Assembly (NCBI GenBank): GCA_905480605.1
Contig: CAJQRD010000028.1
Location: forward strand, 1 to 51,138
From: an uncultured Saprospiraceae bacterium
GTDB lineage: Bacteria > Bacteroidota > Bacteroidia > Chitinophagales > Saprospiraceae
Direction of reading: 5' to 3'
DNA: 51,138 nt
The translations under genes were made by a program, and so were the position numbers. Below, in pieces: positions 1 through 51,138 of the stretch (position 1 is its first letter; the number at the start of each line of letters is the position of its first letter). The notes beneath the pieces are model-generated. The model saw only the letters and a list, made by a program, of their open reading frames with translations. It did no database searches and had not been told where the DNA came from.

Positions 1-136
1 CCCATCACACCCTTGCGGCTTGCTAGACCCTCTCATTCACTTTGAGGGACAGGAGAACTTGCATCTCCCTAGAATCTTGATACTTTTATCAAGTGATATT
101 CCTATATTTGAATATCGGTGCCCATTCAAGGCACAC
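1..136 (-). mobile_element. Group II intron, 5' part (domain I), cut by window edge
   Basis: Read on the minus strand, this stretch looks like the 5' end of a bacterial group II intron ribozyme. It starts with a GUGUG-type 5' end near 136-138, followed at once by a GUGCC/GGCAC hairpin (130-134 with 118-122). Then come a GATATTC/GAATATC hairpin (95-101/110-116), a CTTGATA/TATCAAG hairpin (76-82/87-93), a GGAGA/TCTCC hairpin with loop TGCAAGT (52-56/64-68) and a CCCTC/GAGGG hairpin (28-32/44-48). It ends in a segment reading TCTAGCAAGCCGCAAGGGTG. The order of a GUGYG start, a GGxGCAAGUCC-like hairpin and an AGCAAGCCGCAAGGGUGU-like segment is what I recall for domain I of such introns. The rest, including any reverse transcriptase/maturase, would lie to the left of position 1. 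The family call is from memory of the motif pattern; the hairpins are directly visible. Confidence 0.6.
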
Positions 137-533
137 ACAATGTATATAAGCCATTCAAACGGCTCATATAAGATACCGTTGTAGTCTCATAAGAATTAAT
201 AATTTCATTGAATAATTTAAATCACCTCATTTTTCGAGGTATAGTTTTCGATCTTTAATTTAAGAATTGTGATCGTCGATTAGGCTACAATATATTTTAG
301 CATCGATTCCTAATCTTAGTAAACATTTTTTCAGATGTCTCTTTAAAATTAAATTCGATAATCGTTATTCATTTCCAGCAACTTCAAACTTTCGGAGCAA
401 TCATCATAATATAAATATTTCATCGCTCTAGTCAAAATGTGTAATAAATTTAGACATTGATTATTCATACAAAAATGTAATTTATTAGCGTTACTTTTGA
501 AAAACGATATACGTTTTCATCAATTATTAGTTT
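137..533. other. Gene-free stretch beside the intron
   Basis: No credible reading frame in either strand. If the group II intron is real, this is its 5' exon side. A TAT(A)AGCC/GGCT(C)ATA hairpin (143-152/161-170) lies just outside the proposed intron start, and a short ACCTC/GAGGT hairpin lies at 224-228/236-240. The promoter of the next gene is presumably near 480-530, but no clear Bacteroidota promoter pair was recognised. Confidence 0.4.
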
Positions 534-902
534 ATGCCCTATCTGGATGTATTTGACCTTTTTTGGAAAGAGGTAACAAAAAGTGTAGAAGAAAAAAGCT
601 TTGCTAAGTTAACTATGGCAAAGACCATTGGTAAGCCTAACTTGAGAAACATTTTTGTCAAGCCCGTCTATTCAGATAGTGACTTTAAGGTCTTACTTAA
701 ATTGCGTTACCGGTCTGCCGAGTCTGAAGATAAGGAAGACGAGCTTACGTTAGAAGAGGCATTTGTGGTCTTGAAATCACATCTGAAAAAGTCTTTTTCA
801 TCTGTTCTCTTATTTACTACAACAAAAGATATTACTTTCAAAATTAATAAAAAGGGAGCAGGTAGCATTACAGAATCCTTGCCTACATTTAAAGTGGTTT
901 AG
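534..902 (+). CDS. Hypothetical protein, 122 aa
   Basis: Uninterrupted 122-residue frame from an ATG, ending in TAG. The product is lysine-rich, with no signal peptide, membrane segment or motif that I recognise. It contains a charged central stretch (SAESEDKEDELTLEEA, about residues 62-77) and predicted alternating strands towards the C-terminus (SSVLLFTTTKDITFKINKK). Codon use looks like that of real genes in the window, and it is the only intact gene before 2058. The left neighbour is a group II intron fragment and the right neighbours are decayed genes, so this is an island in a degrading region. No function can be assigned. Confidence 0.55.
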   Translation: MPYLDVFDLFWKEVTKSVEEKSFAKLTMAKTIGKPNLRNIFVKPVYSDSDFKVLLKLRYRSAESEDKEDELTLEEAFVVLKSHLKKSFSSVLLFTTTKDITFKINKKGAGSITESLPTFKVV

Positions 903-998
903 GTCTTCTGAGGTTCGGTGTATGCCATTCGTTTTTTCCTTCTCTAGATTATATCTTAACTAGTGTGTAAATGCAATTCTAATAAACCAAATCAGCCA

Positions 999-1721
999 AT
1001 GATAAATCCCTTTAGAAAAATTAGACAAAATTTATTTTCAAAAGGCAAACTGGCAAGTATTTTAAATAAGCTATTGGTGAAATCACCTTGTTAGTGGTAG
1101 AAGTTGTTAATTGCTCTAACAATCAACAATTGGAACAACAATCAATTAAAAGAATTAGAAATAAAATACCTTACGGAATTTAATAATAGTCTAGAATTTG
1201 ATTTGTCTGAGATTCTGTTCAACATAGATTTTAATAAAACGAGGCTAAAATCGAATGAAATTGTTCTTCAATATCTCAAGAGGGAAATTGACTATTTTGA
1301 TTCTTAAAAATTCCATTTTGGAAATCTAAAATTTATGCCCAGAACACTACCAAATACAAGTGTATACGAAAACCTAAAATCACGTGGATTGGAAATTCTA
1401 ACCAACGAGACATTAAGACAAAATATTACTTCTTTGTACTCTTTTTCATATCATAATTTGATTGACTTTGAAAAGCAAGACGACAATATATTTCAATATG
1501 GATTATTTATACCAGAAGTTACAAAGGCATTTCATTTAACATCCTTAACTGTATGAAAAGTACTGAACCAATTGACGGGCAAAAATTACCAGATTATTAT
1601 AAGCTTAAAATGCAGTCACAACGAATGTTTTCCTTCGATAACACATACTGACTCAATAAATAACTTAAAGGAAAGTGTTGAAAATTGTATTAAACAGATA
1701 AACACCGAACAGGAAATATAA
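999..1721 (+). pseudogene. Decayed DUF6090-family protein
   Basis: Translation across frames gives the pattern of a DUF6090 membrane protein, a family common in Bacteroidota. It starts MINPFRKIRQNLFSKGKL at 999, continues with a broken membrane helix (AIGEITLLVVEVV) and the hallmark LIALTINNWNNNQLKE at about 1106, then TSVYENLKSRGLEILTNETL at about 1360, and finally a C-terminal tail ending at a TAA at 1719-1721. At least four lesions separate these pieces: a frame change near 1060, an in-frame TAA just before AIGEI, an extra base near 1105, and further frame changes or stops near 1305, 1555 and 1650. The segments keep family order over about 240 codons, so this is one dead gene, not several small ones. 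The normal role of the family is unknown; members have one N-terminal membrane helix. Confidence 0.8.
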
Positions 1722-1878
1722 CGAAAGCAAATCATTACAGATAACAGCAGACTTCCCTTTGGTCTTCCACAGCATATGTTCATGTGAGCATTCATTAAAC
1801 CAATTTTAATGAAATTATATAAACAGTCTAGTCAAATTTTACTAATTTCAATTTGCAGCATTCAAATAGCTAACATAT

Positions 1879-2033
1879 ATGACTTTTAACAATTTTATAT
1901 CAAAATTAAAGCGTCAAAATATTTTAAAATTCCTTCGGCCTACGGTATAGCCGATTGGCTAGCTATTCAAGTTGCCACGAAAATAGAAGAAGCCTTGTCC
2001 TTACCAGATTGGTTTGATACAACAGTCATATAA
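1879..2033 (+). pseudogene. N-terminal stub of a membrane TPR/cyclase-type regulator
   Basis: Two overlapping frames together give MTFNNFISKLKRQNILKF followed by PSAYGIADWLAIQVATKIEE and then ALSLPDWFDTTVI and a stop. This matches the start of a large family of bacterial membrane regulators, in which a short 'F..(E/K)LKRR.V..VA.AY' leader runs into a single membrane helix ending 'LPDW...(F/V)VI' before a TolB/FlgO-like or TPR domain. Here the frame changes near 1930 and everything after the helix is gone, since the next gene starts at 2058. It is a truncated, frameshifted relic. A related but longer protein is at 41044-43548. The family match is from memory of the motif and is moderately secure. 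Confidence 0.5.
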
Positions 2034-2057
2034 ATATTATTAACCAAAAGTAACACC

Positions 2058-5000
2058 ATGAGATCACTAAAATTATTTATTATTTGCATGCTAATTCTGC
2101 CAATAATTGCCAGTACGCAAAAGGGAAAAATTAAATCTTCAGAACCTAGCATAAAACTAGTAGACTCATTATTCCATGGTTTAAAGTGGCGTAATATTGG
2201 TCCATTTAGAGGAGGAAGAAGTGTTACATCTACTGGCGTAATAGGACAGCCACATACCTACTATATGGGCTCTACTGGTGGGGGTGTTTTTAAAACGACT
2301 GATGATGGAATAACATGGAAAAACATCTCTGATAAATTTTTTAAAACAGGGTCTGTTGGTGCAATTGCAATTTCTGAAAGTGATGCAAATATTGTAGTAG
2401 TTGGCATGGGCGAACATGCTGCACGTGGTGTTATGACCTCAATGGGTGATGGTGTATATAAATCTATGGATGCTGGAAAAACATGGATACATCTAGGATT
2501 AGAAAAAACCCGTCACATTTCAGATATTGTTATACACCCAACAAACCCTGATATTATTTATGTAACCGCACAAGGCGCACAATATGGCCCATCTAAAGAA
2601 CGCGGTATTTATAGAAGTCAAGATGGGGGCGTTACTTGGAAGAATATATTGTCTGTAAATGATACTACAGGAGCCTCATCTTTGTCAATGGACATGACCA
2701 GTCCTCGCATTTTATATGCTTCTATGTGGCAACATCGCAGGTATCCATGGTTCATGAAATCTGGAGGTGAAAATTCTGGATTGTACAAATCTTTAAATGG
2801 CGGAGATACTTGGGAAAAAATGAAAAAAGGATTACCTGAAGCTTTTGGTAAATCTGGCATATCTGTATCTAGAGCAAACCCAGAACGTGTGTTTGCCGTT
2901 ATTGAAGCCGAAGAAGAAAAGGGCGGTGTATATCGCTCAGATGATGCTGGAAAAACCTGGAAACAAGTAAATAGCAATCGTATTAATGTTGCAAGGTCAT
3001 GGTATTATATGGAAATTTTTGCTGATCCACAAAACGAGAATGTTGTATATGTTTTAAATGCACCAGTAATGAAATCTATTGATGGTGGTAAAAGCTTTTT
3101 TAACATACCTGTTCCTCATGGGGATAACCATCATTTATGGATCAATCCAAACGACAATACCAATCTAATTAATTCTAATGACGGAGGCGCTAATGTTTCC
3201 TTTAATGGTGGTAAGAGTTGGAGCTCCCAACAAAACCAAGCCACTGCTCAGTTTTATCGTGTTATAACCGATAACCTAGTACCCTATAACGTGTATGGTG
3301 GCCAGCAAGACAACTCTGCAATTGCTATAGCCAGCCGAACAAACGATGGAGGAATTGATTGGAAGGATTGGTATTCTGTCGCAGGTGGTGAAAGTGCTTT
3401 CATTGCCTTTGATCCCAATAATCCAGAGACAGTCTATGGAGGTACATATCAAGGAAATATTAGCAAATGGACAAAAGCATCTAGAGAACAAAAGTCCATT
3501 AAAGAATATCCAGAACTGGGATTAAGTATAGCACCAAAAGACGCCAAATATCGATATAACTGGAATGCACCTATTATAAGCTCACCGCACAACAGAGCAA
3601 CAATTTATCATGCTGGTAATGTTGTTTTTAAAACTACAGATGGTGGAACAAACTGGACTACTATAAGTCCAGATCTTACAAAGAACGAAACGGACAAGCA
3701 TGGTCCCGGCGGCGGCCCCTATACAAATGAGGCGGCAGGTGGAGAAAATTATAATACACTTACTGCATTGGTAGAATCAGAACATGAAGAAGGTGTATTA
3801 TATGCTGGAAGTGATGATGGGTTGTTACATATTACAAGAAATAGTGGTCAATCTTGGGAGAATATTACACCAAAAGAAATTAAAGATGGTATTATAAATA
3901 GTATTGATGTCTCTCCACATGACCCAGCAACAGCATATGTAGTTATCATGCGTTACAAATCAATGGACTTAAATTCTTATATTTTTAAAACAAGAGATTA
4001 TGGACAAAATTGGACGAAAATTGTAAATGGTTTAGATGATCCAAACGGGTTTGTGAGAGTTGTAAGATCAGATAAAAAAAGAAAGGGACTACTGTACGCG
4101 GGTACTGAGACGGGCTTGTATGTTTCAATTGATGATGGAGTTCATTGGCAACAGTTAAAATTGAATTTGCCAATTGTACCAATTAATGATTTAATCATTC
4201 AAGATAATGATTTGGTAGCTGCGACATCAGGTCGGGGGTTCTGGATTTTAGATGATTTAGGCGTACTGCAAAATATAAATGCTGCGTATAAATCAATTCA
4301 GTTATTCACACCCAAAGCAAGCTATCGAATTTTTGGTGGCACATCCAAAGCTATAGGTCAAGGTCTAAACCCCAAAAGTGGAGTAACTTTCGATTATTAT
4401 TTGAATAAAGAAGCAGATACCTTGGATTTAAAGCTGGAAGTTTTACAAGACGCAAAAATTATTAGATCCTACACCAATAAAAAACCAAAGGATTTTAAAA
4501 CATGGCCTGGAGGTCCGTCAAAACCAGAAATTTTACCTTCAAAAAAAGGCTTCAATCGTTTCACTTGGGATTTTAATCGAGACGCATTGCCTGCAATAAA
4601 TAAGGTTTTTGTTTTTGGTGGACTATCTGGTTCTAGTGTCGCTCCTGGAAATTTTTCTTTGCGATTAACATTAGAAGGTGATAAGACACAAACAGATATA
4701 AAGATTCTTCCAAATCCGGCAGTAAAATCATCGCCCAAAGATTTTGAAGAGCAACAAAAAATGCTCATTACAATTGAAAATACTGTTAAAGATATGCACA
4801 AGTCGGTAAACCGCATGCGTTCTGCTAAAACCCAACTAAAAACATATGCAACACTTTTAAAAGATAAGGAGATTGCTATAGCATTGATAGAAAAAGGAGA
4901 CACGCTAACAAAACGTATTAATAGTTGGGAGGAAAATTTAATTCAAGCGAAGCAAAAAACATTTCAAGATGTTATTAATTTTAACAATAAACTCAATGCA

Positions 5001-5204
5001 CAGCTTATCCAACTTAAACAATATATAGACCAAGCAGACCCAAAAGTTACGAAGGGCGCTGTAGAACGATTTGATGATTTAATGGAAGATTGGCAAGTAT
5101 ATAAAAATGAATATAATGCTATTATAGATACTGAAATGAATGCCTATAATGTATTGTACAAATCGTTAAATATCCCCGCGCTTATTATTAAAGGCGAAAA
5201 GTAA
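2058..5204 (+). CDS. Secreted sortilin/VPS10-type BNR-repeat protein, 1048 aa
   Basis: Begins with a signal peptide (MRSLKLFIICMLILPIIAST, residues 1-20). The first two thirds is a beta-propeller array of at least ten BNR/Asp-box repeats: TDDGITWKNI, SMDAGKTWIHL, SQDGGVTWKNI, SLNGGDTWEKM, SDDAGKTWKQV, SIDGGKSFFNI, NGGKSWSSQ, TTDGGTNWTTI, TRNSGQSWENI, TRDYGQNWTKI and SIDDGVHWQQL. The last third (from about residue 740) is a beta-rich region followed by a helical, lysine-rich tail. Proteins of this length and layout are widespread in Bacteroidota and are usually annotated as glycosyl hydrolase or VPS10 domain-containing proteins; their substrate is unknown. No T9SS sorting domain is visible at the C-terminus, so a periplasmic site is likely. 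It stands alone, with no Shine-Dalgarno sequence, and is flanked by gene relics on both sides. Confidence 0.88.
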   Translation: MRSLKLFIICMLILPIIASTQKGKIKSSEPSIKLVDSLFHGLKWRNIGPFRGGRSVTSTGVIGQPHTYYMGSTGGGVFKTTDDGITWKNISDKFFKTGSVGAIAISESDANIVVVGMGEHAARGVMTSMGDGVYKSMDAGKTWIHLGLEKTRHISDIVIHPTNPDIIYVTAQGAQYGPSKERGIYRSQDGGVTWKNILSVNDTTGASSLSMDMTSPRILYASMWQHRRYPWFMKSGGENSGLYKSLNGGDTWEKMKKGLPEAFGKSGISVSRANPERVFAVIEAEEEKGGVYRSDDAGKTWKQVNSNRINVARSWYYMEIFADPQNENVVYVLNAPVMKSIDGGKSFFNIPVPHGDNHHLWINPNDNTNLINSNDGGANVSFNGGKSWSSQQNQATAQFYRVITDNLVPYNVYGGQQDNSAIAIASRTNDGGIDWKDWYSVAGGESAFIAFDPNNPETVYGGTYQGNISKWTKASREQKSIKEYPELGLSIAPKDAKYRYNWNAPIISSPHNRATIYHAGNVVFKTTDGGTNWTTISPDLTKNETDKHGPGGGPYTNEAAGGENYNTLTALVESEHEEGVLYAGSDDGLLHITRNSGQSWENITPKEIKDGIINSIDVSPHDPATAYVVIMRYKSMDLNSYIFKTRDYGQNWTKIVNGLDDPNGFVRVVRSDKKRKGLLYAGTETGLYVSIDDGVHWQQLKLNLPIVPINDLIIQDNDLVAATSGRGFWILDDLGVLQNINAAYKSIQLFTPKASYRIFGGTSKAIGQGLNPKSGVTFDYYLNKEADTLDLKLEVLQDAKIIRSYTNKKPKDFKTWPGGPSKPEILPSKKGFNRFTWDFNRDALPAINKVFVFGGLSGSSVAPGNFSLRLTLEGDKTQTDIKILPNPAVKSSPKDFEEQQKMLITIENTVKDMHKSVNRMRSAKTQLKTYATLLKDKEIAIALIEKGDTLTKRINSWEENLIQAKQKTFQDVINFNNKLNAQLIQLKQYIDQADPKVTKGAVERFDDLMEDWQVYKNEYNAIIDTEMNAYNVLYKSLNIPALIIKGEK

Positions 5205-5584
5205 TGCCAATGATGTTTTTTTGTAAAATACATCAAAACTATATTTTGGGGAAAAGCGAAAACACAATATCGTATACAACATCAATTATCATTTTTTGCT
5301 GAGTATAACGTGAAAAATAACAACGTGGAATCATGTCAGATCTGTTGCATACCCTAGAGAGATGATAGATCCACGATAGCGTTAATGATAGAAAATCACA
5401 ATGCATTAGCAGTAAGTGTAAAATTAATTCGCAAAACCATAGATTGAGTTATTGACCCTGAATTCATTGCAATCAATAATAAAGGAAATGTAATTAGCGA
5501 CTTTATCTATCCTTTTTTTGCCCTTACTAAATAATTGCTATTTTTCGTATTTATTTTTAGAAAAAATAATTTAATATTATTAGC
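5205..5584. other. Gene-free stretch
   Basis: No reading frame of credible length or composition on either strand, and no RNA structure recognised. It separates the sortilin-like gene from the hydrolase relic and is probably eroded coding DNA belonging to the latter's upstream region. Confidence 0.4.
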
Positions 5585-5870
5585 TCTTTTTTATTTTGGG
5601 GTATAATTTAAATGCTCAAGAGCACCAATGAATATCCAGCCACCAGCAAGGGATTTACAATAACAATTGGAAACGATTCAATTGCTCATTTCGTAATGTT
5701 AGCAGTGGGAAAAGAAAAAAAGAAACTGTACTTCTTAATCATGGAATACCTGGAAATGAAAGAATAAAAAATGGATAGAAAATCTAGATAACGCTAAGTA
5801 TATCTTAATGAAAACTGACCATTCATTCCCAGTTAAGAGTCTCGAATTAATTGATAATATTTCTGAATAG
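5585..5870 (+). pseudogene. Alpha/beta hydrolase relic with large internal deletion
   Basis: The remains of a secreted alpha/beta hydrolase can be read in pieces. They are the end of a signal peptide (LFFILGYNLNAQE, about 5585-5625), then NEYPATSKGFTITIGNDS, then after a frame change in the A-rich run near 5713-5725 the oxyanion-hole motif region ETVLLNHGIPGNERIK, and then directly KWIENLDNAKYILM and TDHSFPVKSLELIDNISE ending at TAG 5868-5870. In intact members of this family the HGxPGNE motif lies near the N-terminus and the xTDHSF segment holds the catalytic histidine near the C-terminus, about 200 residues further on. The nucleophile elbow and everything between are missing. This is a gene reduced by internal deletion plus frameshift. 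Confidence 0.75.
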
Positions 5871-6143
5871 CTAAATAACTAAACTCAACATTGTATATCT
5901 AATAATGTTATTCCAAGAAACGGAATCCAACTCTTGATAATGCCAGATATTAAGAAACTGATATAATCTTAACCTATAACGCAAGATGACCAAATCATAA
6001 GTTTTCAATATCGGCAGATACTATAATACGTTAGCTTCTAAGAAAGAGATTACAGATAGCGCCTGCAAAAATCACATTACCAGATTACTTTCAAGAATTA
6101 CTAACTTAACTCCCAAATAACATTTTGTTACCTTTGTGGTCTT

Positions 6144-7091
6144 ATGAATGAATATTTCAGATCGACCATTCTGCAGAGTACTGGAGCTTCTTCTTTATTT
6201 GAAAAAGAGATGATCCAGGAATTGTGGAGCGGCTACGGAAAAATCATGCGGATTGGATTGAAGAATGCTTCTGTCGAAAGTGTAGTCGTAAAGCATGTTC
6301 AGATGCCAAAATATAAAAATCATCCCCGGGGATGGAACACTGATATCGGTCATCAACGGAAGGTTAAGTCATACAATGTAGAAGCCACATGGTATGACAC
6401 ATACAGCAAAAACAGTATTGCCCGTCTGCCTAAATGTCTAGCCATTGAGAAGCAAGATGATGAGGTACTGATGGTACTGGAGGATTTGGATGAAGCGGGC
6501 TATCCCTTACGCAAGAGGTCTGTCACATGGGAAGGTATATGTTCTTGTTTGACGTGGTTGGCACAATTTCATGCAAGTTACATGGGAAACACTCCAGATG
6601 GACTTTGGGAAGTGGGAACATATTGGCACTTAGATACCAGACCTCAGGAATTAGCAGTATTGCATGATCAAAGGTTGAGAGAAGCAGCCTCTGTTATTGA
6701 TGAAAAACTGAATACATGTGAGTATAAAACATTTGTTCATGGGGATGCCAAACTGGCAAACTTTTGTTTTGCTGAAAGTGGACAGGTCGGTGGGGTAGAT
6801 TTTCAGTATGTAGGTGGTGGGTGTGGAATGAAAGATGTCGCTTATTTTATAGGAAGTTGCCTAAACGAAAATGAGTGTGAACAATTGGAAACCCAGATTC
6901 TGGACACATATTTTGAGCGTCTACAAAGTGAACTTAAAGAAAAAAATGAAGCTCTTGAAATAGAATGGCGGTCTTTATACCGAGTAGCATGGGCTGACTT
7001 TCATCGCTTTCTAAAAGGATGGAGTCCTGGTCACTGGAAGATTAATAGTTATAGTGAACGTGTAACTGCAGAAGTGATTAATAATCTTTAG
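6144..7091 (+). CDS. EcK-like / APH-fold small-molecule kinase, 315 aa
   Basis: Has the motifs of the aminoglycoside-phosphotransferase superfamily in the ecdysteroid-kinase-like (DUF1679/EcK) style. There is a hinge segment [11 protein letters not shown] (about residues 112-122), the catalytic loop [11 protein letters not shown] (about 194-204, the HGDxxxxN signature) and the metal-binding [11 protein letters not shown] (about 213-223, DFQ in place of DFD/DFG as in EcK-type kinases). No signal peptide; cytoplasmic. The substrate cannot be read from sequence; relatives phosphorylate hydroxyl groups of sterols, sugars or choline-like molecules. It is followed after 2 nt by an inositol-monophosphatase-family gene, so the two are almost certainly co-transcribed and act on related phosphate esters. 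Base composition of the pair looks richer in GC than the flanks, suggesting transfer. Confidence 0.8.
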
Positions 7092-7093
7092 AA

Positions 7094-7912
7094 ATGAATC
7101 TGTTACATCTTAATAATATAGCAATCAAGGCAGCGATTTCCGCAGGAAGGGTCATTCAGAAGTATGTGAATGATGACATTTTAGTAGAGAAAAAGAAGGG
7201 AGGATCAAGCTATGCCTCACAAGTCGTAACTGCGGTAGACAGAGAATGTGAAACAGCAATTCTTTCTCATCTTCTTCCTAGTTGTAATGCGTTTGATTTA
7301 GCACTTTTATCGGAAGAGACCGAAGATAATGGAAGTCGGTTCGAAAAAGATTTTTTTTGGTGCATTGACCCGATGGATGGAACGCTTGCTTTTATCAATA
7401 AACAACCAGGTTATTCTGTATCAATTGCTTTAATCGCAAAAGACGGGACACCGCACATTGGCGTAGTGTTTGACCCCAGCACGGATACAATATACCATGC
7501 TGTCAAAGGAAATGGAGCTTATAAGAATGGTAGTCCTTGGGAAATTAAGCATACAAACAACCATTTAACCTATGTGACAGATCGAAAGCTAAAGGATACA
7601 CCTCATGCAAAAAAAATAGAGTGTTTGCTAAATGAAAATGTAGTGAAGTTTAGTTTAAATGGTGTAAAAGAAATTGCGGGATCGGGTGCAGTATTGAATG
7701 GAATCCTAGTACTGGAAAATGGTCCTGCATGCATGTTAAAACCTCCGAAAGAAGAAAATGGTGGAGGAAGCATATGGGACTTTGCTGCGACCGCGTGTAT
7801 TTACAAAGAATTGGACTTGTCTGCAACAACTTTTGATGGAAGACGACTGGACTTGAACAAAATAGATGGCACCTTCATGAATCAAGAAGGGGTCTTCTAT
7901 GCAAACCTATAA
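7094..7912 (+). CDS. Inositol monophosphatase-family / CysQ-like phosphatase, 272 aa
   Basis: Shows the complete metal site of the lithium-sensitive phosphatase superfamily: LLSEETED (about residues 76-83, first metal Glu), WCIDPMDGT (about 95-103, the DPxDGT motif), a VGVVFDP-like strand (GVVFDPSTD, about 124-132) and a C-terminal SIWDFAAT (about 233-240, the WD motif). The length fits the family (about 260-275). It would hydrolyse a sugar phosphate, an inositol phosphate or 3'-phosphoadenosine 5'-phosphate. The second loop GSGAVLNGILVLENGPACM is not diagnostic between these. It overlaps functionally with the kinase 2 nt upstream: an operon with a kinase and a phosphatase could form a phosphorylate/dephosphorylate pair or two steps of one pathway. 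CysQ is one possible name, but the partner is not a sulfate-assimilation gene, so no symbol is given. Confidence 0.85.
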   Translation: MNLLHLNNIAIKAAISAGRVIQKYVNDDILVEKKKGGSSYASQVVTAVDRECETAILSHLLPSCNAFDLALLSEETEDNGSRFEKDFFWCIDPMDGTLAFINKQPGYSVSIALIAKDGTPHIGVVFDPSTDTIYHAVKGNGAYKNGSPWEIKHTNNHLTYVTDRKLKDTPHAKKIECLLNENVVKFSLNGVKEIAGSGAVLNGILVLENGPACMLKPPKEENGGGSIWDFAATACIYKELDLSATTFDGRRLDLNKIDGTFMNQEGVFYANL

Positions 7913-8031
7913 AGAGATAAGCAAAATTAAATAGATATAGTCTGTTAAAATAGTATTAATTTCATAAAAGTAAAATTAAAAAAAAACTGTCCCGCAGATA
8001 AATATAAGTACTAAACAATAAACAGAAAATC

Positions 8032-9504
8032 ATGAACTTTAAAACATTAACTATTTCCATTCTTCTAATTTTTTCTTATTGCTATTCAAAAGCTCAAATT
8101 TTTCAAATTGAATATTTCCCCCTTGACGATTATACTTTTGTCGATGGTATGAATCATGGTGATTTTAATGGTGACTCATTACCTGACTTTTTAATAACTG
8201 CCTCCAATTTTGGGATTATGCAATTAGGGATTAACAAAGGTTTGGAATCGCCTGAGTTTAAAGAGATTACTGATGTTCGTTCTATAAAACATACAGTCGT
8301 TATCGATATTGATGAAGATGGAGACCTAGACATTATCGGCAAAACAATGTGGGACGGAAATCATTTATTTATTAATGATGGAAGTGCAAATTTTGAAAAG
8401 CATGAGATGGAAATACCATATTACAGTTCTATTAATTTTTCTGATATTACCGGCGACGGCTCATTAGAAATGATAATAGGGTCTTTTGAGTTGACAATTT
8501 ATCAAATTGATAAGGTAACTTTTCAGATGACCGAATTATACTCAGGAGATCATGGAGTTGGAGACGTAGGTGCACTCAATTCTTTTGACTTTGACAATGA
8601 TGGAGATCTTGATTTTATATTAAGTTACGAATCAAATGGATTGGTATTGGTTGAGCAAATAGCTCCATTAATGTTTCAAAGTTCACCGTTATTTGAAGAA
8701 AGCTATGATGCAGATATTATAGAAATCGCAAACCTTAATAATGACAATATCGATGACTTTATCCTTTACAGTAACGATGACGATCGTGGAAAAGTCATAG
8801 TTAGCGAAGGCAATGGGAAGTATTCAGATGAGGTTATTAATTTAGACAGTAGAAGAAACACTTTAACTTTAATTGGTGACCTTAATCGTGATAATAAAGA
8901 AGATATTATATCATTTGAGAATACAAGTTTTAACGACCCAAGTATGACAATAAAGGAATACAAAGATAGTCTTACTAATAAATTAGTAGTCGAAGATCAC
9001 TTTGCTGTAAATGGAGGAGGTATTACAGACATTGATAACGATGGTGATGTAGACTTCTATTTTTTCCAAAATGATGTAAGAATGCCAGGTTTGTTTTATT
9101 ACCTTTCAGAAGGAGTTTTTATAGATTCGGATGAAGATGGTTTTACTGATGATGTTGATTGCGATGACAATAATCCTGACATCAATCCAAATGCAGTAGA
9201 AATACCAAACAATGGTATTGATGAAGATTGCGATGGTGTAGATTTGGTGTCATCTATTCACCAATTATCAAATTCGACCTTAAAAATATACCCTAATCCC
9301 GCAATAGATGTAATAAAAATTGATATCGATAGTCAATTAAATTTTCAAGCCTCTCTTTATAATTTAAATGGAAAGTTGATAAATTCTTCTATTAACAATA
9401 GTCAATTCAATATCAATTTAATTCCAACAGGCACATATCTGCTTGAAATTCAAGATCTCTATACAGGTCAAAAAATAGTTGAAAAAATAGTTATTGGAAA
9501 TTAA
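8032..9504 (+). CDS. T9SS-secreted FG-GAP/VCBS-repeat protein, 490 aa
   Basis: A signal peptide (MNFKTLTISILLIFSYCYSK) is followed by a series of VCBS/FG-GAP-like repeats with Ca-binding Asp clusters: DFNGDSLPDFL, DIDEDGDLDII, DFDNDGDLDFI, NLNNDNIDDFI, DLNRDNKEDII, DIDNDGDVDFY. A MopE-like metal motif then spans about residues 365-402 (DSDEDGFTDDVDCDDNNPD and an NGIDEDCDGVD end). The C-terminal 80 residues form a type A sorting domain for type IX secretion (LKIYPNPAIDVIKID ... LIPTGTYLLEIQD ... KIVEKIVIG). The protein is therefore expected to be exported through the outer membrane and attached to or released from the surface. The ligand or partner is unknown. It is a single gene with its own terminator downstream at 9559. 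Confidence 0.9.
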   Translation: MNFKTLTISILLIFSYCYSKAQIFQIEYFPLDDYTFVDGMNHGDFNGDSLPDFLITASNFGIMQLGINKGLESPEFKEITDVRSIKHTVVIDIDEDGDLDIIGKTMWDGNHLFINDGSANFEKHEMEIPYYSSINFSDITGDGSLEMIIGSFELTIYQIDKVTFQMTELYSGDHGVGDVGALNSFDFDNDGDLDFILSYESNGLVLVEQIAPLMFQSSPLFEESYDADIIEIANLNNDNIDDFILYSNDDDRGKVIVSEGNGKYSDEVINLDSRRNTLTLIGDLNRDNKEDIISFENTSFNDPSMTIKEYKDSLTNKLVVEDHFAVNGGGITDIDNDGDVDFYFFQNDVRMPGLFYYLSEGVFIDSDEDGFTDDVDCDDNNPDINPNAVEIPNNGIDEDCDGVDLVSSIHQLSNSTLKIYPNPAIDVIKIDIDSQLNFQASLYNLNGKLINSSINNSQFNINLIPTGTYLLEIQDLYTGQKIVEKIVIGN

Positions 9505-9558
9505 AATCCATGCCGGGAATAAAATAATAGGAAAATATTTAAAAATATGCACAAATAC

Positions 9559-9592
9559 AAAAAGCTCTGAAGATTAACCTCCAGAGCTTTTT
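9559..9592 (+). terminator. Rho-independent terminator
   Basis: Perfect 11-bp stem AAAAAGCTCTG/CAGAGCTTTTT (9559-9569 and 9582-9592) with a 12-nt loop, ending in a T run. It lies 55 nt after the stop of the T9SS-secreted protein. The A/T symmetry means it could also work on the minus strand. Confidence 0.85.
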
Positions 9593-9604
9593 GATATTTA
9601 TAGT

Positions 9605-10288
9605 TACCCGTAAGGTATACTATCATTTTGACTATTTGGTAATCAAAGAACAAGCACCAATTTAAATTCAAATAGCGATACTATACCAACCAAAAGGTTG
9701 TGGATTTAATACGAAGCTCAGATCACCTGTTGTAGTAATGGATGCATTAATTTATAAAAATTAGTAGTCAATCAATCTAAGTCAATTTGAAAATATTTCC
9801 ATACTTTCAATATTGAAATAGAATCATCAAGAAGAGTATCTCATTTCAAAATGAATGATGAAGTTATTTTTTTATTATTGTTGAAGAACCAGAAAGTGCT
9901 GCCAATTTACAACTTATGTTTTTTTAATCGCGATTTAAACCCATTAACTACAGTAGACATCCTAGTAAATAAGAATTGGTGTACAAGTGCTGAAACGCAT
10001 GTCGGTTATATCCAAGAATAATATGTAGCCATAAATTAAGCTGAAGTCTGGTTTAAAACCGCAAGTATATATATAAGTGATGATCTTGTATCTAATGAAG
10101 GCTATTTCACTAAAATTGACTAAAGTTTTTTTGCGAATTCTTCAACTTTAAGAAAATAGAACAAATAGAAACCTTCAATTTGAACAACTATTTTAATTAT
10201 TGAAACTTCAATTGATAATTGCTTATGTATCCATCTATAGAAAACCTTATAAAATTTAAGATTCCTAATTTTTAGGAAAAAATGAATA
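9605..10288. other. Long gene-free stretch, probably eroded coding DNA
   Basis: 684 nt with no gene I can support. Short protein-like runs occur on the plus strand, for example a frame through TTVDILVNKNWCTSAETHV at about 9938-9995 and EVWFKTASIYISDDLVSNEG at about 10041-10100, separated by stop codons. They resemble a decayed gene, but I could not match them to any family. The CBS-domain gene to the right ends here (minus strand) without an obvious hairpin terminator. Confidence 0.4.
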
Positions 10289-10741
10289 CTATGTTAAATC
10301 GTTAATGGCACGCAAAACATCACTTCTGCTAATTTGTCCTACCAATTTATTGTTTTTATCCATTACCAATAATCTCTTAAAAGGTGAAGATACGAACACT
10401 AAAGCCACATCCAGAATATTCAGATCGCTACTAATGGATTTCATCACATTTGTCATATAACTGGAAACCGTATCAGAGGTTGTGGGCAATCTATTGTAGA
10501 CACTTCCAACTAAAACATTCAAACAATCTTTGTCATCAATTAATCCTACTACGTGACCATTCTCGTCGAGAACTGGTGCCCCGGAAATGTTATGTTCTAA
10601 AAATGATTTGATGACAACATTAATATCAGAATCTTTTTTAAACGTGATCAAATTCTGAGTCATGTACTCTTCGACTGAAGGAATCTCATTTGCCGCCTTT
10701 TTATTATCCTTGTCAACTAGTTTGTTTTGGAAATTTTTCAT
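10289..10741 (-). CDS. Two-CBS-domain protein, 150 aa
   Basis: A tandem CBS (Bateman) module. CBS1 spans about residues 24-75 (EYMTQNLITFKKDSDINVV ... GAPVLDENGHVVGLIDDKD). CBS2 spans about 90-148 (SSYMTNVMKSISSDLNILD ... RLLVMDKNNKLVGQISRSD). Nothing else is attached apart from a charged N-terminal tail. Such stand-alone Bateman proteins bind adenosine nucleotides and regulate partner enzymes or channels; the partner cannot be identified here, because the gene stands alone between two gene-free stretches. The start is the only ATG that leaves a full CBS1. Cytoplasmic. Confidence 0.88.
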   Translation of the reverse strand: MKNFQNKLVDKDNKKAANEIPSVEEYMTQNLITFKKDSDINVVIKSFLEHNISGAPVLDENGHVVGLIDDKDCLNVLVGSVYNRLPTTSDTVSSYMTNVMKSISSDLNILDVALVFVSSPFKRLLVMDKNNKLVGQISRSDVLRAINDLT

Positions 10742-11199
10742 ATTGTCTTTTTTGAGTTATCATGAAAATATTTTCTACTTAAAGCCTTGTAAATAGAAAA
10801 TCGAAGAATTTTATATGCCTTTTGGGTTTATCTCTTAAAATACCACATAATTTATCTTAAAAAGAAATCTTTAATCAAATTTTACGTGCTGATATAAAAT
10901 AATACAACTTTCAACACAATTATATAAAAGATGTCAGCATTACATCAACTTAAACAAACTCATAATAACTTTGGCATTTACCAACGGCTCTCACCAATTG
11001 AGTTGATCTATAGTAAATGAGCCAGGTACCAAATTACACCTTTAAATCAAGCATTTCTGCAGCATTCGCAATCACCTAAGATTTCAAAGGGAGATAACTC
11101 TATTTGTAAAAAGTATTGCTTTTACATTATTTTACATTTCATATCGATATAATCAATGCCAATAGTATACTTTTACAATATCATCAACAGTTTAAAATC
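10742..11199. other. Gene-free stretch between divergent genes
   Basis: 458 nt separating the CBS gene (minus) from the START-like secreted protein (plus). A short run MSALHQLKQTHNNFGIYQRL at about 10931 ends in a stop and is not part of a recognisable gene. Promoters for both flanking genes must lie here, but none is clear enough to call. Confidence 0.35.
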
Positions 11200-12114
11200 A
11201 TGAAAAATAAAAGCCTTTTTACACTGCTTATATTATGTCTCTTTACAATTATATCTTTCGCCCAAAACAAAAAAACAAATGAAAAAGGTAAAGACGTTAA
11301 AAATACAGAAAAGATTAGCACCGAAAAGCAAGAACCACATAGATATGGTGGATACTATTGCCCTGACAATTTAAATGGTTTTCCAGCAGTAGATATTAAA
11401 AATTGGGGAAGCGTACCTGTTGTCAATGGAAGAATGGCCACCAAAGAAGAAACTCAAAATGGAACTTCTTTAATCTTTGTTGATGATAAAAAATATCCAG
11501 ACGCAAAACCTTTGGACATGAAAATGCCTAAGCTGGCTAGATATTACAATGATCATTCAGGAAAAAAGGAAATTGTAATTGTAATACAAGCTATAACGGT
11601 ATCAAATGATTCTATTGTTGGTTTTAGGTATTTAAATGGCGGAAATGGAAGCGCTCGATTAGATGAAGTTAGGTTCTTTTCCGAAAATGAAATTGAAAAA
11701 ATTAAACCTTCCCGTTTTGTCACACTCAATTTCAAAATAAATGCTGCTAAAGATAAAGTTTGGAAGGTGCTGACAAAACAAGAATACAGTAAAACTCTTC
11801 AACCAATTTTTGATAGAGAAAATAAACTTAAAACCAATTGGAATAAATCATCAAAAGTTAATTTTAAATATCATAACGGAGGTATTCCTACTACAGCGTT
11901 CGCAGGAAACCTATACGGTAATCAATATATTCAAATTGATTTTACGATGGGCGATTTTCAATATGTTGAAAAATTCCTGCTTTCTGAAAATGAAAAAACA
12001 AAAAAATCAGAACTGCATATCGTGTGTGGTCCATATGGCGATGATTTTAATAACCAAAAAGACATATTAAATAACTGGGCTCAAAAAGTCAAAGAGTTGA
12101 GTGAAAAAAAATAG
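11200..12114 (+). CDS. Secreted SRPBCC/START-like domain protein, 304 aa
   Basis: The start is placed at the ATG at 11200, because a clean signal peptide follows (MKNKSLFTLLILCLFTIISF then AQ). The longer frame to 11116 would bury it behind 28 unrelated residues. After a Lys-rich linker, residues about 45-165 form a domain I do not recognise (RYGGYYCPDNLNGFPAVD, then a conserved-looking MKMPKLARYYN). The C-terminal part (from about residue 175, FVTLNFKINAAKDKVWKVLT) has the opening strand-helix pattern of an AHSA1/SRPBCC helix-grip fold, which typically binds hydrophobic ligands. It is likely periplasmic. A hairpin terminator lies 60 nt downstream. The function is unknown. Confidence 0.7.
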   Translation: MKNKSLFTLLILCLFTIISFAQNKKTNEKGKDVKNTEKISTEKQEPHRYGGYYCPDNLNGFPAVDIKNWGSVPVVNGRMATKEETQNGTSLIFVDDKKYPDAKPLDMKMPKLARYYNDHSGKKEIVIVIQAITVSNDSIVGFRYLNGGNGSARLDEVRFFSENEIEKIKPSRFVTLNFKINAAKDKVWKVLTKQEYSKTLQPIFDRENKLKTNWNKSSKVNFKYHNGGIPTTAFAGNLYGNQYIQIDFTMGDFQYVEKFLLSENEKTKKSELHIVCGPYGDDFNNQKDILNNWAQKVKELSEKK

Positions 12115-12175
12115 CAGTTATTTAAAAGCGAAAACTAACAAAACCAAAGCCACAGTAGAAGTCCTATGTACAATT

Positions 12176-12208
12176 GAGCAGATCTCACGGTCTGCTCCTA
12201 TATTTTTT
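12176..12208 (+). terminator. Rho-independent terminator
   Basis: 7-bp GC-containing stem GAGCAGA/TCTGCTC (12176-12182 and 12191-12197), 8-nt loop, then CTATATTTTTT. It ends the START-like gene before the convergent DUF6768-like gene. Confidence 0.7.
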
Positions 12209-12239
12209 AAATCTCTTTTACAAAAAATTTTGTTTATTA

Positions 12240-12626
12240 TCAATCTGCCATTTTACCAGACAAAGACATTACTTGAAGTTCCAATCGTTTCATTTCTCTA
12301 AGAATAGCATTTTTATCCATTTGCATCCAGGCATAAATCTTAAGCATACTGATAGATAACAATAACATCAAACTTCCAATCCCCCATTTCATAATTTCTT
12401 CAGCAGAATCTACACTTAAATATTGTATAAAACAGTACACAAAAAATGCAAAAAATACAATGGTAACTATGTTAGTGGTAATTAGTAGCCAGGCATTTTT
12501 TCCTTTGAATAATCCCACAACCATATCAAACAGATTCTGCTCTTCTAAGGAATCATAAAAAGCGGCTTCTTCTTTTGACAAAGTATCCTTGATTAATTGG
12601 TCAATTTCTTGCATTTTATTTTTCAT
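12240..12626 (-). CDS. DUF6768-like membrane protein, 128 aa, paired with ECF sigma factor
   Basis: An N-terminal acidic helix (MQEIDQLIKDTLSKEEAAFY) is followed by two membrane helices (about residues 47-68, ITTNIVTIVFFAFFVYCFI, and about 80-97, IGSLMLLLSISMLKIYAW) and a C-terminal helix MDKNAILREMKRLELQVMSL. This layout, and its position directly behind an ECF sigma gene, match the small Bacteroidota membrane family I know as DUF6768. The first codon lies 3 nt after the stop of the sigma gene, so the two are translationally linked. By analogy with sigma/anti-sigma pairs it may hold or modulate the sigma factor at the membrane, but this is inference; no anti-sigma motif is visible. An alternative start is the second Met at 12614. 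Confidence 0.72.
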   Translation of the reverse strand: MKNKMQEIDQLIKDTLSKEEAAFYDSLEEQNLFDMVVGLFKGKNAWLLITTNIVTIVFFAFFVYCFIQYLSVDSAEEIMKWGIGSLMLLLSISMLKIYAWMQMDKNAILREMKRLELQVMSLSGKMAD

Positions 12627-12629
12627 GAT

Positions 12630-13169
12630 TTACTTTTTTAATATTAATTTTAACTTTTCCCTTGCTTTGAATAATCTTGACTTTACAGTCCCAATTGGAA
12701 TATTTAAAAAACTGCTTATTTCAATTATAGAATACTCTTCAGCATAAAACAATCGAATAATAATCTGTTTTTCTCTAGGCAATTTTCGAATCGCCTTTAA
12801 CAGTGAAGTATGAATAAGATTACTCTCATCCTCGTTTGATTGTATGTTGGCTTCGAAAACTCGGACAGATTTTAAATTTTCATTTTCCTTATTTCTACCT
12901 TTTATGCCATCAATAGCCCTCGTATAGATTATCCTCAAAGCCCAACTTTTAAAACTATCTACATTCTCTAATGTATGCAACTTATTAATGATAATAATCC
13001 AGCTTTCTTGAGCAATATCTTTAGCCGCTTCTTTGTCCTTAGTAATCCAATAAGCTCTTTCACAAAAGATCTTATGATAACGCTTCACCAATGCAGGCAA
13101 CACCGAAGTATTACCCTCTCTGTATTGTAAAATTAGAAAACGATCAGTTGGATTTTGGCTTTTATTCAT
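12630..13169 (-). CDS. ECF-type RNA polymerase sigma factor, 179 aa
   Basis: Sigma-70 region 2 spans about residues 15-90 of the short form (FCERAYWITKDKEAAKDIAQ, ESWIIIINKL, SFKSWALRIIYTRAIDGIKG). Region 4 is at the C-terminus (AIRKLPREKQIIIRLFYAEE, then YSIIEISSFLNIPIGTVKSR). There is no region 3, typical of extracytoplasmic-function sigma factors. I place the start at the ATG at 13169 (MNKSQNPTDRF); the frame can be extended to 13214, but that adds 15 hydrophobic residues not typical of the family. The partner membrane protein lies 3 nt downstream. Likely targets are unknown. The operon is flanked upstream by a dead insertion sequence. Confidence 0.9.
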   Translation of the reverse strand: MNKSQNPTDRFLILQYREGNTSVLPALVKRYHKIFCERAYWITKDKEAAKDIAQESWIIIINKLHTLENVDSFKSWALRIIYTRAIDGIKGRNKENENLKSVRVFEANIQSNEDESNLIHTSLLKAIRKLPREKQIIIRLFYAEEYSIIEISSFLNIPIGTVKSRLFKAREKLKLILKK

Positions 13170-13377
13170 TTTAATAAAACTGCATTGTGCCCCAAAGACT
13201 ATGAAAATATACAAAGGTTCACTTTTTATACACTTAAATAAAAATTAGCACAATAATATAAATTCATTGCATTGATTTTTCTTATTTAGAAATGCTCGCC
13301 ACTAGATAAAGTAATACCTTCCTTTCATGTTATCTTTAGTTATTTACAACAAACTATACAGACATTTAAATAAAATT

Positions 13378-14335
13378 ACTGAATAACACATTTAAGCTCC
13401 ACGGTAAAATTGTTATTTGCTTAAAAGAAAGCAAATGAAAATAGTAAAAATGTTTGAAGGACTAAGCATTTATGACTTTCAAAGTCAATATTCAACTAAC
13501 GAATCATGCATAGATTTGTTAGTTAAACTAAAATGGGGAGATGAGTATAAATGTAAAAACTGGGATCATACTAAATTTTGTAAAACAAAAAGGTGCGGTA
13601 AAAAAAGGTGTTGTTCTTGTGGAAAACCAGAATCAGAAACATCACAAACGCTGTTTCATAAATTAAAATTTCTAATTCATAAAGCATTCTTTATACTGTA
13701 CTTTATATCAACAACAAAGAAAGGAATTTCAGCTTTAAAGTTAGATCGCAAAATTAGGTTACACAAAAGAACATGCTTGTTATTTAAGCGAAAAGTGATG
13801 GCAGCAATGTCATCACTTTTTACATATAAAATGGAAGTAGATGAAACCTATATTGGAGGAAAATAGAAATTGCTTGTAGTAAGGTCAAAAGGTGCTAAAA
13901 AGCTAGTAGTAATAGCTGTACAAAGGGCCGGCAATGGAATCTCACGAGCATATGCAAGACAGATTGAGAACGCAGGGGTAAAAGCATTAACTCCTTTTTT
14001 TGAAGATCATATACAAATAAAGCCTCAACAAAAACAGATGGTTTGCGATCGTATACTACCTTGAAAAAACGTTATAAAAATATATGTCACATTAAATCCG
14101 ATGGAGGTAAAAACTTCAATGCTTTGCATAGATTTATTATGGGATTAAAGTTTTGGCTCGGAGGAACTCATGGAAGTATTAGAGATTTATAACCATACCT
14201 TGATGAATATACTTATAAGTTTAATCGCAATAAATTTAAAGGAAATATTTTTAACTTAATTTTAAAAAGAATGGTTAATTTTCCTCCTAGAACTTTCAAT
14301 AAAAATTTTAGTGCTACTTAAATACGCTATTCAGT
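13378..14335 (+). mobile_element. Degenerate IS1595-family (ISXO2-like) insertion sequence
   Basis: A dead transposase gene is bracketed by an imperfect inverted repeat: ACTGAATAACACATTT at 13378-13393 and AAATACGCTATTCAGT at 14320-14335 (13 of 16 positions match after reverse complementing). The length of about 960 bp suits a one-ORF IS1595 element. The 8 bp on each side (ATAAAATT and TTTCTTAA) do not match, so no target-site duplication remains or my boundaries are off by some bases. Confidence 0.65.
13435..14321 (+). pseudogene. IS1595-family transposase, inactivated
   Basis: The order of domains is that of an ISXO2-like transposase. An N-terminal zinc ribbon (CKNWDHTKFCKTKRCGKKRC, one Cys replaced) leads into TSQTLFHKLKFLIHKAFFIL, then the catalytic start MEVDETYIGGK, then KKLVVIAVQRAGNGISRAYA and FFEDHI, and finally SDGGKNFNALHRFIMGLKFW and LGGTHGSIRDL, PYLDEYTYKFNR. 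Lesions are an in-frame TAG at 13864-13866 directly after the VDETYIGGK motif, a small deletion and frame change near 14040-14055 that removes the second catalytic Asp region, and an in-frame TAA at 14191 after GSIRDL. The last frame ends at TAA 14319-14321, overlapping the right inverted repeat. A longer start at TTG 13417 is possible. It cannot make an active enzyme. Confidence 0.85.
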
Positions 14336-14488
14336 TTTCTTAAATTCTTTAAAAAAAAGAACAGAAAACCAACAAACAATTGACTATGTAGCTTAACATG
14401 CGATTAAACTTAACTTAGTTTTGCCAGGTAATGGCACTATAGACCTTATCCGCTTAAAGAGATGGTCGGTAATACACGTAAATTTCAA

Positions 14489-16084
14489 TTAATACCCCAT
14501 CGTAAACACATGTAATTGACCCCCTGGTTCGGTTTCCACTGTAGAAGTGCCATGTACATCCAAAGTGAAACAAATTCCCATTTCTCCCGCTAATAATCTC
14601 ACTGATTTATTTGCTGGTATAATAATATCATGACAAATTTCTGGAATTAAATTCAGAGACCAATTGCTGGCATCCATCCATAGATCATTTGTTCCTATAA
14701 AAGTATTGAAGGTACTATTCACAACTGTAGGGTTTCCACATGAACAATCTGGTTGCAGAGTAGTACCAGAAGTGCAAACATTTCCATCATCACATGGAGC
14801 TCCCGGTTGTGTTATTAAAGGGTCTGAATCATCACAATCAGTATCGTCTGTTACGTAACCGGCAGGTGGCGAAATTGCAGTCATACTAACATTCGGATCT
14901 CCAAAATCATCCGTATCTGAATCCAAATAATATGTGATCATTGTTTCCGTTCGTGTGTAATAATAATCTGTATTTCTGTAAACAGCAGCCAATTGACCAC
15001 AAACAGTATTAAAATCATGTGGTGTAATAAAGCTGACATTCGCTCTAATAATTTCTTTTGGCCCAAACGTCAGTGGCATTGAACTTGGAGCTGATACTAG
15101 AGAAATAGTGTCTAAAGTATTAGTTCTATGAATCCCAGTTACCCAAACGGTAATATCAAAATTAGTAATTCTTCCATAATATGTACTAGATGGACCAAAA
15201 TCTATGGTGTCTAAAGTGGTTGGCCAAATGGCACCTAAAGTGTCAGATGAAACTGCTATAGCCAAACTGTCGTTGTTCGTACCATTATCTGATAGACGAA
15301 CCAATACATGAGGTTTATTATCCACAACTGTAAAGCCCAAGCTCGCTCCTTCTGGATAAACAAGCGCTGGTGGTAGCCAATCAACTCCATTTGCATCAAG
15401 CGATCTAATAAAATAAATGCCCCAAGGATTTCCAGACGCAGCAGAAGGTAGCTGATTCATAGAAACTGCAGGATTTCCATTCAGTATTTGAATATTCACA
15501 ATATTACTATATCCATTAGTACATTGACCACCAACCAAAGCAGTAGGTAAATTCCATCCACTTCCCTGAACATCTGTTGCTCTCACATATTTTATAGCGC
15601 CTCTACATAGGGATTCCTCATGATTGTAGACAATAGCAGGATTTCCATTAACAATTATCATTTCACATTTTCTTCCCATAACTCCTCCTGAATCAATAAT
15701 TTTGAATTGAGACCATAATGTACAATCCTGATCATCTGATCTACAATAAACAAAAGTTGAATGGGTGTCATCTTGAAAGCATATCGCTGGATGCCCATCG
15801 ACTATAATCATATCTGGGCTAGATTTTGAATTAAGATTAGGAATATGAGCACTAGAGACATTGATAGCCGTTCCCCAAGTATCACCACATGCATCTAAAG
15901 CTCTTTTGTACATGATGTCTTCCCCATCGGTGCGATAACAAATGGCTGGAAATCCATTTACAGCCTCTAAGGCTGGGTTGGATAAATGATAACTGGGACC
16001 AATATTAATAGGAGTAGACCACGTTGATTGGCCATTCAGAACAAGAGTCCCTGTAAGCAAAAACAAGAAAATGTAACTTTTCAT
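14489..16084 (-). CDS. Secreted cell-surface-type protein with MopE-like motif, 531 aa
   Basis: A signal peptide (MKSYIFLFLLTGTLVLNGQS) is followed by about 350 residues of repeated beta motifs of the form 'VNGxPAI(C/V)Y' (NGFPAICYRTDG, DGHPAICFQDD, NGNPAIVYNHE, NGNPAVSMNQ), suggesting a beta-propeller. A MopE-like Asp-rich stretch follows (YYLDSDTDDFGDPN ... VTDDTDCDDSDPLI, about residues 385-430) and then a Cys-rich CDDGNVCTSGTTLQPDCSCG. The end resembles a 'DLWMDASNWSLNLIPEICHD' domain found as repeats in large Bacteroidota surface proteins. The stop comes after only one copy and there is no T9SS sorting domain, so this may be a protein shortened at its 3' end. It is the only gene in its strand block. 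Confidence 0.78.
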   Translation of the reverse strand: MKSYIFLFLLTGTLVLNGQSTWSTPINIGPSYHLSNPALEAVNGFPAICYRTDGEDIMYKRALDACGDTWGTAINVSSAHIPNLNSKSSPDMIIVDGHPAICFQDDTHSTFVYCRSDDQDCTLWSQFKIIDSGGVMGRKCEMIIVNGNPAIVYNHEESLCRGAIKYVRATDVQGSGWNLPTALVGGQCTNGYSNIVNIQILNGNPAVSMNQLPSAASGNPWGIYFIRSLDANGVDWLPPALVYPEGASLGFTVVDNKPHVLVRLSDNGTNNDSLAIAVSSDTLGAIWPTTLDTIDFGPSSTYYGRITNFDITVWVTGIHRTNTLDTISLVSAPSSMPLTFGPKEIIRANVSFITPHDFNTVCGQLAAVYRNTDYYYTRTETMITYYLDSDTDDFGDPNVSMTAISPPAGYVTDDTDCDDSDPLITQPGAPCDDGNVCTSGTTLQPDCSCGNPTVVNSTFNTFIGTNDLWMDASNWSLNLIPEICHDIIIPANKSVRLLAGEMGICFTLDVHGTSTVETEPGGQLHVFTMGY

Positions 16085-16345
16085 AAGCTTTTGTTTTATA
16101 TTGGTTATTGCACAGATAAATGTTTTTGAAAAACATTGCTCTTTCTAATTATGCATATGTATGGTTTTATATAAAATCATTTTTCAATAAAATGAAAAAA
16201 CAATAGCCATCACAAACTTGAATATTTTATAAAAAATTGACCGAATGATTTGGGAAACAGGCCAAAATGGAATTAAATTTACCATAAGATATCATGAAAC
16301 AAAACAGCCAAAACAATTTTTAGAGCCAAGTAAAAGTTTACAAAC

Positions 16346-16555
16346 ATGAACAACAAAATCAAAGTTTCAAAAGTATTTTCTATTTTATATGCCATTACAA
16401 TTTTACTATTTTTTGTAAGAAACTGTGTATTGACAGGGGACTACTCGAAAATGGTAATTCTACATTTTATAACTGTCTCTATTCTATTTATTGCGCCTTC
16501 GATATTATTAATTTCATTTATAATAAGTACAGTTTATAATAAAATTAGAACTTAA
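16346..16555 (+). CDS. Small membrane protein, 69 aa
   Basis: Two predicted membrane helices (about residues 9-25, VFSILYAITILLFFV, and 36-60, MVILHFITVSILFIAPSILL) joined by a short polar loop. No family recognised. The start codon is preceded by an A-rich leader without a Shine-Dalgarno sequence. It is the first of three small unrelated genes in the same direction (16346-17487), each with about 75-95 nt of spacer, an arrangement like a row of cassettes. Confidence 0.5.
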   Translation: MNNKIKVSKVFSILYAITILLFFVRNCVLTGDYSKMVILHFITVSILFIAPSILLISFIISTVYNKIRT

Positions 16556-16673
16556 CAATAATTCCTTCAGAGATCCAGACAATAACAATCGCCAATCTGA
16601 TAATATCTACTAGAACGAAGACACACTATATAGAGATTACGTTGCCTACATGTTAAGAAAAATTCAAAACAGT

Positions 16674-17162
16674 ATGAAAGTCAATTTTAAAGAAAAGCAA
16701 AAATTCACGCAATGGTGGCTATGGGTGATTTTAATTGGTATAGCATTAATACCTGTTTATGGAATTTATAAACAAATAATAAGAAATGAAACCTTTGGTG
16801 ACAAGCCAACGTCAGATTTAGGATTAATTATTATTGCTATTTGTTTTTTTGGACTAATCTATTTCTTCAGGTATATGACCTTGAAAACAAAAATTGATTC
16901 GATCGGAATAAAAATTTACTTTAAGCCTTTTCACAAGAAAAGCGTAACATGGAATGAAGTAAAATCTGCCAAAATTGTAAAATACGGTTTCGTTGGTTAC
17001 GGAATTAGATTTGGAAGTAAATATGGAACTGTTTATAATGTAAAAGGAAATAAAGGGCTTGCAATTGAATTACAAAATGGGAAAAAGTTTTTAATTGGAA
17101 CTCAAAGAGAAAATGAACTTAATGACATAATTGATAACATCCCAATAAGTAACAATACATAA
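16674..17162 (+). CDS. PH-like membrane protein, 162 aa
   Basis: Two membrane helices near the N-terminus (about WWLWVILIGIALIPVYGIY and LGLIIIAICFFGLIYFF) are followed by a cytoplasmic domain starting TKIDSIGIKIYFKPFHKKSV. The domain continues TWNEVKSAKIVKYGFVGYGI and ends LQNGKKFLIGTQRENELNDI. The pattern of 'I....I.Y...PF....V.W.EI' followed by 'IGT.......L' is that of bacterial PH-like (bPH) membrane proteins of unknown role. An alternative start is the ATG at 16650, which would add MLRKIQNS. Confidence 0.65.
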   Translation: MKVNFKEKQKFTQWWLWVILIGIALIPVYGIYKQIIRNETFGDKPTSDLGLIIIAICFFGLIYFFRYMTLKTKIDSIGIKIYFKPFHKKSVTWNEVKSAKIVKYGFVGYGIRFGSKYGTVYNVKGNKGLAIELQNGKKFLIGTQRENELNDIIDNIPISNNT

Positions 17163-17238
17163 TCTTGACCATAAACCTTTAAAATTAATTAGTTGTTATG
17201 CCAAACAACTTCCATAACCCCAAAAAAAATACAAAAAA

Positions 17239-17487
17239 ATGACAAAAAAAGAACTATCAGAATTAACAGATCAAGAGCTGCTAAACGAAGCAAAGAAAAT
17301 GAAATCAACTTCCATAATTAATGCTTTATTAATCGGGTTTATGATTGGAATTATAATTTACAGTATTATTAAAAACAGTGTAGGGTTGTTCACATTAATT
17401 CCTTTGTATTTTGTGTTCAAATTGTTTAATAATTCTAAAAATAATGAAGTCTTAGAAAGTTTACTAAAAGAAAGAAATTTAAAATAA
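17239..17487 (+). CDS. Small membrane protein, 82 aa
   Basis: A polar N-terminal helix (TKKELSELTDQELLNEAKKM) is followed by two membrane helices (about residues 28-47, IINALLIGFMIGIIIYSII, and 49-63, VGLFTLIPLYFVF) and a charged tail. The 'LSELTDQELLNEAKK.K' opening followed by two helices occurs in many small Bacteroidota proteins often called FUSC- or redox-related by automated methods, but I cannot assign a function. The spacer before it carries the imperfect palindrome GTTATG ... CATAAC (about 17195-17219). Confidence 0.55.
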   Translation: MTKKELSELTDQELLNEAKKMKSTSIINALLIGFMIGIIIYSIIKNSVGLFTLIPLYFVFKLFNNSKNNEVLESLLKERNLK

Positions 17488-17614
17488 GAAGTAGGAAAAT
17501 ACGGTTTGTAAATCATTAAGGAAATCAAATGATTAAAAATTAATGAACTGCGCCAATGTTGAATTATGAATTATGGATTAAAAAAATGACACTGAAGCAT
17601 TAGAGCATTGAAGC

Positions 17615-17648
17615 ATTGTTGACATTGTTGACATTGTTGACATTGTTG
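17615..17648. repeat. Tandem 9-bp repeat (ATTGTTGAC)n, 3.8 copies
   Basis: Three perfect copies of ATTGTTGAC at 17615-17641 plus seven bases of a fourth. It is preceded by related words (AGCATTAGAGCATTGAAGC). It lies in the non-coding gap before the channel gene and is likely a slippage-prone microsatellite. Confidence 0.9.
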
Positions 17649-17736
17649 CTAAACTATTAGAAATATGGTATTTTAAGTATTACCAAACCAGAATTTTTAA
17701 ATTATCGTATCTTGGGTTTTTTTCAATCTCGGATTA

Positions 17737-18744
17737 ATGGATAAGTCACTAAGAAACCTACTAATTGCCTCGTTTTTATTGGTAATCTGTCTTTTTGTCG
17801 GAACCCTAGGCTTTTATATCATTGAGGAATTTGACGTGCTCAATGCCTTTTATATGGCAGTGATTACAATGTCGACGGTAGGATTTACAGAAGTGCATGA
17901 ATTGTCGGATAAAGGCAGGCTGTTTACCGCTTTTTATATTTTAATGAATTTGGGTATTTTAGCCTATGCTGTTTCAGTATTGACCAGCTTTATTGTAGAT
18001 GGAAAGTTCAAATCTATTTATCGAAACTATATGACAGATTTAAAAATAAATAAATTAAAAAACCATGTTATCGTATGTGGATACGGCAGAAATGGAAAAG
18101 AAGCATGCGCTGAATTGAGTCGTAGCGGTAGGGAGTTTTTAGTGATTGAAAAAGATCAGGAACATTTAAAGAAGTTTAAATCCACTCCTGGATCTCATAT
18201 TTTGATTGATGATGCCACCTCTGATAACACACTGATAACAGCTGGGTTGCCCCAAGCTGAGGTTATTATTATAACTACCCCATCCGATGCCGACAATGTC
18301 TTTATTACATTGACTGCTAGAGAAATGAATCCTCGTATCAAAATAATTGCAAGAGCTTCGGCAAAAGAATCAGAAAGAAAGCTCTATAGAGCGGGTGCGG
18401 ACAATGTCCTTTTGCCTGACCACCTCGGAGGTACATTTATGGCTCAAATGGTAACCAAACCTGTTGTTATTGAGTTTTTAAACCTGATGACAGGGTACAG
18501 TGGCAAACATTACAATTTGGAACAATTGCGTTTTGAAGACCTAAAGCCTATTTATCAAAATAAAACCTTGAACGAATTGCAAATACAAAAAACAACAGGA
18601 GGAACGGTGATTGGTGTAAAAGACAATACAAAAGGTTTAATTCCTAGCCCCGACTCTGAAACACTTATAGGCCCGAAAGACACTATTGTGATACTTGGAG
18701 GACAAGACCATATCAAGGAATTAAAGAACAAATATTTAAAATAG
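17737..18744 (+). CDS. Two-TM ion channel with RCK (TrkA-N/TrkA-C) domain, 335 aa
   Basis: Two membrane helices (about residues 7-28, LLIASFLLVICLFVGTLGFY, and 68-88, AFYILMNLGILAYAVSVLTS) flank a pore loop with the filter region MSTVGFTEVHEL (about 46-57). The cytoplasmic RCK domain opens with the dinucleotide-binding HVIVCGYGRNGKEACAEL (about 108-125), includes a VIIITTPSDADNVFITLTAR segment, and ends in a TrkA-C domain (GGTVIGVKDNTKGLIPSPDS). Layout and length match Kch/MthK-type potassium channels. The filter is TVGFTEV, not TVGYGD, so the second Gly and the Asp are replaced; ion selectivity could differ. It is transcribed alone after a 250-nt gap. Confidence 0.9.
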   Translation: MDKSLRNLLIASFLLVICLFVGTLGFYIIEEFDVLNAFYMAVITMSTVGFTEVHELSDKGRLFTAFYILMNLGILAYAVSVLTSFIVDGKFKSIYRNYMTDLKINKLKNHVIVCGYGRNGKEACAELSRSGREFLVIEKDQEHLKKFKSTPGSHILIDDATSDNTLITAGLPQAEVIIITTPSDADNVFITLTAREMNPRIKIIARASAKESERKLYRAGADNVLLPDHLGGTFMAQMVTKPVVIEFLNLMTGYSGKHYNLEQLRFEDLKPIYQNKTLNELQIQKTTGGTVIGVKDNTKGLIPSPDSETLIGPKDTIVILGGQDHIKELKNKYLK

Positions 18745-19071
18745 ATATACTTAATTGAAGTATAAGAAATCCGACTAACAGAACTGGTGTATTTGCATAT
18801 TTATGCTTTTCTTCTGTATTTTATTTATCAAACAGATAAAAATTATTTATTCTTAACTATCATACAAAATAACTAATTTTAGATAGTACCTGAATTTAAA
18901 CATAGGATTGATTTAAAAGAAATAAAGTAATAACTATTAATCAGATTGTATATGATTTAAATCATTGCGGTCTGTAGAGTTAATACAAATAAGTAATTAA
19001 AACATAATACTTTTAGTAAACTTAAAAGTAGACCTTCGTGTTATATAATTTAAAATACTTAAATCTCAACA
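18745..19071. other. Gene-free stretch upstream of the SOUL gene
   Basis: 327 nt, very AT-rich, without a reading frame or hairpin of note. It presumably carries the promoter of the SOUL gene; the word TATAATTTAA at about 19041-19050 is a possible -10-like element, but no partner element could be fixed. Confidence 0.3.
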
Positions 19072-19686
19072 ATGAAATTATTTTTAATACTACTTGGAGC
19101 TATCTTTTTAGTTTTTATCGTCATACAACTTTTTGCAATGAATGGGCAAAGGAATATTGAAACTTATCCTTACGTAGTCAAGAAAAAATATGATACAGTT
19201 GAAATACGGGACTACGAGGCTACCTTATTTACTTCTGTCAAACTCCCAGTTAAAGAATATAAAGATGCATCAAGCAAAGGGTTCTCGATTTTAGCAGGAT
19301 ACATTTTTGGAGGAAACGAAAGAAACGAAAAAATATCTATGACCTCTCCTGTTTCTATGTCTTTAGAAGACTCAATGACTATGATGTTTATGGTTCCTAA
19401 AAAATTTAATAAAGAAACACTTCCGCTGCCTAACCAATCAACCATAGAGTTTAGAGAAGAGCCTGCAAAAACAGTTGCTGCCATTACCTTTGGAGGCTGG
19501 GCAAATGATGAAAAAATAGAAAAGTATAAAGATAAATTGAGAGCGGCTTTAGAAGTAGAAGGAATTACTTATACGAATCAATTTTACTTTCTAGGATACA
19601 ACCCACCTTATGAATTTTTTAACCGCAAAAATGAAGTAATTGTCGAGTTAAAAGGTGAAGCTTTTAACGAAAGTATAAATAAATAA
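19072..19686 (+). CDS. SOUL-family haem-binding protein, 204 aa
   Basis: An N-terminal membrane anchor or uncleaved signal (FLILLGAIFLVFIVIQLFA, residues 3-21) is followed by the SOUL fold. Its hallmarks are PYVVKKKYDTVEIRDYEATL, a small-residue-rich GFSILAGYIFGGNE, KISMTSPVSM (the conserved I.MT.PV motif) and, near the end, YFLGYNPPYEFFNRKNEVIV. The length is normal. Family members bind haem or tetrapyrroles; in bacteria the physiological role is unclear. With its N-terminal helix it is probably on the periplasmic face of the inner membrane. Single gene. Confidence 0.93.
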   Translation: MKLFLILLGAIFLVFIVIQLFAMNGQRNIETYPYVVKKKYDTVEIRDYEATLFTSVKLPVKEYKDASSKGFSILAGYIFGGNERNEKISMTSPVSMSLEDSMTMMFMVPKKFNKETLPLPNQSTIEFREEPAKTVAAITFGGWANDEKIEKYKDKLRAALEVEGITYTNQFYFLGYNPPYEFFNRKNEVIVELKGEAFNESINK

Positions 19687-19853
19687 ATTTATAGTATATT
19701 TATACGTGATAGCTTTTAATAAATCCTGGCCAAGAACAGGGTATAGTATCAAGAAATTTATAAAAATTTCTATGGCATATTTCATTTGGTAGTGACTATG
19801 ACAAAATCCTAAATCTTCACTAAAGAATCATATTAATGCCCTAATTTTAAAAC

Positions 19854-22289
19854 ATGAGCTGGAGATATCTTTATATATTGGTTTTAATCACTACCCTCCA
19901 GTCAGGTTATAGTCAGCAAATTGATTTACGATTTAAACTGATAGATCAAGAAACCGAAAAACCCATTTCTGGTGCTCATGTTTTTATCAGTAACTCTAGC
20001 AAAGGAGCGATAAGTAGTTTTCAAGGGTGGTGCGAGATGAGCATTTCTCTTCAAGAGAATCAAAATTTTATAATCTCGCATGTTTCTTATGGAACCCTTG
20101 TCATCGATCCAAAGCATTACCCATTGTTAATGGATGACGCCATTCTTACGATGAAGAGTACCGGTGTGGACATAAGCCAAATACAAGTCTCAGCAAAACG
20201 GGGGCGCAAGTGGAAGAAAAAATTTAAAAAATTCAAACAAGCCTTGTTCGGACTTGGAACTCCAGCCTCAAAGTGCAAAATCTTAAATCCTGAGGTTCTA
20301 CGATTCGAAGAGCACAAAGGTAAACTGACGGTGAATGCCATAGACCTCCTACAAATTGAAAACAACTATCTGGCTTATGATATGCTATTTTGGTTAGAAG
20401 AATTAACTATAGAATCTGATGGATCAAAATATTATAAAGGCAAGGGTCAATTCACTGATAAGGAGAATGCTACAGATAATAAATTTCTAAAAAGAAGAGA
20501 AAAGAGCTACCTAAACAGTCCAGCACATTTTTTACGCAGTATCTTGGAGAGTTCTGATAAAACTGATTTAGAAAATAATGGCTATCAAGTTTACATAGAG
20601 AAATATGAAAAAAAGAAATTTGAAACAATATCTTCCCCAAGTCCACAAGACCTTATACAAGCAGATAAAACTAAAGGCTATTTTCAATTGCGCTTTTCTG
20701 ATTTTCTAACAATAAAACATTTGGATCTTTTAGAAACATATACTTTCGGAACTCAAGTTTCTATATCCAGAGCTGAGCAACAAAATTACGGGAGCAATAG
20801 AACTCAATCATTAGGCTCAAAAAAACAAACTGCCATTTCCAGAGTGTACAAGTCAAATCCTTTCCTAAAATTTGATATCCGTGGCAACATCATCAATAAA
20901 ACTGACATGAGTGAATTTGGTTATTGGGCAGACCAGGGACTGGCCACTACCCTACCCGTTGATTACAAGAATTTTTCTGATTTTGAAACAATAGTACCTT
21001 CTTCTAAGTCTATTGACACCTTACTTGTTTTGAAAAACTTAGTGGGCAAAAATCAGGACAAAAAAGAAAAAGCACTAAAACATATACAAGACAATTGGAC
21101 TCTTGGTTATGTAGCACCTCTACTAGACATATTGAGATTAAGCAATGATAATTGGCACCACCAGAAAATAGAAGCCTTATTAACTGAAAAGATTCCCTCG
21201 ATCAATTCTAAATACTTTGAAGGTATTCAATGGTTATGGAAAAATGATCCTATCCAAAGTAATTATTATGCTGATTTCAAGGCCCATGTATACAAGTCAA
21301 TAGATACTTCTTTTTATAAATATTTTTTTGAACGTGCACAACAATCACAAATCCGCCTAGACGAAATTGTCTGGGGTGGTGTGCTTCAGGATGGTATACC
21401 GCCTCTCCGAAAACCTAAAATGCTCTCAGCTTCCAAAGCCGAGTATCTATCTGAAACCAATGTTGTTTTCGGTGTATTGGTTAATGGAGAAGCCTATGCT
21501 TATCCAAAACGTATTCTAGCATGGCATGAGTTCTTTACTGATGAAATAAGTGGGCTATCTATCGCTGGAGTGTACTGTACTCTCTGTGGTACAGTTATTA
21601 TTTACGATACTGAATTCAACGGAATGAAATTTAATTTAGGTACAAGTGGTTTTCTGTATCGTTCCAACAAACTCATGTACGATCAAGCCACACAATCTTT
21701 ATGGAGTACAATAGAAGGTAAACCTGTAGTTGGACCTTTGGTTGAGAAGAACATACAACTAGAAACCTTACCTGTGGAAACTACTACTTGGGGTGAATGG
21801 AGAAAAAAGCATCCCAACACTTTGGTTCTTTCCTTAGAAACTGGACATGACAGAAACTATGCAGAAGGTGCTGCCTATAAGAATTATTATGCAGATGATG
21901 CCTTGATGTTTCCCGTACCTAAACAGGATAAGCGACTGGCAAATAAGGCCCGAGTATTCATCCCGCGTCCCCAAAATTTCAAAGAATATCCTTTGGCACT
22001 TTCTGTCGATTATCTCAAACAAAAAGGAATTCATCAAGATAAAATAGGAGAACAAAACATATTAATTTTAACAGAAAACAATGGTGCCAGCCGTGCCTAC
22101 GCTATTGATAGGCAACAGTTCAAATCTTATAAAAAAGGTGTCCTCACTGATAGCAAGGGCCAAACTTGGGAAGTAACTGACACAGTCTTAGTTGGAACGA
22201 ATGGAAGTCACCTTTTGCGACTTCCTGCTCATGAAATCTTTTGGTTCGCTTGGGTCAATGTTTACCCTGATACAAGAATCATATATTAG
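19854..22289 (+). CDS. DUF3179 protein with N-terminal carboxypeptidase-regulatory-like domain, 811 aa
   Basis: A signal peptide (MSWRYLYILVLITTLQSGYS) precedes a CarboxypepD_reg-like beta-sandwich (about residues 25-115, FKLIDQETEKPISGAHVFIS ... VDISQIQVSAKRGRKWKKK), a beginning usual for TonB-related and surface proteins in Bacteroidota. A long middle part (about 120-500) has no recognised domain. The C-terminal 290 residues are DUF3179: NVVFGVLVNGEAYAYPKRIL, WHEF, then VYCTLCGTVIIYD with two close cysteines, FNLGTSGFLYRSNKLMYDQA, SLWSTIEGKPVVGPL and WGEWRKKHPNTLVLS. The CxxC in a copper-chaperone-like position suggests metal or redox chemistry, but the family function is not established. 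The combination of a regulatory-like domain with DUF3179 in one chain is longer than typical DUF3179 proteins (about 350-400 aa). The gene is convergent with the UvrA gene. Confidence 0.85.
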   Translation: MSWRYLYILVLITTLQSGYSQQIDLRFKLIDQETEKPISGAHVFISNSSKGAISSFQGWCEMSISLQENQNFIISHVSYGTLVIDPKHYPLLMDDAILTMKSTGVDISQIQVSAKRGRKWKKKFKKFKQALFGLGTPASKCKILNPEVLRFEEHKGKLTVNAIDLLQIENNYLAYDMLFWLEELTIESDGSKYYKGKGQFTDKENATDNKFLKRREKSYLNSPAHFLRSILESSDKTDLENNGYQVYIEKYEKKKFETISSPSPQDLIQADKTKGYFQLRFSDFLTIKHLDLLETYTFGTQVSISRAEQQNYGSNRTQSLGSKKQTAISRVYKSNPFLKFDIRGNIINKTDMSEFGYWADQGLATTLPVDYKNFSDFETIVPSSKSIDTLLVLKNLVGKNQDKKEKALKHIQDNWTLGYVAPLLDILRLSNDNWHHQKIEALLTEKIPSINSKYFEGIQWLWKNDPIQSNYYADFKAHVYKSIDTSFYKYFFERAQQSQIRLDEIVWGGVLQDGIPPLRKPKMLSASKAEYLSETNVVFGVLVNGEAYAYPKRILAWHEFFTDEISGLSIAGVYCTLCGTVIIYDTEFNGMKFNLGTSGFLYRSNKLMYDQATQSLWSTIEGKPVVGPLVEKNIQLETLPVETTTWGEWRKKHPNTLVLSLETGHDRNYAEGAAYKNYYADDALMFPVPKQDKRLANKARVFIPRPQNFKEYPLALSVDYLKQKGIHQDKIGEQNILILTENNGASRAYAIDRQQFKSYKKGVLTDSKGQTWEVTDTVLVGTNGSHLLRLPAHEIFWFAWVNVYPDTRIIY

Positions 22290-22400
22290 CCAAATTTTTA
22301 AATCAATAATGGCAACACATCAATAAATGATATCTTAACAATAATTACACACTGCGAAAAAAGTGAGAACGCATAAATATATTGCTCATCGCTGCCTCAA

Positions 22401-25400
22401 TCAAGTCATTATTTCTCCACCTTTCTCACCACTCCCAGGACCTAGTGTAATTACTTGGTCGGCAAACTCAATCAAGGTCTTATTGTGTTCAATAAAAAGT
22501 ATAGTGTCACCGCGTTCAACCAACGTTTGAAAAACTTCAATTAAATTTAGAATATCAAAATAATGAAGCCCTGTACTTGGTTCATCGAACAGATATAAAG
22601 TTGCACCTTTTCGCTTTTTCATCATTGAAGTTGCCAGCTTCAATCGTTGGGCTTCACCTCCAGACAAAGTGTTGCCAGCATGTCCCAAAAGTAAATGACC
22701 CACGCCTACCCGTTTGAGTATATCTAATTTTTCAAGAATAGTTTCAGAATCAAAAAACTCAATTGCCTCTTGTACTGTCATCCTCAATACTTCACCAATT
22801 GAACGTTCTTTATATTTACATGTCAGAATAGTATCATTGTAACGCAATCCATTGCAGGAATCACATGTGAGCCAGATATCGCTCATGAAGTCCATGCTCG
22901 TTTTTAGTTTGCCATGACCAGAGCAAGTAGGACATTTTCCATTCTTACTCTGGTATGAAAAATCAGCTTTTTTCAATCCTGTCTTTTTAGCGAATTCTGT
23001 TTTTGAGAATACGGTTTTTATCTGCTCAATTATTCCAGTATGCGATACAGGAGTACTCAATCGATTTCCTGTCAGAGCATCCTGATCAATAAGCAACACT
23101 TCTTCAAATTGATCCATTCCACTTACTGAAGTACAACCCATTGGTCGCTTCTTTAACCAGGAACTATACAACACGTCTTTAACCAAACTTGATTTTCCAC
23201 TTCCGGAAATTCCAGTGACTGCTATTATTTGTCCTGCATAAAAATCTATATCAAGATTCTTAAGGTTATTGGCAAATGCTCCTTTCAAACCAAAAGAATC
23301 ACCTCTTTCACTTGGCTTCTTAACTGGAGTAACCCGCTGATCTTGAAAAATCTTGTATGTAACAGATTGTTTTGCTTTAGAAATATTATCAACCTTGCCT
23401 TGGTAGATCACTTCGCCACCTTGGCTTCCAGCACCTGGACCCATTTCAATCAAGTAGTCGGCACTTCGAATAAAAGATAGATCGTGCTCAACCACAACAA
23501 CAGTATTCCCATTCTCTACAATATTTTTCAATATTCCTGACAAAACGGCTATTTGCTTTTCATCCAACCCTATTGTTGGTTCATCCAAAACATAGATAAC
23601 ACCAAATAAGTGTGTAGACAATTGACCTGCAAGAGTAACCCGTTGTCTCTCCCCTCCAGAAAGTGTACTCACTGCTCTATCCAAGTTTAAATATCCCAAT
23701 CCAAGATCCACAATAGACTTCAAAGACTTTTTAACTGTTGGTATTATGACTCTACCTATTGCCAAAACAACAGCATCTAATTTACTATCGTACTTGTTAT
23801 TTAGTGACTCAATCAACTCGAGATAAGACGCAATGCTCAATTGAGTAAGCTCATGAATGTTTTTTCCAAGAAACTTTATGCTTAACAATTCTGATTTCAA
23901 CCGACTTCCGTGACATGTTGGACACAAAACATCATACAATAGCTCTTCTAGGTTTTTAATATTTTTGTTATGTAGTTTTCGTTGATATTCATCATCAATA
24001 TAATTACAGAGTCCCAACCATTTTGCGGTTAAAGATTGTGTTCCAATTCTTGACTTGGTATTAAACTTCCAAGTGACATTCCAAATCGCATCGCCCGTTC
24101 CATACAAAATAACATCTTTCACTTCACTTTCCAATTGCTGCCACGGCCGTTCGATATTCCACTTCTTTTGTTGTACCACTTCCTTTAGCGTTGCAATGAA
24201 TTGTCCATTTTCATCGGCATAATATCGTATTGCCTTATTTACAGATACACCACCTTCCAAAATAGATTTATCAGGGGAAACAATCACCATGTCTGGATCG
24301 CATTTACGTTTAAATCCAAGGCCTTTACAATCAGGGCATGCCCCAAGATGGTGGTTGAATGAAAAATGTTGAGCCGTATAAATTTTACCCTCATGTTGTG
24401 CAATCCTTGAATACAACAATCTAAATAAATCGTACACTCCTGAAAGTGTACCAACCGTGGATCTCTTCGAAGGAGCTCCTCCCTTTCTGTTGATCCCTAT
24501 TGCCGGTCCCAAACCTGAGAAAGAAGAAATTTTAGCTTCACTGTTTTGTTGAATAAAACTTCTGTTATATGTCGATAACGATTCCGTAAATCGCGCATTC
24601 GATTCTGCAAACAGAGTATCGTATACCAAGGATGACTTTCCACTTCCAGAAATTCCAGTGACAACTGTCAACTGATTTTTTGGAATACAAATATCAATAT
24701 TCTTAAGTCCATGAGTTGTTACACCGTTCAGTATAATTTCATTTTGATTAGAAGTCTTGGAAGCATGGTTTTTTATTTCGACCCTGCCGTTTTCCTGATG
24801 CACTTCAGGAATTCCTTGGTACGCAATAGTACCTCCTTCTTTACCACTTTTGGGGCCAAGCTCAATGTGCCAATCACTCCTGTTTATAATCGTTTCATTT
24901 TGTTCAATACAAACAATGGTATTCCCTTTCTCCTTAATTCTGTCAAACAAATGCAGCAAGGATTTAATATCATCATTATGCAATCCAATACTTGGTTCAA
25001 TAATCACGTACAACGTATCTCCTGTGTCTTTTTTCTGAAGCTGATTTGCTATTTTTACACGCTGCGCCTCTCCCCCGGAAAGTGTAGTTGAAGACTGCCC
25101 AAGCGTTAAGTACCCAAGTCCTATTTCTTGTAATATCTTGAGTCCTGACAATACTTTTATTTGATCCCTAAAAAAGGCCATGGCTTCATTGATTGATAAC
25201 TTATAACATTCCGCAATTGACAATCCATTGTATTTTACCCGAAGTGTTTCTTCGTTAAATCGATCACCGTTACATATGCCACATACCAAGTCCACATTAC
25301 CCAAAAAATGCATTCCAATTTGTGTCTTTCCCGCACCTTGACACATTTCGCACCTTCCCCCTTTATTATTAAATGAAAATCGAGATTTGGTAAATCCTTG

Positions 25401-27194
25401 AGATTTTGATTCCAGCAGACCAGCATAGATGTCACGAATATGATCAGACAATCCTAAGTAGGTTGCTGGATTACTACGAGGTGTTTTTCCTATTGGTGAA
25501 TGATCAATAAAAATCAGTTTATTGAGGGCATCAATATTTTCATGTCTGGTCAAGTTTGCAGGTTCACCGGTTTCAATGCCCAACTGCTGTTGCACTGCTT
25601 TGAGTAAAATACCTCTTACAAGACTTGATTTTCCAACACCAGATCTTCCACTCACAACATTGAGTTTTCCAAGTTGAAATTCAACATCAATATTTTTCAG
25701 ATTTCTTTCTTGACATCCAATAAGGCGAATTGAATTGCTTTCTGTTTTTGAAAATAATGTATGTCTCGATCTGACCTCTTCATTAGAGTTTTTAATCGCT
25801 CTGAATGTTGGACTGATCTTTTTCAATTCATCCTTATGACAAAACTCTGAAAACGCACCATTAAAAATGAGTTCTCCCCCTTCGACCCCAGCTTCAGGAC
25901 CAATCTCTATTATATGTTCAGCACTTGTAATTGTATCAAGATCATGCTCAACAACAATAACAGTATTTCCCCTTTTAACCAGTTGTTTAAAATGGTAAAT
26001 CAACCTTTCGTTCTCTTCTCGATGTAACCCAATTGAAGGCTCATCAAAGACGTAAAGCACATCACTCAACGGAACTAAGATTTGATTGGCTACTCGAATA
26101 CGCTGAATCTCGCTGGCACGAAGCGATTTCGAGGAACGATCTAAAGTCAAATGACCCAACCCTAAATCTTTTAATAAATCAACTTGAGACTCAATTTTCT
26201 TAATAATTTCACGCGCCACAACTTTCCAGATATTTGATTGAATCCACAATTTAAGATCGTTCAATTCCAAGGTTGCTATTTCTGCTATTGATTTTCCATT
26301 AACATCAACACTCAAAGCATCGTCATTCAAACGCGTTCCTTTACACATTTCGCACGTCACAGAGTGTACATACTTTAGAATATTAGCATTTCGATCTCTT
26401 CTTAGAATATCAGACATAATCGGAATCATTCCTTTGTAATAACCTTCTTCACGAGGTTTTGCCTTAATCCCTGTCCACTTCAACCGAGACTCAAGACTAT
26501 GCTTTCCAAAAGGTACTTTAATTTTATCACTTCCATATAAAATTACTTCACGCTGAAGATCTGTAAGTTCATTCCATGGAACATCAACACTGAACCCTTC
26601 AGCTTTACAAACTTGATTCAACACATCAATAGTGACTTGTGAGTACATGATATATCCATTGGGCAATGTTGGGGCCAATGCTCCTTCTCTAATTGACTTT
26701 TTGGGAACCGCAATAAGACGGTTAATGTCTATTTTTTCCTGCCTTCCAATCCCATTGCAATGTTTACATTTACCTACTTCTGAATTGAAAGAAAAGAGTG
26801 CGCGAGAAAGCACAATGTTTTTATCTGTTGATCCTGTCCTTGCAAACAATAAACGCAACAAATCATAAATATCCGACATTGTTCCAACTGTAGAACGTGC
26901 ATGCATTCCTGTTGTACGTTGTCCAATTGCAATAACTGGAGAAAGACCTTCGATTTTATCTACATCAGGACGATTCAATTTCCCTATAAACTGTCGAGCA
27001 AAAGAAGGCAAAGTTTCAAAATATCTTCGTTGTCCTTCTTTGGCAATTATCTCAAACACAAGGCTAGACTTTCCAGATCCTGATATTCCCGTCACAACAA
27101 TAAATTTATTATGAGGAATACTCAATGAAATATTCTTTAAGTTGTTTGTTCTAGCTCCTTGAATTACAATTTTCGGATGTCCCTCTGAGATCAT
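22401..27194 (-). CDS. Tandem class II UvrA (four ABC modules), 1597 aa
   Basis: Two complete UvrA units are joined in one chain, about residues 1-800 and 815-1597. Walker A motifs lie at 36-43 (GISGSGKS), 516-523 (GRSGVGKS), 847-854 and 1328-1335 (both GISGSGKS). UvrA zinc modules with CxxC pairs are present in all four quarters (143/146 and 281/284; 615/618 and 638/641; 953/956 and 1091/1094; 1421/1424 and 1444/1447). ABC signatures are LSGGE at 705, 1178 and 1510, but LRASE at 358-362. Walker B is intact at 384, 1204 and 1537, but reads VIIEP at 730-734, so Asp is replaced by Ile. The H-loop His of the same module is Gln765. Both units run straight from the 'STVGT' region to FSFN...C..C, so the UvrB-binding domain of true repair UvrA is absent. 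This makes it a class II (UvrA2/DrrC-like) protein, acting on DNA or in drug tolerance without UvrB. It stands alone; a shift in the middle or a fusion by sequencing error is unlikely, because the linker is smooth. Confidence 0.93.
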
Positions 27195-27660
27195 CTTGCG
27201 AAACTAATGAAATAAATATTGCCCACCCATCAATTATATTTATTTAAGTCAGTCATGATTTGAGTAGATTTGTAGACAATATAAAATATTAAAATTTTCG
27301 ATATGCCACCGATTTAAACTAAAATAAAGTTTAGATTTTACATTACCGTTTCGTCTTATTTCGGCGTATGCAAAACTGTTTTATTATAAAAAGGGGAACT
27401 GAAAATAACTCAAAATACAATCTGTTTTATGCCTACTTGGTTTAGCAATAATACGTATATTAATCCGCAGGATTTATCTAACAGTAGTGACGCTTAATAA
27501 GTAAGAGGGAACTGTTTTTATTTACCCGCTTTTAAGTATTTCCCGTAAAATTCTCAAACAGATTAAAATAAACTTTTAAATTAGTGTGGCAAAACTTTTA
27601 TGAAAACTCTACATGCTCTGGAATTTATGCGGCTATTAACAATTTAGATATAATATACTT
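27195..27660. other. Gene-free stretch between divergent genes
   Basis: 466 nt between the tandem UvrA (minus) and the GCS2-CBS gene (plus). Only a 22-codon run starting at about 27429 (MPTWFSNNTYINPQDLSNSS) is visible, too short to support. Promoters of both flanking genes should lie here. Confidence 0.35.
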
Positions 27661-29541
27661 ATGGGAGATAAAAAAGTAAACATAAAATCCGATGATCATG
27701 CGAGAGCAAATTTTCTTAGTCACTTAATCGATGACCTGAAGAGTCTTGAACACATGTTTGAGAACGGAATGATAGAAGATGACATCATACGTATTGGTGC
27801 AGAACAAGAATTCTGTCTTGTAAATGAACAGTGGCAGCCAGCTAAGAACGCACTTGAAATACTAAAAGAAATAAATGACCCGCATTTTACTACTGAATTG
27901 GCCCGGTATAATTTAGAAATCAACTTGGATCCTGTAAAGCTTTATGAAGATGCTTTTACAGTGGTTGAAGATCAGATCAGGTCACTTTTAAAAAAAGCAA
28001 AGTCTGCTGCAAACAATAACAACAGTAAAATAGTACTGACCGGAATACTTCCAACCATTTCAAAACACGAGTTGGAGTTAGAGTTTATGACACCCAAAGA
28101 TCGTTATTACGCATTGAATGATCAACTTAAAGAAGCGAGGGGTGGTGATTTCAGACTAAACCTTTTGGGAGTTGATGAACTTTCAATCGCGCATAATTCA
28201 GTAATGTTTGAAGCCTGTTGCACGAGCTTTCAAATGCACTTACAAATCAGCCCTGATGATTTTATGAAAAGCTATAATTGGGCTCAGGCAATATCAGGAC
28301 CAGTTCTTGGTGTATCTGCAAATGCTCCTTTATTGCTTGGCAAAGAATTATGGAGTGAAACACGTATTGGGCTTTTCCAACAAAGTATTGATACTCGAGA
28401 GGTTTCGATGGCTCAATCCGAACAAGAAGCTAGAGTCTCCTTTGGAAACGATTGGATCACTGGAAACATCGTGGATTATTATAAAAAGCAAATTTCTCGT
28501 TTTAAAACCTTACTTACTAAAGAAATTACAAAAAGCTCTTTTGAAGAATTGAAAGAAGGAACAATTCCTAAATTGAATGCCCTAAATCTGGTCAATGGAA
28601 CGATCTATAGATGGAATCGACCGTGTTATGGTGTCGGTAATGGGAAACCTCATATAAGGATCGAGAACAGGTATATTCCATCAGGGCCAACCATAACCGA
28701 CGAAATGGCCAATTTTGCATTTTGGGTTGGCCTTATGAAAGGACGGCCAGCAGAATTTGATGACCTTCCAAAGGTGATGGAATTTAAGGATGCCAAATCT
28801 AATTTTATCCGTGCAGCACGAACTGGCTCTGAATCGATAATGAGCTGGAAAGGAAAAGCTATTCCTCTCGATCAATTGGTGCTTAATGAATTGTTGCCGA
28901 TTTCAAGAAATGGACTTGAGAAAATGCAGATTAACAAAGAAGATATTGATAAGTACCTTGATGTGATTAAGGTAAGAATCTCAAAACATACTGGTTCGCA
29001 ATGGATGGTAAAAAATTACCGCAATCTCAAAGACAGGCTAAAACCCTATGATGCATCAGTCGCTCTTACGGCAGCCATTCATGCCAATCAACAATCTCTC
29101 AGTTCAATAGGCGAATGGCCAGTTTTCCACGACTTCACATCTTTCAAATCTTCACCAAGTATAATTGATCATATTATGACGTCTGACCTGGTAACCGCAA
29201 GTGCCAATGATCTTGGCCTCTTAACCTTGCAATATATGAAGTGGAATAACATACATCATTTACCTGTAGTTGACAATAATGAAACATTGGTTGGCTTAAT
29301 TACCTGGCAGCATCTAAAACAATATTGGGATCAAGTTCATGATTCTGGTAATTTGTTAAGTGCCCGTCAAATTATGGTTAGTAATGTGATATCAGTTGAA
29401 ACTTCAACACCAATAAAACAAGCCATAGACATCATGAAGAAACACGAAATAGGTTGCTTGCCTGTATTACAGGATGCTCAACTTGTTGGAATCGTAACTG
29501 TCAAAGACTTAATCCTCTTTGACAATGCTAAAGATTCTTAG
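27661..29541 (+). CDS. GCS2-type carboxylate-amine ligase fused to two CBS domains, 626 aa
   Basis: The N-terminal 450 residues carry the GCS2 (glutamate-cysteine ligase family 2, COG2170-like) fold. Marker segments are RIGAEQEFCLVNEQWQPAKN (about 45-64, the G.E.E nucleotide/substrate motif), FTTELARYNLEINLDP (about 75-90), a FQMHLQI strand (about 190) and PHIRIENRYIPSGPT (about 325-340, the IE.R..P signature). The C-terminus is a Bateman pair: CBS1 from about 505 (IIDHIMTSDLVTASANDLGL ... HHLPVVDNNETLVGLIT) and CBS2 from about 572 (RQIMVSNVISVETSTP ... GCLPVLQDAQLVGIVTVKDL). The catalytic domain joins an amino group of an amino acid to a carboxylate using ATP, as in glutathione precursor synthesis. 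The CBS pair would make it responsive to adenylate levels. No gshB neighbour is present, so the actual product is uncertain. Confidence 0.85.
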   Translation: MGDKKVNIKSDDHARANFLSHLIDDLKSLEHMFENGMIEDDIIRIGAEQEFCLVNEQWQPAKNALEILKEINDPHFTTELARYNLEINLDPVKLYEDAFTVVEDQIRSLLKKAKSAANNNNSKIVLTGILPTISKHELELEFMTPKDRYYALNDQLKEARGGDFRLNLLGVDELSIAHNSVMFEACCTSFQMHLQISPDDFMKSYNWAQAISGPVLGVSANAPLLLGKELWSETRIGLFQQSIDTREVSMAQSEQEARVSFGNDWITGNIVDYYKKQISRFKTLLTKEITKSSFEELKEGTIPKLNALNLVNGTIYRWNRPCYGVGNGKPHIRIENRYIPSGPTITDEMANFAFWVGLMKGRPAEFDDLPKVMEFKDAKSNFIRAARTGSESIMSWKGKAIPLDQLVLNELLPISRNGLEKMQINKEDIDKYLDVIKVRISKHTGSQWMVKNYRNLKDRLKPYDASVALTAAIHANQQSLSSIGEWPVFHDFTSFKSSPSIIDHIMTSDLVTASANDLGLLTLQYMKWNNIHHLPVVDNNETLVGLITWQHLKQYWDQVHDSGNLLSARQIMVSNVISVETSTPIKQAIDIMKKHEIGCLPVLQDAQLVGIVTVKDLILFDNAKDS

Positions 29542-29710
29542 TAAGGATATGGATTAAACCATAAATGTTGATCTTCTATTCTCTGTCATAATACTCTCTT
29601 GAAATATTCATTGTGAAGAATAACCTTTAGTTAGAATAATAAACGGCTTGTTACTCTTATAAAATAAATCTAATTAATGTATATTTCCGATCTATCTAAA
29701 GTTGGAAATT

Positions 29711-31594
29711 ATGGAAGACACTAAAATGCTGAATTATATTAAAGATGTATTAGATAATATGCCACCTGACTGGTTGAATCTAACAACCCATAGACTAGAT
29801 GTTTATAATGAAAAATTAGCCAAGGTTCAATTCTTAGAACAGTTTGAAAACTTATATAATCATCATCATTCTACTCAGGTAGATGTTGGAGTGGCATTAA
29901 GTGAATTACCTACGGCTTACGATTATATTAGATTAGGCCATCCATTATCTTGTATACTAGAATGGGTCATTGCTAACTTAAATAATCTAAAACCAAAAAA
30001 TGTAATAAGCTTTTCTTCAAAGACAATTCCTGTTTTGGCAATTCTAAGAAAAAATTTATTAGATAATAAAAACACACAAATCATCTATAAAGATGAATTA
30101 CCTGATTTTTTTGATACTGAATTATTAAGGAGTGTCTATGGTTATAAATTTGATTTGAAGAATATTGAAAAAGTAGAAGATATTGCTGCCCTCGGTAACT
30201 ACCAAGAAAAAGGCAGCTCTATTTATATTTCACAAGAAGATGAAATTTTTAATGTTGACCTCACACCAATCCCAAAAACTAAAGGAATTGATTTTTTCAT
30301 CAATGTCCATTCTCCATTTGGAAGTGTTTTACTGGTAAATGGTGAACAAAATGAAAATTACATTTCAGAAATTCAACACGTCCGAAGAAGAGAGACAATT
30401 GCAATGACGCCGGCCAATTGTCTTGCTGTTTTAACTTTACTTATTGAGAAATCTTCTTCCAATACAAAAAGCAACGTCGAGACAAACAAAAAACTTGTCA
30501 TAGATTCAATTAACGAGATTACAGGTACAAATACAAAGGCACTAGTTGGTTCAAGTGGACTTTCTATTCAATATGCAATTATGATGGGGCTAGTTCACGA
30601 TGCACTAGAAAATCATAAAGGAAAGGCTATTAAATTTGTAGTTCCTCCAAATTGTTATGGTGGAACAAATGACCAATCAAGACGGGTTGCTGCTTGCATT
30701 GATAATGTTGAAGTGGTGGATCTCCCAGTGGATGGTGATCATGATATGGTCCAAAGTATTGATATCGTTTTAGATAAAATTGCTTCAGAAGATGCTATCC
30801 CTTACATAATTGCTGAAATTCCAACAAACCCTAGAGTTGAAGTTCCAGATCTTAAAAAATTAAAAGCTGTTTTATGTAAAGAACGAAATACTGCAACAGG
30901 TGAAATGGCCACCGATCCAGTTTTTATTTTAGATCAAACCTTTTGTCCTAATGTTCACTTTTTAGGGGAAGGTGAAATACTCTCAACCGTTAGAACTATT
31001 TCATTTGCCAGTGGGTCAAAATTTCCAAGTGGCGGGTTATGTACAGCTGGTTACTGTATAGGGAATAAAAAAACAGATGCTTTGATGGAAAAAATAGAAA
31101 TGCATCTAAGACTTTGCGATAATGGAGCTACAGATCTTCAAATTGAAATATTAGCAAAACAGTTGCCTTCAATGAAACAAAGAATTATTGATGCTTACAA
31201 GAATACACGAAAATTTGTGAACTTCATCAACGATACTTTACCAGAAGCAAAAATAAATTTTGTTTCAGAAGAATTGGCAAAAAAAGGATTTACACCCTCA
31301 GTTTTTTCACTAGATCTTCCCACTAAAGGAAATACTGAAGAAGAAAAAGAATCTTATAAAAGAGCATTAAATCATAAACTAATCAATCTAATGATATCCG
31401 AAATCCCAAATGAAAGTAAATACTGCGTAAGCTATGGACAGTTAAAAGGATGTTATTGGACAATACCTGCAACATCTACTCAAGGGACGACGAAAGAAGG
31501 CGACAAAGATTATATTGCCCGAGTAGCACTTTCGCCTACTATGGATCTTGACCATCATAAAAAAGTATTTTTAAAATTTGTTGAAAAAATTTAA
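29711..31594 (+). CDS. Large Cys/Met-metabolism PLP-dependent enzyme, 627 aa
   Basis: The second half is a fold-type I PLP enzyme of the cystathionine gamma-synthase family. Landmarks are LVGSSGLSIQYAIMMGL (cofactor phosphate region), PPNCYGGTNDQSRR (the YGGT motif), IIAEIPTNPRVEVPDL (the E.P.NP motif), FILDQTFCP (the Asp that contacts the pyridine nitrogen, about 408) and TISFASGSKFPSGGLC (Schiff-base Lys about 437). The protein is about 200 residues longer than the usual 390-420, through an N-terminal extension without a recognised domain (starting TKMLNYIKDVLDNMPPDWLN). Such long forms occur in Bacteroidota; the reaction (synthase, lyase or sulfhydrylase) cannot be chosen from sequence. 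The start is set at ATG 29711; the frame extends 3 codons to a TTG. It lies 170 nt after the GCS2-CBS gene, so a shared role in thiol or sulfur amino-acid metabolism is plausible. Confidence 0.85.
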   Translation: MEDTKMLNYIKDVLDNMPPDWLNLTTHRLDVYNEKLAKVQFLEQFENLYNHHHSTQVDVGVALSELPTAYDYIRLGHPLSCILEWVIANLNNLKPKNVISFSSKTIPVLAILRKNLLDNKNTQIIYKDELPDFFDTELLRSVYGYKFDLKNIEKVEDIAALGNYQEKGSSIYISQEDEIFNVDLTPIPKTKGIDFFINVHSPFGSVLLVNGEQNENYISEIQHVRRRETIAMTPANCLAVLTLLIEKSSSNTKSNVETNKKLVIDSINEITGTNTKALVGSSGLSIQYAIMMGLVHDALENHKGKAIKFVVPPNCYGGTNDQSRRVAACIDNVEVVDLPVDGDHDMVQSIDIVLDKIASEDAIPYIIAEIPTNPRVEVPDLKKLKAVLCKERNTATGEMATDPVFILDQTFCPNVHFLGEGEILSTVRTISFASGSKFPSGGLCTAGYCIGNKKTDALMEKIEMHLRLCDNGATDLQIEILAKQLPSMKQRIIDAYKNTRKFVNFINDTLPEAKINFVSEELAKKGFTPSVFSLDLPTKGNTEEEKESYKRALNHKLINLMISEIPNESKYCVSYGQLKGCYWTIPATSTQGTTKEGDKDYIARVALSPTMDLDHHKKVFLKFVEKI

Positions 31595-31838
31595 AAAAGA
31601 TGCCGTTAGTGAAAGTTATAATTTGGAATTGAAAGTCACTAAACATCAAAGGATGTCAGTGGCCTTGGCATTATTTATTTATAAGCAGTGAGTCTTGTTG
31701 CAAATTAAAAACTGGGGTGTTATTTAAATAAAATTTCTTTATAAATTCAAGAAATTCATATTTTTCCAATCGATATATTGTAGAAATGGTCCATTTATTG
31801 TAGTATTATGATGGTAACAACAATTCGGGAGCATTTCG

Positions 31839-32459
31839 ATGCTAATTTACGACCTTGAATTAAGGAATCTAGTTGAAATGCGCTATAATATTTCGGACAT
31901 CAAAAAAAATATAATAGGTAAATTACAGAAAAATTTGCCTGACCATCTTGTATATCATGATGTGGCACATACGTTATACGTTGTCGAAAAAGCAGCATTT
32001 ATATGTATGAAGGAAAAGGTTAGTGCTCTAGATAAGCAGTTAATCAATATTGCAGCGTTGTACCACGATTCAGGATTTATGGTCAGCCCTGATAATCATG
32101 AGGAAACTTCTTGTAAAATAGCTAGGAAAGACTTAAATAAAATAGTTAAGCCTGATCATTTGGATAAGATTTGTAGTATGATTATGTCCACTAAAATACC
32201 TCAAAGCCCCAAAACACATTGTGAATCTATATTGGCAGACGCAGATTTAGAGTATCTAGGAACCAACTCCTTTTGGTCAACTGGAGATCTTTTGTTTCAA
32301 GAAATACAATATTTCAATCCAAAATTCAGCGAAGGAGATTGGAATAAGTTGCAAGTCTCATTTCTTTCGAAGCATCAATATAAAACCAAATTTTGCAGAC
32401 AGTATCGAGAAAAATACAAGCAGAATCACCTCAAAAAGCTTGAAAAATTAGTTAAATAA
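31839..32459 (+). CDS. HD-domain phosphohydrolase, 206 aa
   Basis: Shows the HD superfamily metal ligands in order: YHDVAHTLYVVEKA (first His pair), LINIAALYHDSGFM (the HD doublet) and NHEETSCKIA, then ILADADLEYLG (distal Asp). These form a metal-dependent phosphohydrolase or phosphodiesterase of the kind that acts on nucleotides, including cyclic nucleotides. It is the first gene of a same-strand group with an MscS/cNMP-binding channel and a class III adenylate cyclase (147 and 41 nt gaps). Taken together this suggests, but does not prove, a role in cAMP or cGMP turnover. An alternative start at the ATG at 31878 (MRYNISDIKKN) would shorten it by 13 residues and is as likely. Intact, unlike its two downstream partners. 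Confidence 0.82.
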   Translation: MLIYDLELRNLVEMRYNISDIKKNIIGKLQKNLPDHLVYHDVAHTLYVVEKAAFICMKEKVSALDKQLINIAALYHDSGFMVSPDNHEETSCKIARKDLNKIVKPDHLDKICSMIMSTKIPQSPKTHCESILADADLEYLGTNSFWSTGDLLFQEIQYFNPKFSEGDWNKLQVSFLSKHQYKTKFCRQYREKYKQNHLKKLEKLVK

Positions 32460-32605
32460 ATAATATTTAGCCATTTTCTTGATTTTTACAGCGACTACCA
32501 TATTGAAAGTCATTTAGAGTTAATTAACTTCTTTTATTTAATAAAAATAATAGATAATGATATTTTTAAATTTCACTTTATTTAAGGTGATTCTAACGAT
32601 TTGAA

Positions 32606-34114
32606 ATGAGTTTGATAATGTTTTTATATCTGGTTGCTTTTTGCATAATTCACTATGCAACAGCTATCGTTTTACGTAAGAAATTTTCAATCGTTTTTGA
32701 TAATAAAACTCTTTTAGCGACGTCATTATTTTTAATAATGATAATTTCTATTTTTTTCTTCGGTAACCTTGAATCCAACCCTAGAAATGTTACACTCTTA
32801 GATGATAAGATTTATTGGTTGCTTTTAATCACTTTTGGAAGTCATGCCATCCTTCAATTTCTATTTTGGTTTTTATACTCCTTGCTAAGGCATTATCAAT
32901 TAACCAGACTCCCAAGGTTCACCTTTAATATATTCGCATTAATTATTTTTACTTTTACCGTAGTGTTATCTGCGAAATACTTTTTTGCATTTGACTTGGC
33001 GGGTTTTCTTGTCACTTCAACGGTAATTTCTGCCATTGTAGGTCTGTCTGTACAAGATACCTTATCCAACTTGTTTGCTGGAGTTTCTTTACAGAGTGAG
33101 GCGCCGTTTACAATCGGGGAATGGGTTGATTTAGGAGGTCAAGAAGGAAAGGTTGTTGATCAAAATTAGAGATCATTAACATTGTTATCAAGAGCAAATC
33201 ATAGGATCACTTTACCCAATAAAATGGTTGCTCAAGATAAAATAATCAACTACTCAAGACCGAATCCTCGTCAGATTCATATTTTTGATGTTGGACTAGA
33301 TTATTCACATCCCCCTAATGAAGTAAAGAAAATTTTAAACAAAGTTTTAAATGATATGAGTGAAGTGACAATTGATGAAGTTGCGTTTCCTTTTGTCAAA
33401 GAGTACGCTGACAGCGGAATCATTTATAGCTTGAAGTTTTGGATAGAAGACTACGGTCAAGTACCATACATACAGGATAAAGTGTTGTCAAGATTGTGGT
33501 ACGTTCTAAATAGGAAAAACATAAAAATTCCTTACCCAATCAATGAATTGCATGTCCAAATGCTTGACACTGAAGCACTTTCTAAAAGTCATATTTATAA
33601 TAAAGAAAAAGTACTTAGAGAATTAAGTGATTTTGATTGACTCAAGAACATGAACCAAAAACAACTGGGAATGCTCTCTGAAAAATCATGGATAGAATCA
33701 TATGCAAAAGGTGAGACACTGATCATGCAAGGCAATGAAGGTGATTCAATGTTTATTTTAGTTTCTGGTAAAGTAGATATACTAATTTTGAATCCCGAAG
33801 GGGTAAATGTAAAAGTAGCAGATAAATATAGAGGTGACTTTTTTGGAGAAATGAGTTTACTTTCAGGTAACCCACGTTCTGCCACGATTAAAGCTAAGAC
33901 AGATACAACAGTTGTTGTTATAGATAAGAAATCGTTTACTGAAATTTTATTGAAAGATTCAGCATTGCTTGATATATTTGTTAACTCTCTTGAATCAAAT
34001 CAATCTGCACTGGCTAAGATAATAGAAGATTTTTCGCAACAAAAAGATGTAAAAGAGTCTGGTCGTGTCATTTTAATGAGACGCATCAGGTCATATTTAA
34101 ATATTCCCGTTTAA
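32606..34114 (+). pseudogene. MscS-type channel with C-terminal cyclic-nucleotide-binding domain; two in-frame stops
   Basis: A single reading frame from ATG 32606 to 34114 encodes a 500-residue channel, interrupted only by TAG at 33167-33169 and TGA at 33638-33640, both in phase. Four membrane helices (starting SLIMFLYLVAFCIIHYATA) and the MscS pore segment STVISAIVGLSVQDTLSNLF lead into GEWVDLGGQEGKVVDQN, the stop, and RSLTLLSRANHRITLPN. In relatives this join is a Trp (W-R-S/T), so TGG to TAG is the likely change. The second stop lies between the beta/C-terminal vestibule domain and the cNMP-binding fold (KGETLIMQGNEGDSMFILVS, then the phosphate-binding cassette GEMSLLSGNPRSATIKA with its Arg). 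No frameshift or deletion separates the pieces, so the lesions are few and young, or are base errors. Intact, it would be a cAMP- or cGMP-gated mechanosensitive channel. Confidence 0.85.
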
Positions 34115-34155
34115 CTCACGCAAATCATTAAAGAATTTATATACCTGAAAAAACT

Positions 34156-35658
34156 ATGAAAACTCCTAAAAATATATCAACAATAAAGTGGCAAAAATTT
34201 GCTTTTGTATTTTTATTATCATTTTTATTTGGTGCAACAACCTTGTCCAGTCAGTCATATGGTGGTGATTTTGATATTGCCGTTAAGAATTACAAATTCT
34301 TTATAAACAAAAAAGAATATGATAAAGCATAACAACAAGCAAGGAATGCTTATGAATTTGCTTTAAGATCGCGGAATGTTAATGAAGCAAGAGCTTATGC
34401 TTTAAATCTTGAAGCAAATGCATATATGAAAATGACTAAGTGTTCTTCTAGGAAACGAAAAGCAGCAAAAGAGTTATTGGAAGAAAGTCTCATATTGTTG
34501 GCAAAATCAAATAACAACAGTTTAAAGGTTGCTAATTATGAAATGTTGAAAACGATTGCCATAAAGAATGATGATAATGCAAGTGCTATTGTTTATGGAG
34601 AAAAAATCAGAGACATGTCTCTTCTCAGTTCAAAAAAAATCAAAGAAAAGAAACTAACAAAAGAAAAGAAATTACTAGAATCACGTCTTAAAAGTTTAAA
34701 TAATGATGTCTCAGACTTATTCAGTGCCAAAGATGTTTCTGATTCTTTATTTATTGAGCAGAAAATGGTATCAGATTCACTTTATTCTAAAGTAAAGTGG
34801 GATTCCATTTTGATGCTGCAACAGGACAATGCAATCATTCAACACAAAAATCAATTAGATCTACAAGAAAGTCAATTGAGCCTTCAAAAGAGTCATAGAA
34901 ACTTTTCTTATGCTTTGGCAGGAATCATTTTCCTTCTATTTGTTGGAATGGTCTTAAGATATTTTGAAACGTCCAAACACAATGCCGTACTTCAAACCAA
35001 AAATGAGCTGATTGAAGCTGAAAGAGAAAGATCAGAAGAATTACTACTAAACATCTTACCTTCTTTGGTTGCCAATGAGTTAAAAACCTCTGGAAATGCT
35101 AAAGCAAGAAGCTATAAAAATGCATCAGTGATGTTTACTGACTTTGTGAAATTTGGATCAATTGCTCAAACACTCAAACCAGAAGAATTGGTTGGTGTAC
35201 TTGACTTCTATTTTACTTCGTTTGATGAGATCATCAGTAAGTATAAAGTTGAAAAAATTAAAACAATTGGTGATTCATATATGCTGGCATCTGGACTACC
35301 TCAAGAGGATCCAAATAATCCATTTGAAATTGTAAAGGCAGCAATTGATATTCAAAACTTCGTTTCTAAATCAAAAGCCGAGAGAAAGAAAAAGAATCTC
35401 CCATTTTTCGATGCAAGAGTAGGTGTTCATACCGGACCTTTGGTTGCAGGAGTTGTGGGGCATAAAAAATTCGCTTATGATATCTGGGGTGATACTGTAA
35501 ACGTAGCCTCTAGGCTAGAAACCAACTGCGAACCCGGAAGAGTAAACATTTCGGCATCAACACATGAATATATTAAGAATAAGTATAAGTGTAAATTTCG
35601 AGGAATGATTCCAGTTAAAAACAGGGATGATGTTGGAATGTATTACATTGAGGTTTAG
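34156..35658 (+). pseudogene. Class III adenylate/guanylate cyclase with TPR and membrane helix; one in-frame stop
   Basis: A frame from ATG 34156 starts with a signal or anchor (FAFVFLLSFLFGATTLSSQS) and TPR-like helices (FFINKKEYDKA), then has TAA at 34330-34332 in phase, and continues QQARNAYEFALRSRNVNEAR without any shift to 35658. A coiled coil (about 34640-34900), a membrane helix (FSYALAGIIFLLFVGMVLRY) and a C-terminal class III cyclase homology domain follow. In the domain, ASVMFTDFVKFGSIAQTL carries the first metal Asp, VEKIKTIGDSYMLASGLP the second, and YDIWGDTVNVASRLE the transition-state region. Sensor plus membrane helix plus cyclase is the usual Bacteroidota form of about 500-600 aa. 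The stop probably replaces a Leu (TTA to TAA). A fragment starting inside the TPR part could be made from 34426, without the signal. It follows the channel gene by 41 nt and ends at a strong terminator. Confidence 0.85.
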
Positions 35659-35695
35659 GTGATCTGTTAAACTAAAGACTTATTAGTATTTGCTT

Positions 35696-35735
35696 AAAAA
35701 ATGGTTTTTGAACACTGTTCAAAAACCATTTTTTT
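35696..35735. terminator. Bidirectional rho-independent terminator
   Basis: Perfect 18-bp stem (35696-35713 with 35717-35734) around a 3-nt loop ACT. The core is GGTTTTTGAAC/GTTCAAAAACC, flanked by A6 and T7 runs. It lies between the plus-strand cyclase and the minus-strand sdhB and can stop transcription from both sides. Confidence 0.93.
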
Positions 35736-35857
35736 ATAAGAACAAAATATAAACTAGATCACAATATGAGTCGGCCTACGACAGATTCCCTCGTCGACAT
35801 AGAAAAAAATTACGTTTAAACCCAATCAATATTCTTCAAAAAGGCTAAAATTCTTTC

Positions 35858-36601
35858 TTAACTAAATATCTTAGCTTTAAAGTATCTGGCATTCATTTCT
35901 GCTATATTGGTAATAGAAATACCTTCTGGGCATTCCACTTCACAAGCTCCAGTAAACGTACAATGACCAAAACCTTCCTTAGCCATTTGGGCCGTCATCT
36001 CAATGACGCGACGGTACGCTTCGGGTTGTCCCTGTGGCAATAAATTCAAATGATTTATTTTTGCTGATGTAAACAAAGCAGCAGAAGAATTTTTACAAGT
36101 TGCCACACAAGCACCACAGCCAATGCAAGCAGCTGCATCCATAGCCCTATCTGAAATTTCCTTTCCAATTGGAATGGCATTGGCTTCTGGAGCGGTTCCC
36201 GTTTTAGCACTTATGTAGCCACCTTGTTCTATTATTCTATCAAATGCAGAACGATCAACAATCAGGTCTTTAATGACCGGAAATGACTTAGCCCTCCAAG
36301 GTTCAATAACAATCGTTTCGCCATCCTGAAAGCTTCGCATATGTAACTGGCAGGTAGTCACGTTATCATGTGGACCATGCGCCCTTCCATTGATGAACAC
36401 ACCACATTGCCCACAAATACCTTCGCGGCAATCGTATTCAAATGCAACTACTTTTTCATTCCGTAGCACCAATAGTTCATTTAAATGATCCAGAGCTTCC
36501 AAGAAGGACATATCTGCATTGAGATTGTCTACCTGATATTCTTTGAAGCCTCCTTTTTCATTAGGATTGTCTTGTCGCCATATTCGAAACGCAACTTTCA
36601 T
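35858..36601 (-). CDS. sdhB: Succinate dehydrogenase/fumarate reductase iron-sulfur subunit
   Basis: Iron-sulfur subunit of complex II, 247 residues. It carries the plant-ferredoxin-type 2Fe-2S site ([18 protein letters not shown], then TTCQLHMR) and the C-terminal cluster ligands [11 protein letters not shown] and [14 protein letters not shown] for the 4Fe-4S and 3Fe-4S clusters. It passes electrons between the flavoprotein and the haem b subunit on the inner membrane. Last gene of the minus-strand unit aspA-sdhC-sdhA-sdhB, 7 nt after sdhA. The direction of the reaction in the cell (succinate oxidation or fumarate reduction) cannot be told from the sequence; the upstream aspartate ammonia-lyase gene fits fumarate supply. 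Confidence 0.96.
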
Positions 36602-36608
36602 ATGATAC

Positions 36609-38519
36609 TTATTTATAACTTCTAACAGTCGGTTTTACAAATTCAAATTCAAGTTCTTCCTTATGCAATTTAAAATCACCATTGGAATATTCCCAGGCAG
36701 AGACATAAGCGTATTGATCATCCAGACGAACTGCCTCACCATCTGCCGTTTGATATTCTTCACGAAAATGTGCACCACATGATTCCTCTCTTTCAAGTGC
36801 ATCAGTACACATAAGTAAACCCAGTTCAATAAAGTCAGCTAAGCGAAGCGCCTTTTCCAGTTCGGTGTTAAGTTCTAGGCTATGTCCGGTGACTTTTACA
36901 TCACTCCAAAAACTCTCCTTAATTTTATTAATTTGAGTAATCGCTTTTTCCAAGCCAGTTTTGTTACGACTCATCGCACATTCCTGCCACATTACTTTTC
37001 CAAGTTCTCGGTGAAAGTGATCTACTGTTTTATTGCCATCAATGGAAAGTATCTGTTGTATATACTCTTTTACTTCTTTCTCAACTTCGAAAAAAGCTGG
37101 ATGATCTGTATCTACCGTCGTTTCTTTTATTTCAGAAGCAAGGTAATTATTAATAGTGTTGGGTAGAATAAAATATCCATCTACACTTGCTTGTAATAAG
37201 GAGTTTGCTCCAAGGCGATTGGCTCCATGGTCAGAAAAGTTACATTCACCTATCGCGTACAATCCTGGAATAGTTGTCATCAACTCATAATCCACCCATA
37301 GTCCTCCCATCGAAAAATGTGCAGCTGGTGATATTTGCATGGGCTTCGTATAGGCATCAACCCCCGTTATCTTTTGGTACATGGTAAACAGGTTTCCATA
37401 TCGATCCTTAATGGTCTCCAATCCAAATTGTTTTATAGCATGTTTAAAATCGAGGTAGACGGCATTTTTCAAACGGCCAACACCGTAGCCAGCATCAATT
37501 CTTTCCTTCGCTGCTCTTGAAGCAATGTCACGTGGAGCAAGATTACCAAAACTGGGATAACGTCTTTCCAAGTAATAATCTCTTTCCTCTTCTGGAATTT
37601 CGTTGGCTTTGCGGGAATCTCCTTTTTTTAACGGAACCCATATGCGGCCATCGTTTCTCAATGACTCAGACATTAAGGTTAATTTAGATTGGGCTTCACT
37701 TGATTGAGGGAGGGCCGTAGGATGTATTTGAGTGAAACTTGGAGCGGCGAAAAAAGCTCCTTTTTTGTGAGCTTTCCAAATGGCAGAACCATTGCAACCA
37801 ATAGCCATAGTAGACAATCTGAAAACCCGTGAATAGCCACCTGTAGCCAAGACTACTGTGTCCGCTGCATAGCGTTGGATATCTCCACTTACCAGATCTC
37901 GGACAATAATTCCTTTTGCTTTTCCATCAATAACCACGAGGTCGAGCATTTCCTTTCGTGGAAACATACTTACTTTTTTTGCCCGTATCATTTTGGAGAG
38001 TTGGGAATAAGCAGCTAATAATAATTGCTTTCCTGTTTGTCCTCTTGCGTAAAAAGTTCTTTGTACTTGTACTCCTCCAAAACTTCGATTGACTAATACG
38101 CCACCATACTCTCTGGCAAAAGGTACACCTTGTTGGGTAAAGTGATCAATTAAAGGCGCTGACAATTCCGCCAGGCGATAGGTGTTGGCTTCTCTTGATC
38201 TAAAATCACCACCTTTAAGAGTATCATAAAACATGCGCCAAACACTATCTCCATCATGTTGATAGTTTTTTGCTGCATTAATTCCACCTTGAGCGGCAAC
38301 GGAGTGTGCCCGACGAGCAGAATCCTGATAACAAAAACATTGTACATCATAGCCTAACTCCGCCAGCGTAGCCGCAGCCCCTGCACCAGATAAACCAGAA
38401 CCAACGACAATAACGTTGAGTTTTTTCTTATTGGCTGGATTTATCAGTTTACTTTTGACCTGATAGTTACGCCATTTCTCTTCGAGTTTACCTTGTGGGA
38501 TTTTTGTATCTAATTTCAT
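36609..38519 (-). CDS. sdhA: Succinate dehydrogenase/fumarate reductase flavoprotein subunit
   Basis: Flavoprotein of complex II, 636 residues. Features are the FAD dinucleotide fold [20 protein letters not shown] (about 34-53), [16 protein letters not shown] with the FAD-linking His region (about 71-86), the substrate loop [32 protein letters not shown] with the catalytic Arg, and [20 protein letters not shown] near the FAD end. The length and the B-type partner (a single cytochrome b of about 220 aa) match the Bacteroidota/epsilonproteobacterial type of complex II. Catalyses succinate to fumarate or the reverse, facing the cytoplasm. Overlapping operon with sdhC (10 nt) and sdhB (7 nt). Intact. 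Confidence 0.97.
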
Positions 38520-38529
38520 ACTTGAGCAG

Positions 38530-39189
38530 CTATTTGAAGTAAACTATTAAGGGGATGATTCCAAATCCAACAGACATGATGACAGCATAAATCAAAGCTA
38601 TTTTTGCTACAAGTCTTAGCCCTGCCTTATGATAAAACCCAAGAGTTTTAAAGGCAGATTTCAAACCATGATGCAGATGAAAACCTAAGGGAATCATAAG
38701 AAATGAATAAAAAATAACGTAATAGATATTATGAAACAGGCTACTGGTTACAGCATACACATCTACATTTCCAAGAGCGTCTGTACCGACTACATCACCC
38801 ATCCCCAATTTTATTCTCGCCCAAAAATTAGCTAAATGAACAACTATAAAAAGTAAAATAAAAGCACCCAGAAGTCCCATGTTCTGTGATGCCCAAGTAC
38901 TGTTTTCACTACTTCGATTGACAGCATACTTTGTTGGTTTTGCTTTTTTATTTCGAAGGCTTACCAGCAGTGCATAAACAACATGTAATAAGATAGAAAG
39001 ATAAAGTGCATATGCTACGATCTTTATCAAAGGATTTTCCCTAAGGGTTGTTGAATAAGAATTGTATAAACCGCGCGCAACTTCCTCGGGCAACAACAAA
39101 ATACAATTGGCAGAAAGGTGCACAATAAGAAAAAGGCATAGGAATAAACCCGTGACTGCAATCATACTTTTTCTAAAAAATAATTCCAT
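38530..39189 (-). CDS. sdhC: Succinate dehydrogenase/fumarate reductase cytochrome b subunit
   Basis: Single membrane anchor subunit of 219 residues, with five predicted helices: [78 protein letters not shown] and [20 protein letters not shown]. His residues lie in or at the helices (VHLSA, LHVVY, VHLANF, GFHLHHG) in the positions that bind the two b haems in B-type complex II (the cytochrome b558 family). It carries electrons to or from menaquinone, the usual quinone of the group. First intact gene of the unit; it follows the broken aspA by 35 nt. Confidence 0.93.
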
Positions 39190-39224
39190 CTAAGTTTCTA
39201 TTTATCGGAGTGCTTAATCATTTA

Positions 39225-40648
39225 TTATTTGTACAACGGAGCTGTATATTCTGGATGCATAAGGTTTTCAATACTCAATATACGATCAAGTTCTTCTTTT
39301 GACAACAATTCTTTTTCGAGTACTAACTCTTGGATGGTTTTACCGGTAGTAACTGCTTCCTTACCTAAAAGGTCTCCCATGTGGTGTCCAATATAAGGAT
39401 TTAGGAAAGTAATCAGTCCGATAGAATTGAGAACCATCTGCTTGGTATGTTCCGCGTTAGCCGTAATACCTGAAATACACTTATCAGAAAGCGTTGTGCA
39501 TACGTTTGAGAGTAGTTCTATAGATTCGAAAAGACATTGTGCGATAACAGGCTCCATTACATTTAGTTGCAACTGGCCTCCTTCTGCCGCAAAAGAAATG
39601 GTGACATCATTTCCTATAATTTTGAAACAAACTTGATTAACTACTTCCGGAATCACAGGATTTACTTTTGCCGGCATAATTGACGACCCGGCTTGCATTT
39701 CAGGCAAATTGATTTCATTGAAGCCGCATCTAGGACCTGAGGACAATAAGCGAAGATCATTACAAATTTTTGAAAGTTTTACTGCTGTCCGTTTGAGCGC
39801 ACCAGAAACCATGACGTAGGCGCCGCAATCTGAAGTGGCTTCAATTAGATTAGGAGCTTTGACAAAACTGGCTTTCGTAAATTGTGATAAATATCCGATA
39901 GAAATATCTGTGAAACCTTTAGGAGCATTAACTCCAGTACCTATAGCAGTAGCTCCTAGGTTGACTTCCAGGATTAGGTCTCGGGTTTTTTAAGACTTTT
40001 AGTTTCTTCTTTCAAGTTTGCAGACCAAGCACCAAATTCATCACCTAATGACATAGGTACAGCATCCTGCAATTGTGTTCTTCCCATCTTAAGGACTTTT
40101 TCAAATTCAGCTGCCTTTCTATCCAAAATGGTGGTCAGATAGTTCAGCTTCTCCAAAAGGTGATTGATATAGTAATAAATAGCTACCCTAAATCCAGTTG
40201 GATAGGCATCATTAGTTGATTGTGATTTATTAACGTGGTCGTTGGGGTGAAGTATATCGTATCTACCTTTAGGGTATTTATTCAATTCGAGCCCTACGTT
40301 TGCAATGACTTCATTTGTATTCATATTTACAGAAGTACCTGCACCTCCCTGGAATACATCAGAAGGGAAGTACGCAGCATATTTAGGAAGGTTGTTCAAC
40401 AACTCATCACATGCCTGTATAATCATTTTGGCCTTGCCTTCGGGTATAGACCCAATTTCTTTATTCGCAAAAGCACAAGCCTTTTTGGTCAGTATCAATC
40501 CTTTTAAAAAAATCGGATAATCGCCAATTTTAGATTTTGATATTTGAAAGTTATTAATAGCTCTTTGGGTATGAATACCATAAAAGAGCTCATTTGCAAT
40601 TTCCATTTCTCCAAGTAAATCCACTTCTGTTCTACTATTCTTAGCCAT
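39225..40648 (-). pseudogene. aspA: Aspartate ammonia-lyase, one-base frameshift
   Basis: Two frames on the minus strand together make a full-length aspartase of 474 residues, the usual family size. The first part starts at ATG 40648 (MAKNSRTEVDLLGEMEIANE; a TTG start at 40684 is less likely) and contains GGAGTSVNMNTNEVIANVG, HPNDHVNKSQSTNDAYPTG and MGRTQLQDAVPMSLGDEFGA. It breaks at SLKKPET-stop (39974). The second part carries [20 protein letters not shown] and the active-site signature [20 protein letters not shown], and ends at [11 protein letters not shown]. One missing base near 39987, at the junction of GGG and a T6 run (plus strand), restores the frame (SLKKARDLILE). A homopolymer error is a real alternative to true inactivation. 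The enzyme turns aspartate into fumarate plus ammonia and lies directly upstream of sdhCAB. Confidence 0.88.
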
Positions 40649-40684
40649 CACTATTTTTTTGCCTTTTTCTATTGGGATAATCAA

Positions 40685-41043
40685 GTTAGTAAATAAAGCC
40701 GTTTTAAGTCATTCCGCAAAAGACTTAAAACACTCTTTCAAACAATTTTGATTATAAGCAGTAAAATTAATATTTTGAATAGCAAATATTAGTTTAAACC
40801 ATTAAATTGATTTCTAGAAGCTATTGAAAAAAATAGTCTTTTGCTTTATTCTATATTTAAAAGGTTTGATCATTTCAGTTGACAATTATATCAATATTAA
40901 AACTGATGGAGTTTTGCAAAGTATAAACGAACCGGTAACAAATCGATATTACATTTATTAAAGCCATTCGATCACTACACCGCATATCGAAAACGTTCTC
41001 TTTTTTAAATAGTGAAAAGAAATTGTTACCTTGATCGGATATC
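40685..41043. other. Gene-free divergent intergenic region
   Basis: 359 nt between aspA (minus) and the second cyclase (plus). No reading frame is credible and no hairpin was noticed. Promoters for the aspA-sdhCAB unit and for the cyclase should both lie here; the sequence is too AT-rich to fix them by eye. Confidence 0.35.
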
Positions 41044-43548
41044 ATGAAAGAAACGAGAAAATTAAATACTATACTGTTTGCTGACATTACTGGCTATACG
41101 GCTATCATGAACAGTAATGAGGAGCAAGCAATGGAATATCTTCAGAATTTTAAAAAGATTCTGGAGAAAAAAGTACCAAATCATCAAGGTCGCATTGTTC
41201 AATATTTTGGCGATGCCTGTCTCCTTTCGTTTGATAGTGCGACTTCAGGAGTCTACTGTGCTATTGCTTTGCAGAATGATTTTCAAAAACAAAACATTCC
41301 CATTAGAATAGGCATGCACTTGGGGGAAGTCGTCTTTACAGATGATAATGTTTTTGGGGATGGTGTAAATATTGCCTCAAGAATTGAGTCAATGGGTATC
41401 CCAGGATCTGTGTTATTATCAAAGGCCATACGTAACCAGATAAAAAATAAAGATAATTTTGATTTAAAATTATTAGGCTCATTTGAATTTAAAAACGTAG
41501 CAGAGACAATGGAGGTTTATGCTTTACAGAACGAAGGTCTTACTGTTCCTGAAAAATCAAAAATTCAAGGTAAATTTAAAGAACCTCTAACAAAACCAAA
41601 TAGAGTCTTACGATATGTAGGAATATTGGCTATACTGGTTTTATCATTGTTTGCCGCAAATTATTTTACAGGGCTTGAAACAAATGTAAAATCTACGAAT
41701 ACTGTTAATGACGGGGTTGCGTCAATAGCAGTGTTGCCTTTTGTTGATATGTCTAAAGACGGCGATCAAGAATATTTTTCTGATGGTTTATCTGAAGAAA
41801 TTCTTAATGTACTCGCTAAAGTTAAAGACATGAAAGTGGCTGGTCGTACATCTTCTTTTAAGTATAAAGATGTACGTGATGATCTTAAAAAAATTGGAGC
41901 CGAGTTAGGTGTCAATCATATTTTAGAAGGAAGTGTACGTAAATCTGGAAATAATATACGCATTACTGCACAGCTAATAAAAGTAGAAGATGGTTTCCAT
42001 ATCTGGACGGAGACTTACGATCGTAAGTATTCAGCTGAAAATCTATTTAAAATCCAAGACGAAATTTCTAATGAAGTTCTTAAAGAATTAAAAGTAAAAC
42101 TATTGGGTTCAGATTTGGTAAACAAGGCCGTCAAATTGCCTACCAAAAATACGGCTGCATACGAAGCCTATCTTAAAGGCATTCAATTAAGTAGAAATTT
42201 TCAGCCTAAAGACATTGAGAAAGCAATAGAATATTTTAAAATTGCGATCAGTCACGATCCAAAATTTTCTTTGGCCTATAGCCGTTTAGCGATATCGTAC
42301 TCCGATTTAAAAAGATTTGGAAGCATTGACTTACAAGAAGCTATGAGTGCAATAATAAATAATGCAGATAAAGCGATATTTTTAGACAAATCTAGCGGAA
42401 TGGCTCAAGCTTCGATGGCTATGTCCTATGCTTATCAAGGCAAATTAAGTAAAGCTCTTAAAACTCTGGAAAAAGCATACGAGCTTGAACCCAATAATCC
42501 TAAAATTTTGTTATTGTATGCAAGTTTTAGTGTTGAAAATGAATCATTAAAGACTGAATTATTTAAAAAAGCATATAGCATAGACCCTCTATCGCCCTTA
42601 ACAATAGAAAGTTTAAGTTTGAATTACTATGGGAATGATCAATATTTAAAAGCTCAGGAGCTGGCTGAAAAGAATGTAGCCATTAATCCTGATTATGTAA
42701 GATCCCATAGGAATTTAGTGACCCTTCTACGTGATAGCCCTAACGGAAAACTAGATGAAGCATTTATAAGTGCTTATGCTGCCTAAAAACAATTTCCTGA
42801 AAATTTAGAAATATTATTTGAACTAGCGTATACTGCGCATGATTTACATTTATATGATTTAGTAGATGATTTAGTAGAAAAGATGACATTACTTTATCCA
42901 AAAAATGATGAAATTTTTGTGGTAAAGTATGATAATTATTTCCATCAAAATGATATAAAGAATTATCTTAAAACGCGTGAGAAATATCTTGAGAATAAAA
43001 ACGCGACAGAAGATAAAAGTACTTTTGAAAGTTTTAGATTAAAAAGTTTTTACTACGCTGGCAAAACAGGAGAAGCTCTTAATTTTATCAAGTCATACTA
43101 TCCCATTTTTTTATCAGACACACTATCCTCAAATCCTTATAAATCAGATACTCGAATGGTAAGAGTATCTGCAATTTTAAAGCATTCAGGAAATCTAAAA
43201 CAAGCAAATCATTTAGCAGAAATTTACTGTAACAAGGTCAATTCTGAATTCAAACATAATGGTGATTTGAAAAAAGAAAAACTAGAAATTATTCATGACT
43301 ATAGTATTTGTGCTTGTTTATCGGGTAATGGAAAATTAGCTTCAGAAATTATAGAAGAATACTATTTTAATAGAAAATCTAAAGCCAGTACATATGATGG
43401 TGTTCTAAATAATATGATTACCGATCTTATTTCTGATACACCAGAATTTAAAGAATTAAAAATAAGAATAAAGGAAGATATCAATACTATGCGGAATAAT
43501 GCTATTACATTTTTGAAAACGGAAAACGCATGGCTAGAAGATAGATAA
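41044..43548 (+). pseudogene. Class III adenylate cyclase with FlgO/TolB-like domain and TPRs; one in-frame stop
   Basis: One frame runs from 41044 to 43548 (834 codons), interrupted only by TAA at 42784-42786 (SAYAA-stop-KQFPENLEILFE). The N-terminus is a class III cyclase domain (NTILFADITGYTAIMNSNEE with the first metal Asp, IVQYFGDACLLSF with the second, RIGMHLGEVVFTDDNVFGD, GVNIASRIESM). Then come a membrane helix (YVGILAILVLSLFAANYF), a FlgO/TolB-like domain (VASIAVLPFVDMSKDGDQE, YFSDGLSEEILNVLAKVKD, GVNHILEGSVRKSGNNIRI) and TPR repeats (AYLKGIQLSRNF, IAISHDPKFSLAYSRLAIS). The same pattern continues after the stop. The stop most likely replaces a Lys (AAA to TAA). A product ending at 42786 would keep the catalytic domain and about half of the TPRs, so it may still work in part. 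Confidence 0.85.
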
Positions 43549-43757
43549 CGGTTTAGTTGTTTGTACCTTTTTTTGAAAAATAAAAAGCAAGCCTGACATT
43601 AGACCATGACTTCATTATGAAATCAAAACCAATATTATCATCTTTGAACAGCGTTATAAGTTTCCTTAAAATGAAAATAATAACAGATCAACATTATTTT
43701 TGCAATGCAATCTAAATAATAGATTAGATTTAAGTCTTTTTTAATTCAAAACCAATT

Positions 43758-45305
43758 ATGGACAACAAGACATACACCATTTTTATCAGTTTTATAGTAG
43801 CATTAGGAGGTTTCCTTTTTGGTTTTGACGCAGGTATCATTTCAGGTGTAATGTCCTTTGTTGGTCCTGAATTTGATTTGAATGATATTCAATCTGGTTG
43901 GGTTGTCAGTTCACCTTCATTTGCAGCTATGTTTGCAATGTTGTTTTCTGGAAGATTAAGTGATGTCTTTGGAAGAAAAAAAACACTCATTTTTGTAGCC
44001 TTTCTATATGCAACTTCTGCTTTATTGTCCGCCTTGGCAGGTTCCTATGAAATGCTTTATATAGCAAGAATGATTGGTGGTTTGGCTTTTGGTGCGGCAT
44101 TGGTATTAGCACCAATGTATATTGCTGAAATTTCATCAGCAGAAAACAGAGGAAAGTTAGTAGCCATACAACAACTAAATATAGTTCTTGGTTTTTTTGT
44201 TGCATTCATCAGTAATTATTTGTTTAACAAATATAACACTCCAGAAAGCACATTCCTTACAGATGAGAATGTTTGGCGATGGATGCTAGGTGTCGAAATA
44301 GCACCTGCTTTATTTTACTTTATTTTCTTGTTTTTTGTTCCCAAAAGCCCTCGTTGGTTGTATTTAAAGGACAAGATTGGGGATGCTAAAAATGTTCTAT
44401 ATAAGATTCATGGCAAAGTAAAAGGACAATTAGAAATTGCTTCTATAGAAGCCAACATCAATGCTGATAAAAACAAATCAGATTTAAAAATTAAAGATTT
44501 ATTAAAACCATCTTTACGTTTTATTTTAGTCATAGGTTTAATTGTAGGCATTCTTCAGCAAATCACAGGAATAAATGCAGTTTATTTCTATGCAACATCA
44601 ATATTTAAACAAACAGGCATTGGTACAGATGCTGCTTTTTCATCCGGAATTTTATTAAGTACCGTTACCTTGGTTTTTACTTTTGTGGCTATGTATTTAA
44701 TTGATAAAACAGGAAGAAGACCTCTGTTATTAGTTGGCACAGCAGGTATTGCTTTAAGTTTATTGATATGTGCTTATGGATTTAAACAAGCTACATATCA
44801 ATTGTCAAAAGAAAAAATAAATCAATTCGAATTTGCTCAATCAGAAAACTTATTGCCCTTTGCAAATAAAGTATATGAAAGTGATGTCGATTTTAAAAAT
44901 GATATAAAATCTGCATTAGGGAATAAAGTATATGGAAAAAATGATGGAGAAATACTAGAGGCCGCAACAACCATTAATGCCACATTAGTATTAATTGGAA
45001 TTTTAGGATTTATTGCTTGTTTTGCGTTTTCTTTAGGTCCTGTAATGTGGGTATTATTATCAGAATTATACCCAATAAAATATCGAGGATTGGCAATCGG
45101 TGTAATCGCATTTATCAATTCATTAATCAGTTCTTTAGTACAGTTGATATTCCCATGGGAATTGTCCAATTTAGGAAATGCATTAACCTTTTTCTTATTC
45201 GGCGCTGTAGCATTAGTAGGCTTTTTTATTCTTTTAAAAATATTACCCGAAACCAAAGGGAAATCTTTAGAAGAATTAGAAAGAGAGTTAGTGGTGGAAT
45301 CTTAG
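43758..45305 (+). CDS. Sugar porter (MFS), 515 aa
   Basis: Twelve-helix major facilitator of the sugar porter family (XylE/GLUT-like). Family motifs in order are GGFLFGFDAGIISGVMSF (helix 1), GRLSDVFGRKKTLI (loop 2-3), MYIAEISSAENRGKLVAIQQ (helix 4), FVPKSPRWLYLKDK (the PESPRWL-type motif after helix 6), QQITGINAVYFYATSIF (helix 7), IDKTGRRPLLLVG (loop 8-9) and PETKGKSLEELE at the C-terminus. An insert of about 70 residues lies between helices 9 and 10. It would carry a hexose or pentose in symport with H+ or Na+. It is single in its orientation, between a broken cyclase and the cyanophycin module; no sugar-catabolic gene is adjacent, so the substrate is open. Confidence 0.93.
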   Translation: MDNKTYTIFISFIVALGGFLFGFDAGIISGVMSFVGPEFDLNDIQSGWVVSSPSFAAMFAMLFSGRLSDVFGRKKTLIFVAFLYATSALLSALAGSYEMLYIARMIGGLAFGAALVLAPMYIAEISSAENRGKLVAIQQLNIVLGFFVAFISNYLFNKYNTPESTFLTDENVWRWMLGVEIAPALFYFIFLFFVPKSPRWLYLKDKIGDAKNVLYKIHGKVKGQLEIASIEANINADKNKSDLKIKDLLKPSLRFILVIGLIVGILQQITGINAVYFYATSIFKQTGIGTDAAFSSGILLSTVTLVFTFVAMYLIDKTGRRPLLLVGTAGIALSLLICAYGFKQATYQLSKEKINQFEFAQSENLLPFANKVYESDVDFKNDIKSALGNKVYGKNDGEILEAATTINATLVLIGILGFIACFAFSLGPVMWVLLSELYPIKYRGLAIGVIAFINSLISSLVQLIFPWELSNLGNALTFFLFGAVALVGFFILLKILPETKGKSLEELERELVVES

Positions 45306-45612
45306 GGAAAGATGGGTTAAGTCAGTGTAGCATTAAAAATTTATTTATTCATCAATGAACTGTTTACCAAAGTCGAAAAACAAATTGCCTTAATATCTTG
45401 TACTTTGTTAGTAATTTATAAAAAGTCCAAAAAAGATAATACATAAGTTTAAGGATCAATAGTGATCCGTTAGAGTATCTTAAAATATTTATTTAAGTGC
45501 TAAACAAAATTAAAAGAGTCTTGCCACAATCTATTTTACTTGGCACTTGCACACACTTTATTTACCTCTAGTTCTCTACCTATCTTTTTACTACATTTAC
45601 ACCTCAAACTAA
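45306..45612. other. Gene-free stretch before the cyanophycin module
   Basis: 307 nt without a supportable gene. Near 45585-45600 the word TACTACATTTAC resembles the -7 part of the Bacteroidota promoter (TAnnTTTG), about 15-25 nt before the start of the isoaspartyl peptidase gene, but the upstream element is not clear. Confidence 0.3.
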
Positions 45613-46551
45613 ATGCATTTAATGTCAGATTACACTTTTGGAATTGCAATACATGGTGGAGCAGGTACCATTGAAAAATCATTGATGACTTCAGAAAAAA
45701 AAGCAGCCTATATGGAAGCTTTAGAAACAGCTATAGATGCTGGATATGAAGTCTTAGATTCTGGCCAATCAGCAATCAGTGCTGTTGAGGCGGCTGTCAT
45801 AGAATTAGAAAACTGCCCACTGTTCAATGCAGGAAAAGGTGCAGTATTCAATTCCATAGGTCAACATGAAATGGATGCCAGTATCATGGATGGAAAGACG
45901 CTTCATGCTGGTGCTATTGCTGCAGTTAGAAATGTCAAGAATCCTATTACCCTAGCCAATATAATCAGAGAGCATTCCGACCATGTCCTTTTAGCCGGTA
46001 CAGGGGCATTAGAATTTGCAGAGAAATTTAATATTCAAATTGAAACAGATGCCTACTTTCATACAGATCATAGATTTGAACAATGGCAAAAGATTAAAGG
46101 CAGTGATGATTTTCAATTAGACCATACTTCAGAAAAGAAGTACCTTGGTACAGTAGGTGCAGTGGCTTTAGATCAAAATGGAAATCTAGCGGCAGCTACT
46201 TCTACAGGAGGAATGACCAATAAAAAATTTGGAAGAATAGGAGACAGTCCGCTTATTGGTCTTGGTAGTTATGCCAATAACAATACCTGCGCTGTTTCTT
46301 GTACGGGCAGTGGTGAATATCTCATGAGAGCAGTAACGGCATATGACATTTCCTGTCTTATGGAATACAAAGGACTGTCACTTCAAGAAGCTGCTGAATT
46401 TTCTATTTTAGAACGACTCACTGCACTTGGTGGTGATGGTGGTGTCGTAAGTATTGATAAAGCAGGAAATATGGCAATGGTCTTTAATTGTGATGGAATG
46501 TATAGAGCTCAACGTAATAAAAACCATAAAGAAATAGCTATTTACAAATAG
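45613..46551 (+). CDS. iaaA: Isoaspartyl peptidase / plant-type L-asparaginase, 312 aa
   Basis: N-terminal nucleophile hydrolase of the isoaspartyl peptidase/asparaginase family. It has FGIAIHGGAGTIEKSLM at the start, CPLFNAGKGAVFNSIGQHEM (residues about 68-87) and the autocleavage site KKYLGTVGAVALDQNGNLAA with nucleophile Thr180, followed by ATSTGGMTNKKFGRIGDSPL. Self-cleavage before Thr180 gives two chains. The enzyme splits beta-aspartyl dipeptides, including the beta-Asp-Arg made by cyanophycinase. The second neighbour (2 nt away, convergent) is cyanophycinase and the next is cyanophycin synthetase, so this is the final step of cyanophycin breakdown to aspartate and arginine. A start at Met4 (45622, MSDYTFG) is equally possible. 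Cytoplasmic. Confidence 0.93.
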   Translation: MHLMSDYTFGIAIHGGAGTIEKSLMTSEKKAAYMEALETAIDAGYEVLDSGQSAISAVEAAVIELENCPLFNAGKGAVFNSIGQHEMDASIMDGKTLHAGAIAAVRNVKNPITLANIIREHSDHVLLAGTGALEFAEKFNIQIETDAYFHTDHRFEQWQKIKGSDDFQLDHTSEKKYLGTVGAVALDQNGNLAAATSTGGMTNKKFGRIGDSPLIGLGSYANNNTCAVSCTGSGEYLMRAVTAYDISCLMEYKGLSLQEAAEFSILERLTALGGDGGVVSIDKAGNMAMVFNCDGMYRAQRNKNHKEIAIYK

Positions 46552-46553
46552 TC

Positions 46554-47408
46554 TTAATGTTTTAAAGTATCAACACCAAAAACTTCAATTTTTTTCTTGT
46601 CCATTTCGTATGAATCTCCATTAGCCAGAACATGAACGGTAAGGTTAGTTAATGTCATTGGTACACCCTCTTGTAGTATTTCTACATTGTTATGTGTCAG
46701 ACTACTTGGATCAAAAATGATAACCATTCCAGATCCAATGACTGTAAGATGATTGCAATTTCTGATAATCAATCCCGTATCTTCAGCCAAACCAACTCCT
46801 AGGAAATGTGGAAATTTAGAGACAGCCTCTGTCAGTCTTCCGAATCTCCCTCGTTTTATGAAATGAGAATCAATGATCAATCCAGGAATAAAATTCATCC
46901 CATCTCTCATATTTACAGAACCTTTTAACAACGACTCAGTACTACTTCCTCCAGAAACCATTTCACTTGACATAGCCATTGCACCAGCACTTGTACCTGC
47001 GATAACAATTTTTTCATTTTGAAAACGGTGCTTTAATATTCGATGCATCTCTGTACCTCCAATAATATCTACAATTCTAGATTGGTCACCCCCTGAAAAC
47101 ATTACACAATCTGCATTTCTAACTTTTTGTAGTAATTCTTTTTCCTCTGCATCCTCACTGGTTCTTATATCCAATATCTCAATGTTGGAACAACCCAATA
47201 AATTAAATGCACTTATGTAATTTTCGCCTACCTCTACAGGAATTTTCGAGGCAGTTGTTATTACCAATATAGAAGCCTCTAATCCGCCACTTTCTGCAAC
47301 CACCTGACTTAGAATACCTTCAGTTAGAAAGTCCAAGCCATCATCATCAATATCGCTTCCTTTGTCTTCATTTCCACCAATTGGAATGAGTATACCTTTA
47401 TATGCCAT
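46554..47408 (-). CDS. cphB: Cyanophycinase, 284 aa
   Basis: Serine peptidase of family S51. The opening is GILIPIGGNEDKGSD, the middle has ILVITTASKIPVEVGENY and NADCVMFSGGDQSRIVDIIG, and the nucleophile elbow is IVIAGTSAGAMAMSSEM with Ser140. The next segment, MIPGLIIDSHF-like (NFIPGLIIDSHFIKRGRFGR), holds the conserved His. It cleaves the cyanophycin polymer into beta-Asp-Arg dipeptides and is cytoplasmic (no signal peptide), so it acts on the cell's own store. It is transcribed away from cphA across a 110-nt gap and towards the isoaspartyl peptidase, with stops 2 nt apart. Intact. Confidence 0.95.
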   Translation of the reverse strand: MAYKGILIPIGGNEDKGSDIDDDGLDFLTEGILSQVVAESGGLEASILVITTASKIPVEVGENYISAFNLLGCSNIEILDIRTSEDAEEKELLQKVRNADCVMFSGGDQSRIVDIIGGTEMHRILKHRFQNEKIVIAGTSAGAMAMSSEMVSGGSSTESLLKGSVNMRDGMNFIPGLIIDSHFIKRGRFGRLTEAVSKFPHFLGVGLAEDTGLIIRNCNHLTVIGSGMVIIFDPSSLTHNNVEILQEGVPMTLTNLTVHVLANGDSYEMDKKKIEVFGVDTLKH

Positions 47409-47448
47409 AATATTTTATTGAAATCGCTGCAAATAAACACAATATTAG

Positions 47449-47477
47449 TTGTTTTTCAAACCGATTATCTATATTTA
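47449..47477 (+). promoter_or_regulatory. Candidate Bacteroidota promoter for cphA
   Basis: A TTG word (47449-47451) and TATATTTA (47470-47477) are separated by 18 nt, close to the group's -33/-7 pattern (TTTG, about 19 nt, TAnnTTTG). It lies 41 nt before the cphA start, in the 110-nt gap shared with the divergent cphB. Seen by eye only; in AT-rich DNA such matches occur by chance. Confidence 0.35.
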
Positions 47478-47518
47478 ATCAATACTAGAAATTACTTAAT
47501 AATTCAAGAAACTACAAT

Positions 47519-50170
47519 ATGAACATTCGAGAAATCAGAGCCATGCGAGGACCTAATTATTGGTCTATTAGAAGACACAAATTAATCGTAATGACCTTGG
47601 ATCTTGAAGAATATGAGCAAAAACCTACTAATAAAATCGACGGCTTTTTAGATCGCCTTAAAAAAATGTTTCCTGGTATGTATGAACACAGATGTTCTGT
47701 AGGTTGTGCAGGAGGCTTTTTTCAACGTGTAGAAGAGGGCACATGGATGGGGCATGTCATTGAGCATATTGCTTTAGAAATACAATCTTTGGCAGGTATG
47801 GAAGTCGGATTTGGTCGAACAAGAGGTTTTGGAGAAGATGGTGTTTATTCTGTGGTTTTTTCATATTTAGAAGAAGAGGCAGGCGTATATGCGGCCAAGG
47901 CTGCTACGAACATCGCTATAGCCTTAAGTGAATCTAAAGAATATGACCTGGAAAAAGACATCCAGGAAATGAGAGAAATTCGTGAAAACGCGAGACTAGG
48001 CCCTAGTACAGGTTCTATCATAAAAGAAGCCGTAAGTCGTGGAATTCCTTGGATGCGATTGAACAAATATTCTTTGTGCCAACTGGGTTATGGCGTTAAT
48101 CAAAAAAGAATACAAGCCACAGTAAGCAGTACTACAAGCAGTATTGGTGTAGAAGTAGCTTGTGATAAAGAAGATACCAAGCATCTGCTGGAGCAAGCCA
48201 ACATCCAAGTCGCCAAAGGTGACATTGTCAGAACTGAAAGGCAACTAGAGTCTGCAGTAAGATATGTAGGTTACCCTTTGGTAATCAAACCAATCAACGG
48301 CAATCACGGTAGGGGTATTACCATAAATATCAATAACTGGGAAGATGCTCTTTCAGCATACAACGCAGCCAAAGAAATTTCTAGAAGTGTTATAGTAGAA
48401 AGATTTGTTACTGGTGATGATTATAGATTACTTGTCATTGATTATAAATTGGTAGCAGCTGCTAAACGTACACCAGCACATGTCATAGGTAATGGACAAG
48501 ACAGCATTCAGACTTTAATAAATGCTGTCAATGCAGATCCTCGCAGAGGATATGGTCATGAAAATGTTCTTACTATGATCAAAGTCAATGAAATGACCAA
48601 AAAGATTATAAAGTCTAAAAACTATACTCTAGAAACAGTATTAGAAAAAGACGAGGTCCTTCATTTAAAGGATACCGCAAACCTTTCTACAGGAGGAACA
48701 GCTACTGATGTTACAGATATGGTACATCCTGAAAACATTTTCATGGCCGAACGTATCTCCAAGGTCATCGGTTTGGATATATGTGGTATCGACATCATTA
48801 CTACAGATATTTCTAAACCATTAAGGGAAACAGCAGGAGCTGTTCTTGAAGTCAATGCTGGTCCTGGTTTCAGAATGCATTTGGCTCCCACTTATGGTAT
48901 GCCCCGTAATGTAGCAAGTCCGGTATTAGATATGATGTTCCCCATGGGGTCTACTTCCAGGATTCCGATCGTTGCTGTAACAGGTACAAATGGAAAAACG
49001 ACAACGACCAGGTTGATAGCCCATATGGTGAAAATGATGGGGCACAAAGTTGGATATACAACAAGTGATGGTATTTATATACAGAATCACATGCTTGACA
49101 AAGGGGATTGTACAGGTCCCGTAAGTGCTGAATTTGTATTGAAAGACCCTACTGTAGATTTTGCTGTTTTAGAAACGGCCAGAGGAGGTTTGTTAAGAGC
49201 TGGATTAGGATTTCATCATTGTGATATAGCCATAGTTACCAATATTGCACCTGATCACTTGGGAATACGTGGAATCAATACAGTCGAACAAATGGCAAGG
49301 TTGAAAGGAGTTGTTCCAGAAACAGTTTTACCAGACGGCTATGCCATTTTGAATGCTGATGATGAGCTGGCTTTCAATATGAGCAAAAACCTAAAGTGTA
49401 ATGTGGCCTTGTTTTCCATGGACGAAAACAATGAACATATAAAAGAGCATGCAAAGCGAAATGGCTTAGCTGCTATATACGAAAATGGCTTTATTACCAT
49501 CTGTAAAGGAAGTTGGAAAATGCGGGTCGTAAATACAGTACATGTACCTTTAACATTTGGTGGCAAAGCTAGATTTATGATTCAGAATGTCTTGCCTGCT
49601 GCACTGACGGGTTATATTCGTGGCTTTGATTTGCGTGACATTAAAATGGCATTAGAATCATTTATTCCTTCTCCTTCTCAGACACCTGGAAGACTGAATC
49701 TTTTTGAATTTAATAAATTTAATGTGCTCTTAGATTATGCACATAATCCAGCAGGAATGACTGCCCTATTTAAATTTGTTGAAAATTTAGATGGTACTCC
49801 AAAAATAGGCATCATTGCAGGTATCGGTGATCGAAGGGAAGAAGACAACGTAGAAATGGGGAGATTGGCAAGTGAGATGTTTGATGAAGTAATTATAAGA
49901 CAAGATAAAAACTTACGCGGTAAAACCGAAAAGGAATTGATAGACATGTTAACCAAAGGTATCAAGTCTCATGATCCCAACAAGAAGATATCTATTTTCA
50001 ATTCGGAGAAAGAGGCTATAAGTCATTCTATAGAAAATGCCATAGATGGTTCACTAATAGTCATGTGCAGTGATGTTGTGCCTGATGCCTTAAAGCAAGT
50101 TTTGGAATATAAAGAAATGGAAGAAAATAAATTGTATGGCTTTAGCAAGGCCGATATCCCCAATCAATAA
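47519..50170 (+). CDS. cphA: Cyanophycin synthetase, 883 aa
   Basis: Three-part enzyme. The N-terminal domain (1-about 160) has MRGPNYWSIRRHKLIVM and WMGHVIEHIALEIQSLAGME. The ATP-grasp domain spans about 215-478 (YPLVIKPINGNHGRGITINI, VIVERFVTGDDYRLLVID, ICGIDIITTD, AVLEVNAGPGFRMHLAP). The Mur-ligase-like domain (about 480-880) has P-loop AVTGTNGKTTTTRLIAH at 486-502, ETARGGLLRAGLGFHHCD, TNIAPDHLGIRGINT and NVLLDYAHNPAGMTALFKFV. It adds Asp, then Arg, in turn to a growing chain using ATP, in the cytoplasm. Both ATP sites look intact, so this is a true CphA and not the CphA2 variant that lacks one. It is divergent from cphB, so synthesis and breakdown can be controlled from one intergenic region. 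The length matches the family. Confidence 0.96.
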   Translation: MNIREIRAMRGPNYWSIRRHKLIVMTLDLEEYEQKPTNKIDGFLDRLKKMFPGMYEHRCSVGCAGGFFQRVEEGTWMGHVIEHIALEIQSLAGMEVGFGRTRGFGEDGVYSVVFSYLEEEAGVYAAKAATNIAIALSESKEYDLEKDIQEMREIRENARLGPSTGSIIKEAVSRGIPWMRLNKYSLCQLGYGVNQKRIQATVSSTTSSIGVEVACDKEDTKHLLEQANIQVAKGDIVRTERQLESAVRYVGYPLVIKPINGNHGRGITININNWEDALSAYNAAKEISRSVIVERFVTGDDYRLLVIDYKLVAAAKRTPAHVIGNGQDSIQTLINAVNADPRRGYGHENVLTMIKVNEMTKKIIKSKNYTLETVLEKDEVLHLKDTANLSTGGTATDVTDMVHPENIFMAERISKVIGLDICGIDIITTDISKPLRETAGAVLEVNAGPGFRMHLAPTYGMPRNVASPVLDMMFPMGSTSRIPIVAVTGTNGKTTTTRLIAHMVKMMGHKVGYTTSDGIYIQNHMLDKGDCTGPVSAEFVLKDPTVDFAVLETARGGLLRAGLGFHHCDIAIVTNIAPDHLGIRGINTVEQMARLKGVVPETVLPDGYAILNADDELAFNMSKNLKCNVALFSMDENNEHIKEHAKRNGLAAIYENGFITICKGSWKMRVVNTVHVPLTFGGKARFMIQNVLPAALTGYIRGFDLRDIKMALESFIPSPSQTPGRLNLFEFNKFNVLLDYAHNPAGMTALFKFVENLDGTPKIGIIAGIGDRREEDNVEMGRLASEMFDEVIIRQDKNLRGKTEKELIDMLTKGIKSHDPNKKISIFNSEKEAISHSIENAIDGSLIVMCSDVVPDALKQVLEYKEMEENKLYGFSKADIPNQ

Positions 50171-50180
50171 GCCTTTAAAA

Positions 50181-50215
50181 TACTATGCTGTTTCTTTATG
50201 AGGAACAGCATAGTA
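50181..50215. terminator. Hairpin after cphA
   Basis: Perfect 12-bp stem TACTATGCTGTT/AACAGCATAGTA (50181-50192 and 50204-50215) with an 11-nt loop, 10 nt after the cphA stop. There is no T tract after it on the plus strand, so it may end or protect the message rather than act as a classic terminator. Confidence 0.6.
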
Positions 50216-50321
50216 CAATATTGTGCCTCACTATAACAAACACATTTAGTTTTAATAAAACTATTCAATTACTAAAACTCATCTTACCAAACTAATTTAG
50301 CAAACTAAACCTAGATGTGTT

Positions 50322-50853
50322 TTGAAAGAAGAATATTATAAAACTAAGGAATCAGTTGATGAGCACATCAGGTTGGCTAAAGACATCAATGGATCAAATC
50401 TAATTGAAAAACTTACGCAGGTTTTGGCATTAAATTCAAACATACTTGAAATCAGTTCTAGTCCAGGTACAGATTGGAAAATACTAAATAAATTTTTTGC
50501 TGTAACTGGCTCTGACAATTCATCTGAATTGCTTAATCTGAATGCAGTTTCACTAAACATAAATAAAAAAAATTGATGGTATTTATTCCAAAAAAGTCCT
50601 ACATCAATTTAATGATAAGGAGTTAAAAGAATCCATTAAAAGACAAAGTGAAGTCTTAAATATCGATGGTATAATTTGTCAGTCTTTTTGGAAAGGAAAA
50701 GATTTTGAAATTTTCAAAGGACTACATGTTAACTATCATGATGTCGAAGAGCTGAAAGATTTATTTAAAGACTGTTTTGAGATTCTTTCAATAAAGAGTT
50801 ATCAAGAATTTGAAGAAAGCGACTCTATATTATTAATTGGAAAGAAAAAGTAG
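50322..50853 (+). pseudogene. Class I SAM-dependent methyltransferase, frameshifted
   Basis: The first frame carries ILEISSSPGTDWKILNKFF, the SAM-binding motif I (E.GS/.GPG with one Gly replaced by Ser), and VTGSDNSSELLNL, motif II. It runs into a stop after INKKN at 50574. One base removed from the A8 run at 50564-50571 restores IDGIYSKKVLHQFNDKELKE and continues DGIICQSFWKGKDFEIFKGL to SILLIGKKK and TAG 50851-50853, the expected C-terminal half. The methyltransferase fold is thus complete but for one base in a homopolymer. The start is not clear: the TTG at 50322 is the first in-frame start; an ATG at 50315 is out of frame. Substrate unknown. Confidence 0.8.
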
Positions 50854-50933
50854 AATTTCAATATTAACAAACTTTGAAGTATAAGACTAAAGGAGGTATT
50901 TTCTTAAATCGCCAAAACTTAAATTAGACCAAT

Positions 50934-51138
50934 TTAAAAATTAGCTTTAATTCTCAGATAAACTCCATTTGAAATATTATCAAACTGCTGCACCTGCATC
51001 CAAAAGCTTTGTACAAACAAAGATATTTCCCAATTGTCGGCCATAGAATAGTTGATGGAAGGCATCAAGAATGCAGTGTGCACAGCAGGAGAATAAATAA
51101 CAACCAAACCTCCATTAAAAATGGGAGAGAAGGGATAA
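50934..51138 (-). CDS. Outer-membrane beta-barrel protein, C-terminal part
   Basis: The last 68 codons of a minus-strand gene that begins beyond the right edge. The product alternates polar and hydrophobic residues as in membrane strands (GGLVVIYSPAVHTAFLMPSI, NYSMADNWEISLFVQSF, NGVYLRIKANF) and ends in Phe, the usual signal for outer-membrane barrel insertion. No closer family can be named from this piece. Stop codon at 50934-50936. Confidence 0.7.
   Translation of the reverse strand, partial: YPFSPIFNGGLVVIYSPAVHTAFLMPSINYSMADNWEISLFVQSFWMQVQQFDNISNGVYLRIKANF

Follow-up and report, generated by a model that had tools for sequence, protein, structure and literature searches.

A tandem UvrA protein without UvrB-binding domains and with one non-canonical ATP site in its family

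Two UvrA units in a single chain

The window analysed here, a DNA stretch of 51,138 nucleotides, carries on its minus strand the gene of P0001, whose reading frame begins with an ATG at position 27194 and has no internal stops (Table 1). Comparison with the UvrA profile PRK00349 has shown that residues 7-122 of the N-terminal unit (N-unit) correspond to profile positions 4-119 and residues 130-798 to positions 266-924, and in the C-terminal unit (C-unit) the match resumes at position 267. The alignment with C. thermocellum UvrA has the same gap in both units, which we take to be the UvrB-binding domain from the published order of UvrA domains. The structures were predicted with AlphaFold for each unit separately, with a mean pLDDT of 84.1 for the N-unit and 86.4 for the C-unit, and when the N-unit model was searched against the PDB with Foldseek, ranks 1-39 were found to be UvrA chains throughout, as was also the case for the C-unit model. 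Residues 3-725 of a class II single UvrA (736 aa) align with the C-unit at 39%. Moreover, the four Cys residues in each of zinc modules 2 and 3 are invariant in both units in all the aligned sequences having a letter there. The UvrA fold and its zinc modules are thus present in both units, and the UvrB-binding domain is absent from both, in agreement with the first-pass annotation, which had read the chain as two UvrA units without that domain.

Table 1. Features of P0001 and their positions in the window
Feature	Residues	Positions	Strand	Evidence
P0001, tandem UvrA without UvrB-binding domains	1-1597	22401..27194 (stop codon included)	minus	ORF
N-terminal UvrA unit	1-812	24759..27194	minus	UvrA profile, AlphaFold, Foldseek
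Site in N-unit where the UvrB-binding domain is missing	123-129	26808..26828	minus	profile jump 119 to 266
Insertion (DNA-reading) domain of N-unit, with the highest conservation in the protein	150-275	26370..26747	minus	
Conserved stretch of N insertion domain	226-255	26430..26519	minus	invariant columns 13/30 (61 sequences)
Signature I of N-unit, LRASE, degenerate	358-362	26109..26123	minus	motif reading
Walker A of NBD-II, N-unit, intact in P0001	516-525 (10 residues)	25620..25649	minus	motif reading
Intact basic motif, signature domain II of N-unit	567-579 (13 residues)	25458..25496	minus	
Walker B of NBD-II, N-unit, VIIEP: Ile732 for Asp, catalytic Glu733 kept	730-734	24993..25007	minus	
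H-loop of NBD-II, N-unit, IEQN: Gln765 for His	763-766	24897..24908	minus	
Unconserved linker joining the units	799-815	24750..24800	minus	9% mean identity, group A
C-terminal UvrA unit	813-1597	22404..24758	minus	profile, AlphaFold, Foldseek, class II single alignment
C-unit region matching the basic motif, motif lost	1377-1402	22989..23066	minus	

One non-canonical ATP site

The changed signature I, Ile732 and Gln765 were found where the first-pass annotation had placed them, and its view that they share a single composite ATP site is borne out by the published motif pairing. In that account (PMC6486640), the distal site of UvrA is formed by ATP-binding domain II together with signature domain I, hence all three changes fall in the distal site of the N-unit (N-distal site) and affect both of its faces, as is characteristic of degenerate-site ABC ATPases. 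The remaining three sites of P0001 keep LSGGE (at 705, 1178 and 1510), Asp (384, 1204 and 1537) and His (417, 1237 and 1570).

The tandem relatives are about 1500-1670 aa long, and 66 N-distal sites were scored (43 in group A, 16 in group B and seven in deep members). A signature was called canonical if it agreed with.S.GE, and LSPGE and LSSGE were therefore counted as canonical. None of the 66 scorable members has a canonical N-distal site, which rules out sequencing error or local decay, and the other three sites, earlier described as keeping every key residue in P0001, are canonical in 64/64, 62/62 and 62/62 members. The hand-picked controls of single-unit UvrA were canonical at both sites (21/21). 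Of the 19 plasmid loci retrieved for the control set, L121, L124 and L129, whose length is class I-like, and L164 (c2_Scattley) were left out. A natural deletion in locus L115 was ruled out, as its gap consists of unread bases, and this locus was left out of the N-distal scoring. A signature I other than LSGGE is not confined to the tandem family, as LSPGE or LSSGE was found at this place in 4/10 class II controls, and LSSGE is present at the C-proximal site in 16/16 members of group B.

Conservation of the three exact changes was found in part. Asp, His and the.S.GE signature are all absent from the N-distal site in 43/43 group A members, and the replacements are few, being Ile, Val, Thr, Leu or Ala at 732 and Gln, once Asn, at 765. 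The deep members vary, however: five of the seven scored keep Asp732 and three keep His765, with both retained in L081 and L085, and no scored relative combines Asp732, His765 and LSGGE, the case which by the first-pass annotation would have refuted its view. The Lys-Ser/Thr of the N-distal Walker A is kept in 40/43 members of group A and in 0/16 of group B, and the two groups may therefore not be alike in the state of this site; in all seven deep members the motif is altered at Ser/Thr or Lys. A non-canonical N-distal site is a trait of the family, and its lineages break different motifs.

At the N-distal site, the catalytic Walker B Glu (Glu733) is kept in 66/66 members. In ABC exporters the loss of this residue is given as a hallmark of degenerate sites (PMC7544095), and since the Glu is retained here, some turnover at the N-distal site may be possible. 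Thus, the claim of the first-pass annotation that exactly one site is dead stands as regards one non-canonical site, and the lost turnover implied by the word dead is a prediction from the motifs, as the catalytic Glu is kept.

DNA-reading elements and selection

The insertion domain of the N-unit has 85% identity within group A and 65% between groups A and B, and the corresponding values for the C-unit are 60% and 38%. In the controls, the insertion domain was found to be the least conserved of the six domains (30% in class I and 26% in class II). Residues 233-247 of the N insertion domain are predicted with low confidence (pLDDT < 50). The scored residues of the basic signature-II motif are kept in 24/24 N-units, whereas the Arg of TPR is present in 0/24 C-units. 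In the N-unit, the insertion domain is therefore conserved to an unusual degree and the basic motif is intact, the latter having been lost from the C-unit. Asymmetry of charge between the N and C insertion domains is weak, as their net charges overlap. The insertion domain and signature domain II are described in PMC7835731 as the source of most UvrA contacts with DNA, and the distal site is reported there as helping to distinguish native from damaged DNA.

The asymmetry could have arisen by relaxed constraint alone, in which case one distal site would have become dispensable after the fusion and drifted since, and the asymmetry would serve no function of its own. ATP-binding domain II is the least conserved domain of the N-unit (63% identity in group A, 45% in group B and 19% between A and B) with 0/73 invariant columns, the broken motifs differ by lineage, and by parsimony each of five features changed 1 to 3 times in the N clade, against no change in the C clade, all of which are in line with drift. 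However, the persistence of Glu733 and the small set of group A replacements argue against it, as does the dN/dS of the N ATP-binding domain II, which stays at 0.07-0.13 (four pairs computed). We regard relaxed constraint alone as a rather unlikely explanation. The whole-gene dN/dS is 0.06-0.14 in seven close pairs. The dN/dS of the N ATP-binding domain II is not set apart from that of the C ATP-binding domain II (0.04-0.27, seven pairs), and this speaks against the explanation favoured below.

Distribution and genome context

The tandem gene is found in some Bacteroidota and is sporadic, being present in 12/199 genomes of the host's family. Cultured species with a relative of P0001 include Neolewinella persica (L049), Fulvivirga marina (L057) and Roseivirga pacifica (L060). 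In the 298 genomes searched from the host's order, no free-standing N insertion domain was found; eight match it (1e-20), each within a frame of 1265-1667 codons. No neighbour gene is fixed across 65 loci (flanks up to 10 kb, many shorter), and a conserved operon partner was rejected, since the commonest shared neighbour family occurs at 9/65 loci and the commonest one shared with the window at 8/64 other loci, in variable place and orientation. Inspection of the surroundings of the tandem gene by eye has shown no biosynthetic cluster.

A viral or plasmid origin was likewise rejected. P0001 has no plasmid match at 1e-160, and the 45 loci on viral contigs have longer matches of 29-46% identity, while 64% is reached at most in a small number of short pieces. 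In case of phages, 60 records match, and among the 15 listed the best reaches 42% over the span of a single UvrA.

UvrB scores over the cut-off in 21/24 carrier genomes searched, and all 22 other carrier genomes searched have a single UvrA matching the host's own class I UvrA at 56-71%. The tandem protein could accordingly be thought of as an accessory damage sensor which feeds normal repair, for instance as a partner of canonical UvrA or of another nuclease, or by passing lesions on to them. The UvrB-binding domain is, however, missing from both units, no neighbour is conserved at the loci examined, and three carriers, whose genomes may be incomplete, have no UvrB over the cut-off (a partial match in the host of L067 and weak matches in the hosts of L083 and L084); such a role is therefore considered improbable. 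An anti-phage or plasmid-defence ATPase, for which the sporadic distribution and the matches of the PADLOC models mad3 and mad8 to P0001 could speak, appears very improbable, as these matches probably fall on UvrA-like or general ABC parts and the searches of plasmids and viral contigs described above do not favour it.

Proposed function

The explanation that we favour, to which we give an even chance of being right, is a covalent pseudo-dimer of two specialised UvrB-free UvrA units, a reader half and a motor half, which works without UvrB in the manner of Ecm16. The two units would close on one DNA duplex in the manner of the protomers in a UvrA dimer, and the N-unit would probably be the reader of a single conserved kind of target, either a distortion of the DNA or a small molecule bound to it. 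The N-distal site may turn over abnormally and the N-half would for this reason stay engaged; the ATP cycle would be run by the two proximal sites together with the distal site of the C-unit, which is intact. With no UvrB, no incision would be called in, and the machine could instead displace or unmask the bound agent, in line with the mode of action proposed for class IIa proteins, Ecm16 among them.

A wider reading can be put forward tentatively, as possible but short of probable. The family may constitute a new UvrA class, a DNA-protection machine of Bacteroidota that is independent of UvrB and has spread horizontally. Fusion would have allowed a division of labour, in which the N-unit has a permanently non-cycling distal site and an almost invariant insertion domain, tuned to one specific DNA-bound molecule or DNA structure, and the C-unit no longer reads DNA and acts as the motor. 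If so, it would represent a natural asymmetric UvrA. The ordinary UvrA dimer is symmetric and has four ATP sites, and this symmetry makes it hard to ask about the role of each site in each half. In the tandem protein, where a single chain contains both halves and one particular site is always non-canonical, single sites can be tested one by one. Further, the high conservation of the N insertion domain hints at one conserved ligand, which could be sought. No description of a tandem asymmetric UvrA family was found in the open-access literature searched (subscription papers lay mostly outside that search).

Comparison with known systems

The tandem UvrA belongs to class II by domain content, and to this extent the earlier assignment to class II stands; as to descent, AU tests of the tree allow placement of the N-unit with the C-units (p 0.24), class I (0.48) and class II (0.49) alike. 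In the unrooted tree the N-units form one split and the C-units another (bootstrap 100 and 100), and the maximum likelihood split of N and class I against C and class II has a bootstrap of 49. In each of the six domains compared, the N-unit has a higher identity to the class I controls than to those of class II (21 vs 20% in the insertion domain). The N-unit and C-unit score 836.2 and 749.9 with TIGR00630 (cut-off 729.8) and 852.9 and 758.0 with PRK00349 (cut-off 1147), with which the whole P0001 scores 1596.1.

Class II/IIa UvrA proteins (Deinococcus UvrA2 2VF7, Ecm16 7SH1, DrrC and CosU) have the same fold as P0001, likewise carry two zinc modules in each unit and also lack the UvrB-binding domain, and the 2VF7 chains match the N-unit model with a TM score of 0.77-0.81 by query length. 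According to PMC9241694, class IIa is linked to the removal of noncovalent DNA binders. These proteins are single-unit homodimers, whereas P0001 has two units in one chain. Moreover, class II singles have both sites canonical (10 tested) and an insertion domain that is unconserved among them (26%).

The chlamydial fused UvrA (NF001885, PRK00635) also has two UvrA units per chain in a model of 1809 positions, but as compared via the model alone it holds about 137 positions in the UvrB-binding region against 6 residues in P0001, and P0001 scores 955.9 with NF001885, under the curated cut-off of 3054 bits; as far as tested, the difference from this fusion noted in the first-pass annotation is upheld. 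Canonical class I UvrA proteins have the same domain order, agree in their motifs with all the ATP sites of P0001 but one and are the top PDB matches by sequence and fold, whereas they are symmetric homodimers of about 940 aa with a UvrB-binding domain, which neither unit of P0001 has. In ABC proteins with one degenerate site, such as TM287/288, TAP, MRP1 and CFTR, one composite site is non-canonical and the other is kept. P0001 resembles them in its single non-canonical composite site, and differs from them in belonging to soluble DNA-binding kin, in having four sites and in retaining the catalytic Glu.

Results

The tandem uvrA gene of the window codes for two consecutive UvrA units (residues 1 to ~798 and ~815 to 1597), and the linker joining them is unconserved, with 9% mean identity among its closer relatives (group A below). 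Profile and sequence comparison showed that both units are without UvrA profile positions ~119-266, a stretch which we take to be the UvrB-binding domain. The AlphaFold models of the N- and C-unit, which were built separately, gave mean pLDDT values of 84.1 and 86.4, and Foldseek ranks 1 to 39 for each were UvrA chains of both class I and class II.

Frames of the window, with identities as suggested by sequence resemblance for all but the first
Position	Strand	Frame	Remark
22401-27194	-	Tandem UvrA	Single open frame, 1597 aa
27661-29541		Glutamate-cysteine ligase-like, 626 aa	CBS pair at C-terminus
29702-31594		PLP-enzyme-like, 630 aa	Relatives close to tandem uvrA at 8 of the 64 other loci; distance and orientation variable
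32606-33169 + 33182-33640		Adjacent frames resembling one MscS-type channel gene	Apparently split by in-frame stop
33650-34114		Cyclic-nucleotide-binding-like	After MscS-type pair
39225-39812 + 39974-40684	-	Apparent pieces of a single aspartate ammonia-lyase gene	Decay or assembly error

The motif check placed LRASE (358-362), Ile732 and Gln765 of the N-unit, in place of LSGGE, Asp and His, where the first-pass annotation had reported them. In published structural work, the distal site is formed by ATP-binding domain II and signature domain I (PMC6486640), and the account of Ecm16 describes the same pairing (PMC10192343). All three changes therefore sit in the N-unit's distal site, and on this published pairing the proposal of a single altered site holds.

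When 84,980 species genomes were scanned with a sequence pattern, 84 stretches were confirmed and 80 of them kept, representing 74 loci; the hosts are named as Bacteroidota, save those of L083 and L085, named only 'bacterium'. The scored set comprised 67 distinct frames, each longer than 1190 codons (the window's own included), from these loci and further genomes, shorter fragments being excluded, and was grouped by identity to the window's protein into group A (at least 60%, n=43), deep members (45-60%, n=8) and group B (below 45%, n=16). Sequences showing a gap or X at a scored position were not counted, and.S.GE was the signature criterion. The N-distal site was fully canonical in 0 of 66 tandem members, while the N-proximal (64/64), C-proximal (62/62) and C-distal (62/62) sites were canonical throughout, as were both sites in all 21 single-unit controls (11 of class I, 10 of class II). 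Signature I reads LSPGE or LSSGE in four of the class II controls, and LSSGE is also the C-proximal signature of group B.

The manner of loss at the N-distal site differs between groups. Asp and His are absent from all 43 group A members, 23 of which carry LRASE; in group B, Walker A is lost and the signature is ISSGD (16/16 each), Glu replaces the Walker B Asp, and His is also absent. Among the seven deep members scored, the Walker A Lys-Ser/Thr is missing in all, Asp is retained in five and His in three, both being present in L081 and L085. The catalytic Glu of this site is retained in 66/66.

Among six domains of ordinary UvrA, none is less conserved than the insertion domain (30% across 11 class I and 26% across 10 class II proteins, against 41-70% for the other five). 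The tandem family has its most conserved domain in the N-unit insertion domain, with 85% within group A and 65% between A and B, against 60% and 38% for the C-unit. Across 61 sequences, 39 of 126 columns are invariant in the N insertion domain and 0 of 73 in N ATP-binding domain II. For the N insertion domain, seven close pairs were compared: dN/dS was 0.010-0.050 in six and 0.126 in the other, two of the seven sharing L098 with nearly identical values. Residues 233-247 of this domain have pLDDT below 50, so that part may fold on its ligand. The signature domain II motif PIG[KR]TPRSNPATY is kept in 24/24 N-units; its TPR Arg is found in 0/24 C-units, 11/11 class I and 10/10 class II controls, the class II controls also varying elsewhere in the motif.

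Origin and spread

When 24 N-units and 24 C-units were placed in one tree with 21 single UvrA proteins, the N-units formed one split and the C-units another (bootstrap 100 each; class I 98). The deep splits within the two unrooted subtrees match (L081 / L084, L085 and group B / all others), which is what a single ancient fusion would be expected to leave. The subtrees join the rest of the tree at different places, and the AU test permits N with C, class I or class II (p 0.24, 0.48 and 0.49), so that duplication, fusion of two genes and independent loss of the UvrB-binding domain by the N-unit are all possible.

Of 199 genomes sampled within the host's own bacterial family, 12 carry full or long tandem copies, the gene was not found in two congeners sampled, and 2 of 395 genomes in a phylum sample (own counted) passed 1e-160. 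In best segments against the window organism, the tandem protein and single UvrA show 77% and 64% identity in Fulvivirga marina, 79% and 66% in Neolewinella persica, and 77% and 71% in Lewinella cohaerens. Hosts of other orders are no more distant in the tandem protein than those of the same family, which suggests spread by horizontal transfer. No conserved neighbour was found across 65 loci (flanks up to 10 kb, many shorter). In Roseivirga spongicola, a separate 170-aa frame upstream of the tandem gene (before 10841) has a start resembling the tandem N-terminus.

A class I-like UvrA is also present in 22/22 carriers searched (own genome and L067 host excluded), a second single UvrA (44-48%) in 19 of these 22, and UvrB above cut-off in 21/24 carriers. 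The L083 and L084 hosts had no UvrB above cut-off, their assemblies being possibly incomplete. The window's own genome holds an additional UvrA (C99:376-2301, open frame of 785 codons), probably cut as it lies near the contig start.

Discussion

The N-unit looks like the DNA reader, its distal site is probably without normal turnover, and the C-unit fully keeps its ATPase motifs. The retained catalytic Glu and the differences in site detail from group to group count against this reading, as does the fact that a large part of the pattern could be due to relaxed constraint by itself.

For a tandem protein without UvrB link, Ecm16 is the closest tested precedent, its protection being described as independent of UvrA, B, C or D (PMC10192343). 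Alongside it stand the class IIa UvrA proteins, which another study associates with clearing noncovalent binders from DNA (PMC9241694). By analogy with both, the tandem protein might work in a similar manner.
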